Part shown: positions 1 through 64,000 of the stretch, piece by piece | Layout: every line of letters starts with the position of its first letter | Numbering within the stretch: the stretch's first letter is position 1 | Assembly (NCBI RefSeq): GCF_000737595.1 | Contig: NZ_CP006271.1 | Coordinates: 434,001 to 498,000 of the forward strand | Direction: 5' to 3' | Source of the DNA: Synechococcus sp. KORDI-52 | GTDB taxonomy: Bacteria; Cyanobacteriota; Cyanobacteriia; PCC-6307; Cyanobiaceae | Length of the DNA stretch: 64,000 nt | Position numbers and translations under genes: made by a program | The notes under the pieces: generated by a model | What the model was told of the DNA's origin: nothing | Seen by the model: the letters and a program-made list of their open reading frames with translations, nothing else | Database searches by the model: none

Positions 1-1
1 C

Positions 2-472
2 TATGGCCCAGGACGGTCGGTGCTTAACGCCTTGCACCAAGGGCGCGCACGCTTGATCGACAAACCTGGCCAGGTGTTCTGCCGTATCCATGTGGAAGAC
101 ATCGCAGGGGCCTGCTGGCACCTCATGCATCGCACCGAGCAGGGAACTCCACCGACCATGGATCAAGGGAACCTGGTGAACGTGGTAGATGACCTCCCGG
201 CTCCCACAGCGGAACTGATGCGGCATGCGGCATCCCTGTTGGGTTGTGCCCTACCGCCGCTGGAGCCGTTCGATCAAATCGTGGACAGCTTGAGCCCCAT
301 GGCTCAGACGTTCTGGAGCGAGAACCGCCGCGTCAGCAATCACAAGCTCTGCCACGACCTCGGTTACACGCTGCTGCATCCGGACTACTTCAACGGGCTT
401 CAGGATTGTTTGAACCAGGACAGACTCAATCCGCCTGACCTCCACTCCCCCCCTCGATCAACCAACGGTTGA
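2..472 (+). CDS. NAD-dependent epimerase/dehydratase (SDR), 3' part
   Basis: The gene enters from the left edge: the frame is open from base 2 and reads YGPGRSVLNAL. This is the Y-G-P-G stretch found past the catalytic Tyr/Lys in extended SDR sugar-nucleotide epimerases. A GTG at base 20 is therefore an internal Val, not the start. The following FCRIHVEDIAG segment is the usual F-x-R-[IV]-H-V-D-D-[IL]-A motif of the YeeZ/WcaG-like branch. The Rossmann NAD-binding half lies outside the window, so substrate cannot be judged. The 3' end overlaps by 47 bases the end of a small minus-strand gene. Confidence 0.8.
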   Translation, partial: YGPGRSVLNALHQGRARLIDKPGQVFCRIHVEDIAGACWHLMHRTEQGTPPTMDQGNLVNVVDDLPAPTAELMRHAASLLGCALPPLEPFDQIVDSLSPMAQTFWSENRRVSNHKLCHDLGYTLLHPDYFNGLQDCLNQDRLNPPDLHSPPRSTNG

Positions 473-635
473 AATCGATACCCTTTCCCTCCTCAGGCAC
501 GGGAACACCAACATCTTTGAGGAAGCGAGAGGGATGCAGTTCAATCCAGCCGTAGCGCAGGCCTGAGGCCAATCCCACCAACAGACACCCCAGCAACAGC
601 AAACGCAGCACAGCAATGGGCCCACGTGATTCCAT
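426..635 (-). CDS. Small conserved-looking membrane-anchored protein (69 aa)
   Basis: I do not recognise a family. The ATG at 635 opens a 69-residue protein with one N-terminal hydrophobic segment (about residues 8-25, rich in Leu/Val/Gly) followed by a soluble tail containing GYGWIEL-like and FNRWL-like aromatic/acidic stretches. The composition looks like a real anchored peptide rather than an antisense shadow. Its 5' end overlaps the start of pdxA by 20 bases in divergent orientation, and its 3' end overlaps the epimerase. The reading frame stays open further upstream inside pdxA, but that part is Arg/Ser/Trp-rich and looks non-coding. Confidence 0.55.
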   Translation of the reverse strand: MESRGPIAVLRLLLLGCLLVGLASGLRYGWIELHPSRFLKDVGVPVPEEGKGIDFNRWLIEGGSGGQAD

Positions 636-1632
636 AAACCCTAGGCATGAGCTGGTGATTGCTCTCGGCGATCCCGCTGGGATCGGTATGGAAGTGGTGC
701 TCAAAGCCCTAGCCTCAGCCGAGCTCCCCCACGAGCTCCAACCGCTGCTGGTGGGTTGCAGGCGCAGTCTGCTCCGCACCCACGCGCGACTGCAGCAGCA
801 ATCAAACCTCCCCCTGGCTGACCCCGCAGCGCTCAGAATCGACGACCAACCCCTGAAGGCCAACGTTCAACCAGGGCAACCCAGCACCAGCGGAGCCGAG
901 GCTGGATTTCGCTGGCTCACCCGTGCCGTTGAACTGCTTCAGTCACGGGGATCCCGAGCCCTGGTGACCGCCCCCATCGCCAAACATCTCTGGCACGCGG
1001 CCGGCCATTGCTATCCCGGGCAGACGGAACGTCTGGCAGAGCTGGCGGGTTGCCAACGCTCCTCCATGTTGTTCACTGCTGTCTCTCCCACCAGCGGTTG
1101 GCGCCTGAACACCTTGCTGGCCACCACCCACATCCCCCTCAGCCAGATCCCTGGGGCGCTGACCCCAGACCTGGTGCACCACAAACTGGACGTGCTGCTG
1201 GGGTTCTGCCAACGCTTCACGACCACACCACATCTGCGCATCGCCGGCCTCAATCCCCATGCCGGCGAAGCCGGTCAGCTGGGCCACGAGGAAGCCGACT
1301 GGCTGCTGCCACTGCTGGATCAATGGCGAAAAGACCATCCTCAGGTGCGTCTGGAAGGTCCCATTCCCCCCGACACCTGCTGGATCAGCGCCGCCCATGC
1401 CTGGCAGACCCCGAATCAGCCTGGGCCTGACGGGATCCTGGCCTTGTATCACGACCAAGGGCTGATTCCGGTGAAGTTATTGGCCTTCGATGCGGCGGTG
1501 AACACCACCTTGGAACTGCCGTTTCTGCGCACCTCCCCCGACCACGGCACCGCCTTCGACATCGCAGCGCAAGGCATCGCGAGCCCTGAGAGCACGGCAG
1601 CAGCCATCAAGGCCGCCTGGGACCTGAGCTGA
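616..1632 (+). CDS. pdxA: 4-hydroxythreonine-4-phosphate dehydrogenase
   Basis: PdxA oxidises 4-phosphohydroxy-L-threonine in the DXP-dependent pyridoxal phosphate pathway; it is a cytoplasmic, metal-dependent dimer. The 338-residue product shows the N-terminal GDPAGIG signature, the NPHAGE motif and the YHDQGLIPVK motif that carries metal-binding His residues, and its length fits the family. The ATG at 616 puts about 17 residues before GDPAGIG, close to the usual spacing. An alternative GTG at 655 would leave only four, but would remove the overlap with the divergent small gene. It ends 2 bases before the stop of the convergent accB. Confidence 0.95.
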   Translation: MGPRDSINPRHELVIALGDPAGIGMEVVLKALASAELPHELQPLLVGCRRSLLRTHARLQQQSNLPLADPAALRIDDQPLKANVQPGQPSTSGAEAGFRWLTRAVELLQSRGSRALVTAPIAKHLWHAAGHCYPGQTERLAELAGCQRSSMLFTAVSPTSGWRLNTLLATTHIPLSQIPGALTPDLVHHKLDVLLGFCQRFTTTPHLRIAGLNPHAGEAGQLGHEEADWLLPLLDQWRKDHPQVRLEGPIPPDTCWISAAHAWQTPNQPGPDGILALYHDQGLIPVKLLAFDAAVNTTLELPFLRTSPDHGTAFDIAAQGIASPESTAAAIKAAWDLS

Positions 1633-1639
1633 ACTCAGG
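1623..1639. terminator. Short stem-loop spanning the pdxA and accB stop codons
   Basis: CCTGAG (1623-1628) can pair with CTCAGG (1634-1639) around a five-base loop. The element covers both convergent stop codons. There is no T-run on either side, so it is at best a weak or processing-type 3' end signal. Confidence 0.35.
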
Positions 1640-2114
1640 CCGGCTTGACCCGCATCAGCACCTGACCGAATTCCACCGGCGTGCCGTTGTCCACCAGGAT
1701 CTCCACCACTTCACCGCCAACCTCCGACTCCAGCTCGTTCATCAGCTTCATCGCTTCAAGGATGCAGACGGTCTGGCCGACATTGATCCGACTGCCCACC
1801 TCAACAAAGGCAGGTTCGCCAGGCGCGGGAGCGCGGTAAAAGGTGCCCACCATGGGAGCCGTGACTTCGAGCAGGTCACTGCGGGTTGCGGTGGATGCAG
1901 GCGGCGCAGCTGCAGGCTCGACGGGTGCAACGGACGCTGGAGCAGTGGCGGCAACGGGAGCGGGCATGACCGGGGCCATCACAGCCTGGGCCGGCAGGTT
2001 GCGACGGATTTCCAGGCGGAAGTCATCCCCTTCCAACCGGAACTCCTGAATGTCGCTCTCGCCGAGCGCCTCCAGCAAGCGGTGCAGTTGTTCGTGATCC
2101 AGCTGCATGGTCAT
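1635..2114 (-). CDS. accB: Biotin carboxyl carrier protein of acetyl-CoA carboxylase
   Basis: This is the carrier subunit of the multi-subunit acetyl-CoA carboxylase, which shuttles carboxybiotin between AccC and AccAD in fatty-acid synthesis. The 159-residue protein has a short N-terminal helix region, an Ala/Pro-rich flexible linker (about 41-75) and a C-terminal biotinyl domain. The biotin attachment motif EAMKLMNE places the modified lysine at about 123. The first ATG overlaps the efp stop as ATGA, suggesting translational coupling in an efp-accB operon, a common cyanobacterial pairing. A second in-frame ATG lies two codons downstream. Confidence 0.96.
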
Positions 2115-2674
2115 CCGTTTTCGCGCCCGAGGTAACTGTCGTTGCGGGTATCCACTTTGATCTTTTCTCCCACAGAAAGGAAGAGCGGAACCATCACCTG
2201 GGCGCCGGTCTCCAGAATGGCGGGCTTGGTGCCACCTGTGGCGGTGTCGCCTTTGACGCCAGGATCGGTCTCCTTGATCTCAAGAACCACGGAGTTGGGC
2301 AGTTCAACCTCAAGGGGGGTGTCATTCCAGGACACCACGTTCACCTCCATACCTTCCTTGAGGTATTTACGGCTCTCTCCAATCTGGTCGGCGCTGAGGC
2401 GAGTCTCCTCATAGGTGGCCATGTCCATGAAGACATAGTCCTCACCTTCCATGTAGGTGTGCTGAAGAGAGGATTTCTCCAGCATCGCCTGGGGAAGCAT
2501 TTCCCCGGCGCGGAAGGTTTTCTCCACCACGTTGCCGGACTTCACCGCCTTGAGCTTGGTGCGCACGAAGGCAGATCCCTTGCCGGGCTTGACGTGCAAG
2601 AACTCGACCACGCGCCAGACGGCCCCATCGATCTCGATCGTGGTGCCGGTGCGGAAGTCGTTACTGGAGATCAT
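2111..2674 (-). CDS. efp: Translation elongation factor P
   Basis: EF-P binds stalled ribosomes between the P and E sites and relieves pausing at polyproline stretches. The 187-residue length and the start [10 protein letters not shown] match the family exactly, so I chose the ATG at 2674 over an upstream in-frame start at 2713. The [12 protein letters not shown] loop near residue 30 is the tip that is post-translationally modified in many bacteria. The protein has the usual three beta-barrel domains, with the C-terminal one ending in [10 protein letters not shown]. The stop overlaps the accB start. Confidence 0.97.
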
Positions 2675-2706
2675 TCCCACCGAACGGTTCCTCGGACTAT
2701 ACGGCT

Positions 2707-3816
2707 GTGCCAAAGTCCCGTCAGCACTGGGGTTCCCCCTTGGTCCATCAGCGTTTGAACGCCGTCCTTGCTGCCCTGATCAGCTTTGCTCTGATCACAA
2801 CGGCTGCCCCTGCCTGGGCCGGCTTGCCCCAGGGCAATGCTGTGAAAGACCCTGCCGCAATCCTCCGGGACGCGCTGCCGTTTGATCAGGACGACATCCG
2901 CGAACTTCAGCATCGGCTGGAGCTCACCAGTGACGATCTGCGGGCCAAACGCTGGACAGCCCTCGGCAAGACGGTGTCCCGCAGTGAAGCGCTGCTCAAC
3001 ACCCGCCGCGACACCATCCTGAGTTCGATCCCAGCGGCCAAGCGCGATACGGCTGAAACGCTGTTGCAGAGGGTGGATCAGGGGCTGGAAGATCTCAAAG
3101 AGAAGGTCAAAGCCACCGATAAGCCAGGTTTCATCGCCGATCGACGCAACACGCTGCGCTCCATCGGTGATGTGGAGGCCCTGCTGGTGCCCGACGGCTT
3201 TGAACGGGAGATCCCCGCAGAATTCGATGCCCTCCCCAGGCTGAAGGGAAGGGCCACCCTGAGCGTGAGCACCACCCAGGGGGAGCTAACCACCGTGGTG
3301 GATGGTTACAACGCCCCCCTTACCGCAGGTGCCTTCGTCGATCTCGCCCTCAAGGGCTTCTACGACGGCCTGCCCTTCATCCGGGCCGAGGACTTCTACG
3401 TGCTCCAGAGCGGGGATCCTGAGGGGCCGGAGATCGGCTACGTGGATCCGAAGACCAAGCAGGAGCGCCACGTGCCCCTGGAGATCCGAGTGCCGGGCGA
3501 AGACGACACGATCTACAACGAAACCTTTGAGGATGTGGGCCTGTTCAAGGCCACACCGACACTTCCGTTCGCAACCCTGGGCACCCTCGGCTGGGCCCAT
3601 TCGGACCAGGCCCTCGATGACGGGTCCTCCCAGTTCTTCATGTTTCTCTACGAAGCAGAACTCACCCCTGCTGGCCTGAACCTCGTGGATGGCCGCAATG
3701 CAGCCTTCGGTTATGTGGTGGAGGGCTTCGATGTTCTGGAGGAATTGGGCGTTGATGACCGGATCACTGCCGTGAAGGTGATCGAGGGAGCGGAGCAGCT
3801 CAAAGCCCACGCATGA
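2707..3816 (+). CDS. Secreted/lumenal cyclophilin-type peptidyl-prolyl isomerase, TLP40/CYP38-like
   Basis: The 369-residue protein has a signal peptide ending near AWA-G (about residues 24-39), a helical N-terminal region (about 45-160) and a C-terminal divergent cyclophilin domain with QSGDPEG and GSSQFFMF motifs. This layout matches plant CYP38/TLP40 and its cyanobacterial relatives, thylakoid-lumen proteins needed for photosystem II assembly and repair. Prolyl isomerase activity in these relatives is weak or absent, and the active-site Arg/Phe pattern here also looks altered. The start is GTG at 2707, with a TTG at 2740 as an alternative. The stop overlaps thiL by four bases. Confidence 0.88.
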
Positions 3817-4799
3817 GCCCAACCCTGGCGGAGCTGAGTGAAGAGGAGCTGCTGAGGCGGCTAGCCCACTTCGCTCCGCCCGATCAGCTCAGTGACGACA
3901 CCGCGGCTCTGGCCGCCGACCCCCGCCCCCTGCTGATCAACACCGACGTTCTCGTGGACGGCATCCATTTCAGCGATGGAACGACCACAGCCATGGATGT
4001 GGGCTGGCGTGCCGTTGCCGCCAACCTGTCCGACCTGGCCGCCAGCGGTGCCGTCGAGATCGAGGGGATCACCGTGGGCCTGGTCGCCCCAGGACGCACC
4101 AGCTGGGACTGGGTGGAGGGGGTGTATCAAGGCATCAGTGCCGTCTTAGACCAGTACGGCGGCATCCTGCTGGGGGGTGACTGCTCCAGAGGAGAGCAGC
4201 GACTGCTCTCCATCACAGCCCTTGGCCGTCAAGGACCCCTGCGTCTGCATCGCAACGCAGCCCGCCCCGGCGATGTGCTCGTCACAAGTGGAGCCCATGG
4301 TCTCAGCCGGCTGGGGCTCGCCCTGCTGCAAAACGACCCCAACGTCCGTGACATCGCTCTGAGCTTGGCCTTGCGGAACCAAGCGATCGCACGACATCAA
4401 CGACCGACACCTCGGCTGAAGGACGTCCAGCTGCTGCTGGCCTGCAAGCCGGAGCATCTGCCATGGCGGGCCGGGGGCACCGACAGCAGCGACGGACTTC
4501 TCGCGGCCGTCGCAGGACTCTGCAACTCCAGCCGTTGTGGAGCAGTGCTGCGGAACAACCTGCTTCCCGTGAGCGAAGGCTGGCCTGAGGGACCTCCATG
4601 GACGGATTGGTGCCTCGCCGGAGGAGAGGACTTTGAGCTGGTGCTGAGCCTTCCCGAAGCCTGGGCCGATGCCTGGCAGCAATGCGTCCCCGAAAGCCAG
4701 CGCATCGGCCAGATCAATCCTGAAGCAGGCATCATCCGCTGGGCCCACAACCACGCAAAGGTGGACATGAGCAGCTTTGATCACTTCCGCCAGCCATAG
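3813..4799 (+). CDS. thiL: Thiamine-monophosphate kinase
   Basis: ThiL phosphorylates thiamine monophosphate to the active diphosphate using ATP; it belongs to the PurM/SelD-like ATP-binding family. The 328-residue product shows the Asp-rich motifs of the family: SDDTAAL, NTDVLVDGIHF, NLSDLAASGA, GGDCSRG, GTDSSDGLL and GGEDFEL. Its ATG overlaps the stop of the cyclophilin gene (ATGA), so the two are probably cotranscribed, although no functional link is obvious. It converges on gap2. Confidence 0.95.
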   Translation: MSPTLAELSEEELLRRLAHFAPPDQLSDDTAALAADPRPLLINTDVLVDGIHFSDGTTTAMDVGWRAVAANLSDLAASGAVEIEGITVGLVAPGRTSWDWVEGVYQGISAVLDQYGGILLGGDCSRGEQRLLSITALGRQGPLRLHRNAARPGDVLVTSGAHGLSRLGLALLQNDPNVRDIALSLALRNQAIARHQRPTPRLKDVQLLLACKPEHLPWRAGGTDSSDGLLAAVAGLCNSSRCGAVLRNNLLPVSEGWPEGPPWTDWCLAGGEDFELVLSLPEAWADAWQQCVPESQRIGQINPEAGIIRWAHNHAKVDMSSFDHFRQP

Positions 4800-4813
4800 G
4801 CGACGGCGCCTAA

Positions 4814-4846
4814 ACAAAAAAATCCCCCCCTGGATGGGAGGGATCA
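4814..4846 (-). terminator. Rho-independent terminator of gap2
   Basis: Read on the minus strand, a GATCCCTCCC arm, a short loop and a GGGGGGGAT arm are followed by a run of T residues. This is a typical intrinsic terminator just past the gap2 stop. The GC-rich stem could also block read-through from thiL. Confidence 0.8.
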
Positions 4847-4866
4847 AGAGGGCGATCAGCTGACGA

Positions 4867-5892
4867 TCACTTCCAGTTCTTGGCCACCACTTCGGCCAGA
4901 TCAACAACACGCTGGCTGTAGCCCCACTCGTTGTCGTACCAGGCCAGGATCTTCACGGCCTTGTCACCCATGGCGTAGGTGAGGTCGGCGTCAAAGATGG
5001 TGGATTCGTTGGTGCCGGCGTAGTCGGTGGAAACCAAAGGCAGGTCGCTGTATTTGATGATCCCCTTCATGCCGTTCTCAGAAGCCGACTTGATCGCGGC
5101 CTTGATGTCGTCGACGCTGGCGGCGCGGGAGGGACCGAAGGTGAGGTCAACAGCGGAGACGTTCGGAGTGGGAACGCGCATGGCGAAGCCAGTGAGCTTG
5201 CCCTTCACTTCGGGGTAGACCAGAGCCACGGCCTTGGCCGCACCGGTGGTGGTGGGGACCATGTTCAGTGCCGCAGCACGGGCGCGGCGCAGGTCACGGT
5301 GGCTGTTGTCCAGGATCCGCTGGTCGCCGGTGTAACTGTGGATGGTGGTCATCAGACCCCAGTCAAGGCCGAAGTTCTGATCCAGAACCTTGACGATCGG
5401 AGCCAGACAGTTGGTGGTGCAGCTGGCGTTGCTGAGGATGTCCCAATCTTCATGGCGGTACTGGTCGTCGTTGACGCCCACCACGAAAGTGCCGACGCGA
5501 TCACCCTTGCCGGGGGCGGTGAGGATGACCTTCTTCGCGCCAGCCTGGATGTGCATGCTGGCCTTCTCATCGGTGTTGAACACACCGGTGGACTCGATCA
5601 CCAGATCAACACCCCACTCCTTCCAGGGGCAGTTGAGGGGATTGCGGTCGGCGAAGAACTTGATCTCCTTGCCGTTGACGAACATCGAGCTGTCCGTGGT
5701 CTTGATGTCCACGGAAGGATCCAAACGACCAAGGATGGAGTCGTAGGTCAGCAGATGTGCACTGGTGGCAGGGTCGGACGTGGAGTTCATCCCCACGATT
5801 TCCAGACCGGTGTCAGCACCACGGCTGATCCAACCCCGCAGAACATTGCGACCGATCCGGCCGAATCCATTGATCGCAACGCGCAGGGTCAT
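4867..5892 (-). CDS. gap2: Glyceraldehyde-3-phosphate dehydrogenase, NAD(P)-dependent, Gap2 type
   Basis: This is the photosynthetic GAPDH that reduces 1,3-bisphosphoglycerate in the Calvin cycle. The 341-residue protein starts [16 protein letters not shown] with the dinucleotide-binding fold and has the catalytic motif SNASCTTNC with the nucleophile at about Cys158. An upstream in-frame ATG at 5916 would add eight residues outside the family start and is disfavoured. It is monocistronic, with its own terminator and a 160-base upstream gap to the divergent murC. Cyanobacteria usually also carry a glycolytic gap1, which is not in this window. Confidence 0.95.
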
Positions 5893-6052
5893 GGCAGAAG
5901 CGGCAAAGCCGCGCAAGGGTTTTGGCCGCCGATCATACAGAAATCAGCAGAAATACCTTGTTCAGGCCCATTGAGATTGACGCTATCCCTGTCTCAGATC
6001 AGCAGACAAGCGGCGATAGCTGGCCTATCTTTCCCCAGTCCGAATCCTTCCG

Positions 6053-7462
6053 TTGCCGCGCCTGCTCGACCGTCAGACACCAGTCCACTTCATCGGTGTC
6101 GGGGGAATTGGCATGTCGGCCCTGGCCCGGATTCTGGTCGACCGCGGACACCCGGTCAGCGGCTCGGACCCCCGTGACAATGCGACAACACAACAACTGA
6201 TGACCCTGGGGGTCAAGGTCTACCGCCAGCAGAATGAAAGCTGCATTGACGCCGTCACGGGACCGACCAATGCCTGTTCACCGGTGGTGGTGATCAGCAC
6301 TGCCATTCCCGAGAGCAATCCGGAACTGCAACGGGCCCGGCAGCAGGGTCTCGAGATCTGGCATCGATCCGATCTTCTAGCGGCTCTGATCGAGCAGCAA
6401 CCCTCCATTGCGGTGGCCGGCAGCCATGGCAAGACAACCACCAGCACCTTGATCACCACGTTGCTGCTGGAGGCCGATCAAGATCCGACCGCTGTCATCG
6501 GCGGCATCGTTCCCCGGTTGGGCAGCAATGGTCATTCCGGCCAGGGGAAATTGCTCGTAGCCGAAGCGGATGAATCCGATGGATCCCTGGTGAAATTCAG
6601 CCCCAGTCTGGGCGTGATCACCAACCTGGAGCTGGATCACACCGATCACTATTCCAGCCTCGACGATCTGATTTCCACCTTGCAACGCTTCGCGGGCGGT
6701 TGCGATCGCGTGTTGGCCAACCACGACTGCCCGATCCTGCAGGAACACTTCCAGCCGACGGCCTGGTGGTCCAACGAAAGTGCCGAAACGGTTGACTTCG
6801 CCGCCCTGCCCCTGAGCCTCGAGGGCGATCGCTGCATCGCCCGCTTCTATGAAGCGGGGCGAGCTGTCGGCGACTTCACCCTGCCGATGGCCGGGCTGCA
6901 CAACCTGAGCAATGCAACAGCCGCTTTGGCCGCCTGCCGGATGGAAGGTCTTCCCTTCGACCAACTCGTGGAAGGTCTCGCGGGACTGAAAGCACCAGGA
7001 CGCCGGTTTGATCTTCGGGGCACCTGGAAAGGCCGTCACATCGTTGACGACTACGCCCACCATCCCAGTGAGGTGAAGGCAACCCTGAAGATGGCACGCC
7101 TGATGGTGAGCAGTGGCCGCAGTCCGCTACCCACAGCGCCGCAACGTCTGCTGGCAGTGTTCCAGCCCCACCGCTACAGCCGCACCCAGCAGTTCCTCGA
7201 TGGTTTTGCCCAAGCCCTGCAGAACTGTGATCTGCTGCTGCTGGCTCCTGTCTATCCCGCAGGAGAGCAACCGCTGCAGGGCATCTGCAGCAAGGCCCTG
7301 GCGGATCGGGTCCACAGCCTGAAACCCGATCTGAAAATCGCCGTTGCCGACAACCTCGACGAACTCACCGACCTGGTGAAGCAGCACAGCCGCGAACAGG
7401 ATCTCGTCCTGGCCATGGGCGCTGGCGATGTGAATGGACTGTGGGCAAGGCTGACGTCATGA
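6053..7462 (+). CDS. murC: UDP-N-acetylmuramate--L-alanine ligase
   Basis: MurC adds L-alanine to UDP-MurNAc, the first amino acid of the peptidoglycan stem. The 469-residue protein has an N-terminal Rossmann domain ([11 protein letters not shown]), the ATP-binding GSHGKTTT at about 123-130, the central Mur-ligase domain and a C-terminal domain including YAHHP. The start is TTG at 6053: no ATG or GTG sits at a plausible place, and the following residues match the family N terminus. It overlaps murB by four bases, giving the classical murC-murB pair. Confidence 0.96.
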
Positions 7463-8361
7463 CTCCATGCGATGCCCGCCGGCCCCAGGCCGGAGCCAGC
7501 CTTGCGGAATTCACCACGTGGCGGGTGGGAGGAAACGCCGAATGGCTGGCGGAACCCACCAGTCTTGAAGAAACACAAGGCTGGGTTCAATGGGCCGCTC
7601 AACAGGGCATGCCCTGCCGCGTCATCGGTGCTGGATCGAATCTGCTGATTCACGATGACGGCCTGCCCGGGCTCTCGCTCTGCCTGCGCAAACTTCAAGG
7701 GATGCAGATCGATGCACTCAGTGGAACCATTGAGGTGCTCGCCGGCGAACCGATCCCGTCGATGGCACGACGGGCTGCACGCGCTGGGCTGCATGGCCTG
7801 GAGTGGGCGGTTGGCATCCCTGGAACCGCAGGCGGTGCCGCTGTGATGAATGCAGGCGCCCAAGGAGGCTGCACAGCGGAATGGTTGGAGTCAGTGCGGG
7901 TCATGCCGCTGAAGGGAGGCGACTGCTTTGAGCTTCAGCGGGATCAACTGAACTTCGCTTACCGCCACAGCCGACTGCAAGACAACGACCTCGTGCTGTT
8001 GTCCGCACGGTTCCGCTTGGAGCCCGGTCGCGATCCGGACGAACTCAAACGGGTCACCAGTGCGAATCTCAGCCACCGCACCACCACGCAGCCCTATCAA
8101 CAACCCAGCTGCGGCAGTGTCTTCCGCAATCCCGAACCGCTCAAGGCCGGACGGCTGATCGAAGAGCAGGGGCTGAAGGGAACCCGGATCGGCGGCGCCG
8201 AGATCTCAACCGTGCATGCCAATTTCATCGTCAACACCGGTGTTGCCCAGGCGAAGGACATCGCCCAGCTGATCCACCTGGTGCAGGACCGCATCGAAGC
8301 CGAGCACGGAATTCGTCTGCACCCCGAAGTGAAGCGGCTGGGATTCGCTTCGGCGGCTTAA
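7459..8361 (+). CDS. murB: UDP-N-acetylenolpyruvoylglucosamine reductase
   Basis: MurB is the FAD-dependent reductase that makes UDP-MurNAc, feeding MurC directly. The 300-residue product shows the FAD-site stretches [19 protein letters not shown] and GIPGTAGGA, the YRHSRL region with the substrate-binding Tyr/Arg, and the CGSVFRNP motif with the proton donor. I chose the ATG at 7459, overlapping the murC stop as ATGA, rather than a GTG at 7441 inside murC. The lack of the extra insertion loop suggests a type II enzyme; this subtype call is tentative. Confidence 0.95.
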
Positions 8362-8385
8362 CCTTCCGGCTCCCACAGGATCGCC

Positions 8386-8727
8386 ATGGCAGGGTTCGGA
8401 CTCCCCAATTTCGGCCAGCTCACCGAAGCCTTCAAGAAGGCCCAGGAGATTCAGCAGAACGCTCAGGCCCTGCAGGACGAACTGGACGGGATGGAGATCG
8501 AAGGCCAGAGCAGCGATGGCCGTGCCAGCGTTTGGCTGTCGGGCAACCAGCAACCCCTGCGGGTGCGGCTGGACCCAGCCCTGCTGCAGGAGGGACAACA
8601 GGCCAGCGAAACGGCCACCCTGGAAGCCCTGCAGGCGGCCTATGAGCAGTCCACCACCACGATGAAGGGCCGCATGGAAGAACTCACAGGTGGCTTGAAC
8701 CTCAACCTCCCCGGGATGGGCGGCTGA
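8386..8727 (+). CDS. YbaB/EbfC family nucleoid-associated protein
   Basis: This 113-residue protein starts [12 protein letters not shown] and has the long helix / beta hairpin / helix composition of YbaB dimers, which bind DNA non-specifically and help shape the nucleoid. It follows murB by 24 bases on the same strand. Its 3' end overlaps the end of rsgA by 26 bases on the opposite strand. In many bacteria ybaB pairs with dnaX-recR, so the murB neighbourhood here is a picocyanobacteria-like arrangement. Confidence 0.88.
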
Positions 8728-9616
8728 GGCTGCACTGCTCCACCAGCGCGGCCTTGTAAAGCGGATAACGCTCCCAGTCCTTGGACACGCCGCAACCGGG
8801 CTCGCCGCGATGCAGGCAGTCCCTGAACCGGCAGGGCCAGGGATCCAGTTGCTGCCGGAGCTCCGGGAACAGAATTCCCAGTTCCTGGGGATCATCCGGC
8901 AGGTCAGGACGGTTGAACCCAGGGGTGTCAGCCACCCTCGAGCTGGGTCCCAGAGGAAACAGCTCCACATGCCGGGTGGTGTGGCGACCGCGCTGCAGCC
9001 GTCCGGACACCGCTGCAGTCCGCAGTTGAAGAGCAGGGCACAGCTGGTTCAGCAGGCTGCTCTTACCGACACCAGAAGGCCCGCACAGCACCGACAATTG
9101 GGCAGCAGCCAAGCGTTGCCGTAGGGCATCCATGCCCGTTCCAGCGACGCTGGAAAGCGCCAGAGGGTTATATCCCCAACCCTTCAACCGGGTCATGAGC
9201 CGATCAAGAGCTGGAGGTGAAAGGAGGTCTGTTTTGGTGAGCAGAAGGATCACCTCCAGCCCCGTCCGTTCCGCTGTCAACAGGAAGCGACTCGCCTGAT
9301 CAGGGTCGAACCTGGGCTGCTCGACCGCCAACACCACTGCCACCAAGGAGGCATTGGCCACCGGGGGCCGTGAAAGAAATCTGTCGCGCGGCTCCACATC
9401 AACCACAACAGCGCGTGCCTGACCTGGATCGATCGCCTCAACCACGACCCGGTCACCCACGTAGACCGCTGCTCCCCGATGGCTCAATCGGGTGCGTCGA
9501 GTGCAGAGCAGTCGGCCTGGACATCCGACAGGTGCGGCATCCAGCTCAACCTCCAGATAGTTGGCCTGAAGCGCCACCACCATCCCGGATGCCACCGGAC
9601 TGCCGGTATCAGGCAC
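8702..9616 (-). CDS. rsgA: Ribosome small subunit-dependent GTPase A
   Basis: RsgA checks late maturation of the 30S subunit and releases biogenesis factors on GTP hydrolysis. The 304-residue protein has an N-terminal OB fold and a circularly permuted GTPase whose motifs appear in the order TKTD (127-130), GPSGVGKSS (179-187) and DTPG (230-233). A C-terminal zinc site follows, with C262, C267, H269 and C275. The start codon is GTG at 9616, inside the end of tusA (8-base overlap). It is the last gene of the grpE-dnaJ-tusA-rsgA cluster. Confidence 0.95.
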
Positions 9617-9836
9617 CGCGGATCACCTCGATGGTGATGGCATCCGTCGTTTGATCAATGCACTCCACACGATGGCCTGCATCCCTCAAGCCTGGAAGAA
9701 CCATGGCCTCCGGCTCACCCCGATCGAGGCACACCATCAGGCAGTCACCGGAGCTCATTTGCTCAAGGGTCAGCTTGCAGCGAATGAAGTTCACAGGACA
9801 GGGCGTTCCCCGCAGGTCCAGGGAACGCCTCATCAT
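9609..9836 (-). CDS. TusA/SirA-family sulfur carrier-like protein
   Basis: This 75-residue protein has the family signature [14 protein letters not shown], with the sulfur-accepting cysteine at residue 13. TusA proteins relay persulfide sulfur, classically to tRNA 2-thiouridylation, though many homologues have other partners. Its ATG overlaps the dnaJ stop (ATGA), and its end overlaps the rsgA start by eight bases. Translation is therefore probably coupled through dnaJ, tusA and rsgA. The placement in a chaperone operon does not by itself tell its acceptor. Confidence 0.88.
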
Positions 9837-10963
9837 CCCTTCTGACCGAACAAACGAGCGAACAGACCGCTGTTGTGATGGTGGTGCTGCTTGCCGCGAG
9901 CGGAATGATGACCCGCCAGCTGTTCAAGGAGATCCCGCTCGGTATCACTGAGCCGCTTCGGTAGGTCAACGGTGACCGTTACACGCTGATCACCTCGCGC
10001 CACCGGATTCCCAAGTTTGGGGATGCCCTGGTTCGGCAACGTAAGCAACGTAGCGGGCTGGGTGCCGGAGGGGATGTTCAACTCCTTGGTTCCATCCACG
10101 GTTTCCACTTCGATGGTGTCGCCAAGAATCGCCTGGAGGTAACTGACCTTCACCTCGGAGAGGATGTTGAGGCCATCCCGCTTCAGGCGTGGGTGATTGC
10201 GAACGGTGAGAAAAACATAAAGGTCACCGGACGGGCCTCCACGGGGTCCCGCATTGCCTTCACCCGAGACCCGCAGACGGGTTCCAGTGTCCACCCCGGC
10301 GGGAATGTTGATCCGCAACTTCTTGCGCACCTGCTTGACGCCCTGGCCCCCACAGGAGGCGCAGGGATCGGCAATCACCTGGCCACTCCCACCGCAGGTG
10401 GGACATTCGGCAACCTGGGTAAAGCTGCCGAAGGGAGTCCGCGTGGCACGGCGCACCTGACCAGCACCGCCGCAGGTACCGCAGGTGGTAGGACCACTGC
10501 CCGCCTTGGCACCACTGCCACCGCAAGTGTCACAGGTCTCCAGATGCGGGATCTTGATCTCCTGCTCCTGGCCGAACACCGCCTGATCGAAATCAATCGT
10601 CAGGTCGTAACGAAGATCATCCCCCTGCTGGGGTCCCTGACGCCGCGGCCGACCACCACCTCCGGGTCCACCAAAGCCCTGAAAAAAGGTCTCGAACAGA
10701 TCCGCAAATCCGCCCATGTCCCCCATATCCGGGGCACCGGCCGCGCCTCCGAGGCCGGCTTCACCGAACTGGTCGTAACGGGCGCGGGTCTGGGGATCAC
10801 TCAGCACCTCGTAAGCGCGACCAATTTCCTTGAAACGATCTTCAGCGCCGGGATCTTTATTGATATCGGGGTGGTACTGACGCGCCATACGCCGATAAGC
10901 CCGCTTGAGACTGTCGGGATCCACATCCCGACTGACACCCAGCAGGTCGTAAAAGTCGGCCAT
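9833..10963 (-). CDS. dnaJ: Chaperone protein DnaJ (Hsp40, type I)
   Basis: DnaJ delivers unfolded substrates to DnaK and stimulates its ATPase. The 376-residue protein has the J domain with HPD at 31-33, a Gly/Phe/Pro-rich segment (about 75-115), four CxxCxGxG zinc repeats ([32 protein letters not shown]) and the C-terminal substrate domains. The tail is His-rich. It starts one base inside the grpE stop (TGATG). A dnaK gene lies at the far right of the window. Confidence 0.96.
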
Positions 10964-11628
10964 CAGGCCTCCTCCTCCATCTGATCCGGTGTGGCTGCAG
11001 CTGACGTTGGGTCGGAAGGGCCGGGCCCCATCGACACCTTCACCATCGCGTGACGCAGCACACGCCCGTCGCGGTGGTAGCCACGCTGGAGCTCCTCACA
11101 CACCACATCCTCAGCAAACTCAACGCTTTCCTCCCTCAGCACCGCCTCATGAAGGTTCGGGTCGAAGTCCTGACCAACCACCTCCATCCGTGCCACCCCC
11201 TGCTGCTTCAACACATCCACCAGTTGCTTGTAGAGACCCTGATAACTGCGATGCAACGCCTGAGCTTCTTCACCTTCGGGATTGAGCTGCTGACGGGCTC
11301 GCTCGAAATTGTCAACGACCGGAAGGATCTCGGTGAGGGTCGAACAGACCAACTGCTGACGCATGTCGTCCTGATCGCGGCTCTGGCGCTTACGGAAATT
11401 ATCGAAATCCGCAGCAATTCGGACGTACTGGCTGTTGAGCGTCTCATGCTCCTGCTTCAGCGTGTTGAGCTCCTGTTCAAGCTGCTGCATCCGCGCCGCG
11501 GGATCCAAGACTCCGGCTTCCTGGTCGCAAGTGGGTTCTGGAGTATCCGGAGCTGCCTCCGGAGTAGCAGGGGCATCACCGGACACGACGGTCTGATCCT
11601 GCTCTGGAATGGAGGCGTCGCCGCTCAT
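10963..11628 (-). CDS. grpE: Nucleotide exchange factor GrpE
   Basis: GrpE releases ADP from DnaK. The 221-residue protein has an acidic, low-complexity N terminus (about 1-45), a long coiled-coil helix ([19 protein letters not shown] region), and the DFDNFRKRQ and C-terminal beta-domain motifs including FDPNLHEAV. The ATG at 11628 is the first of a probable four-gene heat-shock operon. The 90 bases to the divergent pilB must hold both promoters. No CIRCE-type inverted repeat is apparent there. Confidence 0.95.
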
Positions 11629-11718
11629 GCTGACCGCTCAGTGTTTGCTGCCTATACATGTTGAAGGTCAACGCTCACCTCCCACAAGCTGCGGAAGCCC
11701 GCACCTCGATCTCAACCC

Positions 11719-13584
11719 ATGACCCTGACGCTGCCAACGCCTGATGCCGACGACACGGCGCGGCAACGTTTTGCCCTTGAACTGCTGCTGCAACAGCCTG
11801 TGCCGGGGCCGGAACAGCTGCTTAACAGTCGACACCTGCTGCAAGACGCCCTTCAGGACGTGCGTCCAGATCAATGGCGGATGCTCCAGGCCATGCCGAT
11901 CTCGATTGGTGCTGATCACCTCGACATCGCCGTCCCCAGTCAGTGGCGCAATCAGGAATGGCAACGCCTGATTGATCAACTGCCGGAACAACAACGCACG
12001 ATCCGACTTCATCCAGCAATCGAAGCGGATCTCCAGCAGGTTTTGCACACCGAAGCCACAAAAGCTGACGAGCCCAAAACAGATCAAACCACGCAATCAT
12101 CAAGCGATTCCATCAGCTCTCCTTTAGAAGACGTTGACGAACCTGAAACCACATTTCAGCCATTCTCCGAATCCTTCCTACAGGATTTCAGTCCTTTTGA
12201 AGCACTTGGAGAAACTGTTGAAGATGCTCAACTGACTCAGGACGCCATTGACCTGGAGACCAGTCTCAAGGATGCAGAAGCATCTCCGGTGGTGATGCTG
12301 GTGGACCGAATTCTGCTGCAAGCGATGTCCGTCAATGCAAGCGATATCCACGTGGAACCTCAACAAAAAGGGCTGCGTCTGCGATTTCGTCAGGACGGCG
12401 TACTCCAGCAGTACATCGAACCACTGCCGAGTCGTCTTGTTCCGGCAGTGACATCTCGATTCAAGATTCTTGCGGACTTAGACATCGCTGAGCGTCGTCA
12501 AGCCCAAGACGGCCGTATTCGACGCAGGTTCCGCGACAGGGTGATTGACTTCCGCGTCAACACGCTCCCCAGTCGCTTTGGTGAGAAAGTCTGTTTGCGA
12601 CTGCTTGACAGTGGCGCGACCCAATTGGGCCTGGACAAATTGGTCAGCGAAGCCGAAGCCTTGTCGCTCGTCAGGGATCTGGGTTCGAAACCCTTCGGAA
12701 TGATTTTGGTCACCGGGCCGACGGGCTCAGGCAAATCCACCACCCTTTACTCCTTGCTTGCCGAACGCAACGACCCCGGCGTCAATATCTCCACAGTGGA
12801 AGACCCGATTGAATACACCCTTCCCGGCATCACCCAATGCCAGGTCAATCGGGACAAGGGCTTCGACTTTCCAACAGCACTAAGGGCCTTCATGCGCCAG
12901 GACCCTGACGTTCTTCTGGTGGGAGAAACCCGTGACCTGGAAACCGCGAAAACGGCCATCGAGGCAGCCCTCACAGGTCATCTGGTGCTCAGCACCCTGC
13001 ACGCCAATGATGCGCCCAGCACCATTGCCCGCCTCGACGAAATGGGCGTGGAGCCGTTCATGGTGGCGGCATCTCTCATCGGAATCATTTCCCAACGGCT
13101 GGTACGCAGGGTCTGCTCCCACTGCCGCGAGCCCTACAAGCCGGATGAACGGGAACTGGGCCGCTTCGGTCTGATGGCAAGTCGGGAGGCGGATATCACG
13201 TTCTACCGAGCGCATCGCGCGCGCCAAGACGAATCAGTGTGCACCCATTGCCAAGGAAGTGGTTACAAAGGTCGTGTCGGCATCTACGAGGTGCTGCGGA
13301 TCACCGATGAGATATCTGCAGCCATTTCCAAGCGAGCCAGCACCGATGAAATCCGACAGCTCGCACTGCAATCGGGAATGATGACGCTCCTGGGATACAG
13401 CCTGGAACTCGTGCGTCAAGGCGAAACGACCCTCGAAGAAGTGGGGCGCATGGTCTTAACAGATTCCGGACTGGAGTCCGAGCGCAGAGCGCGTTCCCTT
13501 AGCACAATGACCTGTAAAGGGTGCGGAGCCGGTCTCCATGAGACCTGGCTTGAGTGTCCTTACTGCCTGACGCCACGACACTGA
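11719..13584 (+). CDS. pilB: Type IV pilus assembly ATPase PilB (GspE family)
   Basis: This ATPase powers pilus extension or DNA-uptake pseudopilus assembly at the inner membrane. The 621-residue protein has an N-terminal domain and acidic linker (about 115-185), Walker A GPTGSGKST (333-341), Asp/His boxes, Walker B DPDVLLVGETRD, and zinc-site CxxC pairs CSHC and CTHC. Unusually, it ends in a further CxxC...CxxC ribbon (CKGC and CPYC) after residue 595. It is the first gene of pilB-pilT-pilC, with 10 bases before pilT. The GspE name is an equally valid family label. Confidence 0.93.
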   Translation: MTLTLPTPDADDTARQRFALELLLQQPVPGPEQLLNSRHLLQDALQDVRPDQWRMLQAMPISIGADHLDIAVPSQWRNQEWQRLIDQLPEQQRTIRLHPAIEADLQQVLHTEATKADEPKTDQTTQSSSDSISSPLEDVDEPETTFQPFSESFLQDFSPFEALGETVEDAQLTQDAIDLETSLKDAEASPVVMLVDRILLQAMSVNASDIHVEPQQKGLRLRFRQDGVLQQYIEPLPSRLVPAVTSRFKILADLDIAERRQAQDGRIRRRFRDRVIDFRVNTLPSRFGEKVCLRLLDSGATQLGLDKLVSEAEALSLVRDLGSKPFGMILVTGPTGSGKSTTLYSLLAERNDPGVNISTVEDPIEYTLPGITQCQVNRDKGFDFPTALRAFMRQDPDVLLVGETRDLETAKTAIEAALTGHLVLSTLHANDAPSTIARLDEMGVEPFMVAASLIGIISQRLVRRVCSHCREPYKPDERELGRFGLMASREADITFYRAHRARQDESVCTHCQGSGYKGRVGIYEVLRITDEISAAISKRASTDEIRQLALQSGMMTLLGYSLELVRQGETTLEEVGRMVLTDSGLESERRARSLSTMTCKGCGAGLHETWLECPYCLTPRH

Positions 13585-13594
13585 GGAGCCGGTC

Positions 13595-14671
13595 ATGGAC
13601 CTGATGATCGAAGACCTGATGGAACAACTGGTGAAGGGTGGCGGAAGCGATCTGCATCTGGCAACCGGACACGCACCCTACGGCCGCTTCAGCGGGGAAC
13701 TGAAACCGATGCTTGAGAAGAAGCTCGATCCGGAGACGTGCAACAAATTAATCTTCTCTTTGTTGAACAACAGCCAACGAAAAACTCTTGAACAGACCTG
13801 GGAGCTGGACTGCGCCTATGGACTCAAAGGAGTAGCACGTTTCCGCATCAATGTGTATCGCCAGAGAGGAACTTATGCAGCATGCTTGCGCGCCCTGGGC
13901 AACAATATACCGACGATTCAACAACTTAATCTACCAGAAGTTGCCATTAAGATCAGCAACAAACCGCGTGGACTGGTTCTGATCACAGGACCGACAGGCT
14001 CAGGCAAGACAACAACATTAGCAGCACTGATTAATCACATCAATCACACCCGCAATGAACACATTCTAACCATTGAAGACCCAATCGAATTTACATACAG
14101 AAACGAGAAAAATCTGATTCACCAACGCCAGGTCAACGACGACACCCGCAGTTTCGCCAATGCATTGCGAGCTGCTTTACGGGAGGATCCAGATGTCATT
14201 CTCGTGGGGGAAATGCGGGATCTGGAAACGATTCAATTGGCCGTCAGCGCTGCCGAGACGGGACACCTCGTCTTCGGAACCTTGCACACCAGCTCAGCCG
14301 CCCAGACTGTAGATCGAATGGTTGATGCCTTTCCACCGGACCAACAGTCGCAGATCCGGGTGCAGCTCTCCGGCAGTTTGACAGCTGTCTTCTCCCAAAC
14401 CCTCTGCAAACGTCAGAACCCAAGGGAGGACCAGTTCGGTCGTGTGATGGCGCAGGAAATCATGATCAACACGCCTGCCACCGCCAATCTGATTCGGGAA
14501 GGAAAAACAGCACAACTGTATTCATGCATTCAGACGGGCGCAGAGCAGGGCATGCAGACACTGGAGAGAGCCTTGGCCAACTTGGTGTTGAGCGGAGATG
14601 TGTCCGATGCCGAGGCCGTCGCCAAGGCCAGCAAACCGGAAGAATTGCAAAGGCTTCTGACAGTTTCTTAA
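13595..14671 (+). CDS. pilT: Twitching motility/pilus retraction ATPase PilT
   Basis: PilT depolymerises pili, driving retraction for twitching or DNA uptake. The 358-residue protein has the PAS-like N-terminal domain, Walker A GPTGSGKTTT (132-141), Walker B DPDVILVGEMRD, the HTSSA His box and the retraction-specific region TPATANLIREGK, which corresponds to the AIRNLIRE motif. It is located between pilB and pilC, which supports a functional pilus locus. Major pilins are not in the window. Confidence 0.95.
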   Translation: MDLMIEDLMEQLVKGGGSDLHLATGHAPYGRFSGELKPMLEKKLDPETCNKLIFSLLNNSQRKTLEQTWELDCAYGLKGVARFRINVYRQRGTYAACLRALGNNIPTIQQLNLPEVAIKISNKPRGLVLITGPTGSGKTTTLAALINHINHTRNEHILTIEDPIEFTYRNEKNLIHQRQVNDDTRSFANALRAALREDPDVILVGEMRDLETIQLAVSAAETGHLVFGTLHTSSAAQTVDRMVDAFPPDQQSQIRVQLSGSLTAVFSQTLCKRQNPREDQFGRVMAQEIMINTPATANLIREGKTAQLYSCIQTGAEQGMQTLERALANLVLSGDVSDAEAVAKASKPEELQRLLTVS

Positions 14672-14703
14672 GCCAAGGCCGGCGCTAAGAGTTAAAAACA
14701 ACC

Positions 14704-15960
14704 ATGGCTGATTTCCTAGCGACCTATCCCAGTCCCGCAGGACAGGTGCGAACGGTAACCATCAAGGCAGCCAACCTTACGGAAGCCAGAAAACTGCTAC
14801 GCAGGCGGGGCATTCGGGCTGAAAACCTTCGTCCAGTCGCCCCTGGAAACACCAAGAACGCCACAACGGATCGATCTGCAAAACGTGGTTTCGGTGCAAT
14901 TGAGATCAAACTTTTTGAGAGAGCACCGGGCGTCAAAGAAAAGGCGGTTTTTGCCAACAAACTGGCGGCTCTGATCAATGCAGGCGTCCCGATCGTGCGC
15001 AGCCTGGATCTGATGGCGAGGCAGCAAAAACTGCCTATGTTCAAACGCGCACTCAACAAAGTGAGCCTCGACGTCAATGAGGGTATTGCGTTGGGGACAG
15101 CCCTGCGTCAGTGGCCAAAAGTTTTTGACAATCTAAGCGTTGCCATGGTGGAAGCCGGAGAAGCCGGTGGCGTTCTGGATGAGACCCTTGGACGGTTAGC
15201 CAAACTGCTCGAGGACAATGCCAAACTTAAAAATCAAATCAAAGGAGCACTTGCCTACCCAGTAATTGTGCTTGTCATTGCCATCCTTGTTTTTTTTGGG
15301 ATGACCATTTTTTTGATCCCTGTTTTTGCTGAAATCTTCGAAGATTTGGGGGCTGAGCTACCAGTTTTTACACAAATTCTCATTGATTTAAGTTCACTTT
15401 TGCGAAGCAGCTTTTCGCTATACGCGATAGCAATAATTATATTATCGTTATGGATGCTAAAACGCTTTTACGCGACTCACAAAGGCAGACGAGCAGTTGA
15501 TCTGCTGATCTTAAAAATGCCACTCTTCGGCGATTTAATTTTGTTAGCAGCAACAGCTCAATACTGCCGGATCTTCAGTTCCTTAACCAGAGCTGGGGTA
15601 CCCATCCTTCTTTCCATGGAGATCTCGAGCGAAACTGCAGGCAATTCAATCATCTCCGATGCCATTGATGCATCCAGAGAGATGGTTCAAGAAGGTGTAC
15701 TCCTAAGTGATGCTCTCATTCGCCAAAAAGTTCTACCAGACATGGCCCTAGAGATGCTAGCGATTGGCGAAGAATCAGGGGAAATGGACAAAATGCTCGG
15801 CAAAGTCGCTGACTTCTACGAAGACGAGGTAAGCACCACAACAAAAGCCCTGACATCGCTACTCGAGCCAATCATGATTGTGCTCGTTGGCGGCATTGTG
15901 GGGTCAATTCTGGTGGCGATGTACCTGCCGATGTTCAGCGTGTTTAGTGAGATCTCTTGA
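14704..15960 (+). CDS. pilC: Type IV pilus inner-membrane platform protein PilC
   Basis: The 418-residue protein belongs to the GspF/PilC family, the inner-membrane platform that couples PilB/PilT to pilin assembly. Two repeated cytoplasmic helical domains (about 75-180 and 280-385) carry the GVPIVRSLDLM and GVPILLSMEIS family repeats. Transmembrane segments sit near 175-215, 225-250 and 380-410. The central stretch around 15.25-15.55 kb is visibly more AT-rich than its neighbours, as expected for membrane helices. Its end overlaps the end of the convergent flavoprotein gene by 17 bases. Confidence 0.94.
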   Translation: MADFLATYPSPAGQVRTVTIKAANLTEARKLLRRRGIRAENLRPVAPGNTKNATTDRSAKRGFGAIEIKLFERAPGVKEKAVFANKLAALINAGVPIVRSLDLMARQQKLPMFKRALNKVSLDVNEGIALGTALRQWPKVFDNLSVAMVEAGEAGGVLDETLGRLAKLLEDNAKLKNQIKGALAYPVIVLVIAILVFFGMTIFLIPVFAEIFEDLGAELPVFTQILIDLSSLLRSSFSLYAIAIIILSLWMLKRFYATHKGRRAVDLLILKMPLFGDLILLAATAQYCRIFSSLTRAGVPILLSMEISSETAGNSIISDAIDASREMVQEGVLLSDALIRQKVLPDMALEMLAIGEESGEMDKMLGKVADFYEDEVSTTTKALTSLLEPIMIVLVGGIVGSILVAMYLPMFSVFSEIS

Positions 15961-17245
15961 AGATTGCTGCGACGGCACGACCTGCTGACCAACCGCCGCT
16001 CCAGCAAGCCTGGAAGTTGAAACCGCCGGTCACCCCATCCACATCCAACAGTTCACCGGCCAGGTAAAGACCGGGACATTGGCGGCTCTCCATTGTGGCC
16101 AGGTTGACCTCCCCCAAAGCGACACCACCAGCGGTGACGAACTCCTCCCCGAACGGCCCCCGTCCCTGGATCGACAAACTCTGCCCGCAGAGCAGCTCCA
16201 CCAATTGACGCTCCGCCTTCGCCGGCAGGTCCGCCCAACGGCGCTCAGCCTCAACTCCGGCCATGGTCAAGAAGGCTTGCCACAACCGCCGTGGCAAATG
16301 CTCGCAGGGGTTGGCCGCTGAAAGGGTTCGCCGCGCCTGCTCCCGCCGCCATTGATGCAGCCGCTGCTCCATCCCTTGACGGCCCTGGCCTGCACTCCAA
16401 TCCACTTTCAGCTCACCCTGGTAACGGCTCTGATGCAAGGCCCTGGCCGCAAAGGCCGAGAGGCGCAGCGTGGCCGGACCACTCAGACCGCGGTGGGTGA
16501 TCAGCACCCGCCCGGTCTGGCGAAAACGCTGGTTGCCCAGCTTCAGATCCAAGCCCACATCATCGACGGCGATGCCACTGCAGTCCGTCAGGGCCGGAGC
16601 CTGCAGCGTGAGGCTGAACAGCGACGGCACAGGCGGCACCACCCGATGACCCAGGGATTGCGCCAGTTTCCTGCCACTGGGATGTCCCCCCGTGGCCAGC
16701 ATCACGCAGCGCCCATGCAAAGGCCCCAGACCGCGGCCCTCGAGCACAAACCCCCCCTCGGGGTGAACTCGCACCTGCTGGACCATGGCCTTAGTGCGCA
16801 GCTGGACACCCGATGCCTTTGCCGCCTTCTGCAGGCACTGAATCACAGCCTCAGAACGGTTCTGCTGCGGAAACATCCGTCCATCGGGTTCCTCCACCAG
16901 CGTGAGCCCATGCTCGTCAAACCAGGCGATCGCATCGCCGCAGGCGAAGCGACTGAAGGGCCCCCGCAAGGGTCGACTGCCGCGGGGGTAATGGGTGGCC
17001 AGTTCACGAGGGTCCCAGCAGGCATGGGTCACATTGCAGCGACCGCCACCGCTGATGCGCACCTTCTGGAGAGGCTCGGGGGTCCCTTCCAGCAGCAGCA
17101 CCTGCCGAACCCCCTGCTCGGCTGCGGTGATCGCCGCCATATACCCAGCAGGACCACCGCCAACAACGATCAAATCAAGCGGGCTGGAAGCGGAGGGCGA
17201 CACCGTTGTTGCAGTAGCGCTTGCCGGTGGGTCGCGGTCCGTCAT
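15944..17245 (-). CDS. HI0933/BaiN-like FAD-dependent oxidoreductase
   Basis: This flavoprotein of about 433 residues has an N-terminal FAD-binding VVGGGPAGYMAA motif, the family-specific ISGGGRCNVTH signature near residue 65, and the C-terminal TAGGVALGEV...YLAGE...DGVTGGFNFQ block that closes the FAD site. It matches the HI0933/YhiN/BaiN family, whose physiological substrate is generally unknown. The likely ATG at 17245 overlaps the 3' end of msrB by 71 bases, so the first 25 or so residues are uncertain and a later TTG near the Rossmann motif is possible. Confidence 0.88.
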   Translation of the reverse strand: MTDRDPPASATATTVSPSASSPLDLIVVGGGPAGYMAAITAAEQGVRQVLLLEGTPEPLQKVRISGGGRCNVTHACWDPRELATHYPRGSRPLRGPFSRFACGDAIAWFDEHGLTLVEEPDGRMFPQQNRSEAVIQCLQKAAKASGVQLRTKAMVQQVRVHPEGGFVLEGRGLGPLHGRCVMLATGGHPSGRKLAQSLGHRVVPPVPSLFSLTLQAPALTDCSGIAVDDVGLDLKLGNQRFRQTGRVLITHRGLSGPATLRLSAFAARALHQSRYQGELKVDWSAGQGRQGMEQRLHQWRREQARRTLSAANPCEHLPRRLWQAFLTMAGVEAERRWADLPAKAERQLVELLCGQSLSIQGRGPFGEEFVTAGGVALGEVNLATMESRQCPGLYLAGELLDVDGVTGGFNFQACWSGGWSAGRAVAAIFKRSH

Positions 17246-17678
17246 TGAACACGTGGCCCTGGTGCCCACCACAACGACTGCAGTGGTATTCCGTACGCGG
17301 CAGGATCAGTTTGAAATCTACTTTCGTGGCGATGGCCCCATCCAGGGGCTGCCAGAAGCTGGGCCAGCCGGTGCCGCTGTCGAACTTGGCCTCCGACGAA
17401 AACAACGGCGCATCACAGCCTGCGCAGTGGTACGTACCTGAACGCTTCTCAGCATTGAGCGGACTGGTGAACGGGCGTTCGGTCCCCTCATTACGCAACA
17501 CGTCATAGGCCTGGGAAGACAACCGCTCACGCCACTGGTCGGCATTGAGATCCCATGAGGGATCACCAGCTTTCGACGCCGCCACCACAGCCTGAGGTCT
17601 CCAAAGACTTCCAAAAACCCCTGCCATGGCCGCCAAAAGCAGCGATCGTCGGGACAGAACAGCGGCACTCAGGCTCAT
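17175..17678 (-). CDS. msrB: Peptide-methionine (R)-S-oxide reductase with export signal
   Basis: MsrB repairs R-methionine sulfoxide. The 167-residue protein has zinc CxxC pairs (CAGC and CSRC), the GTGWPSFW motif and the catalytic cysteine in RYCNNG. The N terminus SRRSLLLAAMAG followed by a hydrophobic stretch and an Ala-rich cleavage region resembles a twin-arginine signal, suggesting action in the periplasm or thylakoid lumen. I chose the ATG at 17678; an in-frame ATG at 17738 would run into the divergent dusA. The two genes share a 40-base divergent gap. Confidence 0.93.
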   Translation of the reverse strand: MSLSAAVLSRRSLLLAAMAGVFGSLWRPQAVVAASKAGDPSWDLNADQWRERLSSQAYDVLRNEGTERPFTSPLNAEKRSGTYHCAGCDAPLFSSEAKFDSGTGWPSFWQPLDGAIATKVDFKLILPRTEYHCSRCGGHQGHVFNDGPRPTGKRYCNNGVALRFQPA

Positions 17679-17718
17679 TGATGCTGACGCAGGTATCACG
17701 GCCGGTTCTAATGGATTG

Positions 17719-18714
17719 ATGACCGCTGCAGGATCCACCGCTGCCTACCGCTTCAGTGTGGCTCCGATGCTGGATTGCACCGACCGCCATTTCCGAGTGC
17801 TAATGCGGCAGATCAGCCGCAGGGCCCTGCTCTACAGCGAAATGGTGGTAGCCCAGGCGCTGCATCACAGCAAGCGACGCAGCAAACTCCTGGATTTCGA
17901 TCCTGTAGAACATCCCATCGCCCTGCAGGTGGGGGGGGACGATCCAGCCCTGCTGGCCGAGGCGGCACGACTGGCGCAGGACTGGGGCTACGACGAGATC
18001 AACCTCAATGTGGGGTGCCCGAGCCAGAAGGTTCAAGCCGGCAATTTCGGAGCCTGCCTTATGGCAGAGCCAGATCTGGTCGCCCGCTGCGTGGAAGCCA
18101 TGGCGGACGCAGGGGGACTCCCCGTGACCGTGAAGCATCGAATCGGCATTGACGATCTCGACAGCGATGCGCTGCTGACGAACTTCGTGGATCGGTTAGC
18201 ACTGGCGGGGGCCAGCCGCTTCTCGGTTCATGCCCGTAAGGCCTGGCTGGAGGGCCTGGATCCCAAGCAGAACAGGACAATTCCTCCGCTGCAGCACGAG
18301 CGCGTGGTGGCCCTCAAACAGCGCCGGCCCGATCTGGTGATTGAACTCAACGGAGGGCTGGAATCCCCTGAAGACTGCCTTCAGGCGCTGGAGGGGTGCG
18401 ATGGCGCCATGGTGGGGCGGGCGGCCTACAACCATCCCTTGCGCTGGACCAGCGTCGATGCCTTGATTTTCGGGGAGGAATCACGCCAGATTCTGGCTTC
18501 AGACGTGGTGGACGGGCTGCTTCCCCATGCGGCCGCTCATCTGGAGCGAGGGGGACGGCTGTGGGAGCTCTGCCGTCACCTGGTGCAACTCGTGGAAGGC
18601 GTTCGCGGTGCGCGTCACTGGCGCCGGGAGCTGGGGGAGAAAGCCCAGCGCCCAGGGGCCGACCTGAAAGTCTTGGTCCAAGCCGGGCAGCAGCTCAAGG
18701 ACGCAGGACTCTGA
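17719..18714 (+). CDS. dusA: tRNA-dihydrouridine synthase, DusA type
   Basis: This is an FMN-dependent reductase that makes dihydrouridine in tRNA D-loops (positions 20/20a for DusA). The 331-residue protein has VAPMLDCTDRHFR, the catalytic NLNVGCPSQKVQ with its cysteine, VTVKHRIGID and the FMN phosphate-binding ELNGG and GAMVGRAAY motifs. The H-x-R-K pattern (VHARKAWL) and the motif spellings fit DusA better than DusB. The ATG at 17719 is chosen because upstream codons overlap msrB. It ends 14 bases before the stop of the convergent RRM gene. Confidence 0.93.
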   Translation: MTAAGSTAAYRFSVAPMLDCTDRHFRVLMRQISRRALLYSEMVVAQALHHSKRRSKLLDFDPVEHPIALQVGGDDPALLAEAARLAQDWGYDEINLNVGCPSQKVQAGNFGACLMAEPDLVARCVEAMADAGGLPVTVKHRIGIDDLDSDALLTNFVDRLALAGASRFSVHARKAWLEGLDPKQNRTIPPLQHERVVALKQRRPDLVIELNGGLESPEDCLQALEGCDGAMVGRAAYNHPLRWTSVDALIFGEESRQILASDVVDGLLPHAAAHLERGGRLWELCRHLVQLVEGVRGARHWRRELGEKAQRPGADLKVLVQAGQQLKDAGL

Positions 18715-18727
18715 TCAACGGCTGAGG

Positions 18728-19231
18728 TCAGCCCTCAGCTCCGCCGTAACCGGAGTAGTCATCGCCACCACCACTGGACGATCCACGGCGACGACGGCTG
18801 CGCCCTTCGTCGTAGGCGTTTCCCTCACCAGCATTATCGCGGGCGCCGTAGCTGCGGTCTTCCCAGCCCCGTGCACCGGAGGGACGATCACCACCGCCGC
18901 CGTAGCCGCCACCGCGATAACCACCGCCACCGCCGTAGCCACCACCGCCGCCACCGCCATAACCGCCGCCGCCACGGCGGGGGGCACTACCACGGGGCTC
19001 CGCTTTATTGATCCGCAGAGGACGGCCCATCAGTTCTGCACCCTGCAGCCCCTCAATCGCTGCCTCTTCGATGGACTCATCGGCCATCTCAATGAAGGCA
19101 AAACCTCGCTTGCGGCCTGTGTCCCGCTCGAGGGGCAGCGCGCAATTGGTCACTTCACCGAACTGGGCAAACAGTTCGATCACATCTTCCTGCTCAGCGC
19201 GGAAGGGGAGGTTGCCGACAAAAATGCTCAC
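18728..19231 (-). CDS. Glycine-rich RRM RNA-binding protein
   Basis: A single RNA-recognition motif (residues 1-82) shows RNP2 IFVGNLPF and RNP1 KRGFAFIEM. It is followed by a Gly/Tyr/Arg-rich tail of about 80 residues with GGGGYGGG repeats. This is the cyanobacterial Rbp family, often cold- or stress-induced and related to plant glycine-rich RNA-binding proteins. The start is GTG at 19231. The repeat tail is encoded by CCGCC-type repeats at about 18.87-18.98 kb that could vary by slippage. It is a single gene with a 126-base upstream gap to argH. Confidence 0.92.
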   Translation of the reverse strand: MSIFVGNLPFRAEQEDVIELFAQFGEVTNCALPLERDTGRKRGFAFIEMADESIEEAAIEGLQGAELMGRPLRINKAEPRGSAPRRGGGGYGGGGGGGYGGGGGYRGGGYGGGGDRPSGARGWEDRSYGARDNAGEGNAYDEGRSRRRRGSSSGGGDDYSGYGGAEG

Positions 19232-19357
19232 GTTTTGCGTGGACCGGGTACGAAACAGTGGACCGATGAGGCCTTGAACATTGCCATCGGGCCATGACTC
19301 CGGAACGAAGTGACATACCTCTGGCTGATCAAGCGTAGACCCGTTTATGGGTGAGAG

Positions 19358-20776
19358 TCATCCCATGGGTTGGGTTCCGTTGAAACGCTGTAACCAGCGC
19401 TGAAGCTGTTCATCAACACGCTCAAATCCTGTCCCCCCTTCACTGCGACGGGCAGCCACAACGGCGCGGGGAGCCAGGGCATCATGCAGATCCGCCTCAA
19501 AGGCCGGATGGAGTTCCTTCCAGGCACTCAGATCAAGGTCCCGCAACAGACAACCCTGCTCAAGGGAGCGACGGACGACGGCCCCCACCAATTGATAAGC
19601 CTCACGAAATGGAACGCCACGAGACACCAGATAGTCGGCCACATCCGTTGCATTGGAGAAGTCCTGCTCCACCGCTTCATTGAGGCGCTCCACTCTGAAA
19701 TCAAGGCCTTCCTCAAACAAAATCGCCATCGCCTCAACACAATCACGCGTTGTACGGAAGGCATCAAACAGCGCCTCCTTGTCTTCCTGAAAATCCTTGT
19801 TGTAAGCCAGCGGAAGACCCTTGATCATGGTCAGCAAGCCTTGAAGATGTCCAAAGACCCGCCCGGTCTTTCCCCGAACAAGCTCGGGCACATCGGGATT
19901 CTTCTTCTGAGGCATCAGGCTGCTGCCCGTGGCACAGCGGTCGCTGAGACGCACAAACCCAAATTCCTCGGACGCCCAGGCGATCACCTCTTCTGCAAGA
20001 CGGCTGAGGTGCACCATCACCAGGGACGCGGCAGCGGAGAACTCAACGCAGAAATCACGATCGCTGACCGCATCGAGGCTGTTGGCGTAAACCGCTGAGA
20101 AACCCAGCTCCTTCGCGGTGTGCTGGCGATCAATCGGTACAGGTGTGCCCGCCAGGGCAGCAGCGCCGAGCGGGGAGATGTTCACGCGTTTCCGCACATC
20201 CTGAAGACGCTCCCGGTCGCGCTCCAGCATCTCGACATAGGCGAGGAGGTGATGGGCGAGACAGAGCGGTTGGGCCCGCTGCAGGTGGGTGTACCCAGGA
20301 ATCATGGTGCGGCGATGGCGATCGGCCTGGGTCAGCAGCGCCCCCTGCAACCGCTGCAGATCGTGATCCAGGCCATCAAGCCGCCGCCGCAGCCAGAGGC
20401 GTAGGTCAGTCCCAACCTGATCATTACGGCTACGTCCGGTGTGGAGCTTCTTGCCGACGGGACCGAGCAAGGCAATCAGCCGGCGTTCCACGGCGAAATG
20501 AACATCCTCATCGGCCAAACCTGGCTCGAAACTGCCGGATGCCGCCTCAGCACGAATCGTCTCCAGGCCCTCCACCAACTGCTCAGCCTCCGCCTCCGTG
20601 ATCACTCCCACGCTGGCGAGCATCCGGGCATGGGCGATCGACCCATCGAGATCCTCCTGAAGAAGGGTCAAGTCAAAACCGATGGAAGCGTTGAACTCCT
20701 CGATGAAGGGATGCAGACCCTGCTCAAAACGATCGCTCCAGGTGCCTGCAGCACCACCGGTCACCCCAGCAGCCAT
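19358..20776 (-). CDS. argH: Argininosuccinate lyase
   Basis: ArgH cleaves argininosuccinate to arginine and fumarate. The 472-residue protein belongs to the fumarase/aspartase superfamily and shows the signature [12 protein letters not shown], the [10 protein letters not shown] motif and the [10 protein letters not shown] motif with catalytic residues. I chose the ATG at 20776 (MAAGVTGG...), because the 18 residues read upstream from 20830 run into the preceding gene's end and are not family-like. argG, the previous step of the pathway, is 39 kb away at the right end. Confidence 0.96.
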
Positions 20777-20804
20777 CAATTCATCCGTCGATTTCCTCAG
20801 CTTG

Positions 20805-22220
20805 TCAGGCGGTTGACCGTCCCTGCACACTCGGCAACGTGACCGCTTCTGGAACTTTCAGCACCACAAGGGACGCATCGTCCTCCAGCTGACGATCCGG
20901 ACCCACAAACCGATCCAAACGTTCAAACAGGCTTTCAAGAATTCCCTGCGCCCCCTGACCACTGCGACATACCGTTTCAAGGGCACGAATCAGCCGTGCC
21001 TCATCGAAACGGTCGCCGGTGATCCCGGGTGCCTCGGTCACGCCATCCGTGTAATAGAGCAACACATCTCCGGGTTCAAGACGAACCTCGCCAAGGGCAA
21101 ACTCAGCCTCAGGTTGGAGACCGATCAGAAGCCCGGCGGCATCGAGCCGCATAACCACCCGACGTTCGGCACGCCAAAGTAGGGGCGGGTTATGGGCCGC
21201 GTTGGCATAGCGCAGCCGCAGCGTGCGTGGATCCAGATCGGAATAAAACAGCGTCACAAACCGGTGGGACTGCGCGAGGTCCTCCTGAGCCAGCTGGTTG
21301 AGGTCATGAAGAATTCGGTCAGGTGGCAGCCCGCTGAGAACCTCCGCGCGCAGCATCCCTCTCAGCATCGTCATCAGCAGACCGGCGGGAACGCCTTTGC
21401 CCATGACATCCCCCATCACCAACGCCCAGCGACCACGCTCACGGCGTCGGCCAATCAGTTCCGGACGGGTGGGAATGAAGTCGTAGTAGTCACCGCCCAC
21501 CTGAAAGGCGGGCCGGCACCGCGCGGCCAGCTCGACGCCTTCGATCACCGGGCAGCGATCCGGCAACAACTGGGCCTGAATTTCCGCGCCGATGCTGAGT
21601 TGACGGTCGACCCGCTCATGACGGCGTGCATCCTGCAGCATCTGATCGTTTTCGATCGCGACACCAGCCAGATCCGCCACCAACTGGACATGCCGACGAT
21701 GCACCTCAGTCCAGGCGACCGAACCGTTGCGGGCATAGACATAAAGACGACCCCGCGACCGACCGCGGGCCGTCACAGACGTGGACAACAGAGCCACTTT
21801 GGGAAGGCAGCGTTGAACCAGACGATCAAGCGCCAACAGCTGCTGGTCGTCGCTACCAAAACCTGCAGCAGAGCCGGGTTCAAAGGCGGCTAAACGCCGC
21901 AGCACCTCCTGGGACGGATCAACCGGACTCCCCTGCAGCTGGTCACGCCAGAGGCGACCATCCACCTGAAACGGAACCAGCAAAGCGCCCTCAACCGCCA
22001 CCAGACGCGCGGCCACGACAGGCACAAGCTCGAGAAAGCGCTGGAGGTTCGTGAAGCTGCGGAGGGCAAACCCCAGGGAGACCAGCAAATCCTGGTTGCG
22101 ACGCTGTTCGCTGCTGAGGCTGTCAAACAGCTGACGCAGTGAGGCCATCGCCTGTGGCGAGGGAGCCCCAATCCGCGGCTGAGGGCTGGGGTGACGTCCG
22201 GGCGGCTTGCTGCTCAACAT
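20805..22220 (-). CDS. GAF-SpoIIE/RsbU-type PP2C serine phosphatase
   Basis: The 471-residue protein has a GAF-like sensor region (about 40-195) and a C-terminal SpoIIE/RsbU-type PP2C phosphatase (about 220-460). The phosphatase part shows the metal-binding [17 protein letters not shown] and YYTDGVTEA motifs. Such proteins usually dephosphorylate an anti-anti-sigma factor in partner-switching control of stress responses. No anti-sigma or STAS gene sits beside it here, so its target is unknown. It lies 28 bases upstream of argH on the same strand. Confidence 0.88.
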
Positions 22221-22252
22221 CGCACCGCCAGGATTCGAAAGTTAGCAACGCT

Positions 22253-23785
22253 TCAGCGTCCAGCCAGCAGAGCCTCAACGAATTCAAAACTGTTGAAGGG
22301 GCGCAGATCACGGATGCCTTCACCAGCACCGATGAAACGAATCGGCAATCCGGCCTCGGATGACACCGCCAGGGCGACGCCACCACGGGCTGTGCCGTCG
22401 AGTTTGGTGATCACGACACCGGTAAGGCCGGCCGCCTGGGCAAAGGCCATGGCCTGGCGAAGCCCGTTCTGACCCTGGCTTGCATCCAGAACCAGCAGCG
22501 ATTCGACCTTCGCCTCCGGCGCCAAGCGATCGATGATCTTCCTGACTTTCTGGAGTTCTTCCATCAGGTTGTGCTTGGTCTGCAACCGTCCAGCGGTGTC
22601 CACCAGCAGCAGATCAGACTTGCGCGAGCGCGCGGCACCAATGGCGTCGAAAACAACGGCAGCGGGATCGGCATTGCTGCTGGGATTGGACACCACTGGA
22701 ACATCACTGCGCTCTCCCCAGACCTCAACCTGCTGAACAGCTGCAGCCCGGAAGGTATCTGCTGCCGCAATCAGCGCCGAGTAGCCACTGCGCACAGCCA
22801 AGTTGGCAAGTTTGCCAAGGGTGGTGGTCTTACCAACTCCATTCACCCCCACCATCAACCAGATGTTGAGCCGATCCCGCTCCGGCGCCAGGAGAGGAAC
22901 ACCACTGGCCTGGATCGGGGCATCCAGCAGGCCACGCAATTGTTCCTTGAGGAAGCGAATCCCTTCCGCAGGGTCAACCACCTCCTGGTTCATCCTCTGC
23001 CGCAAGGCATCTAGCACCTGATCAGTGGCCTGGACGCCAGCGTCAGCCCTCAGCAACAAAGTTTCGAGTTCATCAAGAACCTCGGGCGTCAGCGGGTCAT
23101 CCCCAAGGTTCTCGAGAAGACCGGTGACGAAGCCCTGACGGGTCTTTTCAAGGCCGCGACGAAGCCGGCCCAACCAATCGATTTCTTCGAGGGAAATCTG
23201 ATCGGCACGACGCCCCTGTGCCGCAAGAACCTCGGCGGACCAGGTGAAATCCTGATCAAAGTCACCGAGCTGCGGCTCGTCCGAATCGACGGCTGGCGCA
23301 GGGGTGGGAGCCGGCGTGGGTGCAGGGGGAGCCTCACGAGCCCTGTCATCGAGATCCTGCTGACGCTGCTGGCGCTGTGCTGCGGCCTGCTCCAGCAAGG
23401 AGAGCCCTGTGGCTGGTTCCGGGGACGGCGTCGGTGGCTGCGTCGGTAGCGGGGACGGCGTCGGTGTGGCTGCCGGTGCTGGTATGGCTGCCGGAGATGG
23501 TTCCGGACTGGGAGCAGGGGTGGGCGCGGGGGGCGCTTCGGCAACAGAGGCCGCGGCCTGTTGTTGAGCCTTCAGCCGGGCATAGGCCTCACGAGCCCAA
23601 ACCAGAGCTTCATCCTCTTCCTCACTGGCTGCAGAAGCTGGAGTCGGCTCCGGCGATGGTGAAACGGGAACATCAGTCCCACCAGCCGTCGGTTCCGGCG
23701 TCGGTTCCGGTGGGGGCGCAGGGGAGAGAGTCGGCTCCGGTTTCGGAGACTCCTCGGCCTGTCGTTGAAACCAGTTGAACACCAT
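22253..23785 (-). CDS. ftsY: Signal recognition particle receptor FtsY
   Basis: FtsY is the membrane-associated GTPase that docks ribosome-SRP complexes. The 510-residue protein has a long N-terminal region (about 10-190) of Pro-Glu-Pro-Thr and Pro-Ala-Pro repeats, then the NG domain with GVNGVGKTTTLGKLA (G1), DTAGRLQ (G3), TKLDGTARGG (G4) and a C-terminal amphipathic helix. The N-terminal A domain is acidic and variable in the family, but this one is unusually proline-rich. Its ATG touches the end of nusB (1-base overlap), indicating a nusB-ftsY operon. Confidence 0.95.
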   Translation of the reverse strand: MVFNWFQRQAEESPKPEPTLSPAPPPEPTPEPTAGGTDVPVSPSPEPTPASAASEEEDEALVWAREAYARLKAQQQAAASVAEAPPAPTPAPSPEPSPAAIPAPAATPTPSPLPTQPPTPSPEPATGLSLLEQAAAQRQQRQQDLDDRAREAPPAPTPAPTPAPAVDSDEPQLGDFDQDFTWSAEVLAAQGRRADQISLEEIDWLGRLRRGLEKTRQGFVTGLLENLGDDPLTPEVLDELETLLLRADAGVQATDQVLDALRQRMNQEVVDPAEGIRFLKEQLRGLLDAPIQASGVPLLAPERDRLNIWLMVGVNGVGKTTTLGKLANLAVRSGYSALIAAADTFRAAAVQQVEVWGERSDVPVVSNPSSNADPAAVVFDAIGAARSRKSDLLLVDTAGRLQTKHNLMEELQKVRKIIDRLAPEAKVESLLVLDASQGQNGLRQAMAFAQAAGLTGVVITKLDGTARGGVALAVSSEAGLPIRFIGAGEGIRDLRPFNSFEFVEALLAGR

Positions 23786-24420
23786 CAGGCCGATGTCTTG
23801 GATTGAGCGGTGTGGAAGCGACGTAACACGCCGTTGATCATCCTGCGTCCCTGCTCATCGCTATAACGATGAGCCAGTTCAACCGCCTCGTTGAACGCCA
23901 CAGGCGCTGGTGTTCGCAGGCTTTCAAGGTCCACCACAGCCAATCGGAGGATGTCGCGGTCGATGCGCGGAAGTCGAGTCAGTCTCCAACCCTCCATCAC
24001 CTGATCCAGCCGCGTGTCGATCCCCTCGCGCTGGGTGATCACCTTCTGAACCCTCTCCATGGCACCACGGCGGATCTGTTCTTGATCCCCGAGCAACAAC
24101 AGACGAGGCAGCTCAAGGCTTGCGGACAATCCGTTCAGCACCTGTTCAGCGGACGTCAAGGACGAACGCAGGTGGGTGCGAACGGTGTCGTGGGTTGCTG
24201 TATCGCCCTGCTGCAATTCACTGTCCAACAAGGACTGCTGCGCCTGCTCAAGCTCTGCAGCACTGGCATCAAGTGATTCACGCCAGTGTTGGGTGAGGGT
24301 GTCGAGGGCCTGATCAAGGATGGAATCAAGAGCCAGATCAGTCACTGGGACTGACTTCTGTTCCGGCACCTGACCGAGCACCAGCAGAGCCAGCTCGCGT
24401 GAAAGGGATCGTGTCGCCAT
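23785..24420 (-). CDS. nusB: Transcription antitermination factor NusB
   Basis: NusB with NusE/S10 binds boxA RNA and supports antitermination of rRNA operons. The 211-residue all-helical protein starts SRELALLVLGQV and ends with DRDILRLAVVDLESL, FNEAVELAHRYSDE and the closing FINGVL-like motif (MINGVLRR), as in the family. It carries an insertion in the first half (about 45-100), so it is longer than the usual 140-160 residues; this is common in cyanobacteria. It has three bases between its start and the preceding DUF502 gene. Confidence 0.92.
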   Translation of the reverse strand: MATRSLSRELALLVLGQVPEQKSVPVTDLALDSILDQALDTLTQHWRESLDASAAELEQAQQSLLDSELQQGDTATHDTVRTHLRSSLTSAEQVLNGLSASLELPRLLLLGDQEQIRRGAMERVQKVITQREGIDTRLDQVMEGWRLTRLPRIDRDILRLAVVDLESLRTPAPVAFNEAVELAHRYSDEQGRRMINGVLRRFHTAQSKTSA

Positions 24421-24423
24421 GAC

Positions 24424-25158
24424 TCAGCTCGAAGGAGATGCAGAAGCCCGCAACTGGGCCATGAGGCTTGAAAAACTTCGATTCACGGGTGCTTCCCGAT
24501 CATCGGGGTTGACGATGCCAGCCGAAATAATGGTTCGGAAGGCTTCTTCAACACTGATCTCAAGCTCCCGGACGGAGCGCGCAGGAACAAGGGTGTACCA
24601 ACCGGTGGTTGGATTCGGAGCAGTGGGAATGAACACACTCAACAAGGGCTCCTTCAGATCGGACTGAAGGGACGGACCGACCTCACCGGTCACAAAACCG
24701 ACGCTGAACAATCCTTCCCGGGGGTACTCAACAAGAACAACGCGACGGAACCGGGTGGAGTTATCGCGGAAGAAGGTCTCAAGCAGCTGTTTGAGTGTCT
24801 TGTAAACCGATCCAGCCAGAGGGATCCTGCTCAGGGTTCCTTCCCCGAATTCCAACAGCCAGCGGCCCACAATGTTTCTGGCCATCAGCCCGATCAGGAG
24901 GATGCCCATCAGAGGCACCGTGAGACCGAGGGCAAGATTGATCAGGTCCTGAAGAAGCGGATTCAGGGTGATGAAGGGATTGAACTGCTTCGGGATCGAC
25001 GTCAGAAACGCCAGAACAAAGCGACTGACAATCGTTGACAACCAAATTGTGGTAGCCAGTGGGATGACCACCAGCAACCCAGCAATCAGGTCATTCTTCA
25101 GATCCTGCCGAAGCCTTGCGGACAAAGGAAGATCAGGTTTGGGATTGGACTGGACCAA
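24424..25158 (-). CDS. DUF502 family membrane protein
   Basis: A 244-residue membrane protein of the DUF502 family, recognised by the start of its hydrophobic region (LIAGLLVVIPLATTIWL) and the conserved IPLAGSVYKTLKQL segment. Two transmembrane helices are seen at about 25-50 and 75-100, followed by a soluble C-terminal domain. The function is unknown; plant relatives (COV1-like) act in membrane trafficking. The start is TTG at 25158. It is probably cotranscribed with nusB and ftsY. Confidence 0.82.
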   Translation of the reverse strand: MVQSNPKPDLPLSARLRQDLKNDLIAGLLVVIPLATTIWLSTIVSRFVLAFLTSIPKQFNPFITLNPLLQDLINLALGLTVPLMGILLIGLMARNIVGRWLLEFGEGTLSRIPLAGSVYKTLKQLLETFFRDNSTRFRRVVLVEYPREGLFSVGFVTGEVGPSLQSDLKEPLLSVFIPTAPNPTTGWYTLVPARSVRELEISVEEAFRTIISAGIVNPDDREAPVNRSFSSLMAQLRASASPSS

Positions 25159-25208
25159 GGAGCTACTGCGCCCAGCTTTGGTTGAGGTTTGACCAACCTA
25201 ACCAGCGG

Positions 25209-25856
25209 TCAGAGCACTGCCGTGAAAGCAAGCAGGACAAAAGCAACAGCAAGCACCACGGCAGTGATGGTTCCTCCGATGAACCGCTGCTGGGATTCAC
25301 GGGCCTGACCGGCCTCAACGGTCTTGAGCTGGGCCTCCATCTGAGCGATCTGATCGTCCACCATCCTTTCGGCAGCGCGCAGCTTGTCTTCATCCGTGGC
25401 ATCCGCAGCCAGTTGACCGGCCTGGGCCAGCTGCTCGCCGAGGGAGCTCACCTGCGCTTCATCAGCGCGGAAGGCTCGAGCATCCTTCAGAGCTTCTCGG
25501 CCCTGTTCAAGATTGCGCAGACGGGCAGCATCACCCGCACCCCCATCCATGGACATGGGCACGGCAACCACCATGCCAAGGGCCAACACGGATGAAAGAA
25601 CAGCGATCAGCAGACGCAGAGGACTGCGCTGCTGCTGAGGGTGATCCAACCGTGACCCAATCAGGCATATCAGCAAGCCGGCAAAACCCAGAGGCGCCAG
25701 AGCCACCAGAGGGCCGGTGACCTGCGGGCGGGATGCATCAGCAGTCCAGTCAACGCCGACAAGAACCGCCACCATCTGCAGCACCAGAACCACAACAAGG
25801 GTCAAACCGAGCCACCGCAGCAGAGGTGCGAGTCGTCCTGTCTCGGTGCCAGTCAC
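25209..25856 (-). CDS. HpsJ-like membrane protein with coiled coil
   Basis: A 215-residue protein with three N-terminal transmembrane helices (about 12-33, 45-65, 80-100), a charged helical/coiled-coil stretch (110-190) and a last transmembrane helix (193-214). This layout resembles the cyanobacterial HpsJ family, named from hormogonium polysaccharide and motility loci. A role in exopolysaccharide or motility is inference. The start is GTG at 25856. It is 36 bases from the divergent queG. Confidence 0.65.
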   Translation of the reverse strand: MTGTETGRLAPLLRWLGLTLVVVLVLQMVAVLVGVDWTADASRPQVTGPLVALAPLGFAGLLICLIGSRLDHPQQQRSPLRLLIAVLSSVLALGMVVAVPMSMDGGAGDAARLRNLEQGREALKDARAFRADEAQVSSLGEQLAQAGQLAADATDEDKLRAAERMVDDQIAQMEAQLKTVEAGQARESQQRFIGGTITAVVLAVAFVLLAFTAVL

Positions 25857-25892
25857 GAAGAAGATGCTGAACAGCGCCCAAGATTAGGGTCA

Positions 25893-26858
25893 ATGCAAGG
25901 GCACGTCACCGACCAACAGACGCAACTGAGTCAGGCTCTGAAGCGGCGCGCCGCTGAGGAAGGCTTCAATCCCGTTGGCATTGCCAGAATCCCCGGGAGC
26001 CCACGGCTGAAGCTGCGCACCGAAGCCCTGCAGCGCTGGTTGGACCATGGACATCAGGCCGACATGGCCTGGATGGCAGCACCCCGACGTCAAGATCCCA
26101 GGCTTCTTTTGGACGGGGCCAAGAGCCTTCTCGCCGTTGGCCTCAACTATTACGTTGACGACCAACCCTCCCCTGGCTCCCTCAAGGTCGCCCGCTACGG
26201 CTGGGGACGGGACTACCACCGGGTTGTGGACCAACGGCTCCGACGGATCGGTCGCTGGCTGTCGAAACATCGACCCGACTGTGGCTGGCGCGCCTGTGTT
26301 GATGCCACACCGCTGCTCGACAAGGCATGGGCTGAAGAGGCAGGGCTGGGCTGGATCGGCAAGAACAGCAATCTGATTCACGCCGAACGGGGCTCGTGGA
26401 TGGTGATCGGCCACCTACTAACCACGGAACCCTTGGACGCCGACCCGCCAGCACGAAGCCTCTGCGGACGCTGCACAGCCTGCATCGATGCCTGCCCCAC
26501 GGATGCGATCCAGGAGCCTTTTGTAGTGGATGCACGGCAGTGTCTTGCTTTTCACACCATCGAAAACAGAGCCAAAGACCTACCGGAACACATCCGCACC
26601 GCCCTTGGGCCCTGGGTGGCGGGGTGTGACATCTGCCAGGACGTTTGTCCCTGGAACCATCGGACCTTGCCTCAGAGCAGCGATCCGGAAATGCAGCCAC
26701 GCCCTTGGCTGCTGAATCTGCAGCATGAGGACATTCAGCGCTGGGATGACAGCGTCTGGGACCAGAAACTGCGTGGATCGGCCCTCAGACGAGTCAAACC
26801 GTGGATGTGGCGACGCAACGCCGCTGCGGCACAACCGGATCCCACACCTACGCTTTAG
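25893..26858 (+). CDS. queG: Epoxyqueuosine reductase
   Basis: QueG reduces epoxyqueuosine to queuosine in tRNA, using cobalamin and two [4Fe-4S] clusters. The 321-residue protein has the N-terminal B12-binding region (including the YGWGRDYH stretch and a VDATPLLDKAWAE motif) and two ferredoxin-like Cys motifs, CGRCTACIDACP and CDICQDVCP. Its length is slightly short because it lacks the C-terminal HEAT-like repeat found in some homologues. Note that it requires a cobalamin, which in Synechococcus is usually pseudocobalamin. Confidence 0.94.
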   Translation: MQGHVTDQQTQLSQALKRRAAEEGFNPVGIARIPGSPRLKLRTEALQRWLDHGHQADMAWMAAPRRQDPRLLLDGAKSLLAVGLNYYVDDQPSPGSLKVARYGWGRDYHRVVDQRLRRIGRWLSKHRPDCGWRACVDATPLLDKAWAEEAGLGWIGKNSNLIHAERGSWMVIGHLLTTEPLDADPPARSLCGRCTACIDACPTDAIQEPFVVDARQCLAFHTIENRAKDLPEHIRTALGPWVAGCDICQDVCPWNHRTLPQSSDPEMQPRPWLLNLQHEDIQRWDDSVWDQKLRGSALRRVKPWMWRRNAAAAQPDPTPTL

Positions 26859-26877
26859 CGACTCCACGATCGCTCCA

Positions 26878-27759
26878 GTGCTGCGTCGAATCCGCTTCCG
26901 TCGAACGCTGGCGGCTGCACTCCTGGTCGTTGGGGGTTGGGTTGGAGCCCCGGCTGCGAACGCACTGATCCCGTACGTCTACCTTCCCACCGAGGAGGAA
27001 CTGAAAGGCTCATCCATCGGCATCGGACGGACGGCTGCGCAGTTGCTGCAGTTGGGACAGTCCAAGGATGCAGAACGCCTCGCAGCTCTGGCGGTTCGAC
27101 TCAATCCAAATGACGAAAGGTTCTGGTCGATCCTGGCGGAGGCACAACTCCGCAACAACGACCTCGACAATGCGAGCCGATCTCTGGCCCGCGCCAAGAA
27201 GCTGAATCCGGAAAAAGCCGGCCTCTGGTTTGCCGAAGCTGCCATCGCCCTGCGAGGGGAACGCCCCGAGGACGCCGTACCGCTGATTGCCCGCGGACTC
27301 CAATTGGATCCGAACAACGCTGCGGCCTATTTCGACCTCGGCAACGCCAGGATCATGCAGAACGAACTCCCGCTGGCCTTGGAGTCGTTCGAAAAAGCCA
27401 CCGCTCTGAAACCGGAGTTCTGGGAAGCCCTGAACAACCAAGCTTTGGTGCTGTACGAAATGGGCCAGCGTCAAGAAGCGGTGCGACGCTGGCGCCGGGT
27501 GTTGAAGCTGGAGGCCAACGCCGAACCGATGCTGGCCCTGGCCGCAGCCCTGCATCAACGGGGTGAACAGACCGAAGCGATCCAGCTGGCATCCACGGCA
27601 TTGGCCAAAAACCCCAACTACGTCTTGCCGTTGCACCAAGCGGAACAGCTTTGGGGTGTTCGCATCCGTAAGGCAACGGCACAATTGCTGAGCGAGCCGG
27701 AACTCACGAACAGCGTGGAACGCGCCCAAGCCAACGCAACGTGGAAGAAAAGCCAGTGA
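26878..27759 (+). CDS. Secreted or membrane-anchored TPR protein
   Basis: The protein has about 293 residues from a GTG at 26878, beginning with an Arg-rich start and a signal-like hydrophobic segment that ends near AANA (about residues 10-33). At least five tetratricopeptide repeats follow (about 60-250), recognisable by ALNPNDERFW-, LDPNNAAAYFDLGNA- and LKPEFWEALNN-like units. An upstream in-frame ATG at 26725 lies inside queG and is unlikely. TPR arrays mediate protein contacts; the partner is unknown. It lies just upstream of the topoisomerase gene with a 45-base gap. Confidence 0.85.
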   Translation: MLRRIRFRRTLAAALLVVGGWVGAPAANALIPYVYLPTEEELKGSSIGIGRTAAQLLQLGQSKDAERLAALAVRLNPNDERFWSILAEAQLRNNDLDNASRSLARAKKLNPEKAGLWFAEAAIALRGERPEDAVPLIARGLQLDPNNAAAYFDLGNARIMQNELPLALESFEKATALKPEFWEALNNQALVLYEMGQRQEAVRRWRRVLKLEANAEPMLALAAALHQRGEQTEAIQLASTALAKNPNYVLPLHQAEQLWGVRIRKATAQLLSEPELTNSVERAQANATWKKSQ

Positions 27760-27804
27760 TCATCTGTAGGCTGAGCGACCTACGGTCAGAAAGCGACAGA
27801 CCGA

Positions 27805-30273
27805 ATGGCTGAGGAGCGCGTTCAACCGATCGCCCTGCATCAGGAGATGCAGCGCTCCTACCTCGAATACGCGATGAGCGTGATCGTGGGTCGGGCGTTG
27901 CCCGATGCCCGCGATGGTCTCAAGCCCGTCCAACGGCGCATTCTCTACGCCATGCAGGAGCTGGGGCTCACCCCAGACCGTCCCTACAGGAAATGCGCAA
28001 GAGTCGTTGGTGACGTTCTCGGTAAATACCACCCCCACGGTGATCAAGCCGTCTACGACGCCTTGGTGCGGCTTGTTCAGACCTTTTCCAGCCGTCACCC
28101 CCTGCTCGACGGCCACGGCAATTTCGGCTCGGTGGACGACGACCCACCAGCGGCCATGCGGTACACCGAAACCCGCCTGGCACCGATCTCCCACCAGGCG
28201 ATGCTTGAGGAAATCGGCGAAGACACGGTTAATTTTGCGCCGAACTTCGATGGGTCCCAACAGGAACCCACCGTTCTTCCAGCCCAGCTTCCCTTCCTGC
28301 TGCTGAACGGCTGCTCCGGCATCGCCGTTGGCATGGCCACCAGCATTCCTCCTCACAATCTGGGCGAGGTAGTGGATGGCTTAGTCGCTCTGATCCGGAA
28401 GCCGGAAATCAGCGACGACAAACTGCTGGACCTGATCCCGGGGCCCGACTTCCCCACAGGTGGTGAAGTGCTGATCAGCTCAGGACTCCGGGACACCTAC
28501 CTGCACGGCCGCGGCAGCATCCCGATGCGCGGGGTCGCCCACACCGAAGAGGTGCAACCGGGAAAGGGGCGCCACAAGCGCAATGCCGTGGTCATCACAG
28601 AGCTGCCCTACCAACTCAGCAAGGCCGGCTGGATTGAAAAACTGGCTGAATCCGTGAACGACGGAAAAATCGGCGGCATCGCCGACATCCGGGACGAAAG
28701 CGACCGCGAAGGCATGCGTGTTGTGGTCGAGCTGCGCCGCGATGCGGATCCGGACAAGGTGCTGAAGGATCTTCAACGTCGAACGGCGCTGCAAAGCAAC
28801 TTCGGAGCCATCCTGCTTGCCCTGGTGGATGGACAACCCCAGCAGCTGTCGCTGCGCCAACTGCTTCAGACCTTCCTCGATTTCAGGGAACTGACCCTGA
28901 TCCGGCGCACCAGTCATGCCCTACGCAAGACCGAAGACCGGCTTGAGGTAGTGGAAGGTCTGATCACGGCACTGAACAATCTGCAGGCCGTGATCGCCAT
29001 GATTCAGGAGGCCAACGACGCCGCCTCCGCGCGCGCCAGCCTGATGGTGCACCTCGACCTCAGCGAACGACAGGCCGATGCGGTATTGGCCATGCCCCTC
29101 CGGCGTCTGACCGGACTCGAGCAGGAAAGCCTGCGCCAGGAGCTGGATGACCTGCGGGCAGAACGGCAACGGCTCAAGTTGCTCCTGGACAACCGGGATC
29201 AGCTGCTGGACGCGATGGTGACGGAGCTCAAGGCGTTGAAAAAACGCTTCAGCACACCGCGGCGAACCCGCCTGGTGGAGGGCGGTGATGCCCTGATGGC
29301 CGAACGGGCAGCCAGCCAACGCCCGAACACGGAACTGTTGCGTCAGCAGGCTCTGGCTGCATTGCCCGGAGATGGTCGGGTGCTGATCCAGGCCGATGGA
29401 CAAGTGAAGATCGTGACCCCCCAGGTGCTGGGCAGGCTGCACCTCAATGATCCTTGCCCTATTGGTGACGCACCGTCGCCGGCACAGGTGATCCTGCCGA
29501 TCGAACCACCACCTCGACTGCTGGCGGTGAGTGCGGGGGGACGCATCGCCCAAGTGCGCTGGGAATTTGCCGGACAGCAACCCGGCCCGATAGACCGTTT
29601 CCTGCCCACCGGCCTCGACGGTGACCCCATCGTGTCGCTGCTGTCACTGCCCGACCAAAACATCGACGACCTGAGTCTTGGCTTGCTCAGCAGCGATGGT
29701 CGCTTCAAGCGGCTTCCCCTCAGCGACGTGGTGGACCTCTCCGGTCGTGCCACCAGCGTTCTTAAATTGAAAGAGGGCGTGGAGCTCAACTGTGCGGTGA
29801 TCTGCCGCGACCAAGGAACTCTGGTGCTGGTCAGCGACATTGGTCGCCTGCTGCGCCTGCGGGTCACCGAGGATTCACTGCCGTTGATGGGTCGATTGGC
29901 ACAGGGACCCATGACCATGCGATTGCTCCCCGGAGAACAGATCCTCGGAGCCATCTGCACAGAACAGACACCACTGATGCTGTTCAGCCAACAGGGATTG
30001 ATTGGGCGTATCGACTGTTCAGGCCTGCGCTACAACCAGCGGGGTGATCTCGGCAGCATGGCCGTGCAGGTTGATGCGGAATCCGATCGCCTCGTGGGCA
30101 TCAGCGCTGGACCAAGTCTTGTCGGTGTGCGCACCAGCAAAGACCGTCATGGACGCTTGGATCCGGAAGACATCAACATCTCCAAACCCGGAGACAAACT
30201 GATCGAGCAGACGTCTCTTCAGAACGGAGAAAGCATCGTTGAAGTGATCAACGCCATTCAACCGAACCCCTGA
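27805..30273 (+). CDS. Type IIA topoisomerase A subunit (gyrase/topo IV-like)
   Basis: The 822-residue protein has the DNA cleavage core with [26 protein letters not shown] and the catalytic tyrosine at about 120 in MRYTETRL. A six-bladed beta-pinwheel C-terminal domain follows. The canonical GyrA box (Q-R-R-G-G-K-G) is not visible in the C-terminal domain; the closest text is NQRGDLGSM. It could therefore be the second, ParC-like A subunit, while a true gyrA may lie elsewhere. Cyanobacterial annotations often call it gyrA or parC. It transcribes toward the origin. Confidence 0.88.
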
Positions 30274-30289
30274 GCTCCGATCAGGAGCT
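30273..30289. terminator. Stem-loop between convergent topoisomerase and purF stops
   Basis: AGCTCC (30273-30278) pairs with GGAGCT (30284-30289) around a five-base loop. It sits directly on the two converging stop codons, as at the pdxA/accB junction. There is no T-run, so intrinsic termination would be inefficient. Confidence 0.35.
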
Positions 30290-31738
30290 GCAGTTCTGCT
30301 CAAGCCATTGGAAATAATCCTCGTCAATTCCACCGGTCACATAGTGGCCATCGAAACAAGACATCTCAAGGTCCTTGATCTCAGTGTTCTCGACAATGCT
30401 TTCCAACAGGTTCTCAACGGTCTGGTAGACGACATAGTCAGCCCCGAGAACATCTGAAATCTCATCACTGGTTCGGCCGTGGGCAAGGAGTTCCGCCCGA
30501 GTCGGCATGTTGATCCCATAAACATTGGGATAGCGAACCGGTGGAGCAGCCGACGTGAACGTCACTTTGTTGGCACCGGCGCTGCGTGCCATCTGAACAA
30601 TCTCGCGAGACGTCGTACCACGAACAATCGAATCGTCGACAATCAAGACATTCTTACCGGCAAATTCAGTGCCGAGAGCGTTGAGTTTCTGACGCACTGA
30701 TTTCTTCCTTTCAGCTTGACCCGGCATGATGAAAGTACGGCCGACATAGCGGTTCTTGTAAAACCCTTCTCGATACTCAAGACCCAATTGCTTGGCCACC
30801 TGCATCGCCGAAGGTCTGGCTGAATCAGGAATCGGCATCACAACATCGATATCGCCAGCCGGCAACGTTTCGGCAATGGTTTGAGCCAAACGATCACCCA
30901 TCCGCAGCCGCGACTCATACACCGAAATGCCGTTCATGACGGAATCCGGTCGCGCCAGATACACGTACTCAAATGCACATGGAATCAGCCGAGGAGACTC
31001 GGCACACTGACGCTGGTGCAGGTTCAAATCGACGTCAATGAACACCGCCTCGCCAGGATCAACATCGCGAACGATGTCGTAGCCGCTGTTTTCAATCACC
31101 AACGATTCACTGGCGACAATCCACTCCTCACGCCCCTGTTCAGACAGCCGCCTGCCGAGAATCAGGGGGCGAATTCCATAGGGATCCCGGAAGGCCAGCA
31201 TTCCGTGGCCGGCAATCAAAGCGATCGCTCCATAGGAGCCCTGAACGCGGTGATGCAGTGACGCCACCGCATCAAACAACTGATCCGGCGTCAGATCGCG
31301 TCCTGTGAGTTGAGCTTGAATCTCCGTGGCCAACACATTGACCAGCATCTCCGTATCACTGGTCGAATTGGTGTGACGACGATCAATCTTGAAGAGGTCC
31401 TGCTCAAGCTGATGGGTGTTGGTGAGATTGCCGTTGTGAACAAAAGTGATGCCATAGGGGGCATTCACATAGAAGGGCTGAACTTCCTCTTCCGACGCAG
31501 CAGCACCACGGGTGGCATAGCGAACGTGACCGATCCCGGCATTGCCCAACAGCTTTCGCATGTCTCGGGTGCGAAAGGCTTCACGCACTCGCCCCCTTTG
31601 CTTGTGTACATGGAAGGTGTGATTGTCCATCGTGACAATCCCTGCCGAATCCTGACCACGGTGCTGAAGCAGAAGCAGATTGTCGTAGATCTGTTGGTTG
31701 ACTGAGTCAACACAGAACATTCCGATAATGCCGCACAT
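30281..31738 (-). CDS. purF: Amidophosphoribosyltransferase
   Basis: PurF makes phosphoribosylamine from PRPP and glutamine, the first step of purine synthesis. The 485-residue protein begins MCGIIGMF; the Met is removed to expose the Cys nucleophile of the Ntn glutaminase domain, and this fixes the start at 31738 against a 47-residue longer reading frame. The PRPP-binding VLIVDDSIVRGTT motif is in the C-terminal half. It runs with purL in the same direction, 61 bases downstream. Confidence 0.96.
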   Translation of the reverse strand: MCGIIGMFCVDSVNQQIYDNLLLLQHRGQDSAGIVTMDNHTFHVHKQRGRVREAFRTRDMRKLLGNAGIGHVRYATRGAAASEEEVQPFYVNAPYGITFVHNGNLTNTHQLEQDLFKIDRRHTNSTSDTEMLVNVLATEIQAQLTGRDLTPDQLFDAVASLHHRVQGSYGAIALIAGHGMLAFRDPYGIRPLILGRRLSEQGREEWIVASESLVIENSGYDIVRDVDPGEAVFIDVDLNLHQRQCAESPRLIPCAFEYVYLARPDSVMNGISVYESRLRMGDRLAQTIAETLPAGDIDVVMPIPDSARPSAMQVAKQLGLEYREGFYKNRYVGRTFIMPGQAERKKSVRQKLNALGTEFAGKNVLIVDDSIVRGTTSREIVQMARSAGANKVTFTSAAPPVRYPNVYGINMPTRAELLAHGRTSDEISDVLGADYVVYQTVENLLESIVENTEIKDLEMSCFDGHYVTGGIDEDYFQWLEQNCSS

Positions 31739-31799
31739 GATGAATCCGTAGACAGAGAGATGAGGAAGAGAAACGACCGTCAGGTCACGCCTGACGCAA

Positions 31800-34106
31800 T
31801 CACTCCGAATGGATCCGTCGGGGCAACGCATCACGGAATACAGCGGCACAGCGTTGCACCTCGAGATCAAGCTGAACAACCGATTCAGATCGGATCACCA
31901 ATCGAGCCTCCGCGGTGACGCGTCCAAGCTGGGTGACAGAGAGCGCTGGATTGGATCCAATCAACTGCTCCCATGCAGGGAGACTGGCTGCGTTCACCGA
32001 CACAATCACCCGGCTTCCGCCTTCGGCGAACAGAACGCGCTCCAGGCGAGCTAAGCCTGTGGACAGCGTCACGTCGATGCCCAGATCAGAGGCGATGCAA
32101 GATTCAGCCAATGCCACCGCCAGGCCGCCATCACTGCAGTCGTGGGCGGAGGCCAACAGCCCCTGAACAATGGCCTCACGCACCAGACGCCCCACCGCTG
32201 CTTCAACGGCAAGATCGGGCTTGGGCGGTCGTCCGGCCAGTGATCCAAGGGTCTGCTGCTGATAGGCACTGCCCGCCAAACCAAGGCTGGGATCCGCGCC
32301 GTCCTCCGGCGGAACACCGATGAGGAAGATGGCATCGCCGGGCTGTTGCCAGGCCAAGCCAGTCACACGGCTGATGTCATCCACCCCACCAACCATGCCG
32401 ATCACCGGCGTGGGATGGATCGGTTGCATCGTGCCGTCGTCCTGTTTGGTCTCGTTGTAGAGCGAGACATTGCCCCCAGTGACGGGGGTGTTGAGGGCGC
32501 GGCAGGCTTCGGAGATCCCGCGGCAGGCCATGGCCAGCTGCCAGAACCCCTTGGGTGTTTCCGGTGAGGGGAAATTGAGGTTGTCGGTCACCGCCAGGGG
32601 CTCCGCCCCAACACAACTCAGGTTGCGTGCCGCTTCCGCGACAGCGGCCTGGGCGCCGCGTTCGGGATCCAGGGCAACCCAACGGTTGGGGCAGTCCACC
32701 GTGGCGGCAACACCACGATTGGATGCAGCCATGGATCCATCGCCCTGCTGTGGTCTCAGACGCACCACAGCGGCATCAGCGGCACCGGATGAGACCACCG
32801 TGTTGGCCAGCACCTGCTGGTCGTACTGACGGTGAACCCAGTGCTTGCTGGCGATGGTGGGATCGTCCAGAAGCTGCAGGAGGGCTGCCGCGGCATCTGT
32901 CAGCTCCGGGAGCTCCTGCTCGGTCCAGCGCCAGAGCGCCTGAAGGTCTGCCGGGGGCTCCTGCAACAGGGCATGTTTTTCGATTGGGGTGTCATCGGCA
33001 AGAGCTGTGGCCGGCACCTCAGCGGCGACGGCACCGTGATGCAACACCCGCACAATCGGTTCCTGGAGCACCTTGCCCACAACCGCTGCCTGCAAGCCCC
33101 AACGACGGAACCGCTGCATCAAGGCGTCCTCCCGGCCGGCCTTCACCACGAACAACATCCGTTCCTGGGATTCCGACAGCAGGAACTCGTAAGCCGTCAT
33201 CCCGGTTTCACGGGCCGGAACACGATCCAGATCCAGTTCCACCCCCAGGCCCCCTTTCGCGGCCATCTCCGAACAGCTGCAGGTCAGACCGGCTGCGCCC
33301 ATGTCCTGAGCAGCCACCACATCACCACTAGCGAAGGCCTCAAGACAGGCTTCAATCAGCCCTTTCTCTAGAAACGGATCCCCCACCTGAACGGCGGGGC
33401 GATCATCCAGGGAATCAGCACTGAGTTCAGCACTGGCAAAGCTGGCTCCCCCCATGCCATCCCGGCCGGTGGTGCTGCCGACATACACCACGGGATTGCC
33501 GACGCCGATCGCACCGGATTTGACGATCTCCTCGGTCTCCATCAACCCGAGAGCCATGGCATTCACCAGCGGATTGCCGGAATAGGAGGGGTCAAAGGCA
33601 ACCTCGCCACCCACCGTCGGCACCCCAACGCAGTTGCCGTAATGGGCGATGCCAGCCACAACGCCTTCGATCAGACCGACATTGGCGGGATCCTCAAGAG
33701 GACCGAAGCGCAGAGCGTTCAGCAGCGCGATCGGACGGGCCCCCATCGTGAAGATGTCACGCAGGATCCCGCCCACCCCTGTTGCTGCCCCCTGAAAGGG
33801 TTCGACAGCGGAGGGGTGGTTGTGGCTTTCGATTTTGAAGGCCAACCGGTGGCCCCCTCCGAGATCCACCACGCCAGCGTTTTCGCCCGGTCCCACCAGG
33901 ATGCGTGGTCCCTCTGTGGGGAAGCCACTCAGCAAGGGCCGGGAATTGCGATAACAGCAGTGTTCGGACCACATCACACCGAACATGCCCAGCTCAGCTC
34001 GGTTCGGCTCGCGACCGAGTCGACGGCAGATCTCATCCCAGTCACTGGGCTTGAGCCCTTCCTGCTTCAGGGCTGCAGCTATGTCGTACGCAGGGGAGGA
34101 AACCAC
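31800..34106 (-). CDS. purL: Phosphoribosylformylglycinamidine synthase subunit PurL
   Basis: The 768-residue protein is the small-type PurL that works with separate PurS and PurQ. Motifs include [42 protein letters not shown] and GDGGVGG-like Gly-rich ATP sites. I chose GTG at 34106 (residues FVV-SSPAYD), because the 108 residues readable upstream lie over the adjacent PRC-barrel gene and look non-coding. Two PurM-like halves are visible. It forms a purL-purF pair on the leading strand close to the origin. Confidence 0.93.
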
Positions 34107-34146
34107 GAATCGCGGAGCACCTCCCCCCAGTGTTGCCGACCGCCCG

Positions 34147-34905
34147 TCAGACCCAGGGGTCTTCGTCCTCGCGGCGGCGGCGGGAGGGGGCGTCCTCCCA
34201 GCTGTCGTCGTCCCAGACCTCAGGTCCAGACAGGACCTCGGGCTCGGGCTCGTCGTCATCAGGCGAGGAGCGCATGGTCTCTGAGCGCAGATCGTCAATG
34301 GGCGCGTCGTCCAACCACCCCTCCAGGCGATCACCAGCGCGGTCCCCCATGGCCCGCAACTGGTCCCGCCAGCGTTGGGTGCGTTGGAGCAGATCTTGAC
34401 GCACGCTGGCTCGAGCCATGGGCAGATCATCCAATCCCATCAGGCCGGTTTGGATCTGACCAGGTTGCTGATCAAGGATGCGATCCGGAGCCAAACGCCA
34501 TCGGGAACTCCCCGGCAGTCGCGGGTCGCTGCGGGCGATCAGGTAATGAAGAATCGCACCGTCAGCGGGGCGGAAATCGAGATCCACAACGCTGCCAATC
34601 CGCTCACCGTTGCGGTCCAGCAAGGCTGCATCCATCAGCGTGGGCAAGCGATCCAGAGTCACCTGGTCGGTGAGCGCCGGTTCGCCGCGCACGAAAACCT
34701 GCTGATCCGTCAACCCACAACACTGGTTCAAACGCCAGACATCTCGCGACATGCGCAGGGCTGATGGACGGCTGACCCAGCCCAGCAGCCGATGCACCGG
34801 CGGATGCATCCAGGCCATGACCCCAGGGCCATGGTCCAAACCCAGATCACAACGAACGGTGTGACTCAGAAGATCACTGAGAAGCAGCTGATCCGGAAGC
34901 GACAC
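34147..34905 (-). CDS. PRC-barrel domain protein
   Basis: A 252-residue cytoplasmic protein with two PRC-barrel-like segments (about 1-75 and 90-160; the second contains [17 protein letters not shown]). An acidic, low-complexity tail (about 205-252) is rich in Asp, Glu, Ser and Arg. PRC barrels are found in photosynthetic reaction centre H subunits and in ribosome/RNA proteins such as RimM. Its role here is unknown. It sits between purL and dnaN with only one base separating it from dnaN, so it is probably translated from the dnaN transcript. Confidence 0.8.
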
Positions 34906-34906
34906 A

Positions 34907-36064
34907 TCAGGAACGAATTTGAACGGGCATCACCAGATAGGTGAAGGCTTCGGAGGCTTCATCGGATCGAAGCACAGCCGGTGTGGTGGGGGCATTGCAG
35001 TGCAGAACAATCCGATCGGAACCCAACGCTTTCAGGCCATCCAGCAGATAGCGAACATTGAAAGCAATCTGAATCGCATCACCCTGCAGGTTGGCGGGAA
35101 GCGACTCTGAGCCACTGCCCACATCCTGGGCATCGGCACTGATCTGAACAACACCGTCTTCAGGCTGACTGCTGAATTTCACAACGTTGTTGTGTTGATC
35201 AGCCAGCACAGCAATCCTCTCCAAAGCAGCGATCAGGGAGCGACGGTCCATTCCGAAGGTGCGGGTGAAACCATCGGGAATCAGCTGGCCGTAATTGGGA
35301 TACGTGCCCTCCAATGTGCGGCTGGTCACCATCTGGTCGGCCGCAAGAAAGACCACCTGGCCGCGATCACAGAACAAACTGACGGGTTCATCGGAGCGCC
35401 AGGACGTCATCAGACGTTCCACCTCCCGCAGAGAACGCGACGGGAGCGTCACCGCGAAACCCTGTCCATCAACAGTGTCGGTAACGGCCGCATCCTGCAA
35501 AGCATCATCAACATTGAGAACCGCAAGGCGGTGACCATCGGTGGCAGCCGCTTCCAGAGCCCGCTGGTTGAACTTGAGATGCACACCAGTCAGAAGTTGC
35601 TTGGCTTCGTCAGCACTGCTGGCAAAAAGGGTGCCCTTGAGCGCCTGCACCAACCGTTCTGGCTGCAGCTTGAGCGTCATGCCGCTCTCCACCATCGGAA
35701 GGTCGGGGTAGTCATCAGCACTCATACCGCGCATCTGATAGCTGCCACTCAAGCTGGTGAGCTGAACCTGTTCGCCGGAGTCGTCAACCGCAAGCGTGAC
35801 CGGAGAATCACTGGACAAACGAGAGACGATCTCTCCCAGCAACCGGGCTGGAAGGGTGATGGCTCCACTGGTTTCCACACTGGCGGCAAGGGACGTCTGA
35901 ATCCCAAGACTCAGATCAAACCCCGTGAGACTGAGTCGGTTGCTGCCGGCATCGGCAGTGAGCAACACATTGGCCAACACTGGATGGGTGGGGCGTGTGG
36001 CAACGGCACGACTCACCAGCTGCAAAGCGCCATTCAGTTCGGACTGTGAACAGACCACCTTCAT
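34907..36064 (-). CDS. dnaN: DNA polymerase III beta subunit (sliding clamp)
   Basis: DnaN is the processivity clamp of the replicative polymerase. The 385-residue protein begins MKVVCSQSELNGALQLVSRAV and has the usual three topologically similar domains, ending in TYLVMPVQ, the typical M-P-[VM]-[RQ] C terminus. It is transcribed leftward away from the probable origin. In picocyanobacteria dnaN is by convention the first gene of the chromosome, with dnaA located elsewhere; that fits the absence of dnaA here. Confidence 0.97.
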   Translation of the reverse strand: MKVVCSQSELNGALQLVSRAVATRPTHPVLANVLLTADAGSNRLSLTGFDLSLGIQTSLAASVETSGAITLPARLLGEIVSRLSSDSPVTLAVDDSGEQVQLTSLSGSYQMRGMSADDYPDLPMVESGMTLKLQPERLVQALKGTLFASSADEAKQLLTGVHLKFNQRALEAAATDGHRLAVLNVDDALQDAAVTDTVDGQGFAVTLPSRSLREVERLMTSWRSDEPVSLFCDRGQVVFLAADQMVTSRTLEGTYPNYGQLIPDGFTRTFGMDRRSLIAALERIAVLADQHNNVVKFSSQPEDGVVQISADAQDVGSGSESLPANLQGDAIQIAFNVRYLLDGLKALGSDRIVLHCNAPTTPAVLRSDEASEAFTYLVMPVQIRS

Positions 36065-36497
36065 CGTCCTGGAGACCTGAGTGCGCTGAGGTGTCCCACG
36101 GTTTCACAGGCTGAGGGGAAGTGCAATGGCCAGGGCAACGGGATTCTCTGTCGGCTGTTTGGTTCTTATGGATTTAAAAAAGAAACAACAAAAACAGCCG
36201 TCGTAGGGCCTGGGGAAACGGGGAAAAGCTGCCTTGAAACCAGTGCTCAAAGGAGTTTTTTGCCCTACACGGCTGAGGAGAATTTTTTACAGAATGGGGA
36301 ACGTCACCTGTTTTTCCACCTCTTCACAGCAAGTGGAAAACCGGAGGCTCGAGAGAGTCGGATCTTTTCGTTGGTTTTCCACAGTGTGTTGGGGCGGTTC
36401 TGGCTTGTCTTCCGCAGCCGCTTTGTAGGTTGGTTTGCCGCAATGGCCACAAAAAAGCCCCCATAAGGGGGCTGAAGCGCGTTGATGGAGGGCGGTG
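36065..36497. other. Probable chromosome replication origin (oriC)
   Basis: This is a 433-base gene-free gap between dnaN and thrC. A 9-mer TTTTCCACA (36375-36383, plus strand) is a consensus-like DnaA box. Related boxes are TTTTCCACC (36312-36320) and an inverted TTTTCCAC (36333-36340). An A-rich stretch at about 36168-36200 is a candidate unwinding element. By eye the top strand is C-rich to the left and G/T-rich to the right, and flanking genes mostly point away from this gap. The short open frames here look like chance. Confidence 0.75.
36450..36473 (-). terminator. Rho-independent terminator of thrC
   Basis: On the minus strand AGCCCCC, a four-base loop and GGGGGCT are followed directly by TTTTTT. 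The stem occupies 36456-36473 and the T-run 36450-36455. It lies 25 bases past the thrC stop and would also insulate the origin from thrC transcription. Confidence 0.88.
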
Positions 36498-37604
36498 TCA
36501 GAAGCCCATCACGTTGGCGACGGTGCCCAGATCGGGATTGAGATCGGTGTGGAAGGCGGCATCGTTGTTGCTGATGGCGCAGTCGGGATCCTTCAGGCCG
36601 TTACCGGTCAGAACGCAGACCACCGTGGCGCCGGCCGGTACTTCATCTTTTCGTTTAAGCAGGCCTGCCACAGAGGCAGCGCTGGCGGGCTCGCAGAAGA
36701 TTCCCTCCTGGCCGCCCAGGAGTTTGTAGGCCGCGATGATCTCCGAATCGGTCACATCCAGGAACGCACCGTTGCTGGCTTCCCGTGCTGCCAGGGCCTT
36801 GGCTCGGTTGACCGGGTTGCCGATGCGGATGGCTGTGGCGATGGTTTCGGGATCCGCCACCGTGGTGTTGTTCACCAGAGGGGCTGATCCGCTGGCCTGG
36901 AAACCCATCATTTTCGGCAGGATCCGGCTCCGGCCGGCCTGCTGATATTCCTGAAAACCCATCCAATAGGCGGTGATGTTCCCCGCGTTGCCCATGGGAA
37001 TGCACAGCCAGTCGGGGGCGTCTCCGAGGGCATCCACGATTTCGAAGGCTGCCGTCTTCTGTCCCTGCAGCCTGTAGGGATTCACCGAGTTCACCAGGGT
37101 GACCGGATACTTTTCCGCCGCTTCGCGAACGATGTCGAGGGCACGGTCGAAGTTGCCGCGGATCGCCAAGACCTCAGCGCCGTAGACCAGAGCTTGAGCC
37201 AGTTTTCCCTGGGCGACATAGCCATCAGGGATCAAGACGAAGGCCCGCATCCCTCCTCGGCGGGCGTAGGCCGCTGCTGCAGCACTGGTGTTGCCTGTGC
37301 TGGCACAGATCACCGCTTCACAACCGGCTTCCTTTGCTTTGCTGATCGCCATGGTCATGCCCCGGTCCTTGAAGGATCCCGTGGGATTGAGGCCGTCGTA
37401 TTTCACGAACACCTTCACACCCTTGCCGATCTGGTCCGCGATTGATGGAACGGGAATCAGAGGGGTGGCTCCCTCGCGCAGGCTGATCACCGGCGTTGCA
37501 TCGGTGACGGGAAGCCAGCTGCGGTAGGCCTCAATCAGTCCTGGCCAGTCCTGCATCACAGGGGTGGCACTAAAACGCCGACGGAGGTTCTGAAACAGGG
37601 ACAC
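36498..37604 (-). CDS. thrC: Threonine synthase
   Basis: ThrC converts O-phosphohomoserine to threonine with pyridoxal phosphate. The 368-residue protein is a fold type II enzyme with the PLP lysine in [11 protein letters not shown], the [10 protein letters not shown] phosphate-binding motif and a Gly-rich loop near PMGNAGN. The GTG at 37604 is taken as the start. An ATG at 37556 (MQDWPGL) would give a protein 16 residues shorter and is equally plausible. It is oriented toward the origin and ends in a clear terminator. Confidence 0.94.
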
Positions 37605-37657
37605 CGGCTGGGATGGGGGGATTTCCGAAATCTAGGCGGCGTCCGTTCGGGGCTTGA

Positions 37658-38239
37658 TCAGGGTTGTGCTTCCTTCAATCCGTCCAAAGGGGAGTCGGAG
37701 AAAAACTGCACCAGGCCGGCGATCGATTCAGCTTTTTCGATCACCCCAAACAGAGCAGGCAGATTCACCGCCAACACGGCATTGGGATAGCTCTTCAGAA
37801 AGCTCACTGCTGTGAGGCCATCTTCACTTTGCAATCCATTGATCACGCCCGCACGGATCGCTGGGACACTGACCTCTGGTTCCGGTGAGTGGATCGGATA
37901 AATGATGCGTGCAGTACGACGCAGGATGGCTTCACCGATCCGTGTGTTGATCAGACGGCTGGTGAGCACCAGGGGAAGCTCAAGTTTTTGATTGAGCATC
38001 TGCGAAACCTCTTGAGGGTTCTGCCCGGACAGCTCAAGCAGATTGCCCAGCAGTCCAATGCCTTCCCCGGTTTCGGCCAGGTGCTCAAATTCCTTGACCG
38101 GTATCGAGCGACGGAAAGCACCGCTTACGAGGGCCACATCGGTGGCGGCGTGCAGGGGTTGCATGATGCTGCTCCAACCGATTCCAAGCCCTGCGGCCAA
38201 GGCCACCAGTGAGGAACGGGTGAAAGGCCTGCGAAGCAT
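37658..38239 (-). CDS. DUF1400-domain secreted protein
   Basis: The protein has about 193 residues, with an N-terminal signal segment ending near LHAATD. The body is a stand-alone DUF1400-like domain: VKEFEHLAETGEG, a Leu-rich helix, NTRIGEAILRR, the AIRAGVINGLQSEDGLTAV helix and YPNAVLAVNL. In cyanobacteria DUF1400 usually precedes an alpha/beta hydrolase domain; here that domain is absent. The start codon is ATG at 38239, with a GTG one codon upstream. It lies 24 bases downstream of the ABC1 kinase gene and is likely cotranscribed with it. Confidence 0.75.
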   Translation of the reverse strand: MLRRPFTRSSLVALAAGLGIGWSSIMQPLHAATDVALVSGAFRRSIPVKEFEHLAETGEGIGLLGNLLELSGQNPQEVSQMLNQKLELPLVLTSRLINTRIGEAILRRTARIIYPIHSPEPEVSVPAIRAGVINGLQSEDGLTAVSFLKSYPNAVLAVNLPALFGVIEKAESIAGLVQFFSDSPLDGLKEAQP

Positions 38240-38263
38240 CACGCTGTTGATGTTGTGGGGAAC

Positions 38264-40123
38264 TTAGGCAGGAACGCCAGCAGCGACCCGCACCAGGCGG
38301 ACAACTCCACGTTCGGCCAGCCCCTGAGCCACCTGGAATCCCATCCGTCGGGTGTCCGGTTCGTTCAGAACCCTTGGCATTCTTCGAAGTAGAAGCTCGG
38401 GTGTGAACCCCGGCAAGGATTGCAACACCTGAATCAACTCGCGCACCGGCTCCAGTTGCATCAGCGGATCGGAGAGCCCTGGAGCTGTTTGAGCGATGGA
38501 GGAGGGTTGCAGTCGTTTGGGCAAGCGTCGGCCCAGACGTTGCATCGTGGACCACCCCAGGGCATCCAGTCGGTCCACGGTGGCGGACACCAATTGATCC
38601 CTCAGGAGCCCTGCCTTGGGTGAGAACAGGAAGTCGAGCAGTTGGTCCAGAAGGGACTCCAGGTCCAGCTGGGCCTGACTCGCAGCACTGGAGACCAGAT
38701 TTTCAAGACGGGTCCAACGGAAGGCGTCCCCGTCGAACAGCATCTCTTTGAGGCTCTGACGCAGTTGTGGATCGGGATCCTCCATCAGCCTCCGGGCGAA
38801 GTAGGGGTAGGCGGCGCCGAGGATCTTGAAGTTCGGATCCACACTCAGGGCGATGCCTTCGAGGGTGACCAGCGACCGAATGATCAGGGCGTAGTAGGGC
38901 GGGACCCGGAAGGGGAATTTGTACATCACACCGGACATGTCGTCGGTGACCGCTTTGAAATCCATCCGGTTGACGCCGGCTTCCAAGGCTTGGCTGAAGA
39001 CCTTCTCAAAGGCCGGAACAATCGGTTCCAGGTTTACGTCTTCCGCCAGGAAACCCAGGGTGACGAAGTCTTTGGAGAGCTTTCCGAAGTTCCGATTCAC
39101 CAGATGGACGACGGCCTGAATCAAGCCGGTGCGCGACTCGCGGCTGACTTCGCTCATCATCCCGAAGTCGAGATAACAAAGACGACCGTCCTCCAAAGCC
39201 AGGAGATTGCCGGGGTGGGGATCGGCATGGAAGAAGCCATGCTCCAGCAACTGTTGAAGGCTGCAGTTCACGCCCACCTCCACCATGTCGTCCGGATCCA
39301 CGCCGAGCTCCCGAACCGCATCCAGGTTGGTGAGCTTGACGCCGTCGATCCACTCCATTGTCAGCACGCGGCGGCTGGTGGCGTTGCGGTAGATCGTTGG
39401 AACAGCGATCCGAGGGTTGTGTTGATGCAGCTCAGCAAAGGTCTCGGCATTTGAGGCCTCGTTGAGGTAGTCCATCTCTTCGAACACCCGTCGCCCCAGC
39501 TCGTCGATCAAAGCGACGAGGTCGCTGCGGATCAGGCCGATGTTGCTGTTCAGCCAGGCGGCGATGTTGCGCACGATGTACAGATCCAGGGTGATCTGCT
39601 CACGCAGCCCCGGGCGCTGCACTTTCACCGCCACCTTGGCGCCGCCTTTGAGGGTTCCTTTGTGGACTTGACCCAGGGAGGCGGCTGAAATCGGATCCCG
39701 GTCCAGCTGTTCGAAAATCTCGTCGACCGGTGCACCCAGGTCCTCTTCGATGCAAGCCATGGCCAGGCCACTGTCGAAGCCGGGCAGTTGGTCCTGCAGC
39801 TGGGCCAGTTCCTCCAGCAGCAATGGGGGGACGATGTCCGGCCGGGTGGAGAGCGCCTGGCCGGCCTTGATGAACGCAGGGCCGAGATCCACCAGCAGTT
39901 CAGCGCATTCGCGCGCTCGCCCCCGGGCCCGTTCCTCATCCTTGAGCAACTGGAAGATCCAGTCGAAGGCGACGCCCAGGAGCAACAGGCCGATCGGCAC
40001 CAGGGTTTGCCAGAGCCGACGGATCAGCCGTTGGGGATGGCCGGCATAAATACGTGTGATGGCGGCAGGGTCGTACTCGAGTAACCCCGCGGCTTCGATG
40101 AAATCCCCGAGCTCCTGCGCCAT
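38264..40123 (-). CDS. ABC1/UbiB family atypical kinase
   Basis: This is a member of the UbiB/ADCK family, about 619 residues long. It has the family KxGQ motif (FIKAGQALSTRPD), an Ala-rich nucleotide loop (AASLGQVHKG), the VKVQRPG lysine region and the HADPHPGNLL catalytic stretch with a following DFGM. Such proteins influence prenylquinone synthesis; in cyanobacteria and plastids, that means plastoquinone and tocopherol metabolism. A C-terminal extension with predicted helices is present. I chose the ATG at 40123; a TTG one codon upstream is the only alternative. Confidence 0.9.
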   Translation of the reverse strand: MAQELGDFIEAAGLLEYDPAAITRIYAGHPQRLIRRLWQTLVPIGLLLLGVAFDWIFQLLKDEERARGRARECAELLVDLGPAFIKAGQALSTRPDIVPPLLLEELAQLQDQLPGFDSGLAMACIEEDLGAPVDEIFEQLDRDPISAASLGQVHKGTLKGGAKVAVKVQRPGLREQITLDLYIVRNIAAWLNSNIGLIRSDLVALIDELGRRVFEEMDYLNEASNAETFAELHQHNPRIAVPTIYRNATSRRVLTMEWIDGVKLTNLDAVRELGVDPDDMVEVGVNCSLQQLLEHGFFHADPHPGNLLALEDGRLCYLDFGMMSEVSRESRTGLIQAVVHLVNRNFGKLSKDFVTLGFLAEDVNLEPIVPAFEKVFSQALEAGVNRMDFKAVTDDMSGVMYKFPFRVPPYYALIIRSLVTLEGIALSVDPNFKILGAAYPYFARRLMEDPDPQLRQSLKEMLFDGDAFRWTRLENLVSSAASQAQLDLESLLDQLLDFLFSPKAGLLRDQLVSATVDRLDALGWSTMQRLGRRLPKRLQPSSIAQTAPGLSDPLMQLEPVRELIQVLQSLPGFTPELLLRRMPRVLNEPDTRRMGFQVAQGLAERGVVRLVRVAAGVPA

Positions 40124-40200
40124 CAATTCATCGGGATGTTCAACACCCCTTCTAAACGAACCGAGCTGCCGCTACGGTCGGCATCATCACAGGGCTGGAC

Positions 40201-41883
40201 GTGCTCACGGGTCTGCTGCTGCAGAACATTGCTCTGATTGAGAGTCTTGAACTGGAGTTCAGCTCGGGTTTCACGGTGCTCACCGGTGAGACCGGCGCCG
40301 GCAAGTCGATCCTTCTCGATGCCCTCGATGCGGTGCTGGGTGGAGCGCAGGGGGCCAGCGGGATTCGTCTGCTGCGTGCTGGTTCGGATCGCGCCAGGAT
40401 CGAGGCTGAGTTTCAACTCAACCCAGCCCTCGAGCAGTGGTTGACCGAGGCGGAGTTTGATCCCGAAGAGGAGCTCCTGATCAGCCGTGAATGGAAACGG
40501 CAGGAGGGTGATCGTTATTCCAGTCGCTGTCGGCTGAACGGCAGCACGGTGAATCGTCAGCAGTTGCTTGAGCTCAGGCCGCTGTTGATTGACCTCACCG
40601 TTCAGGGCCAGACCCATTTGCTGTCGCGGGCAGGGCAGCAACGGCTCTGGCTGGACCGTCTCGGTGGTGCTGCGTTGGCCCAGGTCAAGGTTCACGTGGC
40701 TGATGCCTGGACCGAATGGCGCCTGGCTGCAGATGCCCTGAAGGCACTTGAACAGGAGCAGCAGCGCTCAGAACAGGAGCGGGCTGAACAGGAAGAGCAG
40801 CTGGAGCAGCTTCAAGCCGCTGATCTCGAGGACCCCGACGAACAGCAGCGGTTGGAACAGGAGCAGGACCGCCTCGTTCATGGCGTGAGGCTGCTGGAGG
40901 GTCTGGCCTCGCTGTTTGGTCGCCTCCGCGATGCTGCGGATCAGGGTCCTTCTCTCCAGGATCACCTTGCGGTGTCCATCCAGGAGCTGCAGGCCATGGC
41001 GCAGCTGGATGGTTCACTCGAGCCCCTGCGCGATCAGGCTCTGGATCTCGAGGCCGGTGTGGACAGTTTGCTGCGCTCCCTCGATCAATACGGTCTGGCG
41101 CTCGAGAGCGATCCAGACCATCTCACGCGGATTCAGGACCGTCTGTCGGTTTTGAAACGCCTGCAGCGCCGTTACGGCCTTGATCTGGCCGGCTTGATTC
41201 AGCGTCGCGATGAGCTGCTTCATCGTTTGGGATCGGACGGCTTCGCGGCGGATCTCACCCGCCTGCACAAAGAGGAAAACGACCGACGTCAGACGCGTGA
41301 TCAGGCCAATGCGGTCTTGCATCGTGAGCGGTTGAAGGCGGCGGAGGCTCTGGAGGCGTCGTTGCTGGAGCTGTTGCCACCCATGGGCCTCGCCAACGTG
41401 CGTTTCAAGGTTGGTCTCACCCCTTCTGATCCGGCTGAGCATGGTGCGGACGCTGTTCAATTCCTGTTTTCCGCGAATCCCGGCCAGCCGATGGCACCGC
41501 TGACGGAGGTTGCCTCCGGCGGTGAGATGTCCCGTTTTCTACTCGCGCTCAAGACCACCCTTGCCGCGGTGGATGGCTCCAGCACGCTGCTGTTCGATGA
41601 GATTGATGCCGGCGTCAGTGGACGCGTCAGTGGAGCGATGGCGGATCTCCTCCAGACCCTGGCCTGTCAGCGTCAGGTGTTTTGCGTCACCCACCAACCG
41701 CTCGTGGCAGCGGTGGCTGATCACCATTTCCGGGTGAGCAAGCATGTGGAAGATGGCGTCACCCATTCGCGGGTGTCCCGACTGCGGGACACTCAGGAAC
41801 GTCGCCAAGAGCTGGCGGACCTTGCTGGTGGGGATCAGGCCGATGCCTATGCAGCGAGCCTGCTGGACCAGCGAACAGCCTGA
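40201..41883 (+). CDS. recN: DNA repair protein RecN
   Basis: RecN is an SMC-like ATPase that acts at double-strand breaks. The 560-residue protein has an N-terminal LTGETGAGKSILLDAL Walker A, a central coiled coil rich in Gln/Glu (about 180-230 and 340-390) and C-terminal ABC signature and Walker B motifs (ASGGEMSRFLLA, LLFDEIDAGVSG). The start is GTG at 40201. It precedes uvrA by 45 bases on the same strand, so a recN-uvrA repair operon is likely. Confidence 0.95.
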   Translation: MLTGLLLQNIALIESLELEFSSGFTVLTGETGAGKSILLDALDAVLGGAQGASGIRLLRAGSDRARIEAEFQLNPALEQWLTEAEFDPEEELLISREWKRQEGDRYSSRCRLNGSTVNRQQLLELRPLLIDLTVQGQTHLLSRAGQQRLWLDRLGGAALAQVKVHVADAWTEWRLAADALKALEQEQQRSEQERAEQEEQLEQLQAADLEDPDEQQRLEQEQDRLVHGVRLLEGLASLFGRLRDAADQGPSLQDHLAVSIQELQAMAQLDGSLEPLRDQALDLEAGVDSLLRSLDQYGLALESDPDHLTRIQDRLSVLKRLQRRYGLDLAGLIQRRDELLHRLGSDGFAADLTRLHKEENDRRQTRDQANAVLHRERLKAAEALEASLLELLPPMGLANVRFKVGLTPSDPAEHGADAVQFLFSANPGQPMAPLTEVASGGEMSRFLLALKTTLAAVDGSSTLLFDEIDAGVSGRVSGAMADLLQTLACQRQVFCVTHQPLVAAVADHHFRVSKHVEDGVTHSRVSRLRDTQERRQELADLAGGDQADAYAASLLDQRTA

Positions 41884-41928
41884 AGGCTTCGGTTCTTCCT
41901 AAACTTCTGAGCTTTCCAACGGGTCCTG

Positions 41929-44892
41929 ATGGCGCGAATTGCTGCCAAGATCGCTGAATCAGCGGGCCCGCTGGCGACTCAGGATGATGTGATTCGCGTG
42001 AGGGGTGCCCGGCAGCACAACCTCAAGAACGTCGACGTCACCATTCCCCGCAACAAGTTGGTGGTGTTCACCGGGGTGAGTGGCAGCGGCAAGAGTTCAC
42101 TCGCCTTCGACACGATTTTCGCGGAGGGACAGCGCCGCTACGTCGAAAGTCTGTCGGCCTATGCCCGCCAGTTTCTGGGGCAGGTGGACAAGCCTGATGT
42201 CGATGCCATCGAGGGCCTGTCTCCGGCGATATCGATTGATCAGAAATCCACCAGCCACAACCCCCGTTCCACGGTGGGCACAGTCACGGAGATTCAGGAC
42301 TATCTCCGTCTGTTGTTCGGCCGCGCAGGCGAGCCCCACTGCCCCAAATGTGGCCGTTCGATCAAGCCGCAGAGCATCGACGAAATGGTCGATCAGATCC
42401 TGTTGTTGCCGGAGGGAACCCGTTATCAGCTGTTGGCGCCGGTGGTGCGCGGCAAGAAGGGTACCCACACCAAGTTGATCAGTGGTTTGGCGGCTGAAGG
42501 TTTCGCCCGGGTGCGCATCAACGGCGAGGTGCGCGAGCTGGCCGACAACATTGAGCTCGACAAGAACCAAAGCCACAACCTTGAGGTGGTGGTGGATCGT
42601 CTTGTAGCCCGTGAGGGGATCCAGGAACGGCTGACCGATTCGCTGCGCACCGCCCTCAAACGAGGTGATGGTCTGGCGCTGGTGGAGGTGGTGCCCAAGA
42701 AAGGGGAGGAGCTTCCCGAGGGTGTTGAGCGGGAGCGGCTTTATTCCGAGAATTTCGCCTGCCCGGTGCACGGCGCTGTGATGGAGGAGCTCTCACCGCG
42801 ACTGTTTTCGTTCAACAGCCCTTACGGCGCCTGTGAGGCCTGCCATGGCATCGGCCATCTGCGCAAATTCACTGTGGACCGGGTGATCCCGGACCCAACT
42901 CAGCCGGTGTATTCAGCTGTTGCGCCTTGGGCCGAGAAAGACAACAGCTATTACTTCTCACTGCTGTATTCGGTGGGTGAAGCTTTCGGCTTTGAGATCA
43001 AGACCCCATGGAATGAGCTCACGGATGAACAGCGGGATGTGCTGCTCAACGGAAGCCGGGATCCGATTCTGATTCAGGCCGACAGCCGTTATCGCAAGGG
43101 CAAAGGGGGCTACACCCGACCCTTCGAAGGCATTCTCCCGATTCTCGAGCGGCAGCTCCGCGATGCCAGCGGTGAAGCCCAGCGCCAGAAGTTGGAGAAG
43201 TATCTCGAGCTGGTTCCCTGTGAAGCCTGTGGCGGTCAGCGGCTCCGCCCTGAAGCCTTGGCGGTGAAGGTGGGGCCATACCGGATTCCAGAACTTACAG
43301 CCGTCAGCGTCGGTCAGACCCTGGAACGGATTGAAAAACTGATGGGTGTGGGCGCCCATGAGGGCTCTGAGCCCTTGCTGAATGCCCGTCAGATCCAGAT
43401 CGGTGATCTGGTGCTCAGGGAAATCCGCCTGCGTCTGAAATTCCTGCTCGATGTTGGTCTCGACTACCTGAGCCTGGATCGACCGGCGATGACGCTCTCG
43501 GGTGGTGAAGCCCAGCGCATCCGTCTGGCCACCCAGATCGGTGCTGGCCTCACTGGGGTGCTCTATGTGCTGGATGAGCCGAGCATCGGCCTGCATCAGC
43601 GGGACAATGACCGTCTTCTGAACACCCTGGTGCGGCTCAGGGATCTCGGAAACACCCTGGTGGTGGTGGAACACGATGAAGACACGATTCGTGCTGCCGA
43701 TCACGTGGTGGACATCGGCCCTGGTGCCGGCGTCCATGGGGGCCACATCGTTGCTGAGGGAAGTTTCGATGACCTGGTGGCGAGCAGTGAATCCCTCACC
43801 GGCGCTTATCTGAGTGGCCGTCGGTCGATTCCAACGCCGGCCGAACGCCGCCAGAGCGGTTCGCGCTCACTCAAGTTGATTGATTGCAACCGCAACAACC
43901 TCAAGAACGTTTCGGTTGAGTTCCCCTTGGGCCGGTTGGTGTCCGTCACCGGGGTGAGCGGCAGCGGCAAGAGCACCCTGGTGAATGAGCTACTGCATCC
44001 CGCCCTGGAGAACGGACTGGGTCTGAAGGTGCCCTTTCCGCAGGGTCTGGGGGAGCTGCGGGGGTTGAAGTCGATCGACAAGGTGATCGTGATCGACCAG
44101 AGCCCGATTGGACGCACTCCCCGATCCAATCCAGCCACCTACACCGGTGCCTTTGATCCGATCCGTCAGGTGTTCGCCGCCACGGTGGAGGCCAAGGCCC
44201 GCGGTTATCAGGTGGGTCAGTTCAGTTTCAACGTGAAGGGCGGCCGCTGTGAGGCTTGCCGCGGTCAGGGCGTGAATGTGATTGAGATGAACTTCCTGCC
44301 GGATGTGTACGTCCAGTGCGATGTCTGCAAGGGCGCCCGGTTCAACCGCGAAACCCTGCAGGTGAAATACAAGGGCTACACGATTGCCGATGTGCTCCAG
44401 ATGACGGTGGAGCAGGCCGCTGAGGTGTTTGATGCGATTCCTCAGGCGGCAGATCGCTTGCGCACGTTGGTGGATGTGGGCCTCGGCTACGTCAAACTTG
44501 GACAGCCGGCGCCAACCTTGTCTGGGGGTGAGGCCCAGCGGGTGAAGCTCGCAACGGAGCTGTCACGGCGCGCCACCGGTAAGACTCTTTATCTGATTGA
44601 TGAGCCCACCACCGGTCTCAGCTTCTACGACGTGCACAAGCTGATGGATGTGATGCAGCGGTTGGTGGACAAGGGCAACTCGATCATCTGCATCGAGCAC
44701 AATCTTGATGTGATCCGTTGCAGCGACTGGATCATCGATCTCGGCCCCGAAGGCGGTGACAAGGGTGGCGAGATTCTGGTGACGGGAACTCCAGAAGAGG
44801 TCGCCCAGCACCCCACCAGTCACACCGGCCGCTATCTCAGTCGGGTTCTGGAGCAGCATCCTCCTGAACTTCCTGTTCCTTTGGCGGCTTGA
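41929..44892 (+). CDS. uvrA: Excinuclease ABC subunit A
   Basis: UvrA recognises bulky DNA lesions in nucleotide excision repair. The 987-residue protein has two ABC ATPase modules (Walker [14 protein letters not shown] and [13 protein letters not shown]; signatures LSGGEAQRI and LSGGEAQRV) and zinc-binding CxxC pairs, including CEACHGIG and CEACRGQG...CDVCKG. The ATP-binding order and the [12 protein letters not shown] and [11 protein letters not shown] Walker B motifs are canonical. The length is slightly above the E. coli protein. Confidence 0.97.
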
Positions 44893-46388
44893 TGACTCGT
44901 CTACGCACACACCTGGGTGCTCTCGGCGTCGGCATCTCGTTGGCCTTGACCGGCGGACCCGTCTCAGCTCTGGAAAGGTTGGCGCTGCGACTGCCATTCC
45001 TGGACAGTCAGGTCACGATCAATCTTTCCGGCAGTCAGTCCGCTGAACAGTTGATCCTGGCCAGTCCGGATCTGCAGGATCTGCAATCGGTCAGTGGTGG
45101 CAAGTTACTGGTTCTGCTGCGCCAAATTTTCCTCACGCCACTGCCTGTGGAGACCAAGGCCTTGCTGGCGGGATCGACCGGTCAGCCGCTTCTGGAGCAG
45201 GCCCTCCATGCGGCGACGCAGGTGGTGGACCTTCAGGGTGTTGAACCGGATGTGACCGGTCAGATGCTGACCGATGCCTTGATTCGTGCAGAACGCCGGG
45301 GACAACCCAACATTCTCGGGTTTCTAAGGGAATTGCCTGGAGAGCAGGCATCGATCGATCTGTCGCGCGTCGTGGAGGTGGCCAATCGGCTCAAAACCAA
45401 CCTTGAAGAGGGCGTGACTTTGGCGCGTTCCACCGAAGCTGCATCCGTGACGGCCGCTCTGCGGGTGCCACTGCGGCCCAGTTGGTCCCGTGAGGTTGTT
45501 CAGGTTTCCGTGCCGCACCGCCCGCAATCCCTTCGGGTGCTGACGCTTCGGCCTGCAGCGCCATCGAATGGTCGGCTGGTTGTGATTTCCCATGGGCTTT
45601 GGGACGATCCGGAATCCTTTGAGGGTTGGGGTGAGGTACTGGCTGCCCATGGGTACACGGTGCTGATGCCAGACCATCCCGGTAGTGATCTCAATCAGCA
45701 GAAGGCCATGCTCGCTGGTGATGTGCCCCCTCCTGGAGCCGAGGAACTCAGACTCCGGCCCCTTGATGTTTCCGCTCTGTTGGATGCTGTTCGTGCTGGC
45801 CGACTCCTGGCCGACGCTGATTTGGACACGGATGCCGTTGCGGTGGTCGGTCATTCCTGGGGAGCCACCACCACCCTTCAGCTGGCTGGTGGTGTGACCA
45901 CCGATCGAAAACTCAAATCCCGTTGCAACGACTTGAAGGATTCGGAGCGCAATCTCAGCTGGGTGTTGCAGTGCAGTTGGCTGTCCGGGATCAACCAAGC
46001 CTCTGTCGCAGATCCGAGGGTCAAGGCTGTTGTGGCCGTCAGCCCACCACTTCGTTTGTTGTTTGACCGCAGTCGTTTGAAGACCCTTTCCGCCAAGGTG
46101 CTCTTGATCAGTGGTACGCGCGACTGGGTGGTGCCCTCGGGTCCGGAGGCGATCGTTCCCATGCGCGAGAGCAAGGCAGTGCAGTTGGGTCACCGTCTTG
46201 TGTTGGTGCAGGGTGCTGACCACTTCAGCCTTCGCAGTTTTGGTGGCGAAGCCTTCCCGGCACAGGTTGGGCCGGTTCTCCTTGGCTGGATCAATGAGCA
46301 GCTTGAGGTGGACGGTGCCGTCACCTTTTCTGAGGGTGGTTGGGGTGACGAGCAGGGCAGCCTTGTCGATGTGAGCGGCCGTCTCTGA
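44892..46388 (+). CDS. DUF1400 + alpha/beta hydrolase secreted protein
   Basis: The 498-residue protein begins with a signal peptide (about 1-28) followed by a DUF1400-like helical region (about 30-175). An alpha/beta hydrolase domain comes next, with the oxyanion-region VVISHGL, the nucleophile elbow VVGHSWGA and a C-terminal GADHFS carrying the His. The substrate is unknown; a lipase/esterase or pheophytinase-type role is possible but inferred. The ATG overlaps the uvrA stop by one base (TGATG), so expression is probably coupled. Confidence 0.86.
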   Translation: MTRLRTHLGALGVGISLALTGGPVSALERLALRLPFLDSQVTINLSGSQSAEQLILASPDLQDLQSVSGGKLLVLLRQIFLTPLPVETKALLAGSTGQPLLEQALHAATQVVDLQGVEPDVTGQMLTDALIRAERRGQPNILGFLRELPGEQASIDLSRVVEVANRLKTNLEEGVTLARSTEAASVTAALRVPLRPSWSREVVQVSVPHRPQSLRVLTLRPAAPSNGRLVVISHGLWDDPESFEGWGEVLAAHGYTVLMPDHPGSDLNQQKAMLAGDVPPPGAEELRLRPLDVSALLDAVRAGRLLADADLDTDAVAVVGHSWGATTTLQLAGGVTTDRKLKSRCNDLKDSERNLSWVLQCSWLSGINQASVADPRVKAVVAVSPPLRLLFDRSRLKTLSAKVLLISGTRDWVVPSGPEAIVPMRESKAVQLGHRLVLVQGADHFSLRSFGGEAFPAQVGPVLLGWINEQLEVDGAVTFSEGGWGDEQGSLVDVSGRL

Positions 46389-46594
46389 CGTTGCTGGGTT
46401 GTTACATCCAGCCGTTCGTATGACGTTGGTTTTTCGGGCCCAGATCTCCTGCCAGACAAGACGACTCGGCTGTTTTGATGGTCTTGAACACCTCCTCTTC
46501 TAAGGTTTTTTTCACTTTTCACCACTTCTTCTGCCTCTAAAGAAAAACCAACGGCACCGAATCTGTGTCCCGTTGTTGTTTGTGAGGGGAGCGA

Positions 46595-48718
46595 ATGGGG
46601 ATCCGGTTGTTGCATCTGCACCTCCATGGTCTCTTTCGTGCCCATGGGCTTGAGCTGGGACGGGATGCTGATACCGGTGGCCAGACCTTGTATGTGCTTG
46701 AGCTCGTGCGCAGCCTGGCTCAGCGGGCTGAGGTCGAGCAGGTTGATGTTGTCACTCGCTTAATTCAGGACCGCCGGGTTGCGCTTGACTACAGCCAACG
46801 GGAAGAGGCCATAGCTCCAGGAGCTCGCATCCTGCGTTTCCCCTTCGGTCCGAAGCGGTATCTGCGCAAGGAGTTGCTTTGGCCCCATCTCGAGGAGCTG
46901 GCTGATCAGCTGGTGGAACATCTGAGCCGGCCCGGTCAGAGGGTCGACTGGATCCATGCCCATTACGCCGATGCCGGTCTGGTGGGTGCTTTGGTCAGTC
47001 AGCGGATGGGGATTCCACTGGTTTTCACGGGTCATTCCCTCGGCCGGGAGAAACAGCGACGTCTTCTGGCGGGTGGCCTGGATCGCTCTCAACTTGAGCA
47101 GACCTACGCCATCAGCCGGCGCATCGATGCTGAAGAGCGCGCCCTGGCCCAAGCCGATCTGGTGATCACCAGCACCCGTCAGGAAGCAGATCAGCAGTAT
47201 TCCCGCTATGGGCACTTTCAGGCGGATCAGGCGGAGGTGGTGCCCCCTGGGGTCGATGCCACGCGGTTCCATCCCCACGGTTCGTCGCAGGAAAGTTCGG
47301 CGTTGCAAAGCTTGTTGCAGCCTTTCCTGAGGGAGCCGGATCGCCCGCCCCTGCTGGCGATTTCCCGTGCTGTGCGACGCAAGAACATTCCCGCGCTGGT
47401 GGAAGCCTTTGGCCAATCGCCGGTGTTGCGGCAGCGTCACAACCTGGTGCTTGTGCTCGGTTGTCGAGATGATCCCCGTCAGCTTGAGAAGCAGCAGCGT
47501 GAGGTGCTTCAGCAGGTGTTTGATCTGGTGGATCGCTTTGATCTCTATGGCCAGGTGGCTTATCCCAAACAACACAGCCGTGCCCAGATTCCCGCCTTGT
47601 ACCGCTGGGCGGCGCGTCGGGGAGGGTTGTTTGTGAACCCGGCGTTGACCGAACCGTTCGGACTCACCCTTCTGGAGGCGGCAGCCTGCGGTTTGCCGAT
47701 GGTGGCGACCGATGATGGAGGTCCACGGGACATCCAACACCGCTGCGACAACGGTCTTCTGGCGGACGTCACCGACCCGGGAGCACTTCAGGAGGCCTTG
47801 GAATTGGCCGGCAGTGATCGCTCCCGTTGGCGGCGTTGGAGTGACAACGGGGTCGAGGCCATCAGCCGCCACTTCAGCTGGGATGCCCACGTGTGTCAGT
47901 ACCTCGCCCTGATGCAGCACAAGATCCGTGTGTCCCCTGTTCGTGGGATGTCGGTGGTGCGGCGACCCAGTCCCGTTTCCAGGCTGTTGGCGTTGGATCT
48001 CGATAACTGCCTCGAGCTTCCGGAGGAGCATCCCCTGGCGCATCTGCGAGATCGGCTTCAGGCCGAACCTTTCGCTGCTTCGACAGGGTTGGTGATCCTG
48101 ACGGGGCGTTCGCCGGATCAGGCGCGTCAGCGCTACCGGGAGTTGCATCTTCCCGACCCCAAGGCCTGGATCTGCCGCGCTGGAACCGTGATCCACCACC
48201 GGCTCGATCGCGCAGAAGACCCCGTTTGGACGCAGAGGATCAGCCAGGCTTGGGATCGCGAGGCTGTCCTTGCAGCCATGGGTCAACTGCAGGAACACAT
48301 TCAGCTTCAGGATCCTGACCATCAGAGTCGCTTCAAGGTCAGCTACCTGTTGCGTGCCACCGATCGGGGTCTGATCGGGTTGGCCCGGCAGTGCTTGCGG
48401 CGCCATGGTCTGCAGGCGGAACCCCAGCTCCGCTGTCACTGGTTCTTGGATGTTCTGCCGCAGCGCGCATCCCGCAGCGAGGCCATTCGCTTCCTGGCCC
48501 AGTCCTGGGGGCTCCCCCTGGAGCAGGTTCTGGTGGTGGCCAGTCAGCAGGGGGATGGAGAGTTGCTGGATGGTCTACCCGCCACAGTTGTTCCTGCGGA
48601 TCACGATCCCTGTCTGCTGGGTCAGCGGACCCAGCAACGGGTGTACGTGTCGAAACGCTCCAGTGTTGGAGCTGTGCTGGATGGCTTAACCCATTATCGG
48701 TTTTCAGCCAGCCGTTGA
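46595..48718 (+). CDS. Sucrose-phosphate synthase, two-domain form
   Basis: The 707-residue protein has a GT4 glycosyltransferase part (1 to about 450), with GRDADTGGQ, HAHYADAG and the C-terminal-lobe PALTEPFGLTLLEAA motif. A HAD/SPP-like C-terminal part (about 465-700) follows. Sucrose phosphate is made from UDP- or ADP-glucose and fructose 6-phosphate; sucrose serves as an osmolyte in marine Synechococcus. In the HAD part, motif I reads DLDNC (usually DLDNT) and the motif IV region reads ASQQGDGELL instead of a GDSGND-like loop, so phosphatase activity is probably lost. An SD-like GAGGGGA lies upstream. Confidence 0.9.
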   Translation: MGIRLLHLHLHGLFRAHGLELGRDADTGGQTLYVLELVRSLAQRAEVEQVDVVTRLIQDRRVALDYSQREEAIAPGARILRFPFGPKRYLRKELLWPHLEELADQLVEHLSRPGQRVDWIHAHYADAGLVGALVSQRMGIPLVFTGHSLGREKQRRLLAGGLDRSQLEQTYAISRRIDAEERALAQADLVITSTRQEADQQYSRYGHFQADQAEVVPPGVDATRFHPHGSSQESSALQSLLQPFLREPDRPPLLAISRAVRRKNIPALVEAFGQSPVLRQRHNLVLVLGCRDDPRQLEKQQREVLQQVFDLVDRFDLYGQVAYPKQHSRAQIPALYRWAARRGGLFVNPALTEPFGLTLLEAAACGLPMVATDDGGPRDIQHRCDNGLLADVTDPGALQEALELAGSDRSRWRRWSDNGVEAISRHFSWDAHVCQYLALMQHKIRVSPVRGMSVVRRPSPVSRLLALDLDNCLELPEEHPLAHLRDRLQAEPFAASTGLVILTGRSPDQARQRYRELHLPDPKAWICRAGTVIHHRLDRAEDPVWTQRISQAWDREAVLAAMGQLQEHIQLQDPDHQSRFKVSYLLRATDRGLIGLARQCLRRHGLQAEPQLRCHWFLDVLPQRASRSEAIRFLAQSWGLPLEQVLVVASQQGDGELLDGLPATVVPADHDPCLLGQRTQQRVYVSKRSSVGAVLDGLTHYRFSASR

Positions 48719-49882
48719 TCCTGGGATCACGGTTACACATGCGGCTGCCCTGTCGGCCTTGGCTTGTGCTTCCCTGCGATCGGCTCCCCTTGCCAGCGCC
48801 ACACCCATCCGCCGACCGGGGCGGGCTGTGGGCTTGCCGAACAGCAGCACTTGGGTGTCGGCTTCCGTGAGCGCTTGTTCGACCCCTTCAAAAGCGACGG
48901 AGTCCATGTTCGTTTGGGCCAGGATCACTCGGCTGGCCGCGGCACCAGCTGCCGTGATGGTGGGGATCGGTAGACCGAGAACAGCACGCAGGTGCAGTTC
49001 GAACTCGCTCAGGTTCTGGCTGATCAGGGTGACCAGGCCGGTGTCGTGCGGTCGGGGAGACAGCTCTGAAAAAATCACCTCGTCGCCACAGAGGAAAAAT
49101 TCCACTCCGAAGAGGCCGGCGCCGCCCAGGTTGTCGGTGACGGTCTTGGCCATGGCCTGGGCCTCTCGCAGTTGTTGGTCGGTGAGTTGAGCCGGCTGCC
49201 AACTGCATTGGTAGTCGCCACCTTCTTGCTCGTGGCCGATCGGGGCGCAGAACAGGGTTTCGCCATTGCGTTGGCGGATGGTGAGCAGGGTGATTTCCAG
49301 ATCAAAATGGAGGAATTCTTCAACGATCACCTGGGTTGAGGTGCCCCGAGCGCCAGCCATGGCGGCCTCCCAGGCCTTGGGCAGATCGTCGGCACAGCTC
49401 ACAACGCTCTGGCCTTTGCCGGAGGAACTCATCACCGGTTTCACCACCACGGGCCAGCCCAGAGGCTCCGCCACCTCCATGAGTTCATCAGCGCTGGAGG
49501 CATAGGCAAACCGGGCCGTTCGGAGAGCGAGCTCGTCAGCCGCCAGGTCGCGGATCCGGTCTCGGTTCATGGTGACGGCCGTTGCACGGGCCGTTGGAAT
49601 CACGGTGATTCCCTCCTGTTCGAGTTCTGCCAGGGCATGAACGGCGAGTGCTTCGATCTCCGGGATCACCACGTCGGGTTGGTGGCGCCTGACCACCTTC
49701 AGTAAGGCATCGGCATCGGTCATCGGCAGCACTTCCGCTGCGTCCGCCACCTGCATGGCTGGAGCACCGGCATAACGATCACAGGCGATCACCCGGCAGC
49801 CAAGGCGTTGGGCAGCAATGGCCACTTCCTTGCCCAGCTCCCCACTGCCCAGCAGCATCACGGTGCGTGGAAACGACGGCAT
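48704..49882 (-). CDS. purT: Formate-dependent phosphoribosylglycinamide formyltransferase
   Basis: PurT is an ATP-grasp enzyme that formylates GAR using formate and ATP, an alternative to folate-dependent PurN. The 392-residue protein starts MPSFPRTVMLLGSGELGKEV and shows the ATP-grasp FDPPLEVE-like and EPRPHDTG-type (SPRPHDTG) metal-site motifs. I chose the ATG at 49882; an in-frame ATG at 49915 adds a basic, non-family stretch. Its 3' end overlaps the end of the sucrose-phosphate synthase gene by 15 bases. Confidence 0.94.
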   Translation of the reverse strand: MPSFPRTVMLLGSGELGKEVAIAAQRLGCRVIACDRYAGAPAMQVADAAEVLPMTDADALLKVVRRHQPDVVIPEIEALAVHALAELEQEGITVIPTARATAVTMNRDRIRDLAADELALRTARFAYASSADELMEVAEPLGWPVVVKPVMSSSGKGQSVVSCADDLPKAWEAAMAGARGTSTQVIVEEFLHFDLEITLLTIRQRNGETLFCAPIGHEQEGGDYQCSWQPAQLTDQQLREAQAMAKTVTDNLGGAGLFGVEFFLCGDEVIFSELSPRPHDTGLVTLISQNLSEFELHLRAVLGLPIPTITAAGAAASRVILAQTNMDSVAFEGVEQALTEADTQVLLFGKPTARPGRRMGVALARGADRREAQAKADRAAACVTVIPGSTAG

Positions 49883-50001
49883 GGTGATCCTTGAACGGCC
49901 TGCTTGCATCATCAATCAATGCAAGTCCTGAGACTTTCCGCAGCCTGGGGTCCAGCACTTGATGTTCCGCTAGCTCAGGGATGCGTTCTTGATCGAGTCC
50001 A

Positions 50002-50592
50002 GTGCTGCGGGCGACGTTGTTGGCGGTCCTCACTGGAGCTTGTCTTCAGCTCGGGCCGGTCGGAGCCAGGCCTGCTGATCCCATTCCGCCGGTTGCCCCC
50101 TGGCTGAGCGATGTGGAGGCGTTGGCCCTGCTCCCCGCCGCCGTTCGTTCGCGGCCCAGTAAGCAGCTTGTCCTGCATCGCTCCAGCCGTCAGCTGATTC
50201 TGCTGGATCAGGGTCAGGTTCGTCTGCGAGTGCCTGCTGCTGTTGGCACCCAAGGCTGGGAAACGCCACTCGGAGAGCATCGCGTGCTGTTCAAGACGGT
50301 GGATCCTGTTTGGAGGCATCCCGGCACCGGGGTTCTGGTTCCTCCTGGAGGTGGGAATCCCCTGGGATCGCGTTGGATTGCCTTCTATCAGGACTGCTCC
50401 AATCCCGGTGGCTGGGATGGCGAGAAGGTGGTGCAGGTTCGCGGCTGCTCCCACGTCGGGTTGCACGGCACTCCTCATCGTTGGACCGTTGGACGGGCCG
50501 TGTCGCATGGATGTGTTCGCCTCTTTGACGAACACATTCGCCGCGTGTTCGACCTTGTGGATGTAGGCACACCCGTGGTGGTCTTGCCTTGA
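50002..50592 (+). CDS. Secreted L,D-transpeptidase (YkuD family)
   Basis: The 196-residue protein has an N-terminal signal peptide (residues 1-23) and a YkuD catalytic domain with HGTPHRWTVG and the catalytic cysteine in SHGCVRL. These enzymes make 3-3 peptidoglycan cross-links or attach lipoproteins. The start is GTG at 50002. There is a 119-base gap to the divergent purT and a strong terminator downstream. With the M23 peptidase 0.9 kb away it may form a loose cell-wall group. Confidence 0.87.
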   Translation: MLRATLLAVLTGACLQLGPVGARPADPIPPVAPWLSDVEALALLPAAVRSRPSKQLVLHRSSRQLILLDQGQVRLRVPAAVGTQGWETPLGEHRVLFKTVDPVWRHPGTGVLVPPGGGNPLGSRWIAFYQDCSNPGGWDGEKVVQVRGCSHVGLHGTPHRWTVGRAVSHGCVRLFDEHIRRVFDLVDVGTPVVVLP

Positions 50593-50619
50593 GGAATTGG
50601 CTTTGATCCATCGGGCACG

Positions 50620-50650
50620 AAAAAAGCCCTGGGCAGAGCCAGGGCTTGAT
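50620..50650. terminator. Bidirectional terminator between YkuD and the downstream secreted gene
   Basis: GCCCTGG (50626-50632) pairs with CCAGGGC (50639-50645), extended by A-T pairs. On the minus strand it is followed by a run of T residues, and it lies 32-60 bases past both convergent stop codons. Confidence 0.85.
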
Positions 50651-50678
50651 TGACGTGTTTTGTCGTTATGGCGTCAGA

Positions 50679-51284
50679 TCACCAGAGTCCCTGAACGGGA
50701 GCGGCGGGAGCGGGAGCGGGCTCGGGAGCCTTGGCGGTGTAGGCCTGGATGCATGCCGGGGTGTTCATGTACCAGCTGAGCAGAGAGGTGTCCTTGTGGA
50801 AATCACCCTGTGTGTCGGCATTGCAGACCTTCATGGCGCCTTGCAGCCGCTGGTCGGTCGGCAGCTTGGCCATCATTCCGTAGCTGGAGAGCTTGCCATC
50901 CTCTGCATCGAGAATGATGGCGCTGCGAACGGCCTGCAGATCGTTCTGCTGGCTGTAGTACGGGTGATAGTTGCCGTTGAGGCTCTCTTTGAGGAAGGCT
51001 TCGCCTTCCGTTGAGTAAAGGAATTCAGTGACGTCAGCAACATCGACGTCGTACTGCTTCTCCAGACCCACCTCGAGTTCTTCACGGGTCCAACCGGACA
51101 GATTGCTCAGATCCTGAGGAACGGGATTGGAGACTTGCTTTTTGCCACCGATGGGCAACAGCACGTTGGAGCGAACGAAACCGTTGGTGACGGTCCGGGC
51201 GGTTTGTTTGGGGGTGGCGAAGCCAGGCAGTCCAGCAGCGGCGACCATCAGGCCGGCACCGGTGAACAGAAGTGCTCTGCGCAT
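50679..51284 (-). CDS. Secreted protein related to DUF1400
   Basis: The protein has 201 residues from the ATG at 51284, with a signal peptide (about 1-24) and a Pro/Ala tail at the end. The central part (about 80-160) has helices such as ELEVGLEKQYDV, VTEFLYSTEGEAFL and AIILDAEDGKLS, ending in LPTDQRL. This resembles the DUF1400 fold seen in two other proteins of this window, though the match is weaker. It is likely exported. An upstream in-frame start at 51347 adds residues that look non-coding. Confidence 0.65.
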   Translation of the reverse strand: MRRALLFTGAGLMVAAAGLPGFATPKQTARTVTNGFVRSNVLLPIGGKKQVSNPVPQDLSNLSGWTREELEVGLEKQYDVDVADVTEFLYSTEGEAFLKESLNGNYHPYYSQQNDLQAVRSAIILDAEDGKLSSYGMMAKLPTDQRLQGAMKVCNADTQGDFHKDTSLLSWYMNTPACIQAYTAKAPEPAPAPAAPVQGLW

Positions 51285-51397
51285 GAGCTGCAGTTGATTT
51301 GCACTTCGAACCGTCGCCAGACCGCCTGGAGAGAGGCCAGGACCCACCGGGTTTTTTTCCTTTTAAGACAGTGTTAATGAAAAACGGGAATCGTGTC

Positions 51398-51416
51398 TTT
51401 TCTCCGGCCGAGAAAA
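51398..51416. promoter_or_regulatory. Perfect inverted repeat in the divergent gap
   Basis: TTTTCTC (51398-51404) and GAGAAAA (51410-51416) surround five bases in the gap between the divergent secreted protein and M23 peptidase genes. It could be an operator or a leader hairpin. No family of regulator can be assigned. Confidence 0.3.
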
Positions 51417-51456
51417 TGATGTCTTAAGCTTCTCTTCCAATTCTCATTCTGATTCA

Positions 51457-51879
51457 TTGCTGGGTCTGTTCGCAGCGTTGCTTGTGCCGATGTCGGGTGT
51501 GGTGACCCATGGCGTCGAACAGGACCACCCAGCCTTGGATATCGCCTGCCGCGTGGGCCGTCCTGTTCGTGCCGCCCACGACGGCGTTGGCCGTAGTCGC
51601 TGGAGCTCCACCCTCGGCTGGACCTTTCACCTGGCTGGTGCCGGCGTCAAGACCCGTTACAGCCATCTGAGTGTTGGTGCTCCCCCTGGTTCCTACAACA
51701 GGGGTCAGATCATTGGCTACTGCGGAAACACGGGGCGCTGGTCGACCGGTCCTCACCTTCACTTCGAAGCGGAACCCCTTCATCTCCTGGACGTGCTTGA
51801 GAGCCCCAGCGCAGAGCAGCTGAGATCCATGGAGCAAACGCCTCAATGGCGTCAGCGCTCGGTGGAGGCGAGCCGCTGA
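51457..51879 (+). CDS. Small secreted M23 (LytM-like) peptidase
   Basis: The 140-residue protein has a very short N-terminal hydrophobic stretch (LGLFAALLVP) and a compact LytM zinc-peptidase domain. The zinc ligands are visible as HPALDIAC, with RYSHLS and GPHLHFE carrying the remaining His residues. M23 enzymes cut peptidoglycan cross-bridges. The start is TTG at 51457, with an ATG at 51490 as an alternative that would remove most of the signal. It is the last gene before the two short genes next to the AT-rich island. Confidence 0.8.
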   Translation: MLGLFAALLVPMSGVVTHGVEQDHPALDIACRVGRPVRAAHDGVGRSRWSSTLGWTFHLAGAGVKTRYSHLSVGAPPGSYNRGQIIGYCGNTGRWSTGPHLHFEAEPLHLLDVLESPSAEQLRSMEQTPQWRQRSVEASR

Positions 51880-51883
51880 TGGC

Positions 51884-52051
51884 TCAGTTCGAATCGGTGC
51901 TGCTCTGACGGCGCACTTCTCCGATCAGCCATACGCCCATGAATCCGAGCGACGACAAACCGAAATAGATCAACACCCACCGCAGAACCCGGTCAGGATC
52001 CGCAGCTGCATTGGCGAGCAGCTCAGCGGTTTTGGCAAGCAGGTTGTCCAT
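51884..52051 (-). CDS. 55-residue single-pass membrane protein
   Basis: The ATG at 52051 opens a 55-codon frame: an N-terminal amphipathic helix (MDNLLAKTAELLANAAAD), one transmembrane helix (about 24-44, VLIYFGLSSLGFMGVWLIG) and a short basic/polar tail. The ATG overlaps by one base the stop of the next upstream gene (TGATG), as for translationally coupled genes. No family is recognised, but the composition and coupling make it a real gene. A bioenergetic or cell-envelope complex subunit is one possibility. Confidence 0.7.
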   Translation of the reverse strand: MDNLLAKTAELLANAAADPDRVLRWVLIYFGLSSLGFMGVWLIGEVRRQSSTDSN

Positions 52052-52413
52052 CAGTTCTGAAGATCGGGGATCAACGTGAGTTGGCGGACCGGTGACTCTT
52101 CGCTGACAAATCCCCAGGCTTCAAACACCGTGGGATCGGGATGCGTGATGCGCTGCTCCGTGCCGTTGCGTTCCAGCTGGAACCCTTCGCTGGACATGCG
52201 CCGCATCAAGCTTGCTGATTCCTCAAAGCGGGCAGCCATCGCCTCAAGGCTTGAGCAGTCACCTGTGAGACCGGATTCACGCCAGGTGAAATAGGTCATT
52301 TTCTCAACTGGAACATAGGACTCAGGTGTAGCAGGGGTTTTAAGCGGTAAAGGTTCAGCACAACACTGTGTGAATAAATCAAGCTCTTTCAACTGGCAGA
52401 ACCGGTTAGCCAC
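52051..52413 (-). CDS. Conserved-looking hypothetical protein
   Basis: The 120-residue soluble protein contains the stretch CSSLEAMAARFEESA and the ending FEAWGFVSEE, which look like an alpha/beta small protein of picocyanobacteria. I do not know its function. The start is uncertain: GTG at 52413 has an AAGGAG about 14 bases upstream, but the ATG at 52299 (MTYFTWRESG) would give an 82-residue protein without the Cys/Pro-rich N terminus. It is coupled to the 55-residue membrane protein and is the last GC-rich gene before the AT-rich island. Confidence 0.65.
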   Translation of the reverse strand: MANRFCQLKELDLFTQCCAEPLPLKTPATPESYVPVEKMTYFTWRESGLTGDCSSLEAMAARFEESASLMRRMSSEGFQLERNGTEQRITHPDPTVFEAWGFVSEESPVRQLTLIPDLQN

Positions 52414-52452
52414 AGTTTAGAAGATCACTCCTTAATCAAATTATTTTGAGCC

Positions 52453-52700
52453 ATGACAACCTATCAACTACCGATGAGAAAGCTCCTTCTCTTACTGCTG
52501 CTGTTGGTTGCCTCTTTGCCCACTAGTGCTGCAGTTGATCAAAGATCGCTGATTTCTGGATGAAGGCGACTTACTTTGCAGGTTGTGTACGGACTATTAA
52601 TGTTACTCTACCGCTCAAGTAGCAGAAGGATCTTGAAAGAAGCTATATAGTTGTACTCATGATGACGGCACCAATATTCGGATTTGTATCAACTCAATAA
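52453..52700 (+). pseudogene. Decayed small secreted protein gene
   Basis: The ATG at 52453 (or 52474, MRKLLL) gives a clear signal peptide of Leu-rich residues ending near SAA-VDQ, and the frame stops at 52561. The frame shifted from 52551 continues as DFWMKATYFAGCV, a Cys-containing block typical of short secreted picocyanobacterial proteins. It is then cut by a TAG at 52620 before reading on to a TAA at 52698. One indel and one nonsense change restore a continuous protein of about 80 residues. It lies just inside the AT-rich region. Confidence 0.5.
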
Positions 52701-52873
52701 AAGCAGTTCATTAGACGGGATTTTTAAAAGGTACGTGCAGCATGAATTTGGTCTTACGATAAGTAACCAAACATTATGTATGCATTTCAGTATATTGAAC
52801 ATAGCAATCGTTTACTAAGATCGCTGCATATCTAGAAATTTCAAGCTAAAATAATTCAAATATCTTAAAGCTC

Positions 52874-53634
52874 GTGTTTAGCTATTATTCAAGCATTGAA
52901 GATTTCAAATCTAATCACAAAAAAAGGATCGTCGTTTTTACAACCTGTAACCTTGGGGGGCTCCTTTGGCTAAAAATTTAGCTATCAGCTGCTGGAAGCA
53001 AGGGGTTGAGCTTCTTTTCTTCGGCAATGACGAGGCTTCTATTAATCAAATGTCAAATTATGCTAGCACTGTAAATAACATCAAGGAAAATAGATTTCGG
53101 CTAGACATAACACGAGATCTACCTGCCGATCACACAAAATTCGACACCGAGGACTTCATAAAAACAGCTTGGATGAGATATGAAATCTTCAAATTTCTCA
53201 CTTGGAATAATTATTATTCTATCTACTTGGATACAGATATTCTTGTAAAGAAAGATTTTACCGAAGATATTATTTCTTATATGGAAAAGAGCTATATTGA
53301 TGGTGTCGTACAGTTAAATCATCATTCGCGGCCGTGTACTGGAATTTTGGGATTTCATCCACGATCAAAATATAAACTTAATCGTATCTATTCAGAAAAT
53401 TATTTAGGAAATTTCAATTATAAAGCTATTTATGGTGCTGCAGATCAGTCATCTTTTAATGAACATGTCTGCCCTCATGATGATCAACCAAAGCTCAACA
53501 TGAATTTTTTATCTCGGGATTTATATCCGAATGGCGCTTGGTGGTATCGGAATAATAAAATCTTAAAAAATGTTGCAAAAATAGCTCACTAGAATTGCGT
53601 GATTGGCCAAAATTATAAAAATGAAGCAGTTTGA
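52874..53634 (+). pseudogene. Glycosyltransferase-like gene, broken by frameshift and nonsense
   Basis: A frame from GTG 52874 reads SYYSSIED...KKRIVVFTTCNLGG, the beginning of a GT-A type nucleotide-sugar transferase, and runs out at the G6 tract 52955-52960. The adjacent frame, open from 52966, continues FAKNLAISCWKQGVELLFF and includes the metal-binding YLDTDIL and the ending NMNFLSRDLYPNGAWW. At 53590 a TAG interrupts what should be an H-Y-N-x-V-I-G terminus, and the same frame continues NCVIGQNYKNEAV to 53632. Base composition is AT-rich. The gene is probably non-functional. Confidence 0.65.
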
Positions 53635-53772
53635 AGACTATTATCCAAATAACAGTATCTAGTATCCTTACTTATGCCTGTTTCTAGATAATTAATGAAT
53701 TATGTAGAGAGATGCGAACATGATTTGCTTCGATGTACGATATATGTATTGGAAATTAATTCTATTAATCAT

Positions 53773-54606
53773 TTATTTGGGAAGGATAGTGATTTTGAGT
53801 GCTTTTAAAATTTCTATTGCGGTGCTAGCTGTTACTTCGGTGGGTTGATAACGACAAAAGGTGTTTTCGTATTTCGATATAAAATCATCGTTTGCCTTTT
53901 CTGCGCTTGCAAGAGACTCTTGATCTATTGACTCTCTGTTGATGCTGTAATCTTTTGTTTTTATGTGATTCGCATGATAATGTGTAGTTTTGTCGTACTT
54001 TTCGAAACTTAATTTTTCTTCAGAGTCAAAATTTTCATCAATAAAGTTTTTGACTTGTTCCAAAGAATTCATATTTCTAATACTGTCTACGTTCATGTCT
54101 GGCAGACCTTTTCCAAATAATAAGTCGCTTATTTGTTGTATCTTATTATTGCATTGGTTAGGGCTTTCAATCTCTGATTCCTTGACAAGCACTAGGGATG
54201 ATACCTGTGAAAGGGTGTTGTCCAATCTACGGTTGTAATTAAACATATTTTGCATCTTTTTACTTATCCTGGAATAGTTGGTTTTGGTTGGATTTTGCCT
54301 GGATACTCGCATTTGAGATAATGCTGTTTGGAGTGGGTCTCTAACAGAAATAATTACATTTGGGATAATTAATCCTGGAAGAAAGGACGATATTGTTTTA
54401 AGGACTCTTATTTTATGAGTTTTTATGAGAAGAAAATCATAGGAGTTTTCGTTAATAAGTGGGATTGACTCGCTGATTTCTTCTTGATTGGTAAACAAAG
54501 AAAGATAAGAAAACCCCTGATCTTTGAGTATGCTTTGGGTTGTATTGAATGCCCAAGTTGTGCCTGACCTTGGCAGGCCGATCGAAACAACTATTTTGAG
54601 TCCCAT
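53773..54606 (-). CDS. Sulfotransferase family protein
   Basis: The 277-residue protein has the 5'-PSB loop for PAPS binding (GLPRSGTTWAF, residues 10-20) and a 3'-phosphate binding region (IISVRDPLQTALSQ, about 84-97), both typical of sulfotransferases that transfer sulfate to sugars or lipids. Its AT-rich codon use contrasts with flanking core genes. It is divergent from the two-domain gene with 57 bases between starts. A role in sulfated surface glycan or lipid formation is inference. Confidence 0.82.
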   Translation of the reverse strand: MGLKIVVSIGLPRSGTTWAFNTTQSILKDQGFSYLSLFTNQEEISESIPLINENSYDFLLIKTHKIRVLKTISSFLPGLIIPNVIISVRDPLQTALSQMRVSRQNPTKTNYSRISKKMQNMFNYNRRLDNTLSQVSSLVLVKESEIESPNQCNNKIQQISDLLFGKGLPDMNVDSIRNMNSLEQVKNFIDENFDSEEKLSFEKYDKTTHYHANHIKTKDYSINRESIDQESLASAEKANDDFISKYENTFCRYQPTEVTASTAIEILKALKITILPK

Positions 54607-54663
54607 GGGAATAAAGGTGCTTCACTGTGTTTTATAATACTATAACTTCTTTGTTTAGTTACC

Positions 54664-56100
54664 ATGCACGGTGCAGCAAAGCGTCTTGAGGAAAGCCTCG
54701 TTGACAATCCCGTATCTATAGCATGGGTCATTGTAGGACAAGAGTCCAGTGGTAGTAAGTTCATAGCCAAAACAATGGCCAAAATATTTCACCATAATGA
54801 TTACAAGGGAACATTTTTTAGTTTAGTAAATTCCAGCTTAATTTATCATCGCTCATGTCCTTTTGGTCGCCCCAAGAATGGGTTTGATTTCATTAAGGAG
54901 GAGATAGAAATTATTCGTTCGCACTGTCCTTGTGTGAATATAATATTCACAACTAGAAGCAAAAATATTTCTTTTTCAAGAAAGGCTTTGCGTTTTGGTG
55001 ATACTACTGAGAGTGCGCATGCAGATCTCGTTGATTTAGACCGACTGTATGAGTATCTAGTCAACCTTGGTAATTTGCTTTTTGTTTGGAACTATGAAAC
55101 CATGTGCCTTCTTCGTGAAAAATATTTTAAAAGATTATATGATTATTTTGGGATTAATTCTCATTACTTCCCCAATGTAAATGACTCCAACGAGGAATTT
55201 TTATTTAATAGCATTTTCTTTGCCGATGAATACTCTTCGATAGCGCTAACATGTAATATTAATTTATATCGAAAAAAGAATGCTAAAGAATTGGACTCTA
55301 CGCAATTAGAGACAATTAAATCACTAAAAAAGGCACTTTATGCCTCTGTCAACAGACAGCTTAAAATTGTCGTTTCAGTAGCATCTAGAGACCTGCGATT
55401 TTTTCATAGTTTATTTCGCGGTGAGAATAGGATTGTAGTTCGTTCCTTAGGTATTGACTCTTGTGAGCGTCAAAAGCCCTACATCCGGGACATTCTTGAT
55501 CATGACTTATATACAACCACTAATTCGAATGATCAAAGAGTGAAGTCATATTGCATGTATTTAAATGCAGATATTTGTGTGCCGAATTATTTTTTCGAAT
55601 TCTTATTCCAGCAGCTTATTGGCTTTTCAAATACTAAGTTTCCTGGAAATTTGACAAAAGCCAAAAAAACTTTTGACTGTATAGTCATAAACCGTCGCGA
55701 TGTTATTGGCGATGATCTTTATTGGCATCCTGGAAGTGACCTTTTTGTCTTTCCAAGTGAATGGTTGGCTTCAATGAGGTTTGGAAATGTTTGCATAGGC
55801 TTGCCCCCAATAGGTCCTATTCTTTGGCTTAATTGCCTATATCATTCAAAGTCAGCTCTTCAAGTTAGTGATTTATTTATTACACATCATATTGGCAATG
55901 ACCAAAGTTGGAAAGACTCTAAAGTTCAAGATGATGTAGATCTAAACATGAGATCAGCCGCTGAAGCTTTTCGGTCACTTATAGGCTCAGATAAACGTAA
56001 TCTTAGTAAATTTGATATGGAGAAGCATAGTATATTGGCCAAGAAGAGATTGAAACATTTTATACTGCAATGGACTTCAGATTTGGATAAAGAGGATTAA
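54664..56100 (+). CDS. Two-domain protein: P-loop sulfotransferase-like + glycosyltransferase-like
   Basis: A 478-residue protein with AT-rich codons and no clear named family. Residues 18-215 carry a P-loop VGQESSGSKFIAKTM, then IIFTTRSKNISFSRK and a WNYETM segment, as in sulfotransferase-fold proteins. From about residue 235, IVVSVASRD is followed by MYLNADICVPNYFFEFL, INRRDVIGDDLYWHPGSDLFVF and HHIGNDQSW. This resembles the N-x-D...R-x-D...HP-G-D-x-F-V-F...HQxHD pattern of nucleotide-sugar transferase-like proteins. A fusion that both glycosylates and sulfates is suggested but unproven. It is divergent from a stand-alone sulfotransferase. Confidence 0.65.
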   Translation: MHGAAKRLEESLVDNPVSIAWVIVGQESSGSKFIAKTMAKIFHHNDYKGTFFSLVNSSLIYHRSCPFGRPKNGFDFIKEEIEIIRSHCPCVNIIFTTRSKNISFSRKALRFGDTTESAHADLVDLDRLYEYLVNLGNLLFVWNYETMCLLREKYFKRLYDYFGINSHYFPNVNDSNEEFLFNSIFFADEYSSIALTCNINLYRKKNAKELDSTQLETIKSLKKALYASVNRQLKIVVSVASRDLRFFHSLFRGENRIVVRSLGIDSCERQKPYIRDILDHDLYTTTNSNDQRVKSYCMYLNADICVPNYFFEFLFQQLIGFSNTKFPGNLTKAKKTFDCIVINRRDVIGDDLYWHPGSDLFVFPSEWLASMRFGNVCIGLPPIGPILWLNCLYHSKSALQVSDLFITHHIGNDQSWKDSKVQDDVDLNMRSAAEAFRSLIGSDKRNLSKFDMEKHSILAKKRLKHFILQWTSDLDKED

Positions 56101-57897
56101 TTGGCAGCATGATCACTCACTAACAAAAATTTTATAATACCAACCTCCATTTTTGTTCTACGCAAATAATGTGAATACAAAGAGGCCTTATCCGACTTTC
56201 TCATCTTTATCAGCAAGACATAACCCCGACTGAGCCTATCTTCAAACTACATAAACCAATTTTCTGCTTCTATCACAGTAACTGGATCATACATTGCACA
56301 AAACCTCTCGCTTATTAGCTGGCTTAGACTTCAGGACAAAACGATTGGATCAACTCTTCCAGGACACAACTCCTAAACCTTTACATCAGAACGTCGAGGT
56401 CTTCCAATTGATTCAGAGAACGACAGCCTTTATTGCACGCAATCAGGATAGTGCTTGAAACACATTCCTCTGTAATGCTTTAAAGTCGTTGTTTCCTTCC
56501 TCCACAACCACCTCACATATTCCATGCGTTTATTCTACTGAAGCCAGTTCTCCAGCTAAATATACATGGGTTGACATGCCTCTAGATAGAATGAGGATTG
56601 GACTGCTCGTAAGTCTCTATATCTATCCTAATGATTTTCAAGATCGGAACGAACGAAATGCGTTCCTGTGACGTATGATGATTTGAATGCAACTCCTGGT
56701 TGGATAGATCTCTGCATTCAAGTTCTGATTGTTTGAAGGTTTCTGATTCTTTATGAATTTCCATATATTGATTTATTACCTGCGCTGATAGATCGACCAA
56801 TTTCAAGAGAGAGATTTAAGAGCCTGTTGGCTGAAGGTTGACGATCTCAATATGTATTGAATGCCAGAATTGAAAAGTATCAAGTTTATTCGTTCATAAA
56901 AGGTAAGGCAGTGCTAGACGATTTCTACTCGATCATTGATACCCTGCCTAAAGGTGGAGAAGTTTATTAAGTCTTTGCGTACCTCTCACTCCAACTGAGC
57001 CTAAGAATCAAAAGCCGATCACGTTGGACTTAAATGGACACAAGACAGAAATGACTTATGAATGATATGTACATGCCTAAGACTCTAGACTTCTAGAAGG
57101 GTTAATATTCTTCTTGTCGAGTTGATGGAAGACACTGTCAGTAACCATCCGGATCGTGAATACCTATTAATCCCAGATTGACATAAGCTTGTGGATGAAG
57201 GAGATGCACAGTGGACAGCTCTTGTCAGTTCCCTAAGCAAATAAGAACAATAAGCTCCCAAAAACAACTATGTATCTTAGTAGATTTGTAACTCAGCTCA
57301 GTAAAATCAGATTTTAAAATCTGACAATTATCTATTCAAACGATTGTTGATTCTAGTATAGGAATAATTTTGCATTGACTTTTCCTGGGACGTTTTCTTT
57401 TTTGAAGGACGAATATACTGAAGTCTCTGAGCCATATCTGATCACTTGAACGAGGCTGTTCAGTACCTCTTGTCTCTCAACGATGTTTGGCATCTTTCGG
57501 CGGTGTGTGTGAATATAGTGTGCATGGAAGATCCTGAATCCTGCAAATAAAAGCTGTAGCCTCAAATCACTTCGTCCCAGGTAAAGAAAGTTATGTATTC
57601 TGCCTCTCCGTTTAGAAAATGTGAATTTAAGCGATGTGCGCGGCATGGAGTCGTGTTATAGAAATAAAAATGTTGCCAGTTTCGCTATTTTGCTAACGTT
57701 TTCTATTGTTAATAGAGGCCTGGTCAGAAGGGCTCAACGCAAAATGCCTATTATTTTTTTAGACTAGGCTCATTTTTGCCATACATATTAATTTGTGCGT
57801 TAAGGGGCGGCTTTGATTTCAGTGATATTTTGAATAATTGAATTATTGATGTTGCTTCAGAAATGATGCTCCTCAGTCTTGGATCAAAGATCAACGC
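56101..57897. other. Decayed AT-rich region without an intact gene
   Basis: About 1.8 kb of AT-rich sequence with no intact gene of convincing length. Fragments look coding. On the minus strand near 56110-56310 a frame with one stop reads VIEAENWFM, FEDRLSRGYVLLIKM and HYLRRTKMEVGIIKFLL. On the plus strand 57089-57244 a frame with one TGA reads RVNILLVELMEDTV, HPDREYLLIPD and HKLVDEGDAQWTALV. A minus-strand 97-residue frame at 57353-57646 has AGFRIFHAHYIHTHRR. These may be remnants of surface-modification genes; no family can be named safely. Confidence 0.5.
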
Positions 57898-58998
57898 TCA
57901 GGGATGTACCACGAGTCCCAGAAGCACTAGCCCCGCCGTAACCAGCCAGAACGCAGGCACCACGCTTCGTTCATCGGCGCCTCCTAGCTCAAAATGGTGA
58001 TGGAGGGGCGCCATGCGGAACACCCGTCGGCCTCGGCCCTCAGGTCCTTTCGTGGCCTTGAACACCCACACTTGAAGGATCACGGACAAGGATTCCGCCA
58101 CAAAAACCCCGCCCATCACCAGCAGTGGCCAGAGGCTGTTGGACAACAGCGCCACACCACTGAGGGCTGCCCCCATCGCCAGCGATCCTGTATCCCCCAT
58201 GAACGCTCGAGCCGGGTTTCGGTTGTGGACCAGAAACCCAAGCCACGCCCCGGCCATGGTCATGCAGAACCCAGCCAAGGCCGGATCCCCGTCGTTTCCT
58301 CGCAGCATCAGCTGAAGCGCCAGGCCTGTAAAGACCAAGGCTCCACAGCCGCTGGCCAGACCATCCAGGCCATCGGTGAGGTTGGTGGCGTTGCTTTCCG
58401 CCAGAACGACAAACAGTCCCAGTGGCCAGATCAGGATCCCAAGCGGTAGCTCAAGTCCGAACGGCAAGGCAATGCTGCTGCTGATCCAGCCCTGCCAGGC
58501 TGCGATGGTCAGAAAAACCACGGCCGCAAGGGCTTGCAGCATCAATTTTCCTCGAGCCGTCAGGCCTGTGTTGGTGTGTTTGGTCAGGCTGCTCCAATCA
58601 TCCACACCGCCGATCAGCATGAACGCCAACGTCAGCGAAGCCAGGCTGAGCAGCTGTTGTGAGGCCACGGCGTCCCTGGTGATCAGGCTGCCGAGAATGA
58701 CTCCAACCGGAACCACCAGAAGCCCCCCCATGGTTGGCGTTCCCGCTTTGCTCCGGTGGGCGTGAGGACCTTCTTCGCGGATGAACTGTCCCATCTTCAA
58801 GCGACGCAGAAGTGGGATACCCAGGCCTGCAACAGTTGCCGTACAGACCGTGGAAATCAACAGCGGCAGGCTCAGCTGCGCGTTGGGGATCCATTTGTCT
58901 GCTGCAAAACTGGCCGCCAGGACCACCAGCATCAACAAGCTGGCACTGAGCGAGCCATTTTCCCACCAAGGACGATGGTTCGGATCCGTGGATTGCAA
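57898..58998 (-). CDS. mraY: Phospho-N-acetylmuramoyl-pentapeptide-transferase
   Basis: MraY makes lipid I by transferring phospho-MurNAc-pentapeptide to undecaprenyl phosphate. The 366-residue polytopic protein has the conserved RKMGQ-like ([12 protein letters not shown]) loop, [29 protein letters not shown] and the terminal HHHFELGG. About ten transmembrane helices are present. The start appears to be TTG at 58998: an in-frame TAG lies upstream and the only ATG would cut into the first helix. GC-rich composition resumes here, marking the right edge of the AT-rich island. Confidence 0.95.
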
Positions 58999-59069
58999 AT
59001 CAGCAGTGGACTGGTCGCTGGGACCCTAGTTGAGTCCCACAGAGACGACCAGTCCGCACCAGGGAGACG

Positions 59070-59339
59070 TCAGTCCTCCCACTGCTCCTCATTCTGTTCG
59101 TCGTCTTTGTTGTAGTCCTCTTTCTCGCCCATGAGCGCTGAAAGTTCTTCCTCTTCGACGGTGCTCACTTCGGGTGAACCCGACTCTTCGTCGGCCACGA
59201 GACGGCCGCTGGTCTCCAGCCACGACAGGAGATCAGGCTCCTCGCGCAGGGGCAGCACGGGTGCTGGATCACGACGGCCGTAGCGGGTGAGGGACGGGTT
59301 GACGCTGTCCAGGGCGTTTAAATCAACCAGAGCGCTCAT
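59070..59339 (-). CDS. DUF3134 family protein
   Basis: The protein has 89 residues from the ATG at 59339: SALVDLNALDSVNPSLTRYG, then a conserved central block and a very acidic tail (Glu/Asp runs from about residue 55). This is the cyanobacterial DUF3134 family with the NPSL signature, of unknown function. It is probably transcribed ahead of mraY, with 71 bases between them. A start seven codons upstream is possible but less family-like. Confidence 0.8.
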   Translation of the reverse strand: MSALVDLNALDSVNPSLTRYGRRDPAPVLPLREEPDLLSWLETSGRLVADEESGSPEVSTVEEEELSALMGEKEDYNKDDEQNEEQWED

Positions 59340-59443
59340 GCAGGGAGGGACGCAGGCCAATCAACCAAGATAAACCACGTGCTGTTTCTGGTTCGCATCT
59401 GAACAAATCTGCGCTCCTGGTTGTCCTATGGAGTTCGGCTCTG

Positions 59444-59632
59444 TTGATCAGTGCTGGTTTGCACTGGTGGGGTCAGCTGCGTCCGGAACCGTTGCAGCCG
59501 TCCTGGACCTTGGCGCTGCTGCTGGTTGTTTCCCCGGCTGCGCTGTTGGCGGCATGGTTGTTAACGACCTCTCCACAGGGTGCGGCCGGCGAGACGAGAG
59601 AATCAGAGGGATGTGATCAGGAGACCCATTGA
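59444..59632 (+). CDS. Small membrane protein coupled to argG
   Basis: The frame ends with a TGA at 59630-59632 that overlaps by one base the ATG of argG (TGATG), implying translational coupling. From TTG 59444 it encodes 62 residues with a membrane helix (about 20-40: [18 protein letters not shown]). In-frame codons upstream (from about 59399, beginning LNKSALLVVLW) extend a first hydrophobic segment, so the true start may be a non-ATG codon there. No family is recognised. A parallel frame at 59428 looks non-coding. Confidence 0.5.
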
Positions 59633-60843
59633 TGGGCCGCGCCAAGAAGGTGGTACTCGCCTATTCCGGGGGAGTGGATACCAGTGTCTGCATCCCGTAC
59701 CTCAAGCAGGAATGGGGTGTGGAGGACGTGATCACATTTGCCGCCGACCTCGGACAGGGCGACGAGCTTGAACCGATTCGACAGAAGGCGCTGGATGCCG
59801 GTGCCAGTCAGTCGCTGGTGGGCGATCTGATCGAACCGTTCATCAAGGATTTCGCTTTTCCGGCGATTCGTGCCAACGCTCTCTACGAAGGCCGTTACCC
59901 CCTCTCCACGGCCCTGGCGAGGCCTCTGATCGCCAAGCGCCTGGTGGAAGTGGCTCGGGAGGTGGGTGCCGATGCTGTTGCCCATGGATGCACAGGCAAG
60001 GGCAACGACCAAGTGCGTTTCGATGTGGCCATCGCTGCACTGGCCCCGGATCTCAAGGTCCTCACCCCAGCCCGTGAGTGGGGCATGAGCCGTGAGGAGA
60101 CCATTTCCTACGGCGAACGCTTTGGTCTTCCTGCTCCGGTGAGCAAGAAGTCGCCCTATTCGATCGACCTCAATTTGCTGGGCCGCAGCATCGAGGCGGG
60201 ACCCCTTGAGGATCCGATGGTGGCTCCGCCGGAAGAGGTGTTTGCGATGACGCGATCGGTGGAGGCGGCTCCCGACGCTTATGAAGAGATCGAGATTGCT
60301 TTTGAATCCGGCAATCCTGTGGCGATCAATGGTCAGCAGCTGGACCCTGTGGCGTTGATTCGTGAAGCCAACCGTCTGGCGGGTACCCATGGCATTGGTC
60401 GCCTTGACATGATCGAGAACCGGGTGGTGGGCATCAAATCCCGGGAGATCTACGAAACGCCGGGGCTGTTGCTGCTGATCCAGGCCCACCAGGAACTGGA
60501 AAGTCTGACGTTGGCCGCCGATGTGCTGCGCAGCAAGCGGCAACTGGAAATGCAGTGGGCCGATCTTGTTTATCAGGGCCTTTGGTTCGGCCCCCTCAAG
60601 GATGCTCTTGACGGCTTCATGGACCGCACCCAGACCACTGTCAATGGTGTTGTCCGTCTCCGCTTGCACAAGGGAACGGCCACGGTCACCGGTCGAGGTT
60701 CAGCCGACAGCAGCCTCTACGTCCCTGAGATGGCGTCCTATGGCAGTGAGGATCAATTCGATCATCGTGCTGCCGAGGGCTTTATTTATGTCTGGGGTTT
60801 GCCCACCCGCCTCTGGTCAGCGTCACATCGCCGTTCAAGCTGA
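59632..60843 (+). CDS. argG: Argininosuccinate synthase
   Basis: ArgG joins citrulline and aspartate with ATP, one step before ArgH. The 403-residue protein has the PP-motif [25 protein letters not shown] and the [10 protein letters not shown] motif of the C-terminal domain. The ATG at 59632 is chosen over the TTG at 59629, because it forms the coupling overlap with the upstream small membrane gene. Its 3' end overlaps the end of a convergent coiled-coil gene by nine bases. Confidence 0.97.
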
Positions 60844-61182
60844 ACGTTGCTGCTTCCGCAGGAATCTGGGAAGCCTCAGGGCCGGAAAGCGCACGACGTT
60901 GTTCGGTTCTGGGGTCCCAGATAGGGCTGGCTGAGGCCGCTCATTCTGTTGTTGTTCAACCTGGTCAGCCAGCAGTCGATACCGCTCCATCAACGGCTCC
61001 AGTCGCTGTTGGAACCGGCGTTCAAAAACTTCAGGCAGTTCGGCCAGAAGGTCTTCATAAGCCTGGATTTCGGCTTCGAGTTCTTTGATTCTGCTCTTCA
61101 ACAACCGAATCACTTCAACGTCGCCATGACGCTCGTTCCTAATGGTTTCGGCTGCCTGGGGCTGTTTGGGTTGTGAATCCAT
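60835..61182 (-). CDS. Coiled-coil hypothetical protein
   Basis: A 115-residue highly charged protein. Residues 20-80 form a likely coiled coil ([26 protein letters not shown] and a second helix with many Glu, Arg and Gln), followed by a Pro-containing C-terminal tail. I do not recognise the family; it may act as a small scaffold or regulator. It lies 41 bases downstream of rpsF on the same strand, so it may be cotranscribed. Confidence 0.65.
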
Positions 61183-61223
61183 GGGCGGACGCTATCGCCC
61201 GCCCAGAGATCACACAATGCTGA

Positions 61224-61601
61224 TCAGTCAGCTGATGCAGCGGCTTCGGCTTGTTGCTGTTGAGCAGCTTCGCTGCCCGGCATCACCCGAGGTGCGGGAA
61301 GGGGGCCTTCCTGTTTCACCGTCAGGTAGCGGATCACGTCCTCACTGAGGCGCATGGCTTTCTCGAGCACCGCAACGTGCTGGCCATCGCCGTTGTGGCT
61401 CAGTTGCACGTAGATGCCTCCTTCCTTGTGCTTGGCGATTGGATAGGCGAGACGGCGCTTGCCGCGCATCTGGTTGTCCAGCACATCGGCACCAGCTTCC
61501 ACGAGCATGTCGCGGTACTTGGTGAGATGGCTTTCGACTTCCTCCTCCGGAATATCCGGACGGAGGATGTACATGGTTTCGTAGTACGGATCGAGCGTCA
61601 T
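61224..61601 (-). CDS. rpsF: 30S ribosomal protein S6
   Basis: S6 binds 16S rRNA in the platform of the 30S subunit with S18. The 125-residue protein has the family pattern [10 protein letters not shown], a conserved [10 protein letters not shown] and [10 protein letters not shown], followed by an acidic/Ala tail of about 20 residues. The ATG at 61601 has an AGGAG-like site upstream (minus strand). Gene order differs from the rpsF-ssb-rpsR cluster of other bacteria, as in other cyanobacteria. Confidence 0.95.
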
Positions 61602-61624
61602 GGGCAGCTCCTACGGGGCTTCAG

Positions 61625-61640
61625 GCTCACTGGAGTGAGC
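61625..61640 (-). promoter_or_regulatory. Possible leader hairpin upstream of rpsF
   Basis: GCTCAC and GTGAGC form a six-base stem with a four-base loop in the 79-base region ahead of rpsF. S6:S18 autoregulatory leaders occur in many bacteria, but the conserved CCG bulge cannot be confirmed here. Confidence 0.25.
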
Positions 61641-61680
61641 GACGGATCCAACACCTTATCCCCTTGCGTGCCCCAGTACT

Positions 61681-62157
61681 TCAGTAAAGCTGCATGCGTA
61701 CGGCCTGGCTGATGCCGGGAAGATCCGGTTCGCGCCCGCGCCAGCACTCCACCAGGGCGAACAGAAGAATGGCCAGCACCGCCACCACAATCGTGCTTGA
61801 GAGGGTGCTCAGCAGCAGGCTGCCGCCGGCAACCGGTTGGAGCAGGATTCCAAAGGCAAAGCTCAACACCACGATCACAATGTCGGTGAGAAGGGCCTGC
61901 AGGGTGTTGAACCGCAGGAAGTAGGGAACATTTGGGTTGCGAACAACCGCCAGAAACAGCACAAAGAACAGCAACAACCCACCGAACGGAACTCCCCGAT
62001 TCAGTTGGATCAGCGGCACGGCGGGAACGATCAGCAGCCTGAGCAACGGGATCTGGTTGAACACACCGTCAGCCCCGAGGCCGAAGGGAATTGCGTCACT
62101 CCAGGGGAGCAGGTAAACCAGCGGTGCGACCAGCCGCTGCCAAAGAGGAATCTGCAC
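61681..62157 (-). CDS. Tic20 family membrane protein
   Basis: The 158-residue protein has four predicted transmembrane segments and the characteristic YLLPWSDAIPFG start and NPNVPYFLRFNTLQALL motif of the Tic20/Ycf60 family. In plastids Tic20 is an import channel component; the cyanobacterial role is unclear. The GTG at 62157 is chosen because an upstream in-frame ATG at 62298 lies inside aroE and adds Arg/Cys-rich sequence. It follows aroE by 25 bases on the same strand. Confidence 0.85.
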   Translation of the reverse strand: MQIPLWQRLVAPLVYLLPWSDAIPFGLGADGVFNQIPLLRLLIVPAVPLIQLNRGVPFGGLLLFFVLFLAVVRNPNVPYFLRFNTLQALLTDIVIVVLSFAFGILLQPVAGGSLLLSTLSSTIVVAVLAILLFALVECWRGREPDLPGISQAVRMQLY

Positions 62158-62182
62158 GGTGGGGCTAGGGATTGTTGGGACC

Positions 62183-63052
62183 TTAGGTCGCAAGAGCAGT
62201 CGCGGCGGCGCTTCGCATCGTCTCGACAGGAACGTCGTTTTGACCACTCCAGAGCCGCAGCGAGGCAGCGCCCTGGTGCACCAGCATCTCGAGGCCATCG
62301 ATGCACCGCTGGCCCCGTTGTTGCCCAGCGGTGAGCCAGCTGGTGGGCCTTGGTGTGTAGATCAGGTCGTAGAGAACCGCTTCGGAGCTCAGCCTGGACC
62401 AGATTTCGGCCCCCAGTGGCATCGCCTCGGGGTCACCGTGCTGGGCCATGCCCACCGGGGTGGTGTTCACCACGAGAGCCGCTTGAGCGATGGCGTCATT
62501 GAGCTGAGCTGCGTTGTCGAGACAGGGCGTCAGGGGGGCCTTGTCCTGCTGCAGAGCAGCGATGAAGGCTTGCAGTGTCTCGCTTCGGCGTCCCACAACG
62601 GTGATGCTGCTGAGGTCCAGGGTCTGCAGGCCGGCCACCACCGCCCGCGCCGATCCGCCGCAGCCGATCACCACGGCATGGCGTCCACCCCAGAGTTCCT
62701 TGACACCGAGGGGTGCGAGAAAGCCCTCCACGTCTGTGTTGGTGCCGAACCAGCCACCGCCCTCTCCTGGAATCAGGGTGTTGACGGCGCCGAGACGTTG
62801 TGCCAGCGCGCTCAGTTCCTCGCAGAGACCCGCGATGGTTTGCTTGTGGGGGATGGTGACATTGAGGCCTTGGCAGCCAACAGCCCTGAGACCCTTCAAC
62901 ACCTGATCAAGACTTTCGCTTTCGCAGGGCAGGGCCAGGTAGCGCCAGTTGAGCCCCATCGATGTGAGGGCTGCGTTCTGCATCACCGGCGACAGCGAGT
63001 GCCGTACCGGATGGCCAAGCAGGCCCACAAGGCTGGTGCCGCCGTTGATCAT
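62183..63052 (-). CDS. aroE: Shikimate dehydrogenase
   Basis: AroE reduces 3-dehydroshikimate with NADPH in aromatic amino-acid synthesis. The 289-residue protein starts MINGGTSLVGLLGHPVRHSLSP and has the catalytic Lys in NVTIPHK, the Asp in GTNTD and the Rossmann VIGCGGSARAV. An in-frame ATG at 63142 would add 30 residues that are not family-like. It leads an aroE-Tic20 operon and is divergent from dnaK, with 116 bases between. Confidence 0.95.
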   Translation of the reverse strand: MINGGTSLVGLLGHPVRHSLSPVMQNAALTSMGLNWRYLALPCESESLDQVLKGLRAVGCQGLNVTIPHKQTIAGLCEELSALAQRLGAVNTLIPGEGGGWFGTNTDVEGFLAPLGVKELWGGRHAVVIGCGGSARAVVAGLQTLDLSSITVVGRRSETLQAFIAALQQDKAPLTPCLDNAAQLNDAIAQAALVVNTTPVGMAQHGDPEAMPLGAEIWSRLSSEAVLYDLIYTPRPTSWLTAGQQRGQRCIDGLEMLVHQGAASLRLWSGQNDVPVETMRSAAATALAT

Positions 63053-63132
63053 TGCCAGGGCCGGATCGCTCCACCAGCCTGCCTGTTCGGGAACCACACC
63101 TCGCCTGTCACCGGGTTCGCTGTGGAGGATGA

Positions 63133-64000
<868 letters not shown>

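Follow-up and report, generated by a model that had tools for sequence, protein, structure and literature searches.

A sulfotransferase-like domain joined to a predicted GT-A domain in one protein encoded on an AT-rich insertion of Synechococcus sp. KORDI-52

Genes and features at the locus

The window, that is, the whole stretch of 64,000 nucleotides analysed here, corresponds to bases 434001-498000 of the single-contig, 2.57-Mb genome of Synechococcus sp. KORDI-52. It contains an AT-rich insertion bearing a 478-codon reading frame, a divergent sulfotransferase-like ORF and a glycosyltransferase-like ORF (Table 1). The insertion sits between mraY (57898-58998, reverse strand) and an ORF at 52051-52413 on the same strand. 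For the same-genus comparison, mraY matches were obtained in 33 of 34 genomes (two of them weak only) and 30 loci were returned, including that of the window. The flanks of the insertion (~52300 and ~57830-57950) lie 23-722 bp apart in 28 of the 29 other loci, against 5.5 kb here. The exception, genome G207, has different DNA next to mraY, running to the end of its contig, with a GT2 gene and an ORF whose start looks sulfotransferase-like by eye. The insertion is foreign-looking, and a horizontal origin is probable. Given its absence from 28 of 29 loci and the different DNA with a GT2 gene in G207, the site is perhaps a variable one for surface-glycan genes.

Table 1. Positions (window coordinates) of the insertion, its reading frames and the domains and motifs of the fused protein
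Feature	Position	Strand	Basis
AT-rich insertion	52300..57830	.	36.6% G+C vs 60.4% in the rest of the window
Glycosyltransferase-like ORF in the insertion, probably 5'-truncated	52966..53592	+	Nucleotid_trans E 2.4e-4, 21.6 bits vs 22
Separate divergent sulfotransferase-like ORF, 277 aa, with PRSGTT and RxxxxxxxS	53773..54606	-	Sulfotransfer_1 E 0.0014, 18.5 bits vs gathering score 22
Fused CDS, 478 aa, predicted sulfotransferase-fold N-domain and GT-A C-domain	54664..56100	+	ORF list, fused relative
N-domain, GPESSG[TS] sulfotransferase-fold family, ~residues 1-184	54664..55215	+	Model, A10 profile, standalone relative L003:1507-2025:-
PAPS-loop-like GQESSGS, residues 25-31, without Lys/Arg at the usual loop position	54736..54756	+	Alignment
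H62-R63-S64; R63 and S64 invariant (15/15)	54847..54855	+	Alignment
3'-phosphate-binding-like R98; +8 is R106 (Ser in 14/15 rows)	54955..54981	+	Alignment; RXXXDXXXS in the relevant part of PMC11625862
C-domain, residues 204-478, predicted GT-A fold	55273..56097	+	Model, standalone relatives
N301-A-D303, DxD position of GT-A enzymes, after model strand 93-97	55564..55572	+	9/9 rows
H355-P-G-S-D359-L-F361 block; H, G, D and F in 9/9 rows	55726..55746	+	Alignment
H409-x-G-x-D-x-x-W416 block, possible metal/diphosphate site; H, G and W 9/9, D413 8/9	55888..55911	+	Alignment

The divergent neighbour agrees with the preliminary description, which placed a separate sulfotransferase 57 bases from the fused gene. 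The glycosyltransferase-like ORF (~52900-53592) has a TTG start just past a run of G; it is probably a broken gene, because the sequence before it, inspected by eye, looks like the lost N-terminus read in a different frame. Downstream of the fused gene, positions 56101-57890 form 1.8 kb of AT-rich DNA with no ORF longer than 97 aa, and the 279 bp at 57368-57646 match a segment next to mraY of G207 at 74% identity.

One reading frame encoding two separable domains

The fused gene starts with ATG and contains no internal stop codon. The blocks on which its two-part character had been proposed (LNADI, INRRD, HPGSDLFVF and HHIGNDQ) are all present in the translation, together with a P-loop-like block, GQESSGSK, at residues 25-32. 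The architecture is not a chance reading, since a relative of the same architecture, with 40% identity, crosses the junction in another genome and the conserved blocks recur in standalone relatives. This relative belongs to a Cyanobium MAG (G180), where its pieces (L005 and L002) lie on two contigs whose ends overlap exactly over 149 nt; one of the contigs is the sequence of Cyanobium sp. MAG record CAMDLO010000075.1. The possibility that two genes were misread as one is ruled out by this independent fused relative and by a frame that is open throughout. Within the same taxonomic family, 4 of 400 genomes have a match, the KORDI-52 genome included.

Each half is also found by itself. The N-domain forms a complete ORF of 172 aa in genome G036, and the C-domain one of 290 aa in Microcystis elabens FACHB-917 (G292), where its start codon overlaps the end of the preceding ORF, which shows sulfotransferase-like motifs and has no Pfam match. 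Later profile searches added C-domain relatives in cyanobacterium G714, Pelagicoccus and virus contigs, and an N-domain relative in G079; judged by ORF length and match range, these have one domain each. Weak matches of alignment A2 in G458, G625 and G627 and a match of A3 in G355 fall in frames with stops, are probably due to chance and were dropped before counting. Because the halves occur alone in other genomes, the protein is not one single domain, and the earlier proposal of two distinct parts is borne out. Sequence searches with the 478-aa protein in NCBIfam, PHROGs and PDB returned nothing, and its sole Pfam row is V-ATPase_H_C at 15 bits, below the cut-off of 27.2. In PDB, the alignments A2, A3 and A7 reached nothing better than E 0.28. 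The full-length protein has no match among phages, plasmids or viral contigs, and a first scan of genome contigs gave no confirmed relative. Structure prediction and fold search were run on the halves separately (residues 1-207 and 204-478); the best matches are PAPS sulfotransferases for the former and glycosyltransferases for the latter.

The C-terminal domain

The C-domain is predicted to adopt a GT-A fold, and the likeness to nucleotide-sugar transferases suggested for the second part of the protein is seen in the model. Built from nine aligned sequences, this model reaches a pLDDT of 74.3 and a pTM of 0.75. Foldseek returns 18 matches at E≤1e-3, all of them to the GT-A enzymes RmlT or TarS (best E 5.6e-5). 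All 50 matches listed by VIA are glycosyltransferases (Z 9.9-11.6), the best being 5hea (Z 11.6, 209 residues aligned, rmsd 3.7). Residues N301, D303, H355, G357, D359, H409, G411 and W416 are identical in all nine rows of the alignment and intact in the window protein. The acidic metal/nucleotide motif is present as NxD, a variant of DxD, in every row. GT8 enzymes such as LgtC likewise have an HxG..W block close to the C-terminus that includes a metal-ligand histidine.

Sequence searches are less informative. The window protein has no Pfam glycosyltransferase match; the virus-borne relative L016 matches Glycos_transf_2 (GT2) at 16.5 bits against a cut-off of 23.3 (E 0.0086). The hhalign comparison of the C-domain with GT2 was negative (prob 1.0), and a PDB search with the C-domain profile returned no glycosyltransferase. 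Phage records gave no match for the C-domain queries L016 and L021, nor did plasmids for L014.

Fold and sequence affinity of the N-terminal domain

The N-domain model (residues 1-207, five aligned sequences) has a pLDDT of 74 and a pTM of 0.76, its last 25 residues falling below 50. In VIA, PAPS sulfotransferases hold ranks 1-14 (Z 8.1-8.8, 153-164 residues aligned, rmsd 3.5-4.5), led by TPST2 at 8.8. The GTPase EngB reaches Z 8.1, which is a tie, as Z differences within 1 are read as ties. Models that lack a clear match also typically have their best Z between 7 and 8. Foldseek gives no match at E≤1e-3 and places mostly GTPases on top; SULT1A3, at rank 30, exceeds all others of the 50 matches listed in both TM-score (0.44) and probability (0.87). 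In a BFVD fold search a single match, to a RING-type protein of Tupanvirus, passes E≤1e-3; four rows named as sulfotransferases come further down the 50 listed. The fold alone is thus indecisive, as a GTPase scores within the range of the sulfotransferases, and evidence was sought in the sequence because of these ties and the commonness of such Z values.

A GPESSGT pattern scan of viral contigs returned 114 frames, of which 13 were kept by eye for their P-loop-protein context and 101 were discarded on inspection because they belong to different proteins or lie in the wrong frame. The resulting alignment, A10, has 15 rows (11 viral and 4 cellular sequences); L110 (nearly identical to L154), L071 (close to L124) and L005 (same gene as L002, at the opposite contig end) were left out. 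Searched against PDB, the A10 profile finds TPST1 at E 1.9e-4; three rows pass 1e-3 and the top eight are all sulfotransferases. Among six viral family members scanned, one (L160) exceeds the Pfam Sulfotransfer_3 cut-off, with 28.1 against 27. The tie between sulfotransferase and GTPase is broken by this retrieval of sulfotransferases by sequence, and at the level of the family the N-domain appears homologous to sulfotransferases, the window protein by itself hitting none. Its PAPS-binding beta-sheet architecture is a prediction of the model. The proposed sulfotransferase-fold arrangement with a P-loop in the N-terminal third thus gains support from the first 14 VIA ranks and the A10 match to TPST1, with GTPase scores within 1 Z and Foldseek taken alone favouring GTPases.

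The affinity of the window protein to the viral family depends on which segment is compared. When the 11 viral proteins were made into a profile and run against 790 frames, the window protein scored E 1.3e-6 and the standalone N-domain L003 1.6e-12; with the P-loop removed, the values become 0.027 and 2.1e-8, so the link of the window protein leans on the P-loop and that of L003 does not. In the reverse test, a cyanobacterial profile was ranked against 3000 shuffles: with the full N-domain, 7 of the 11 viral members score better than the best shuffle, and without the P-loop none does (best viral 0.033, best shuffle 0.004), although L026 stays at 5.4e-7. Comparison of the N-family with sulfotransferase profiles by hhalign was negative (prob 0.3 and 4.2). 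No relative was confirmed when viral contigs were scanned with L026 or the first N-domain alignment, and 50,697 phage records returned nothing for N-domain or GPESSGT queries.

If the N-domain were not a sulfotransferase but a P-loop NTPase of kinase or GTPase type, this would explain why GTPases lead the Foldseek rows and why EngB ties in VIA. We consider this very unlikely, as the loop GQESSGSK contains no Walker A GK[ST]: the residue following the loop glycine is Ser or Thr in all 14 A10 rows that cover the loop, which excludes the GxxxxGK[ST] pattern and its lysine, and 3 of the 14 have Val or Ser where the window protein has K32. The eight sulfotransferases at the head of the profile search, the family member passing Sulfotransfer_3 and an R...S(+8) motif in 14 of 15 rows also argue against it. 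A kinase or NTPase was dropped as the main reading on the missing Walker A motif and the profile results, and is kept as a rival because the fold scores tie. In neither respect, therefore, does the protein resemble a single domain of unrelated fold or a Walker A ATPase.

Residues of the putative PAPS site

Three features define sulfotransferases according to the relevant part of PMC11625862: a Lys or Arg in the PAPS loop, the sheet, and a Ser on the helix that binds the 3'-phosphate, with the motif RXXXDXXXS in Sulfotransfer_1. A Lys or Arg at the PAPS-loop position (PSB) is absent from all 14 A10 rows covering the loop; one is found two residues past the position of the loop Gly in 11 of the 14. 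R98 is invariant in A10, and the loop residues G25, E27, S28, S29 and G30 are kept in the window protein. Eight residues after R98, the window protein has Arg106, alone among the 15 rows; the other 14, the fused relative L002 included, keep Ser. Judged from these alignments, the N-domain is related to sulfotransferases by descent, yet it fails two residue tests of a typical sulfotransferase. Sulfation by the window protein is a matter of inference for these same two reasons, the missing PAPS-loop Lys/Arg of the family and the 3'-phosphate Ser lost in this protein alone. The required charge may be supplied by the invariant R63 or by K32, in which case the N-domain may work like a sulfotransferase. 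Sulfate transfer by the N-domain of this particular strain would nonetheless seem to be the point most open to doubt in the explanation preferred below.

The same residues bear on a rival in which an active glycosyltransferase is joined to a sulfotransferase-fold domain without catalytic activity, whose role would be recognition or scaffolding, for instance by holding a sulfated acceptor supplied by the neighbouring sulfotransferase. We regard it as possible, if somewhat doubtful. Every GT-A motif residue is kept, the usual Lys/Arg is missing throughout the family rows, the serine is replaced in the window protein only (1 of 15), and the adjoining sulfotransferase-like ORF has the usual motifs; on the other side, R63, S64, R98 and the five loop residues named above persist, and the serine is retained in all other rows, among them that of the fused relative.

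The gene could also be a passenger on a decaying insertion, intact through recency and functionless in this strain. The lack of such an insertion at this site in 28 of 29 loci of the genus, 56.1-57.9 kb without an ORF above 97 aa, a truncated-looking glycosyltransferase-like neighbour and the lost 3'-phosphate (PB) Ser would fit such decay. The 478-codon frame is intact, though, and the C-domain residues identical in nine of nine rows are unbroken here, which makes this account improbable.

Linkage to sulfotransferases and supply of PAPS

A sulfotransferase gene lies within ~5 kb at seven of the nine distinct C-domain loci. Six of these exceed Pfam cut-offs: G180 (L061:8622-9521), M. elabens (L015:2-1843), G714, Pelagicoccus, L020 and L021. 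The seventh is the window itself, whose neighbour is below the Pfam cut-off and carries the motifs. For these counts L019 was merged with L018, and L017, L181-L185, L006-L008, L013, L015 and L022 were merged with their first copies. At the virus loci L016/L017 and L018/L019 no sulfotransferase was found by motif scan; L017 and L018 are weak negatives, because the same scan missed Pfam-positive genes on L020. On that 61.6-kb virus contig (IMGVR_UViG_3300021957_006329), five tandem Sulfotransfer_2 genes directly follow the C-domain relative (L020:3111-6365), and two Sulfotransfer_2 genes likewise lie near the relative on L021.

As a yardstick for this linkage, the KORDI-52 genome has four Sulfotransfer_3 matches in its 2.57 Mb, three of them over the cut-off. 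It also encodes an APS kinase (E 1.1e-70), which makes a supply of PAPS plausible. One of its ORFs (L065:478-2067, 529 aa) has a partial Sulfotransfer_3 match in its C-terminal half (33.2 bits, over the cut-off) and an N-terminal region that is GAF-like by eye; it is possibly another unusual sulfotransferase fusion.

Proposed function and significance

The window protein is most likely an enzyme of a sulfated surface glycan, either bifunctional or combining a glycosyltransferase with an altered sulfotransferase. In its fuller form, which we hold with about even confidence, it would be a cytoplasmic two-domain enzyme of surface-polysaccharide synthesis that both adds and sulfates a sugar. The C-domain, GT-A and GT2-like, would transfer a sugar from a nucleotide-sugar donor onto the growing glycan, and the N-domain would bind PAPS and sulfate the same or a neighbouring sugar, so that addition and sulfation would reside on one protein. 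Horizontal transfer of the insertion would have brought in the gene together with those of a second sulfotransferase and a further glycosyltransferase.

More tentatively, GPESSG[TS] proteins may represent a separate sulfotransferase lineage of virus contigs and cyanobacteria that dispenses with the PAPS-loop Lys/Arg, perhaps by way of R63. In KORDI-52 this lineage would be fused to an unrecognised GT-A family dedicated to sulfated glycans, one protein both adding and sulfating.

The window protein brings together two families that Pfam-A, NCBIfam and PHROGs fail to pick up in it: a sulfotransferase-fold family whose PAPS loop is altered, and a predicted GT-A family found beside sulfotransferases in cyanobacteria, Pelagicoccus (Verrucomicrobiota) and two virus contigs. 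In our judgement, the fused pair offers a direct way to learn which sugar of cyanobacterial sulfated polysaccharides receives the sulfate, and at what stage. It is also a possible one-enzyme tool for producing defined sulfated sugars.

Comparison with known systems

The N-domain resembles the PAPS sulfotransferase superfamily (TPST, SULT, Sulfotransfer_3) in the fold of its model, in a strand-loop-helix followed by a strand-R...helix-S layout, and in sequence at the family level. It differs in having no PAPS-loop Lys/Arg, in the lost PB Ser, in its length of ~180 residues and in escaping recognition by Pfam. The C-domain shares its model fold, and an acidic motif directly after strand 93-97, with GT2-type GT-A enzymes (RmlT, TarS/TarP, chondroitin polymerase K4CP and SpsA), from which it is set apart by 9-13% identity in the 18 best Foldseek rows, by NxD in place of DxD and by its own HPGxD and HxGxDxxW blocks.

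The synechan (xss) cluster for a sulfated exopolysaccharide in Synechocystis 6803 likewise combines sulfotransferases and glycosyltransferases in one surface-polysaccharide locus; there they are separate genes, and the sections of PMC8205485 on the cluster mention no fusion. Among the papers listed by literature searches for a glycosyltransferase-sulfotransferase fusion, none describes one.

At the sequence level, such a fusion is not new as a kind. M. elabens encodes a 614-aa GT2 and Sulfotransfer_3 protein (L015:2-1843) in the same locus as its C-domain relative. When this protein was searched in 201 genomes of the family, 28 matched somewhere and three matches covered both parts; the fusions of G076 (L188:472-3306) and G023 (L190:1-3315) pass both Pfam cut-offs, and that of G062 (L189) passes for GT2 only. 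The fusions of M. elabens, L188 and L190 resemble the window protein in uniting a glycosyltransferase and a sulfotransferase in one polypeptide, and differ in placing the glycosyltransferase first and in using other, Pfam-recognised domain families. The preliminary description had called a single protein of this type unusual, a claim weakened by these fusions in the same bacterial family; what stands is the reverse domain order and the Pfam-unknown families of the window protein.

The order of domains has a parallel in Mimivirus L142, in which, according to the passages of PMC10117803 on this protein, a sugar-modifying N-acetyltransferase domain is N-terminal to a putative glycosyltransferase. 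In L142 the modification is acetylation instead of sulfation, and the modifying domain is a different one.
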